Of a stretch of DNA of 20,325 nt, positions 1 to 20,325 are shown piece after piece. Under the pieces are notes generated by a model. The model was given only the letters and a program-made list of their open reading frames with translations, ran no database searches and was not told where the DNA came from. The position numbers were made by a program, and so were the translations under genes. Source of the DNA: Stramenopiles sp. TOSAG23-6 (lineage: Eukaryota > Sar); assembly GCA_900128565.1 (NCBI GenBank), contig LT636038.1, forward strand, positions 1-20,325. The letters run 5' to 3'. Position 1 is the stretch's first letter. Each line of letters opens with the position of its first letter.

Positions 1-63
1 TTTTTTTTCGTACGAAATTTTGTACCTAACGATTTTTTTTTGAAATATTTTTTCATCATACAT
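1..63 (+). repeat. Introner-like intron, copy 1 (3' part only)
   Basis: This is the 3' end of an intron of the nucleoside hydrolase gene, cut by the window start. It contains the palindrome TTTCGTACGAAA (6-17), the branch-like GTACCTAAC (22-30), a T9 run, GAAATATTTTTTC, and the terminal ATACAT shared with the copies at 2528-2615 and 11147-11237. The protein family motif (V)LGVTTVAGN begins directly after ACAT at 64. A canonical TTAG lies 7 nt further on (67-70). Splicing there would cost the family-conserved LG, so ACAT is preferred but not proven for this copy. It lies in the sense orientation of its gene. Confidence 0.75.
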
Positions 64-1032
64 GTATTAGGTGTCACAACAGTTGCAGGAAATATGGGAA
101 TTGAAGCTGTTACGGCTGCTACACTGAAAGTATTAGATGCGGCAGATGCTCCTATTTATTTACCTGTTGCAAAAGGATGTGAAGAACCATTAGTTGAACC
201 TTGTCATTTTTGTCCTCAGATACATGGTACAGATTCATTGGGCGATTTGAAACCACCATTACCATCGTCAAATCGAACTCTCGATGAAAGACATGCTGTT
301 ACTCTAATACTAGATAATCTTTTAGAAATTGATAAATCCAATGGAAAATTACCAAAAATGACTATAATAGCTCTTGCTCCATTAACGAATATTGCAATGG
401 CTATTCGTTTGAAGCCTAGATTGTGTAGACGTTCTATTCATCGAATTGTATGGATGGGTGGTTCGGCATTTGCTGGTGGTAATGCGAGTGCCTGGGCTGA
501 AGCAAATGCAGCCTATGACCCAGAAGCAGCTCATATTGTTTTTACCTCAGGTATCGAAATCATGTTATATACATGGGACGTATATCTAAAGGTGGAATAT
601 TCTTGGAAGGAACTTTTAGAATTAGGTGTAGTAGTATCAGAAAGTCCTATAGGTATAGGAAGTATAGGAAATGATAATGAAAAAGATGTTCCACCTACAA
701 GTGTAATGATATCGGATAAACTTAAGCCTTGGTCGTCTTTAGGATCTCGATTGCTTCTTAGAGATATGCGTTATTGGAAAAATAAAACTGCTCAAATTGG
801 AGATGCTGGTGCTGTTGCGGCTGTTATTGCACCTAATGCTGTGACTACAAAACATATGCACGTTTGTATCGAACTCCAAGGCAAGAATACGCGTGGAATG
901 ACTGTATGTGATCATAGACTATTTTCCACACCCCCAGATTTACCTATTTTGAAACCTAATGTACATGTATGTATTGATGTTGATGCAAATGCTATAAAAG
1001 ATGTATTCACATCAACACTGTTTAAAAAATGA
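64..1032 (+). CDS. Inosine/uridine-preferring nucleoside hydrolase family protein (5' partial)
   Basis: This encodes the C-terminal 322 residues of an IUNH-family enzyme. These enzymes hydrolyse the N-glycosidic bond of nucleosides to base and ribose, for purine/pyrimidine salvage. Visible family motifs are LGVTTVAGN at the start, an IHG segment near residue 55, ALAPLTNIAMAIRL, WMGG, and AEANAAYDPEAA, the counterpart of the ribose/calcium-binding AExNxxxDPEAA. The segment TTKHMHVCIELQGKNTRGMT matches the usual TTKxxxVxVExxGxxTRG. The N-terminal DxDxxxDD calcium-binding motif is absent because the first exon(s) lie upstream of the window. Oddities: the usual HD pair of the C-terminal active-site helix reads GD here (IGDAGAVAAV), keeping the calcium-ligand Asp but losing His. 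There is also a loop of about 35 residues (near residues 200-235) before it. The gene ends at TGA 1030-1032 and converges on the acyl-CoA dehydrogenase gene with a 61-bp gap. Family assignment is firm; substrate preference cannot be read. Confidence 0.88.
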   Translation, partial: VLGVTTVAGNMGIEAVTAATLKVLDAADAPIYLPVAKGCEEPLVEPCHFCPQIHGTDSLGDLKPPLPSSNRTLDERHAVTLILDNLLEIDKSNGKLPKMTIIALAPLTNIAMAIRLKPRLCRRSIHRIVWMGGSAFAGGNASAWAEANAAYDPEAAHIVFTSGIEIMLYTWDVYLKVEYSWKELLELGVVVSESPIGIGSIGNDNEKDVPPTSVMISDKLKPWSSLGSRLLLRDMRYWKNKTAQIGDAGAVAAVIAPNAVTTKHMHVCIELQGKNTRGMTVCDHRLFSTPPDLPILKPNVHVCIDVDANAIKDVFTSTLFKK

Positions 1033-1081
1033 AAGAATCTATAGATAACAAAATATGTTCAAGTGAGTATATTTATAATTT

Positions 1082-1087
1082 AATAAA
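1082..1087 (+). promoter_or_regulatory. Possible polyadenylation signal AATAAA
   Basis: AATAAA begins 50 nt after the nucleoside hydrolase stop codon and ends 7 nt before the stop of the convergent gene. The two transcripts would therefore overlap at their 3' ends. Whether this organism uses AATAAA is unknown. Confidence 0.3.
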
Positions 1088-1093
1088 CTTCGT

Positions 1094-3672
1094 TTACCAT
1101 CCAAGAGCACTACTAGTTTCTTTGCCTCGTGGTGCGTGAGGATCATTGTGATCAGAACTTCCACAAGATTTGATCGCGTGAACAAGGGTGTCCTCCACAA
1201 GATTAACATCAAATGATTCTGAACGCCTTATACGCTCGGAAGAGATACCAGGTGTGGTACTACTCACTAAGTGTTCATGAGGATGAACCAGTTGCTCAAA
1301 TGCATCAACTTGGATTATGTCCTCTCTTAACTTTTCGGCCACGTCGAGTTTTGCCTGTTCTTCAATAGTGGCGTCACGCTTTTCTTTACGCAATTTCGAT
1401 AAAATTTTATCTCCTTCAATACATTTTGAAAATGCTTCATTGATTTGACTTACTCTATCTAAGGGATTCTCTGAAATAAACACACTTTCAGACAATAATT
1501 TTCGAATTTCAGATTCAGTAGTAATTAATTGAGAAGTAGCACGAACTAATCCATCACTTGGTACAGAATATGCACGACCTAATGGAAATGAAATACCTCG
1601 CATCAAGAACCCTATGGGACGTACGGGGAAATTATCAAAAATGCCGTAAAATGCATCTTCTATATCATGTGTTATTTGGGTCAAAGCATGATCAATAATA
1701 GTATTCGTTTGTTGTACATTATTTTTCTTAGCAAACCATAAGACAGAATATCCTAAATATAGATTAGATAATATATCAGCATATCGACCGGACAGTTGTT
1801 CTGCGGTTTTTAATCGACCACCTAATATAAGTCCTAAATCCGTTGTTACTGCAAACGCAGCAGATAGGCGATTTAGTTGAGATTCGTGAAATCTTGAAAT
1901 GTCTGATTTAGATCTTGTACGAGTTATAGCTTGGCTAAACGCTCTGAAAGCATTAGTAGTGCCATGTCCTAATAAACTTCTTACATGTTTTGAAAATCCT
2001 TTTTTATCATCTCCCTTTGAGATTGAAGCAATTAGATCTTGCATATGAGGATGCGCACGGTTTAGCCCTTGACCAAACACAATTAATGATCGGGTAAGAA
2101 TATGTAATCGAAGAGAAATATTTCATTTGTTTTTTTGTTAGGTACAACATTTACTACGAAAATAAAATTGAGATTTTTTTTTGGAAACGGACATTTGCGC
2201 CTTCGACAGTAATTGCGACTGGCATTGATTGATATTTTGAAGCCATATAATTCATAGGTCCTTTACAAATTCCTGCACCGCCTATGACGTCCATAGCATC
2301 ATTCCCTACAGTTCTACCCATCTCCGTACATTTTAACTTCATTATCGCGGATAAAACTGGAGGTCTTTCATGTTGACCCACAGCAGCATTAAATAGATGT
2401 TGCGATGCAGTGCATGTGTATGCTAGAGATGCGATTCTTGCTAACCTTTCTTGGATGCCTTCCATCTCCGCAATGGGAACCTTGAACTGCTTTCTGATTC
2501 TAGCATATCCTCCAACAGCATTGACGCATGTATTTTGAAAAAATATTTCAAAAAAAACGTTAGGTACAAACTTTCGTACGAAAAACAATCGAAATTGAAA
2601 AAAAATAAAACATACACAATTGAGCTATACCACCTGCTGATGCAGGTAAAGATATTCCCCTACCTTCCCCTAGGCATTCCATAAGCATATTCCAACCAAA
2701 CCCAGTGCGTTCTTGACCACCAACAACGTTTGTTAATGGTATAAACACATCACGTCCACGGACAGGTCCGTTCATGAAACCGGCATCGATGGGGTTATGC
2801 CGCGCTCCAGTTAAAAGTCCCTTGTGTCCTTTATCTAACAAGCAAACGGTAATGCCTTCACTTCCAACGCCCTTTAAGAGTCCATTTGGGTCCTTGACAT
2901 CAATTGCAAGACCTATTAGAGTAGCTACAGGGGCGAGTGTTATATAACGTTTATTAAAAGTAGCTTTTACACCTAAAACGCCATTCTGCTCACAAACAAT
3001 ACCAACATCGCGCATAGAAGCAGCGTCAGAACCTGAAGATGGCCCGGTGAGTGCAAAACATGGAATGTCAACTCCAGTAGCTAACCGAGGTAAATAATGT
3101 TTCTTTTGTGAATCAGTGCCGTATTCTCGTAATAGCTCAGCTGGGCCCAAAGAATTAGGAACCATGACAGTAACAGCGGCGCATATTGAACGCGTAGCAA
3201 CTCGCTGTAACATAACTGAATGAGCATGCGCAGAGAATCCTTTACCACCGTAATCTTTGGAGATACACAAGCCAAGGAAGCCTTTCTCCCTAATATAACT
3301 CCAAACCTCTGGTTTCAAATTTTGGTCCAAACTTACTTGATAATCATCAATCATTTCGCACAGAGTATTAACTTCGACGTCAAAGAAAGATTGTTCTTCG
3401 GTAGTAAATCCAACATCATATTTGTCCACAAGTTTTTGTAACGATGGTGATCCGGAAAATATATCCCGATCAAACCCTACAGTCCCAGAATCCAGAGCTG
3501 CTTGTTCCGTTGCAGATATCTTTGGCATAATTCGTTTGGCAAAATTATACAACGGTCCCACCACAAAAGTTCGGCGGGTGTTAAATATGGGACTAATTGA
3601 AGAATGAAACTGGAGTATCCTCCGAGATTTGCCTATACGTATGCTTCGGCCCAACATTTTTGGACTAATCAA
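1094..3672 (-). CDS. FadE-type acyl-CoA dehydrogenase, mitochondrial-like, three exons
   Basis: The coding exons are 3672-2616, 2527-2193 and 2101-1094, which join in frame to 799 aa plus TAA. The length is close to bacterial FadE. It is an FAD-dependent enzyme of the first beta-oxidation step (acyl-CoA to trans-2-enoyl-CoA). Residues 1-48 are rich in Arg/Ser with few acids, like a mitochondrial presequence; ATGs at residues 1 and 6 are both possible starts. SATEQAALDSGTVGFDRDIF (about 53-72) opens the FadE-like body. CFALTGPSSGSDAASM (205-220) is the acyl-CoA dehydrogenase signature, NKRYITLAPVATLIGLA (240-256) the FAD/substrate region, and GRGISLPASAGG (337-348) leads into intron 1. VEGAN (460-464) carries the presumed catalytic Glu461. 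ILTRSLIVFGQG then leads into the long FadE-specific C-terminal domain (DUF1974-like). Both introns are the introner-like repeats: intron 1 in phase 1, intron 2 in phase 0 right after VEGAN. Without removing them the frame is broken by stops. Some ACAD paralogue substrate range is possible; chain length cannot be inferred. Confidence 0.92.
2102..2192 (-). repeat. Introner-like intron, copy 4 (divergent), in the acyl-CoA dehydrogenase gene
   Basis: This 91-nt intron lies between the codons for VEGAN and ILTRSL. It starts GTCCGTTTCC and ends GATTACAT. It retains the branch-like GTACCTAAC (complement of 2137-2145) and GAAATATTTC, but the palindrome has decayed (TTTCGTAGTAAA) and an A-rich stretch replaces the T8 run. 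Exon 2 ends at 2193 and exon 3 begins at 2101; only one base (T) is ambiguous at the joint. No AG occurs at a position that would keep the conserved ILTRS motif. It is the most diverged of the four copies. Confidence 0.85.
2528..2615 (-). repeat. Introner-like intron, copy 2, in the acyl-CoA dehydrogenase gene
   Basis: This 88-nt intron starts GTATGTTTTATT and ends AATACAT. In order it holds TTTCGTACGAAA (2572-2583), GTACCTAAC (complement of 2559-2567), T8 and GAAATATTTTTTC. Splicing joins ...GGIAQL to CVNAVGGYARIRKQF, the uninterrupted family sequence, in phase 1. The boundary is ambiguous by a shared TG. The only AG inside is far upstream of the joint (in GAAAGT). It is closely similar along its whole length to the intron at 11147-11237 in a different gene. 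Confidence 0.92.
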
Positions 3673-3732
3673 GAAGAAAATAGAAAATCAATTTAATGAA
3701 ACAGTAGGTAAAATATTTTGTCAGTTCCAGTG

Positions 3733-3808
3733 CTTGGCCAATAATGGCCAAGGTTGCGCAATACAACTGAAAATGACAGCTGTCGTCGCGCATTATTATC
3801 GATCGATA
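3733..3808. promoter_or_regulatory. Cluster of palindromes upstream of the acyl-CoA dehydrogenase start
   Basis: Three perfect inverted repeats lie 61-136 bp upstream of the ATG at 3672. CTTGGCCA and TGGCCAAG flank a 4-base ATAA loop (3733-3752, including CCAAT at 3738-3742). GACAGCTGTC (3775-3784) contains the E-box-like CAGCTG. TATCGATCGATA lies at 3797-3808. Their spacing fits transcription-factor sites in the promoter of the minus-strand gene, but no factor can be assigned. The whole gap 3673-3899 holds no ORF of note. Confidence 0.35.
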
Positions 3809-3869
3809 CCCGGAACCCGGCTCGATATATATTATTATCTCATAAATTAAAAAAAAATGTTATTATTTG

Positions 3870-3879
3870 TTTATTTATT
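3870..3879 (-). promoter_or_regulatory. Possible polyadenylation signal, two overlapping AATAAA
   Basis: On the minus strand AATAAATAAA lies 21-30 nt past the stop codon of the NnrU-like gene. This is a plausible 3'-end signal. It is suggested only by motif and position. Confidence 0.3.
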
Positions 3880-3899
3880 CACTGGTATAGTCGTTATAT

Positions 3900-4853
3900 T
3901 TAGTTCAAAAGATTTAATCTAGCTGCACCAAGTGCAAGAGGGAGTGATACAAAAAACAAAGTTCTATTTCTGCGAATGTTCAATATTCCAGCAAAAAATA
4001 TGGCAAGGGAAACATTTGACCACTTCATCTCATGTCTAAGGATATTCCACGACTGTTTACCTGAAAATAAAGCAAGAAATGGAATATTAGACGTCACTGC
4101 ATCTACTTCTGGAGTCAATATACCACCTGATCTATTCCGATATCTATGATCTTGATGCTCTCCACCAATAAAAGCAAATACTGTAGGAAAGGAGAATAAT
4201 ACTATAGTGGGTACAAAAGGAGATGCTATTGCTGTACCTAAACCTAATGAAGCAAACGACCATAGGGCAGGATGCCTTGTGACGCGCTCTAAACCATATA
4301 TGTCATTATTGTTCGGTTTTTTGGAAGAAAAGTCAAATGGACATCGAGCCACCCAGACCTCTTTTGCTTTAGTTGATGAACCAGTTGCTACAGCGCTAGT
4401 GTCCCTTGATAAGAGAACACCAGAGCTAATATCAGACACACTTAGCATGCCATTTGATGGTAAAGTATTTTGGGGTATACTGTCGCCTAGTGCGGATTTG
4501 TTATTTGCAATATATGATTGTAAACCAAAAGGAAACTGAACTTTTGGCAACAATTGTGAAAAACCGATGAGTCCAAGTCCTTGGAACGCAAAAGAAGACA
4601 AAGTTATAGCTACTCCTGCGCGGCCATGCCATAATCGTGGACCGACCCCGTAACCATATTTACAGTAGCCCCACAGAATTGATCCACATGCTGCGGTTGA
4701 TAGGACATTGTACACACCATGATACGTCTGCTTACCAAAGTTACTTATCAGATAGTCGCGATTATGGGACACAACAACATTCTCTAGAATGAAAGCACTC
4801 CAGCCCAATCCTATCCAACGAACACCCCGATGTGATAATATTGCTTGCAACAT
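3900..4853 (-). CDS. NnrU / 15-cis-zeta-carotene isomerase (Z-ISO) family membrane protein
   Basis: This is a single-exon gene of 317 aa. The N-terminal third matches the NnrU start: a hydrophobic helix (about 11-27) containing the conserved H30 region, then the FGKQTYHGVYNVLSTAACG segment and helices near 47-63 and 81-101. After a polar Ser/Asn/Lys-rich insert (about 113-185) come GLERVTRHPALW (187-198), a long hydrophobic stretch (199-229), GGEHQDHRYR (230-239) and IPFLALFSGKQSW (257-269). These are the conserved family blocks, and the His residues in TRHP and GEHQDH are the likely haem/metal-ligand region. A last hydrophobic segment lies near 299-312. In plants and algae Z-ISO is a haem b enzyme that isomerises 9,15,9'-tri-cis-zeta-carotene. 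Bacterial NnrU is linked to denitrification. Which role applies here is not visible, and I see no clear plastid leader. The family call is good; function is open. Confidence 0.78.
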   Translation of the reverse strand: MLQAILSHRGVRWIGLGWSAFILENVVVSHNRDYLISNFGKQTYHGVYNVLSTAACGSILWGYCKYGYGVGPRLWHGRAGVAITLSSFAFQGLGLIGFSQLLPKVQFPFGLQSYIANNKSALGDSIPQNTLPSNGMLSVSDISSGVLLSRDTSAVATGSSTKAKEVWVARCPFDFSSKKPNNNDIYGLERVTRHPALWSFASLGLGTAIASPFVPTIVLFSFPTVFAFIGGEHQDHRYRNRSGGILTPEVDAVTSNIPFLALFSGKQSWNILRHEMKWSNVSLAIFFAGILNIRRNRTLFFVSLPLALGAARLNLLN

Positions 4854-5309
4854 CTATGATGTGATGTGGCAAATCAGAGATTGTGAGAATGGTTTGAATA
4901 TAAATGATCCCTGGAATATATAATTAATATATAATTATAATGGAACACAAGACTGGTGCATAACGGAGTACCTACGGGTATTAGTGAACTGGATGAATCC
5001 GATTGATTTGAGATTCGCGGTCACCGTATTTTTGCTATCTGAAATTCTGAATTTCTGAAAATCTTGATTCGTGTGGATGGAGCCTTAGTTATTACTATAA
5101 ATTTTATGGTTTTGTGTGTCATTTTAGTATTTTACTTGATAATTTTATATTAGTTATTGAAATGTTCCTGTTCCGAGGAGATATTTTGCACATATTAAAA
5201 ATATATTGAAAATAATTTAGTTTAAAATGAAAAAAAATAGCAATGCCCAATATTATATTACGTAATAAATATCTCATGGTTGATTTTATATCAATAAAAA
5301 AAACTAAAA
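4854..5309. other. Intergenic region, no gene seen
   Basis: This 456-bp AT-rich gap lies between the start of the NnrU-like gene and the 3' end of the giant gene, all on the minus strand. It must hold the NnrU-like promoter and the giant gene's 3' UTR. An AT-only stretch near 4915-4941 lies about 60-90 bp upstream of the ATG at 4853 and could be a TATA-like region. Short ORFs here are low-complexity and were not called. No RNA gene was recognised. Confidence 0.6.
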
Positions 5310-8300
5310 TTACATCCATCCTGCATCTTGCTCATTATCGTTATAAAATCCATTATTTGTTTCATCTTGATCCACATCATTTGCTTTACCACCAGTTGGA
5401 TCTTGCCATACGACATCACCAAAGACGCTATGCACCCAACATGATTTCCCGTGAGGTTTTGAGAATGTCTTCTTCCAGCCTGTAGTTGGCATAGCATTTG
5501 CAGTATCCGCGTGAGTATGTCGGGCAAAGACAATGACACGATCTCTCTGTCCAGCTTGTCGCAACAAATCTATTGCAGCACTAAATTTTGTCTCGCGAAG
5601 ATCTTTTCCGTCTATACTTATAACATGCATTCCAATACTTACTCCTGCATCCTCCACAGGGCTACCACCGGCACTTTCAGGACGGAAGCTTTTTACTTTT
5701 AAGCCTTTCTTTCTTCCTGGAATCTTCATAAAATCGGTGAAAGAAGATCCCGTTTTTAATTCTACATCAATTATATTATCACCACTTGATTTCAAGATTT
5801 CGCGACATGAATCTGTTATTACTGATGCAGCTCGTTCAGGGGTAGCAAATACTAAATATCTCGTTTGTTGTGAGCAATCTTGCAAAGCAACAGTGACATC
5901 AAGCTGGGGCATATTTCTTACATCTTTGCCATTGATACTAACTAAAAACATTCCTACTTTAGCACCTGCTCGTTCTACTGGGCTACCTCCCTTATCAGCC
6001 GGTCTAAAGCCTGTGACGCGTACACCAGTAGGATGGTGTTTTATTTTTCCAACCATCATACAAGCTGGGCCAGGAGAAAGTAGCACATGAACCACGCCAG
6101 GGGCTCCTTTTCCAAACGATAATTTCATCCCCTTTTCGTTTTGCCCTTTTTGTTGCAATAGAATTGTAATTGTTTCAAATGATGTCGTAGTTACATCATT
6201 ATCATCAACACGAAGCAATCGCTGTCCAGGTATAACACCCTTATTTCTCAAAATTGAATGTTCTGTTATACTATTTACTGTAGCTCCTATGCCGTCGTTA
6301 GTTGTTGCTACCACGCCTATTCCTAATTTTACACCTTGTGGAATATGGATGGAATCAATCATCGCTGCTTCACCATCACGATTGATGTGCATAACTCCGC
6401 CACTTGAAACATTCATTGTGATACTCTTTGATTTCTTAATATTAAAACCAGAACTAGGAAATACTTTACTGCTATTTTTGGCTGATGCTTTTCGTCTGAG
6501 TAATATAAGACGTTGAACTCCTTTGACAAGGCGAGTTTGTTTGACAGATGGGTCGCGCCATACAACACTACCTGTAACGTCATTAACCCAATAAAACTTT
6601 TGTTTACCTTCGGCCCAGTATTTACTCCAATTTTGCTCTTCTTCTTCTTCCTCTTCTTCTTTCTTCTCAAATGATGTAAGTGCTATCAATTTCTCACATA
6701 TCGGATCCGCAATTTTCCTACGACATGGAGGGATCATAAAAATAACAATTACAAAACCTAATAGGACTACAGCAATATTCACTGTTACAAGCATACTACC
6801 AAGCATACCATTCTCACCATCTACAGAATCACTCGCAATCAGTAAACCTGAGAAGAAAATGAAAAATAGTACAATCAATAGACACTGTTGTAAAATGTCA
6901 TCAATATCTGAATGATATGGGTGTGTATTCATAGCCAACATCATAAACACTACGGTTACAACAAGACCACATGCGCTTCGTTCAATCTCATCCCCAGCCA
7001 TACTGATTCCACCAGTCATTAAAGCTTTACGTAAAAGCTCGGAGCATTCAAACCACCAATACTGGCGTTCATACTGCATGAAAAGAGACCCAAAAACGCG
7101 TATAGATCGATGATAATGTTTGTTACTATCATGAACCCTACGTTCTTTCTCGTCCATTCGGTCTGGGTGTATAAGAAGGTCACGACGATTGTACATCAAA
7201 ATGAGATACAATAAAGGAACTCCAACAACAAATAAACCAATTCCAGCCGTTGCCATTAAATGCATTTGTGCATATACAGGGTTATCGTCACTACATTCAA
7301 TACTAGCATCAGCTCGTAGATACCTTTTATCATTAATAGAGAAACAATTGAAAACACGGAAACAACGAGTAGTAAGGCCGGGGTACATTAAAAACACCAC
7401 CACATTGAAAAATATAAGTGCTTCATCCCTTGCACTTAAAATTGTATACCGTAGTCTTGGAACAATTTTTTTGCCAATATAGCAAATACAATAAACTAAA
7501 AATAACACCAATGAGAAAAATGGTAATACGCTCACATGGGCCACGAAGCCGCCAGCAAAGTCTGTTGAAAAATCACAGGCCGAAAAATCCGTGAGCACCG
7601 CCATGAAGTCCATATTAACCATTTTGAATTGATCAAACAATGCAACAAATTCCGGAGGAAAATTGACTCCCAATGTAAATTGGAGTTGTGAAACGACTTG
7701 CATGTGCGATACAACTTGGCGCATTGTTGCCATTAATTGGTAATATTCCCCCATTCCGCCGCGTCCACCTGCTGATGCCATCTTGCCACCAGAATCTTCC
7801 GCGGCACCTAGTAACATATCAGCACGACGCTCATTGTCTTCTTCATCTCCTATATCCTCTACGATTTTCGTTTCTTTGGGAGTTGGCATTTTCTTTGTAC
7901 CTTCTTTCATTAAAGTTTGAACATCAGTTGCTTTTAAAGCTTTTGCTCTAGCGGCTACGTCTCTTCTATGACGTTTTAAATTTTTTTTTTGCTCACTTTT
8001 CCCAGTAGTCGTCTCCTTTCTGATTGCGTGTACCCATTCGGAATAAGTCACTACGCCATCCCCATCTACATCAATAGTCTCAACCATTAAATCAACGAGA
8101 CGAGCATCCATACCACGCTTTAATAAGCCAGACTTAAGCTCGATTTTGCTGACAGTACCAGAGTTATCTTTATCAAGATAATTGAATGTCTCTCTTGGAT
8201 TTATATCTTTAGTGTCAACTTCTTCAAAAGGTGGCCTTTTACAAAGAAGAAGAAAAGCTATTATGACTGTGCAAATAGTTGCTACAATTGCTGCATAAAA

Positions 8301-11300
8301 AAGACCTCCGGAGGATTGCCCGCCTGGGCAAAATGTGCACCGCATACCATCGCTGGTGCGAACATAGTTCTTATCACATAATCCACATATAGGACCCTTG
8401 TAACCTTTTGTACAATTAGACCAATTCGTGTGTTCTTCGGTAATAACCCCATTACCGTCATCATGTAGCTCACTTGGACACATTCCAATATATGCCCAAT
8501 AGTTTCCAGCATTTTCACAGCTTTCCTTGTCGGTGACATCAGCAATGACTTCTTCACAAGTAGTTATTGCATCTAGAGATGCTCCTATCTCAGGTCTACA
8601 AGTTTGACACTCAAACTCATCCAATAAACAAGGCAAAGGATCTAAATCTTGAGGATTATCAATAAAAAAATCGCGATCTTGCCAGAAGCCAGCTTTTATA
8701 CTTAATTTTGCAGAGTCCAGGTTTGTATTGTAAGCCAGGCCGTCTGTCATACATACCATCTGTAATTATAAAATATCAAAGTAAAAACTATGTTAGATAA
8801 CTAAATGGGGTAATTTTAAAATATAATAGTGAAAGTAATGAAAAGCTATCAAATCAATATAATATCTACTACGTACACTATCAGCACATCTTGTACAAGA
8901 AATTGCATCAGAGTCATGATTAGATAATGTATCAAGCTTAATACGTGTCGGGATACTGATGTTGTAGTGTGTGGCAAAATAAGCAGCATTTTTTTTGAAT
9001 TGATTTTTCTCTATTAATTTTTTGGAATCCTCTATCATTTGTTCCAAATCTGCAAGATGGCCAAAATAACCTCGTGGACACTGACAACGCTTTCTGTCTA
9101 AATCACCCTCTGCTTCTATTCCGGGACAATCGCCCTCATATTTTGTTCCTTCTGGGCAAAATTTTTTCTCAGCACATTCCATCTTCACTGAAGAAGTTTG
9201 GCAAAAATAGCCCTCGGGGCACAGCCCAGTTTCAGTCGATCCAGCTTCACAGTACCCTCCTTTAACCGAATCACCACACATTTTTATTGTAGATGATTGA
9301 GTGCAGAAACTTCCTGCAGGACACAAAGTTGGAATTATCGTTCCCAGAGGACAATAAAACTGTCTGCCATTATGAATGCCACCCTTAGCAGGACCAGCTC
9401 GTACGGCATCTGAAAGATCATACTCATAATCAGACCAAACACCTTTCATACCATTTTGGTTATTCTCGCATAACGCTTTTGTGTCCCGCTTTTCATACCA
9501 AATGCCATCAGGCTCACAATTAGCTGCAGTTTTCTCTGTGAGTACTCTATCCTCCAACATAAGATTTTTACTTATACATGTATCTGTGCTCACATTGATA
9601 TTTCCAATCATACAACCCGCATAGGGGTAATCACAAGAAAATTTAAACTTGCCCTCTTCACAGTAAAACCCGACTGGACATTCTATAGGAAGCATCGTTT
9701 TCTCTGGACAAAACCAACCCGTATCAGCATCGCGAAGGAAAACATCAATAGCAAGGGGGTTGTATACACAAGATTTTTTTACAGAGGAAGTTGTGCAATA
9801 AAACCCAAGAGGGCATGGACTTCTTGCAAAACTACCTCTGGCACAAAATTCAGCATTTCCTTCATCTGATGTACATAAAGTCTGAACTTTTGAATCGGGG
9901 CAAAATGATCCTAACGCACACTGGTTTCCTCTATCAGAGCCTTCTGGGCAGTAATAAGCTGTGGTACCATCGGTATTAAGTGGACTAGTTGGATCGGCAG
10001 GATTATCAAGAGTACTATCATCACAAGAGTATTTGTATCTACCTTCCTCGCAATAATACCCTTCGGGACATAGTACTGGACCCTTACTGTTTCCAGGACA
10101 ATACCAAGCTTTTGTATCTTCTGCATTATTTTGCAATACATTGTCAGGATGCTCAGGATCATACACACAACTCTTCTTGATATTAGAAGTCGGACAGTAA
10201 TAACCTGGTGGGCACTGCGTAGGTGCAGATGAACCTTCTTCGCAGTATGTGCCATCATCAGGACATTTCACTTCTGTTTTCGATGTCTCGCATTTATACC
10301 CAGCTCTACATTTTGAGGGTGCCATCGATCCAGCAGCACAATAAAACGCAATATTTTGGACAATGATTGAGTTAGGATCTTTAACTGGGTCATTTGCAGA
10401 GTTATCACATGAATACTTGAATTTTCCTGAACTACAATAAAATCCTACTTCACATTGTATCGGAGTGGTATTTCTACCTGGACAATACCAAGCTATAGTG
10501 TCATTTTGAAGTAATATATCCGGCTCATTCTCATTCCACTCACAACTCATTTTTGAAGCTGGAGAAGGACAGTAATATCCTTGGGGGCAATCTTGTGCAG
10601 ATGATGAGCCAAGAGGGCAGTGGTCTCCATTGCTACAAGCGATTTCTTCTCGCGAATTTGGGCATCTATACCCAGGTTTGCATCTCTCTGATCCATGACT
10701 ACCTGTAGGACAATAAAACGAGTCATACACCTGCCAAGAACCTGAGAATAACTTTATATTGGGTGGCGTACTGCATAAGCCCGCATCTATTAGATCAACA
10801 GAATCAATTGCTCCCTTGTTATCGACTGTATAATCTGCGAGAGGAAGTTTAGAACATTCTCCGCCTGAAAATTCTATCTGCCCAGGTATATATCCTGTGC
10901 CTTTTGAAGGAAGAGTGACTTCAACCCCTATTGGATTCAGCTTAAATACAAGCTTCGCATTATTTCCACTGTTATCATCAGCTATACTTGCCGATGGGGG
11001 TACGGTACACTTCACTGTTCCTGGATTGTCTAAGACAATGGGTGAAATGATTGCGCCTTCAGCTGTAACTGTCAATGATGCGACTGGATATACTGTGCAT
11101 GTCCCCCCAGTAAACACAACCGGTGCAACAGTATAACCAGTACCACATGTTTTTTGGAAAAATATTTAAAAAAATAATCGTTAGGTACAAAATTTCGTAC
11201 GAAAAAAAAATCGAATTTGAAAAAGAATAAAACATACAATCTGTACACGAAAGTTCACCTGATGTTGGTTTTAGCGAAATTTGAAGCACTGCGGTTGACC

Positions 11301-14300
11301 CTGTAGTGCCTTCACATAATTTCTGTGTATTCCGAGCAGGAAACCACGTTCCACTATCACCATTTATTTCGGTAGCACAATCCTGGCTTGTACGACCAAG
11401 AATTCCTGTTGTTGACCAATCGCCACCAATAGCCGTACATTTAGACTTTGTGTTTGCCTCGTTGCTTACTGAACCTTGAGCAGTTGTACATGTACCTTTG
11501 ACACAAATAGGATGCTTAATATTAGCGCCACCTGAAATGGCGCAACGTCCAAGTGGCTCCGATGAGACACCAAACTCGGTCCATACACCAGCTTCTGCTA
11601 CACCACCTGGATTTTCACAATTTTCTTTCGTTGTACGAGCCTCATACCAAACACCAGCTGGATTTCCAGATTTACATGAATTTTCATCCGCTCGATTAGT
11701 CAAAACACCAAAAGGAGACTGTTGTTGGATACATGTATTCTTTATAATGTTTACTTTACTTGCAATGCTCGAAGAATTAGGATCTGTTTGTAATATACAA
11801 GCCGATGAAAAGGGATAATCACATGGAAATTGTTGATATCCCCCTTCACAGTAAAAGCCAGCAGGGCATCGAGTTGGAGTTTTTAATCCTGGTGGGCAAA
11901 GCCAACTGGTCTCATTATTTATCAACCGATCATCAGGATTGACTGCACTAAATACACAGGATGATTTGCTTGATGCATCAAAGCAGTAATATGCCTCGGG
12001 GCATAGTGACGCAGAGAAGGTTCCTGGTGGACAATACTGTGCGGCACCTTCTACGCTTGTACACATAATAGATTCCCGAGAATTAGGACAAAAATTTCCA
12101 GCACTGCAAACGGTATATGTTTTACTACTTCCTGGGCAATAATATGACGTTGGGTTTTCCCATGTCCCTGCTTGTTGTATTGTCACCGATAGAACTGCAG
12201 TTGTACCAGTTGTAGTTGCTTTTGGGTTGGCTGTAGGTGGCGATGAACAGTTTTGCTCCGCCGTATCTATGGTAACATTAATGATGGACCCATCTGCGCG
12301 AACTGTGTAATTCGCAGTGGGAAATTCTGCACAACTGCCCTGAAATTCAATCAATCCATCAGTGTACCCCGAACCGCTATTCACTACCCCGACTGATATG
12401 GTCGTGATACATTCATCCCTAGTCGTCCGTGGTTTGTACCAAGTAGTCGTCGCATCTGATACACAATTTGTTGCAGTAACTGGAACCGCAGAACCGGTGT
12501 CAGTTTTCACACACACACCATTGGTGACATTTATTCCATTTACAACACATGTACCAAGTGGTTCAGTCATGTCTTTAGTTCTTTTCCATGTATTAGCACA
12601 AGTTGCCTTTTCTTCGGTTCCTGCATACCACTTTCCAATCTCGCCGTTTTTATTTGTTTCACAGTCTGTCTTATTGAAGCGGCCTAACAGAACATCGTCC
12701 GTAGACGCCCATGTACAGCTGTTGCTTGTACAACCAGATTCGGTGTTTTGTAAACTACACCCAGATGCTCCAACACATGAATGTTTGACACATGTATCTT
12801 TCACAACATTGATGGTCCCCAGCAAACACGAGCTTGAAAATGGGTAATCGCATGGGAAACTATGAACGCCCTCTTCACAATAAAAACCAGATTTACACCG
12901 AGTTGGAGTACTAGTGCCCTCAGGACATAACCAACTTATATCTCCATTGATAAGTGCAGCCACTGGATTTTGCTCATCATAGACACAAGATACTGGTAAC
13001 TCTCCATTGACACAAAAATGTTTTTCTGGGCAAGTTGTTACAATATACCCTTCACTGCAATATGACCCATCAGGACATATAGTTGGTGATTTACTTTTAG
13101 GAGGGCATTTCCATGTTTTTTCGGCGCTTTCTAATTGTGCATCTGGAGCAGCATCGTTCCATATACAAGATCGTTGTACAGATGAATCTGGACAGTAGTT
13201 TCCCTGCTCGCAGTCTTTCACGTCAAAAGAACCAACTGGACAAAAGGACCCATCATTTTGGCATTGAACCTGTTGGCGACTATTTGGACAACTATTTGTA
13301 GAAGCACATGTTATTGGAGACCCACTTCCTTTAGGACAATACCAAGCAGTGTATTCCCATATACCACCGCTTGTATCACAGTCAGATTTTGTTTTCGGTT
13401 CAGTCACAACACCAGACTTGTAGCACTTTCCTTTAGGATATTCCGAATCCGGTGTCTCTAATTCGGTCCATTGACCGGCAGCCTTCAACCCGGGCGCACA
13501 ACAAATTGCACCATCAGCGAAATCTTCTGCTACACATGAGTCTTTCCCACATGTTGTACCCTTTGGGGATTTTCTAAGTGCATCTGAACATGTCCATGTC
13601 TCAATTGACTCACAAAGTTGACCATTCTTTTGACAACAATTTCCAGCTATAGTGAAATCAGCGGCAACACAAGGATTTCCAGCACAAATTGGAAACCCTG
13701 TCGAAACTATCTCAAGATCAGCAGCATCACAAGATCCAATACCCAAAGAAATTCCAGCCGCACAAGTTTGCGGGGGTGGATTTCTACAACATTTTTTACT
13801 TGCATCACCAAAGTCGATATTTGCTGAGCATTCCGAACCTGAGCATCGGGTACCAACAAGTGCACTGACCGCAGGGCTTAAACATGAGACAGTAACGCTG
13901 TTTTGCAACTGCTCCAATACAAAACTTTCACAAGTTTGATGAGTGCTCGGAGCCTCACAACAAGTTGTATTAGCATCACCAAAATCGGTTGTCTTGCAAT
14001 AACCATTACAGTATGTACCTGCAGGAGCAATTGAAGCACCACTTGAGCATGATATAGTTATTGAAGGGGTAAGAGATGCTTGAGCAGTAACATAGTCACT
14101 ACAAAGTTGACCCCTGGCTTCGCAAGCTGCTTGAGTTGATCGCCCTTTAATCCACACACCCTTTGGTGTAGCACTCTCGCACGCAGATTGTGTGGTATGG
14201 GCTAATATAGTTCCTATATCATTCCACGTGCACCCGTCTGCAGCTTTACATGAGTTGGAGTTACCTGAAAGCATAGCACACTCATCAGAGCCACTACACC

Positions 14301-17300
14301 CAATATCTGCAATACAACTACCTTTTACAACATTGACTCCGTCAATATCACAAGCATTTGCATAAGGAAAGTCGCATCCATATTTGAGTCTCCCAGATTT
14401 GCAATAAAATCCAGCAGGACACTGAGTTGGTAACGAACTTTCCACGGGGCATAACCATGCTGTGTTTTCGTCGATGAGACGATTATCTGGATTATTATTA
14501 TTATACACACATGAAGAAAATTGGGTTGCTTTTGCAGGACAGTAGTTTCCTGCAGGACATGAAGTACATGAAAAACGTGCTTTTTGTGAGTTATACCTAC
14601 CAGCTGGACAGTCAACACACTCATCTGTTCCTCTACACATATCCATCCATGTACATGAATATGCCGAAGTTCTACACTCAGTTGGGGATGTAATGTTGGC
14701 ACATATTGATCCACCAATACATTTGGCAGAACTTGAAGTGAGCCACGAACACTCAGAATTGTTCGCTGCACACTCAGTTTTATCAAAACCAGCACAATCT
14801 GTGGTTGGATTAATCGCTTCCCAGGTACCAGTACACATAGCTTCCGTAACACTTGTAGCAGAATTGCTACAATCCCCTAAAGGTTCGCAACCATGCCATG
14901 TGCATCCTGCTTGGGCATCACAAGCTGTCTCTGCAAGTTTATAACATGAATTATTTTGATACGTCCCAGGAGGACAAATGGTGACAGAATCAGAATCGCT
15001 ATCCCCACTACCGCCTCTACTATTAGTTGCAGAAACTTTAACTTCATAATTTGTTGGGTTTGTTATTGCGGCATTAGGATATGAATAAGTATAACTATGT
15101 ATTTCATTAAGTCCTGCCTTCCATTCACACCGTCGGACACCTGTATATGTACATCGATAATTTCCACCGCCACATGTTTCAGACGTCTGCGTTTCACAAT
15201 TTGCAAGATCTGTTGCAAGACACTCGTTATCAGTATCATTCCAAGTACATACAATGCTATCACTAGCTGAATGGCAATATTGTTTTGTGAGTAGTTTCTT
15301 ACATTCATTTGCATCTGTCGCGTGACATGCAGAGGTTCCACAAGAGTCCTCTCCATGTACTGCACACGATTGTGTTTTGACCTCATTACATCGGGTGGTT
15401 TCCTCGCCGGTTGATGGTGTCCATGTACATGTCCCACTTGTTTGTTCCTTCGCGGTACAGGTGCCATCATCATTCCATTTACACTGCGCACCATTATTAG
15501 TAAAAGCTAAGCACTCGGATGAACTTTGTAGAAGGCTACAATTTTCTTTGTCTATTGGCGAACACGTATCTTCACATACTCTAAAAGCATCGGAGGTTTT
15601 AGTGGTTTGTACAACAGCTCCATTTACACTGATTTTTACTTCAGAAATAGAGGATCCATTTGTACTAGAACAACGCCATGATATTCTTAAACTAGAACTT
15701 TGCGAATTTATAAATACGCGTACTTCTCGAGGAATTTCAGGTGGACCAGCAGAGACGTTAATTTCTCTTATCTTAGAAAATGTAGACCAACCAACATAAT
15801 TTAGAAGACGCATTCGAGCGTGAAGTTGCACATTCTTTGGAATATCTTGAATAATTGCCAAGTCTGAAATCCCAGTTATCCATGATGCTCCTGTAGTTGG
15901 GTGAGCTGACATAAATTTTGTTGTTGGGACAGCCTCACCCCCCCATAGAATTTGAAATTCATGATTTATAGGATCGCGCGATACATCATGTGCCTTTCCA
16001 ATCTTTGTATACAATTCAGTGGAAGCAGGTACAGCAATACTCGGAGTAAAAGTACTAAAAAAAGTATTACTATCCACTTCAGTGATAGTACCGTCAGAAG
16101 GAACTGAACCAATTAAAGTATACGTGTTACCTTGTTTTTTGTAAATTTTTGTATTACGACCTAAAATTGGGATTAGTGAGAAAGTAGATGTTATCTGGAT
16201 CTGATTAGTAGAAACAACAACGGCACTGGCTGTAGAACCAATCTTAAAGTAAACATTGCTTACCGAAAAATCGCTTCCGTAACTTGGTGGAGATTTTAAT
16301 ACAGCCAGATTTTCGGCTTGAGCCAAAACGTTAATATCCTGAGATCCCGACGCAGCAGGGTTATTACTCCAATACGGTGGTGATCGACTTGACGTATTTT
16401 GAGAATAGAAAGATCGTGTGGAGCATAAGCCCGTCGCATCTGAATATGAGCAAGAATCTCCAAGTGTTTCACAAGCAGCTTTTATTTCATTGCTACTTAA
16501 GAAATTGGAATTTTCACAAGTACTCATACATGTACCATCAGTAACTATAGATGGTTTCGTCAAATTAGGCATCCATCGACTTGCATCAGCATTCATTATT
16601 GTTCCCCCCACAGATTGACAAATTGAATCGGGTATGTTTACATATCTGTACTTCAGATTACAGTGTTTTGATTTGCATTCCTCTTCAGTTGTCGAGTAAT
16701 CGTGTTGTAAGCAATGATTCTCTTTTTTAACGTCATCACTCACCCCAAATGAAGATCCGGCACCCAACTGTATCTGAATTGCATTATATATTGACGTGGA
16801 ATAAATAGTAGATTTTTTGCTATTTTGTACTAAGACATCCCCAACAGAAAATAATTCTTTATCCATGCCATACACTACCTTCAAATCGCTTCTCCAGGTA
16901 CAATTATTATTGCCATTATTGCAAGATGTCTCAGATGTTTCTTTTGAGCAAGGATCATGAAGTTTTTCCCACATTTTAGATATTGTATAATTGGATCCAG
17001 TAGGGACTGTATTTAGTTCTGTCGCTAATGTCGCTTGGAGAGTAACATCTCCTGTTGCGGATACATTTTTTTTGAATTGGCTTATAATCGAAGTGTCTGT
17101 CGTTCCTGTAATACTAATTTTATCCCCAATATAAAATCCATCAACCTGCATCGTTTCCGTCCAAATATGTGTTCCACCGCATTGTGCCTTTTCATCCACC
17201 GCAACATGATTTCCGGAAGAATCTTTGCATTCACCAAATGCTAGATTTAATATTGTCTTAGAACTACCTGGCTGTATTTTCCCTCCAGGATATGCCCCCT

Positions 17301-20300
17301 TTACATTATTTATTTCCTTGGACATGTTCAATCGAATGTGATACTTTCTTCCTGGAAGGATATTGTAATCCTTTTTTTGACTTTTCACCAACTCATTTTT
17401 TTGCTGCGTTAAAAGTAGTATCCTTTGCAACATTGATTGCTTCATACACAAATTCTTGATTAGCTGCATCAGTCGGTAGTGCAACAAGAGAGTAGGTAAC
17501 TACTGCATAATCATCTGAGTGAGGAAAATCATTTATGTGATTAACTGTCGAAGGTTTTTGTTGGTTTGCGCCATTGCTTACCATGTTCGAAGTGTCAAAT
17601 TTTTCCTTCGAAGTGGGATTTACGTATACTGTGTTGCCGGATTTGTAAAACACAACACCAGTTGCACCACTTCCAGTCTGAGATAAAATATCATGATTTT
17701 TAAATTGAATGGATGTGAATTCCAATACTACAATTCCCCAAGCATCAATTGTGACATCGGAATGGAATGGTATTTTGCCCATCCCATGTGATACTATCGT
17801 CCAAGTACCTCGTCCGTTGGCAACTTCACATGACTCTACGTCTGGCCTAGCATAACTCCATGTTCCTTTGAGAACGTAATCTTGATTCTCACATTCATCC
17901 TTTGAATATCTGTCTGAGATTGTGTCGTGTCGATTATACCATGTTCCATCTTCTGCGTCACATGCTGTTTTATTTCCCACTGTCACAACCGATGTTCCAC
18001 CTGAAGACACACATGTATCAGCTGAAACAATGCAAATATCTCTAATTGCATTATATGGTGAGCCACCATCTGCTGCAGTGACAGTGCACTCATAATGAGC
18101 CCCACATCGGGTATCTTGAATGGGCGAGGATGTCTGGCAGTTATTTCCACTAAATCCCAATGCACATGAACACTTTGAACAAACATTATTATTAATATTT
18201 CCTGTACAAAGACCATTTCCACAGCAAAGTCTATTTGCCGGACATATTTGAGTTTCACAATTATTATCTTTAGAATAATCTTCCACGCCATCTCCATCAA
18301 TGTCCAAACAATCACAACCTTTAGGCTCTCCAAGTGTAATAGAAGAACCAATGTTCATGACCGGAATGCATATTTTAGGACTCGTGTGGCATTTCAATCC
18401 AACAGCACAATCTGTATGACCATTTGGGCATGCACTACCTAGAGTTTTTTTGCATGTTTTAGACTCGTCGCATTCTAACCCGTTTGCACATGTATATCCA
18501 TCTAATGAGCAATCAAACCCAAGCTGGCCAACACATGAATGATAATCATTAGAAAGTGTGTAACCATTTATACAAGTGCAAGTATATCCCTTCTGGGATT
18601 CTTCTGTGCATGAACCAGCACAATTTAAATGACGGTATCGTCTATCAGTATTGTATGAACATATACCTTGTCCAGCAATTTCTAATTGTTCTAATGTAAT
18701 ACCTGGGGGGCAAGACAAGCATTTAGATGACGAGCCGTCATTATCAGTACATGTCAAACAGCTTGCATGGCATTGTTTTGGTGCAGCATGTTCTGTACAC
18801 TCATTCACAGCTGTAGTAGCCGGATATGTCCTTGACGTTTTTTGGAAGGTTATTGTCCCGCTACTTTGATAGTATCCTGTATAAGCTTCACACCATGGCT
18901 TTTGATACACCGTACTATCAGCACGGTCTTTCATATTTGCTCCTAATTTTCGATATCTGCACTTTCCACCTCTCACGTCAAAGGCAACACACTGGTTCAC
19001 TGAGTTACAATGATCGATACATGAAGTTACGTCTGATGAATTTATGGTGTGTGTGGTCAAAAGCAGACTAGTGTAACTTTTATTATCTAATTTCGTATAA
19101 TTTGTTTCTCCAAATGAGCCAGTATGTACAATCCCATTATTACACTCGAGAGGGACACACTTATATCCATGTGGACTAGATGCAGTAGGAGTAAAATCGT
19201 TTGGCATATGTGTCCCGGATGGGCAATTCGTGCACGCCTGAGACCCAGGAGCCGACCATGAGTGATCTGGACAATTATGACACGTCCTATCATCTGAAGA
19301 CCATTTAGTCTTTGTGGGACACAAAGGACATGCCGCAGAATGTCCAACTAGGGAATATTTTCCTTCTCCACATTGAGTGCATGCTGTTGTAGGGTCGTGG
19401 TCTGAGTCAGTGTAACCAGCTGAGCATTGTGTACATTGTGTAGCACCTAATGGTAAATCTACATAACTCCCTTTGGGGCAGTCTTGGCAGCTAGTAGCTA
19501 ATGTCACTGGGTTATATTTTCCTTTTGCACACTCAGAACAAGCATTGGATCCTGATTGACCTGGTTTAGATGCAATCTTCCCTGCTGTACAAAGGGTACA
19601 TGGCGTCCTTGATGAATTTTCCATGTTAGTAGAGTCATCGTCTGCGTATCCTATTGGACATGGATTGCATGATAATGCAGAGCTTTCTGTTTCGGGCATT
19701 GGGAGTGTAAAAAAAAGATGACTGGTGTTGTCATCCTCCATTGTTGAAAACTTTTCTTCAAGAGTTACCTCGCGGATTTCTTCGTTGTATGCAGTGATTT
19801 TCCGAGTTTCGCCCGAAGAAGTTTGTCTCAATAATGTGTTTACAAGCGAACCACCTACAGTTGGAGAACTTGGAAGTATAAAACGGCGTTTGGTTACTTT
19901 GGTTAACTTTTGAGTTGTACCAGTAGGAAGACGGCCAGTCTCATGACCATGAGGACATGTTATACACTCTGTCTGTGGGTTGCTATCATGATCGTATGTA
20001 CCAAGTTCACATGGAGTACACATCGTTTTGCTTGCATTTAGGTAACTACCAGCGGGACAAACTTTGCAACCAATCGTATCAACCCAATTTTTATTATTAC
20101 CACAAGTTAGACGAGCTGCATTTCGTTTTAGGGATATATTAGTTAAAGAAACTTTCCCAACATCAACAATATGATATGGCGTTGTTTCTTTAGTGTGAAA
20201 TTTATTACTATTCCACTCAGCAGAATTTTGTTTCGTCACGGTTGGGCTTTTACCTAGATATATAAGTTTCATTTGCGAGAAATGTGCTCCATGGTGAAAC

Positions 20301-20325
20301 ATTGCGGCTGGCATTACATCCGTAA
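5310..20325 (-). CDS. Giant cysteine-rich multidomain membrane receptor/scaffold (GCC2/GCC3-like repeats, EF-hands, polytopic core, WW-PDZx3-WW); 5' partial
   Basis: The visible exons are 20325-11238 (with a one-base disruption at 17396-17402), 11146-8877 and 8759-5310. They join in frame to about 4,934 codons, ending at TAA 5310-5312. The frame is still open at the window edge, so the signal peptide and start are missing. The ectodomain (20325 to about 8310) holds ephrin-receptor-like CPxGxY repeats, a PAN/apple-like segment (about 18890-19040), EGF-like and Ca-binding DIDGDGVED segments (about 18120-18600), FN3-like folds (about 14960-15960), and several private repeat families listed separately. 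A membrane helix follows (8306-8241), then two canonical EF-hand loops (8174-8139 and 8072-8037). A polytopic core of about six helices (7547-6720) contains YPGLTTRCFRVFNC and YWWFECSELLRKALMTG, known from TRP-like/ephrin-like protist proteins. The tail has WW (6641-6540), three PDZ-like domains (6392-6114, 6095-5835, 5783-5520) and a last WW (5486-5391). A calcium-responsive surface sensor or adhesion scaffold is inferred; no ligand can be named. Confidence 0.85.
5391..6665 (-). other. Cytoplasmic tail module: poly-Glu, WW, PDZ, PDZ, PDZ, WW
   Basis: Directly after the last membrane helix comes a poly-Glu run (about 6636-6659, GAA/GAG microsatellite). Next is a WW domain with both tryptophans (NWSKYW...FYWVNDVTGSVVWRDP). 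PDZ1 has the carboxylate-binding loop KLGIGV. PDZ2 and PDZ3 are sister copies sharing GFRPADKGGSPVERAG / SFRPESAGGSPVEDAG and GM-x-x-(V/I)SI(N/D)GKD. WW2 (GWKKTF...CWVHSVFGDVVWQDP) is followed by a 26-residue acidic tail. These domains bind Pro-rich and C-terminal peptides, so the tail probably assembles partners. Confidence 0.8.
6720..7547 (-). other. Polytopic membrane core domain
   Basis: The residues encoded here form about six hydrophobic helices, near residues 408-428, 447-463, 499-523, 597-610, 624-641 and 656-676 counted from the ATG at 8759. Diagnostic blocks are MYPGLTTRCFRVFNC, a YLRADASIEC loop, GIGLFVVGVPLLYLILMYNRR and QYWWFECSELLRKALMTGG. The pattern matches membrane regions of large GCC2/GCC3-containing protist proteins that are distantly TRP-like. 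Channel activity is not demonstrated. Confidence 0.6.
8760..8876 (-). other. Canonical GT-AG intron of the giant gene
   Basis: This 117-nt intron starts GTACGTAGTAG and ends ATAATTACAG. It joins ...CTRCADS to MVCMTDGLAY in phase 0. A branch-like TATCTAAC has its A 33 nt before the 3' end. An in-frame stop inside it (TAA near 8793) requires removal. It shows no similarity to the introner-like family apart from the branch motif. Confidence 0.88.
10760..12380 (-). repeat. Three GxGY / CxxPP ~50-residue repeats
   Basis: Three units share GxGY, I/V-x-F-x-G, C, Pro-x-A-x-(Y/L)TV, G(A/S)I and a final C(S/T)xPP. They are encoded at about 12380-12233, 11146-10993 and 10905-10760. The second begins at the exon edge created by the introner-like intron at 11147-11237. 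They look like beta-strand repeats; no function is assigned. Confidence 0.65.
11147..11237 (-). repeat. Introner-like intron, copy 3, in the giant gene
   Basis: This 91-nt intron starts GTATGTTTTATTC and ends AAAAACAT. It contains TTTCGTACGAAA (11193-11204), GTACCTAAC (complement of 11180-11188), a T-rich tract and AAATATTTTTCC. Splicing gives ...SCTD-C-GTGYTVAPVVF in phase 1, restoring a GxGY repeat seen twice elsewhere in the protein. The boundary is ambiguous by a shared TGT. The nearest downstream AG (after about 45 nt) would delete most of that repeat's first strand. Confidence 0.92.
13490..14060 (-). repeat. Four tandem DF...CC cysteine repeats
   Basis: Four consecutive units of about 45-55 residues follow the pattern SC(S/D/L)xA, G(T)xC, C, (A/I/T)xDF and CC, closing with C before the next unit. 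They run from 14060 down to 13490. Each carries about six cysteines, presumably disulphide-bonded. This is a self-contained array between other Cys-rich modules. Confidence 0.7.
14960..15760 (-). other. FN3-like domain split by a Cys-rich insertion
   Basis: The first half (about 15760-15590) begins GPPEIPREVRVFIN and has the FN3 core SLRISWRCSSTNGSSISEVK. The second half (about 15110-14960) has TNYEVKVSATNSRGGSGDSD, the usual Y-x-V-x-V-x-A-x-N-x-x-G end. Between them are about 160 residues of C-x-W modules. A preceding FN3-like end (VQLHARMRLLNYVGWSTFS, about 15770-15830) suggests at least two FN3 folds in tandem. Confidence 0.55.
17396..17402 (-). other. Frame disruption at an A7 homopolymer in the giant gene
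   Basis: Reading from 20325 the frame ends ...TFNAAKK at TGA (17395-17393), immediately after seven A (T7 on the plus strand). The next coding frame, open for more than 6 kb, resumes as NELVKSQKKDYNILPGRKYHI. Removing one A restores one frame and gives exactly the phase needed at the intron ending at 11237. An indel error or allele is the simplest cause; a +1 shift at AAA-TGA is the alternative. Confidence 0.7.
19320..20060 (-). repeat. Array of ephrin-receptor-like (GCC2/GCC3-type) Cys repeats
   Basis: Consecutive units read C-x-x-C-x-x-G-x-Y/K...C. Examples are CPAGSYLNASKTMCTPC, CELGTYDHDSNPQTEC, CAKGKYNPVTLATSC, CPKGSYVDLPLGATQC and CGEGKYSLVGHSAACPLCP. A non-Cys stretch of about 90 residues (about 19690-19930) interrupts the array. 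Such repeats are extracellular and disulphide-bonded. Confidence 0.75.

What the first reader, a model, noticed from the sequence alone, without database searches (positions are those of the whole stretch)
1..11237. Dispersed introner-like element family: four intron copies of one sequence in three unrelated genes
Introns at 1-63 (cut by the window edge), 2102-2192, 2528-2615 and 11147-11237 share an ordered set of blocks: GTATGTTTTATT (diverged in copy 4; not visible in copy 1), TTTCGTACGAAA, GTACCTAAC, a T tract, GAAATATTT and a terminal ACAT. Copies 2 and 3 can be aligned end to end although they lie in an acyl-CoA dehydrogenase and a giant receptor. All are in the sense orientation of their host gene. 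Unrelated introns do not normally share sequence, so dispersal of an intron-generating element is the simplest reading. Four copies in 11 kb, and four of the five introns seen, suggest a large genomic family. Introner elements are established in some protists and algae; whether this particular family is described I cannot tell.
Basis: partly seen in the sequence, partly recalled or inferred. Interest (0 to 1): 0.92.

Follow-up and report, generated by a model that had tools for sequence, protein, structure and literature searches.

The report
Jumping introns that break AG rule
An unidentified protist's genes are riddled with copies of one roughly 100-base jumping sequence that appears to be cut out of messages as an intron, although most copies end in AT instead of the AG that introns normally end with.

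Summary
The family is real and large. A core pattern has 666 exact matches in the 8.03-Mb assembly, none in the reversed control. Profile hits in a 220-kb sample (160; 0 in reversed sequence) scale to roughly 2,300-2,500.

Copies run GTATGTTTT...CTAAC...AAAATAC between a 2-bp direct repeat, mostly AT, which matches in 57 of 69 copies (permutation maximum 51 of 100,000) and in 9 of the 18 whose 5' repeat is not AT. Of 71 anchored copies, 64 have both flanks coding in sense, none both antisense. Removing element plus one repeat leaves an open frame in 64 of 70 (16-22 for lengths off by 1 or 2; 8 unspliced). Homologues align gap-free across 8 junctions in five genes.

Best reading: MITE-like introners whose target duplication supplies a non-AG 3' splice site. 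No RNA data were available; the host is unidentified.

The parts
1..63 (+). Element copy 1 (3' part only; starts before the window), intron in a nucleoside hydrolase gene, ends ...CATACAT
   Evidence: The exon from base 64 matches PF01156 from its first residue.
64..1032 (+). Nucleoside hydrolase (IU_nuc_hydro) exon downstream of copy 1, stop codon included
   Evidence: PF01156, E 1.7e-61, residues 1-312
1094..2101 (-). Acyl-CoA dehydrogenase exon 3 (stop included)
2102..2192 (-). Element copy 2 (diverged), 91 nt, GT...AT, flanked by AT/AT
   Evidence: homologues gap-free across the junction
2193..2527 (-). Acyl-CoA dehydrogenase exon 2
2528..2615 (-). Element copy 3, 88 nt, GT...AT, flanking dinucleotides GT/AT
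   Evidence: homologues gap-free across the junction
2616..3657 (-). Acyl-CoA dehydrogenase exon 1 (start codon at 3657)
8760..8876 (-). Ordinary GT-AG intron (117 nt, GTACGTAG...TTACAG, CTAAC 32 nt before its end) in the giant receptor gene: the internal comparison
11147..11237 (-). Element copy 4, 91 nt, GT...AT, flanking dinucleotides TT/AT, in the giant receptor gene
   Evidence: spliced frame of 3,993 codons with the GT-AG intron also removed

Best explanation
These are introners: a short non-autonomous DNA-transposon (MITE-like) family that makes an intron wherever it lands in a gene. The element is GTATGTTTT...TTTCGTACGAAATTTTGTACCTAAC...AAAATAC, about 86-125 bp, with a very short inverted repeat GTAT/ATAC. 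It inserts at YAT|G-like sites and duplicates 2 bp, usually AT. In the transcript the element supplies a GTAYGT donor and a CTAAC branch motif, and excision runs from that GT to the end of the 3' copy of the duplicated dinucleotide, so the original coding sequence is restored exactly. Because the duplicated dinucleotide is the last one of the intron, most copies are GT-AT and few are GT-AG. Shown here: the dispersed family, the covarying 2-bp repeat, the sense orientation, the exact and frame-restoring excision unit, and the shared donor and branch-like motifs. Inferred: that removal happens in RNA, that the ordinary U2-type spliceosome does it, and that a transposase acting in trans moves the element.
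For:: 666 exact core matches, 0 in the reversed control; 836 matches to the 3' end with at most 1 mismatch (reversed control 1); nearest-neighbour identity quartiles 0.85/0.89/0.92 among 69 copies; shuffled-partner control maximum 0.68; repeat matches in 57 of 69, permutation mean 41.9, maximum 51 of 100,000; 9 of 18 among copies with a non-AT 5' pair, never reached in 100,000; 58 of 70 junctions fall inside spliced stop-free frames of at least 150 codons; 64 of 71 both flanks sense, 0 both antisense; 51 of 64 in frame (p 3.6e-14); 64 of 70 open at the exact length. Gap-free homologue alignments at 8 junctions: acyl-CoA dehydrogenase 2, SHMT 2, TPP enzyme 2 of its 3, RNA polymerase I subunit 1, ABCC transporter 1. 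The predicted protein of relative P0019 (76% identical) is continuous across both dehydrogenase sites (its DNA was not seen). CTAAC in 63 of 69, median 41 nt before the end; the two clearest GT-AG introns have it at 32 and 37 nt; a PROCN (Prp8) domain in a 2,021-codon open frame.
Against: There is no RNA evidence of removal. No U2 or U6 snRNA was found, but the control rang nowhere, so this says little. No transposase carrying these ends was found: the one DDE_3 (Tc1/IS630-like) gene lacks them. Terminal inverted repeats are only about 4 bp. Twelve of 69 copies have mismatched flanking dinucleotides, and one of these (C1:22995) has a stop with every cut tried. Six of 70 copies are not open after excision. 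Sense-only orientation and no clear intergenic copy are not what untargeted transposition predicts. RNAalifold found no consensus structure. Some diverged copies end in AG, so AG may be preferred where present.
Confidence: 0.76

Rival explanations
1. Same introner family and same mRNA, but the true cut lies 1-2 nt upstream within the duplicated dinucleotide, giving AT-AC (or TG-CA) introns: |ATGTATG...ATAC|.
For: Where both dinucleotides are AT (48 of 69) the products are identical, so the sequence alone cannot decide. AT-AC is a known compatible pair of ends (recalled). Seven of the 12 mismatched copies do not discriminate.
Against: Four of the 12 mismatched copies discriminate, all against the AT-AC-type cut: L042:8051 (stop), C50:5439 (stop; weakly anchored end), L050:2403 (the GT cut keeps NH in ADMLNH, a conserved SET-domain motif by recall), L037:6950 (S instead of Y in FRSVHRG). 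Two of the four, C50:5439 and L050:2403, also speak against the TG-CA cut. The donor GTAYGT fits a normal U2 site.
Confidence: 0.12
2. Removal is not spliceosomal: a nuclease/ligase-type reaction guided by the terminal pairing (A)UGUAU/AUACA(U), in the manner suggested by the end-pairing of Amoebophrya and Hemistasiidae non-canonical introns, or elimination at the DNA level.
For: About half (6 of 12) of the printed single-sequence folds show the terminal stem. The 3' ends ignore AG.
Against: GTAYGT and CTAAC are kept, and CTAAC lies at much the distance seen in the GT-AG introns. AG is depleted between CTAAC and the end (19 observed, 40.7 expected) and, in 17 of the 18 copies that have one, lies within 16 nt of CTAAC, which would fit spliceosomal scanning, though shared ancestry of those copies could also explain it. 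No consensus fold was found.
Confidence: 0.1
3. No transposition: the organism simply has strong shared intron signals that make unrelated introns look alike.
For: Some diverged introns share only GTAYGTTTT, the branch motif and CACAATACAT (my reading of the printed sequences).
Against: End-to-end identity up to 95.6% between copies on different contigs; a covarying 2-bp repeat outside the shared signals; non-signal blocks such as GAAATATTTTTCC are shared.
Confidence: 0.05
4. The element copies are unspliced insertions in pseudogenes, or the real 3' splice site is the next AG in the exon.
For: An AG occurs a median 12.5 nt into the exon.
Against: Using that AG leaves an open frame in 30 of 70 copies against 64; read-through is open in 8. 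The exon just after ACAT is conserved coding sequence, e.g. VNAVGGYARIRKQF in the dehydrogenase. The host genes tested read as intact after excision.
Confidence: 0.03

Closest known systems
Introner elements with TSD/TIR in Micromonas, Aureococcus, Symbiodinium, Chrysochromulina and others (Huff et al. 2016, recalled only; Gozashti et al. 2022, PMC9860276, passages read)
   Same: Many similar introns in unrelated genes; in some families one splice site comes from the element and the other is co-opted at the insertion site or from the TSD (the Chrysochromulina family carries its 5' site and co-opts its 3' site); in most, no change in mRNA length.
   Different: In the passages read, families have GY-AG ends and previously characterised TSDs of 3-9 bp (4 bp in the Symbiodinium and Chrysochromulina families). 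Here the TSD is 2 bp, mostly AT, so the 3' end is non-AG.
Non-canonical introner elements of the parasitic dinoflagellates Amoebophrya A25 and A120 (PMC7789003, passages and section 11 read)
   Same: Abundant repeated introns without GT-AG ends, direct repeats at the borders, inverted repeats, intron gain on a genome scale.
   Different: There: 8-20 nt inverted repeats, 3-5 nt direct repeats, no clear signature at the first and last two nucleotides, 252 and 1,954 families. Here: a GTAYGT donor, a CTAAC motif, 2-bp repeats, about 4-bp inverted ends, one dominant superfamily. The host is not such a dinoflagellate if the mitochondrial contig is its own.
Non-canonical introns of hemistasiid diplonemids (PMC12621601, abstract and section 5 read)
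   Same: Nearly all introns non-GT-AG while a U2 spliceosome is present.
   Different: There the ends are highly variable with no conserved donor, are capable of extensive pairing and rarely carry the branch motif (2.4 and 6.8%); no dispersed element family is described in what was read.
Non-canonical splicing in tunicates such as Fritillaria (PMC13326754, abstract start and passages read; AG-A(N) ends per a passage of PMC7789003)
   Same: Most introns escape GT-AG and are still spliced.
   Different: There donors also change. Here the donor mostly stays GTAYGT and the acceptor is free.

Membership tests
Introner element | Group of introns of similar sequence in unrelated genes | tested here: met
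   copies in nucleoside hydrolase, acyl-CoA dehydrogenase, SHMT, RNA polymerase I, ABCC and other genes
Introner element | Similarity stops at the intron borders | tested here: met
   base -3 and the first base beyond the repeat vary; only a Y..G preference
Introner element | Precise removal from transcripts | not testable with these tools
   Indirect support only:
Introner element | GT/GC/GA-AG splice sites (as in annotated introners) | tested here: not met
   2 of 69 end in AG; 92 of the first 100 listed of 434 end in AT. Not required by the broader definition used for Amoebophrya.
MITE-type DNA transposon | Target site duplication | tested here: met
   57 of 69, permutation maximum 51 of 100,000
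MITE-type DNA transposon | Terminal inverted repeats of about 10 bp or more | tested here: not met
   Only GTAT...ATAC plus T/A runs
MITE-type DNA transposon | Autonomous partner with the same ends | tested here: inconclusive
   One DDE_3 transposase without these ends; only one transposase family was searched, in a partial assembly
Amoebophrya-type non-canonical introner | 8-20 nt inverted repeats, 3-5 nt direct repeats, no donor consensus | tested here: not met
   2-bp repeats and a GTAYGT donor (GTATGT 48 and GTACGT 9 of 69)
U12-type (AT-AC) intron | AT-AC ends with the U12 donor ATATCCTT | tested here: not met
   Donor region ATGTATGTTTT; 4 of 12 mismatched copies speak against the AT-AC cut; U12 consensus recalled
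U2-type spliceosomal intron | GT donor, branch A motif, AG acceptor | tested here: not met
   Donor GT in 60 of 69 and CTAAC in 63 of 69, but AG acceptor in 2 of 69

The most novel reading that the evidence does not exclude
In this lineage one transposon family has rebuilt most of the intron complement and at the same time relaxed the near-universal AG rule: the spliceosome takes GTAYGT and CTAAC as usual, then cuts at the dinucleotide that the insertion happened to duplicate (AT, GT, TT, CT, GG, AA, AC or AG) two bases past the element's conserved ATAC. The 3' splice site is then set by transposition rather than by a splicing consensus, and ageing copies may drift towards GT-AG.
Probability: 0.5. 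Interest if true: 0.86.

Novelty: new variant of a known kind. Interest (0 to 1): 0.74.

Why it matters
Introners are a leading explanation of mass intron gain, but the TSD-type families in what was read here land so that a GY-AG intron results. A family with its own donor and branch motif, and an acceptor dictated by a 2-bp duplication, would be a natural experiment on how much the AG of the 3' splice site really matters. It would also explain how non-canonical introns can spread without prior loss of splice signals. GT-AG-based gene finders would miss such introns, so similar families may be hidden in other single-cell and environmental genomes.

Tried and rejected
Host identity: the eukaryotic 18S model did not complete usefully. 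A universal rRNA motif led to a contig with a full-length bacterial-type SSU rRNA, an atp9-like frame and nad2 with TGA read as Trp, taken as the mitochondrial genome. The nad2 search gave one 100% match of unnamed origin; the rest of the 120 listed are 42-78% identical, those above about 61% over part of the query only, nearly all unnamed (two named, Microheliella and Ancoracysta, at 43 and 42%). A dehydrogenase tree of 38 rows that I picked from the 120 listed leaves the window protein with one uncultured relative on a long, unplaced branch. The mitochondrial contig speaks against a dinoflagellate (their mitochondrial gene content is recalled), but no group is assigned.

Spread to viruses or prokaryotes: 0 exact matches in viral contigs for the core or the 3' end, and 0 in genome contigs for the core.

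RNA structure: RNAalifold on 66 copies gave energy 0.0, no better than shuffled columns; gaps in the T-rich arms make this a weak test. snRNA searches for U2 and U6 found nothing, with no working control.

Published description: searches of the held PMC library showed no paper that, in its listing or in the passages read, describes GT-AT introners or this family. Most subscription papers are not held. The single-cell papers PMC5778133, PMC8163842 and PMC8599508 were searched for intron/splice passages only; none of the passages shown describes such introns.

Rows dropped: one search anchored 76 of 135 hits, 5 of which had impossible lengths, leaving 71. That anchoring required a T before the element and was replaced, which kept 69 of 135 with both ends and no such requirement. 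Searches use those 69 plus window copy 2 (70). One search folded 66 of 69. Palindromic and duplicate contigs (C2, C4, C13/C14, C27, C37) inflate the genome-wide counts; these were not corrected. The 220-kb sample was chosen largely for being rich in hits, so its density is not representative. The genome-wide estimate assumes that the sample's share of hits bearing each pattern is typical, and a copy split into two hits would inflate it.
Full report
WHAT WAS CHECKED. Three are on the minus strand inside minus-strand genes, and one, cut by the window edge, is on the plus strand inside a plus-strand gene. The hosts are a nucleoside hydrolase (PF01156), an acyl-CoA dehydrogenase that holds two of the copies, and a giant membrane protein with EF-hand and PDZ domains. 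The copy with the diverged start is 2102-2192, not 11147-11237 as the finding says. A fifth intron at 8760-8876 is an ordinary GT-AG intron.

FAMILY SIZE. The window lies in an assembly of 8,027,113 bases in 408 contigs. The core TTTCGTACGAAA-N(0-8)-GTACCTAAC has 348 + 318 exact matches there and none in the reversed control. The 3' end TTTTTCCAAAATACAT has 437 + 399 matches with at most one mismatch (reversed control 1). From a 219,788-base sample with obvious duplicates removed (one 718-base overlap remained), a profile from 12 seeds gave 135 hits at E <= 1e-3. A second-round profile gave 160 hits at E <= 0.01. Both gave 0 on the reversed sequence. Of the 160, 59 carry the 3' pattern and 43 the core, which scales to about 2,270-2,480 hits in the assembly, a rough figure since the sample was chosen for hits. 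Perfectly palindromic stretches in C2 and C4 (C27 and C37 by symmetry of hits) and the near-identical pair C13/C14 suggest a single-cell-type amplified assembly, so raw counts are somewhat inflated. Several contigs start or end inside a copy, as does the window.

ANATOMY. Among 69 copies with both ends, the first six bases are GTATGT in 48 and GTACGT in 9, and the last three bases of the element proper are TAC in 53. Lengths including one dinucleotide are 88-127 nt, median 101. The two bases before the element and the two after it are AT/AT in 48 copies and covary in others: GT/GT 3, TT/TT 2, GG/GG, CT/CT, AC/AC and AG/AG 1 each; 12 pairs differ. The match is 57 of 69, against a permutation mean of 41.9 and maximum of 51 in 100,000; among the 18 copies whose 5' pair is not AT, 9 match, never reached by permutation. 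This is a 2-bp target site duplication. Base -3 is a pyrimidine in 49 of 69 (p 1.6e-4) and the base after the duplication is G in 35 of 69 (p 1e-8), so the preferred target is YAT|G. Among the first 100 listed of 434 genome-wide exact 3' ends, the dinucleotide is AT in 92, TT in 4, AG in 2, AC in 1 and GG in 1 (duplicates not removed). For the slightly longer end AAATATTTTTCCAAAATAC, 29 places continue with a base other than A and 36 with AG, AC or AA (12, 15 and 9).

GENIC, SENSE AND EXACTLY REMOVABLE. Of 71 anchored copies, the best coding frame is sense on both 90-nt flanks in 64, antisense on both in 0, and mixed in 7. A segmentation into coding and non-coding gave, for 135 hits, 56 with both flanks sense, 45 with one sense and one unlabelled, 23 with neither labelled, 9 at sequence edges, 1 sense/antisense and 1 with both antisense, the last a weak 32-base partial hit; at random positions both orientations were common and 10.8% had neither flank coding. 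Many of the 23 lie in clusters of closely spaced copies, where exons are too short to be labelled; I did not resolve each one. Removing the element plus one dinucleotide leaves a stop-free sense frame through 75 + 75 nt in 64 of 70 copies. Lengths differing by 3 or 6 do about as well (57-64), as expected; shifts not divisible by 3 give 16-24, read-through 8, the next exonic AG 30, and the spliced antisense strand 14. Splicing all copies gives 37 stop-free frames of at least 150 codons, spanning 58 of 70 junctions. Homologues fix the position. The dehydrogenase aligns without gaps across both junctions to six relatives and to ACAD9. SHMT aligns without gaps across two junctions, a TPP enzyme across two of its three, the third lying beyond the alignment, RNA polymerase I subunit 2 across one and an ABCC transporter across one. 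The predicted dehydrogenase of an uncultured relative, P0019, 76% identical, is continuous across both sites, which suggests recent gain; its DNA was not seen and loss in the relative is not excluded.

THE UNUSUAL PART. These introns mostly do not end in AG. In 12 copies the two dinucleotides differ, and in 4 of them the coding sequence discriminates between cuts. L050:2403 keeps NH in ADMLNH only with the cut NN|G...ACNN|. C50:5439 is open only with that cut, though its end is weakly anchored. L042:8051 has a stop with the AT-AC-type cut. L037:6950 reads FRSVHRG rather than, with the AT-AC-type cut, FRYVHRG. Seven do not discriminate, and C1:22995 has a stop with every cut. So the intron most likely starts at the element's first base (GT in 60 of 69) and ends with the 3' copy of the target dinucleotide. 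CTAAC is present in 63 of 69 copies, 31-55 nt (median 41) before the end; in the two clearest GT-AG introns it lies 32 and 37 nt before the end. AG between CTAAC and the end is depleted (19 observed, 40.7 expected by composition); 18 of 63 copies have one, and in 17 of these it lies within 16 nt of CTAAC. This fits recognition by the ordinary spliceosome with an AG-independent last step. A Prp8 domain is present in a 2,021-codon open frame. Of 90 short same-strand gaps between predicted coding segments, 58 contain a profile hit. Of the other 32, by my reading of the printed sequences about 18 are diverged members ending in forms such as CACAATACAT or CACAATACAG, and only about three look like unrelated GT-AG introns; the rest are probably intergenic or not introns.

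MECHANISM AND RIVALS. The most likely account is a MITE-like introner with a 2-bp duplication. That the duplication supplies the last intron dinucleotide follows from the sequence. That removal is at the RNA level, and spliceosomal, is inferred. The AT-AC alternative gives the same mRNA for the majority class and is disfavoured only by four mismatched copies. A non-spliceosomal reaction cannot be excluded without lariats. Simple sharing of signals is contradicted by identity up to 95.6% between copies on different contigs and by the covarying flanks. The lack of antisense or clearly intergenic copies is unexplained; it may reflect selection, targeting of transcribed DNA, or an RNA-linked insertion route. 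No transposase with matching ends was found, but only one transposase family was searched.

COMPARISON WITH THE LITERATURE. Introners with TSDs that supply one splice site are established (PMC9860276, passages), with GY-AG ends and 3-9 bp TSDs in what was read. Amoebophrya has non-canonical introners with longer inverted and direct repeats and no donor consensus (PMC7789003, passages and section 11). Hemistasiid diplonemids have almost only non-canonical introns with variable ends (PMC12621601, abstract and section 5). Tunicates have mass escape from GT-AG (PMC13326754, abstract start and passages). A GTAYGT donor and CTAAC motif combined with a transposition-dictated, mostly AT, acceptor was not found in the searches made, which cover only an openly licensed part of the literature.

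Noticed in passing
G000:C2 (L034), C4 (L008/L009), C27, C37; C13/C14 (L038-L041): Stretches of C2 and C4 are perfect inverted repeats and C27 and C37 show mirrored hit positions; C13 and C14 are near-identical. This is typical of multiple displacement amplification of a single cell.
   Followed up: partly
window 1; contigs C11, C15, C23, C29, C30, C46: Several contigs begin inside an element copy, so the family itself seems to break the assembly and copies at contig ends are truncated.
   Followed up: no
L052 (G000:C136 around 4436): Contig with full-length bacterial-type SSU rRNA, an atp9-like frame and nad2 with TGA read as tryptophan; probably the host's mitochondrial genome, with only distant named relatives.
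   Followed up: partly
L054 (G000:C298:6479-6913): Tc1/IS630-type DDE transposase in an open frame of 432 codons; its flanks do not carry the element ends.
   Followed up: partly
L001 near 1460; L042:4183-4363: One copy follows a sequence that looks like the 3' end of another copy, and one intron has several branch-like motifs in a row: possible nested or tandem introners (twin introns).
   Followed up: no
C35 minus strand (reverse-complement 6009-6128), L016 minus strand (reverse-complement 112-240): Two diverged copies end in CACAATACAG or AATCCAG, i.e. GT-AG, as if old copies drift towards the canonical acceptor.
   Followed up: partly
window about 17319-17401 (-): The giant receptor frame shifts near an A7 run; probably an assembly or sequencing error in a homopolymer.
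   Followed up: no
The 220-kb sample: No clearly intergenic copy and no well-supported antisense copy was seen among 135 hits (23 had neither flank labelled coding), which untargeted transposition would not predict.
   Followed up: partly
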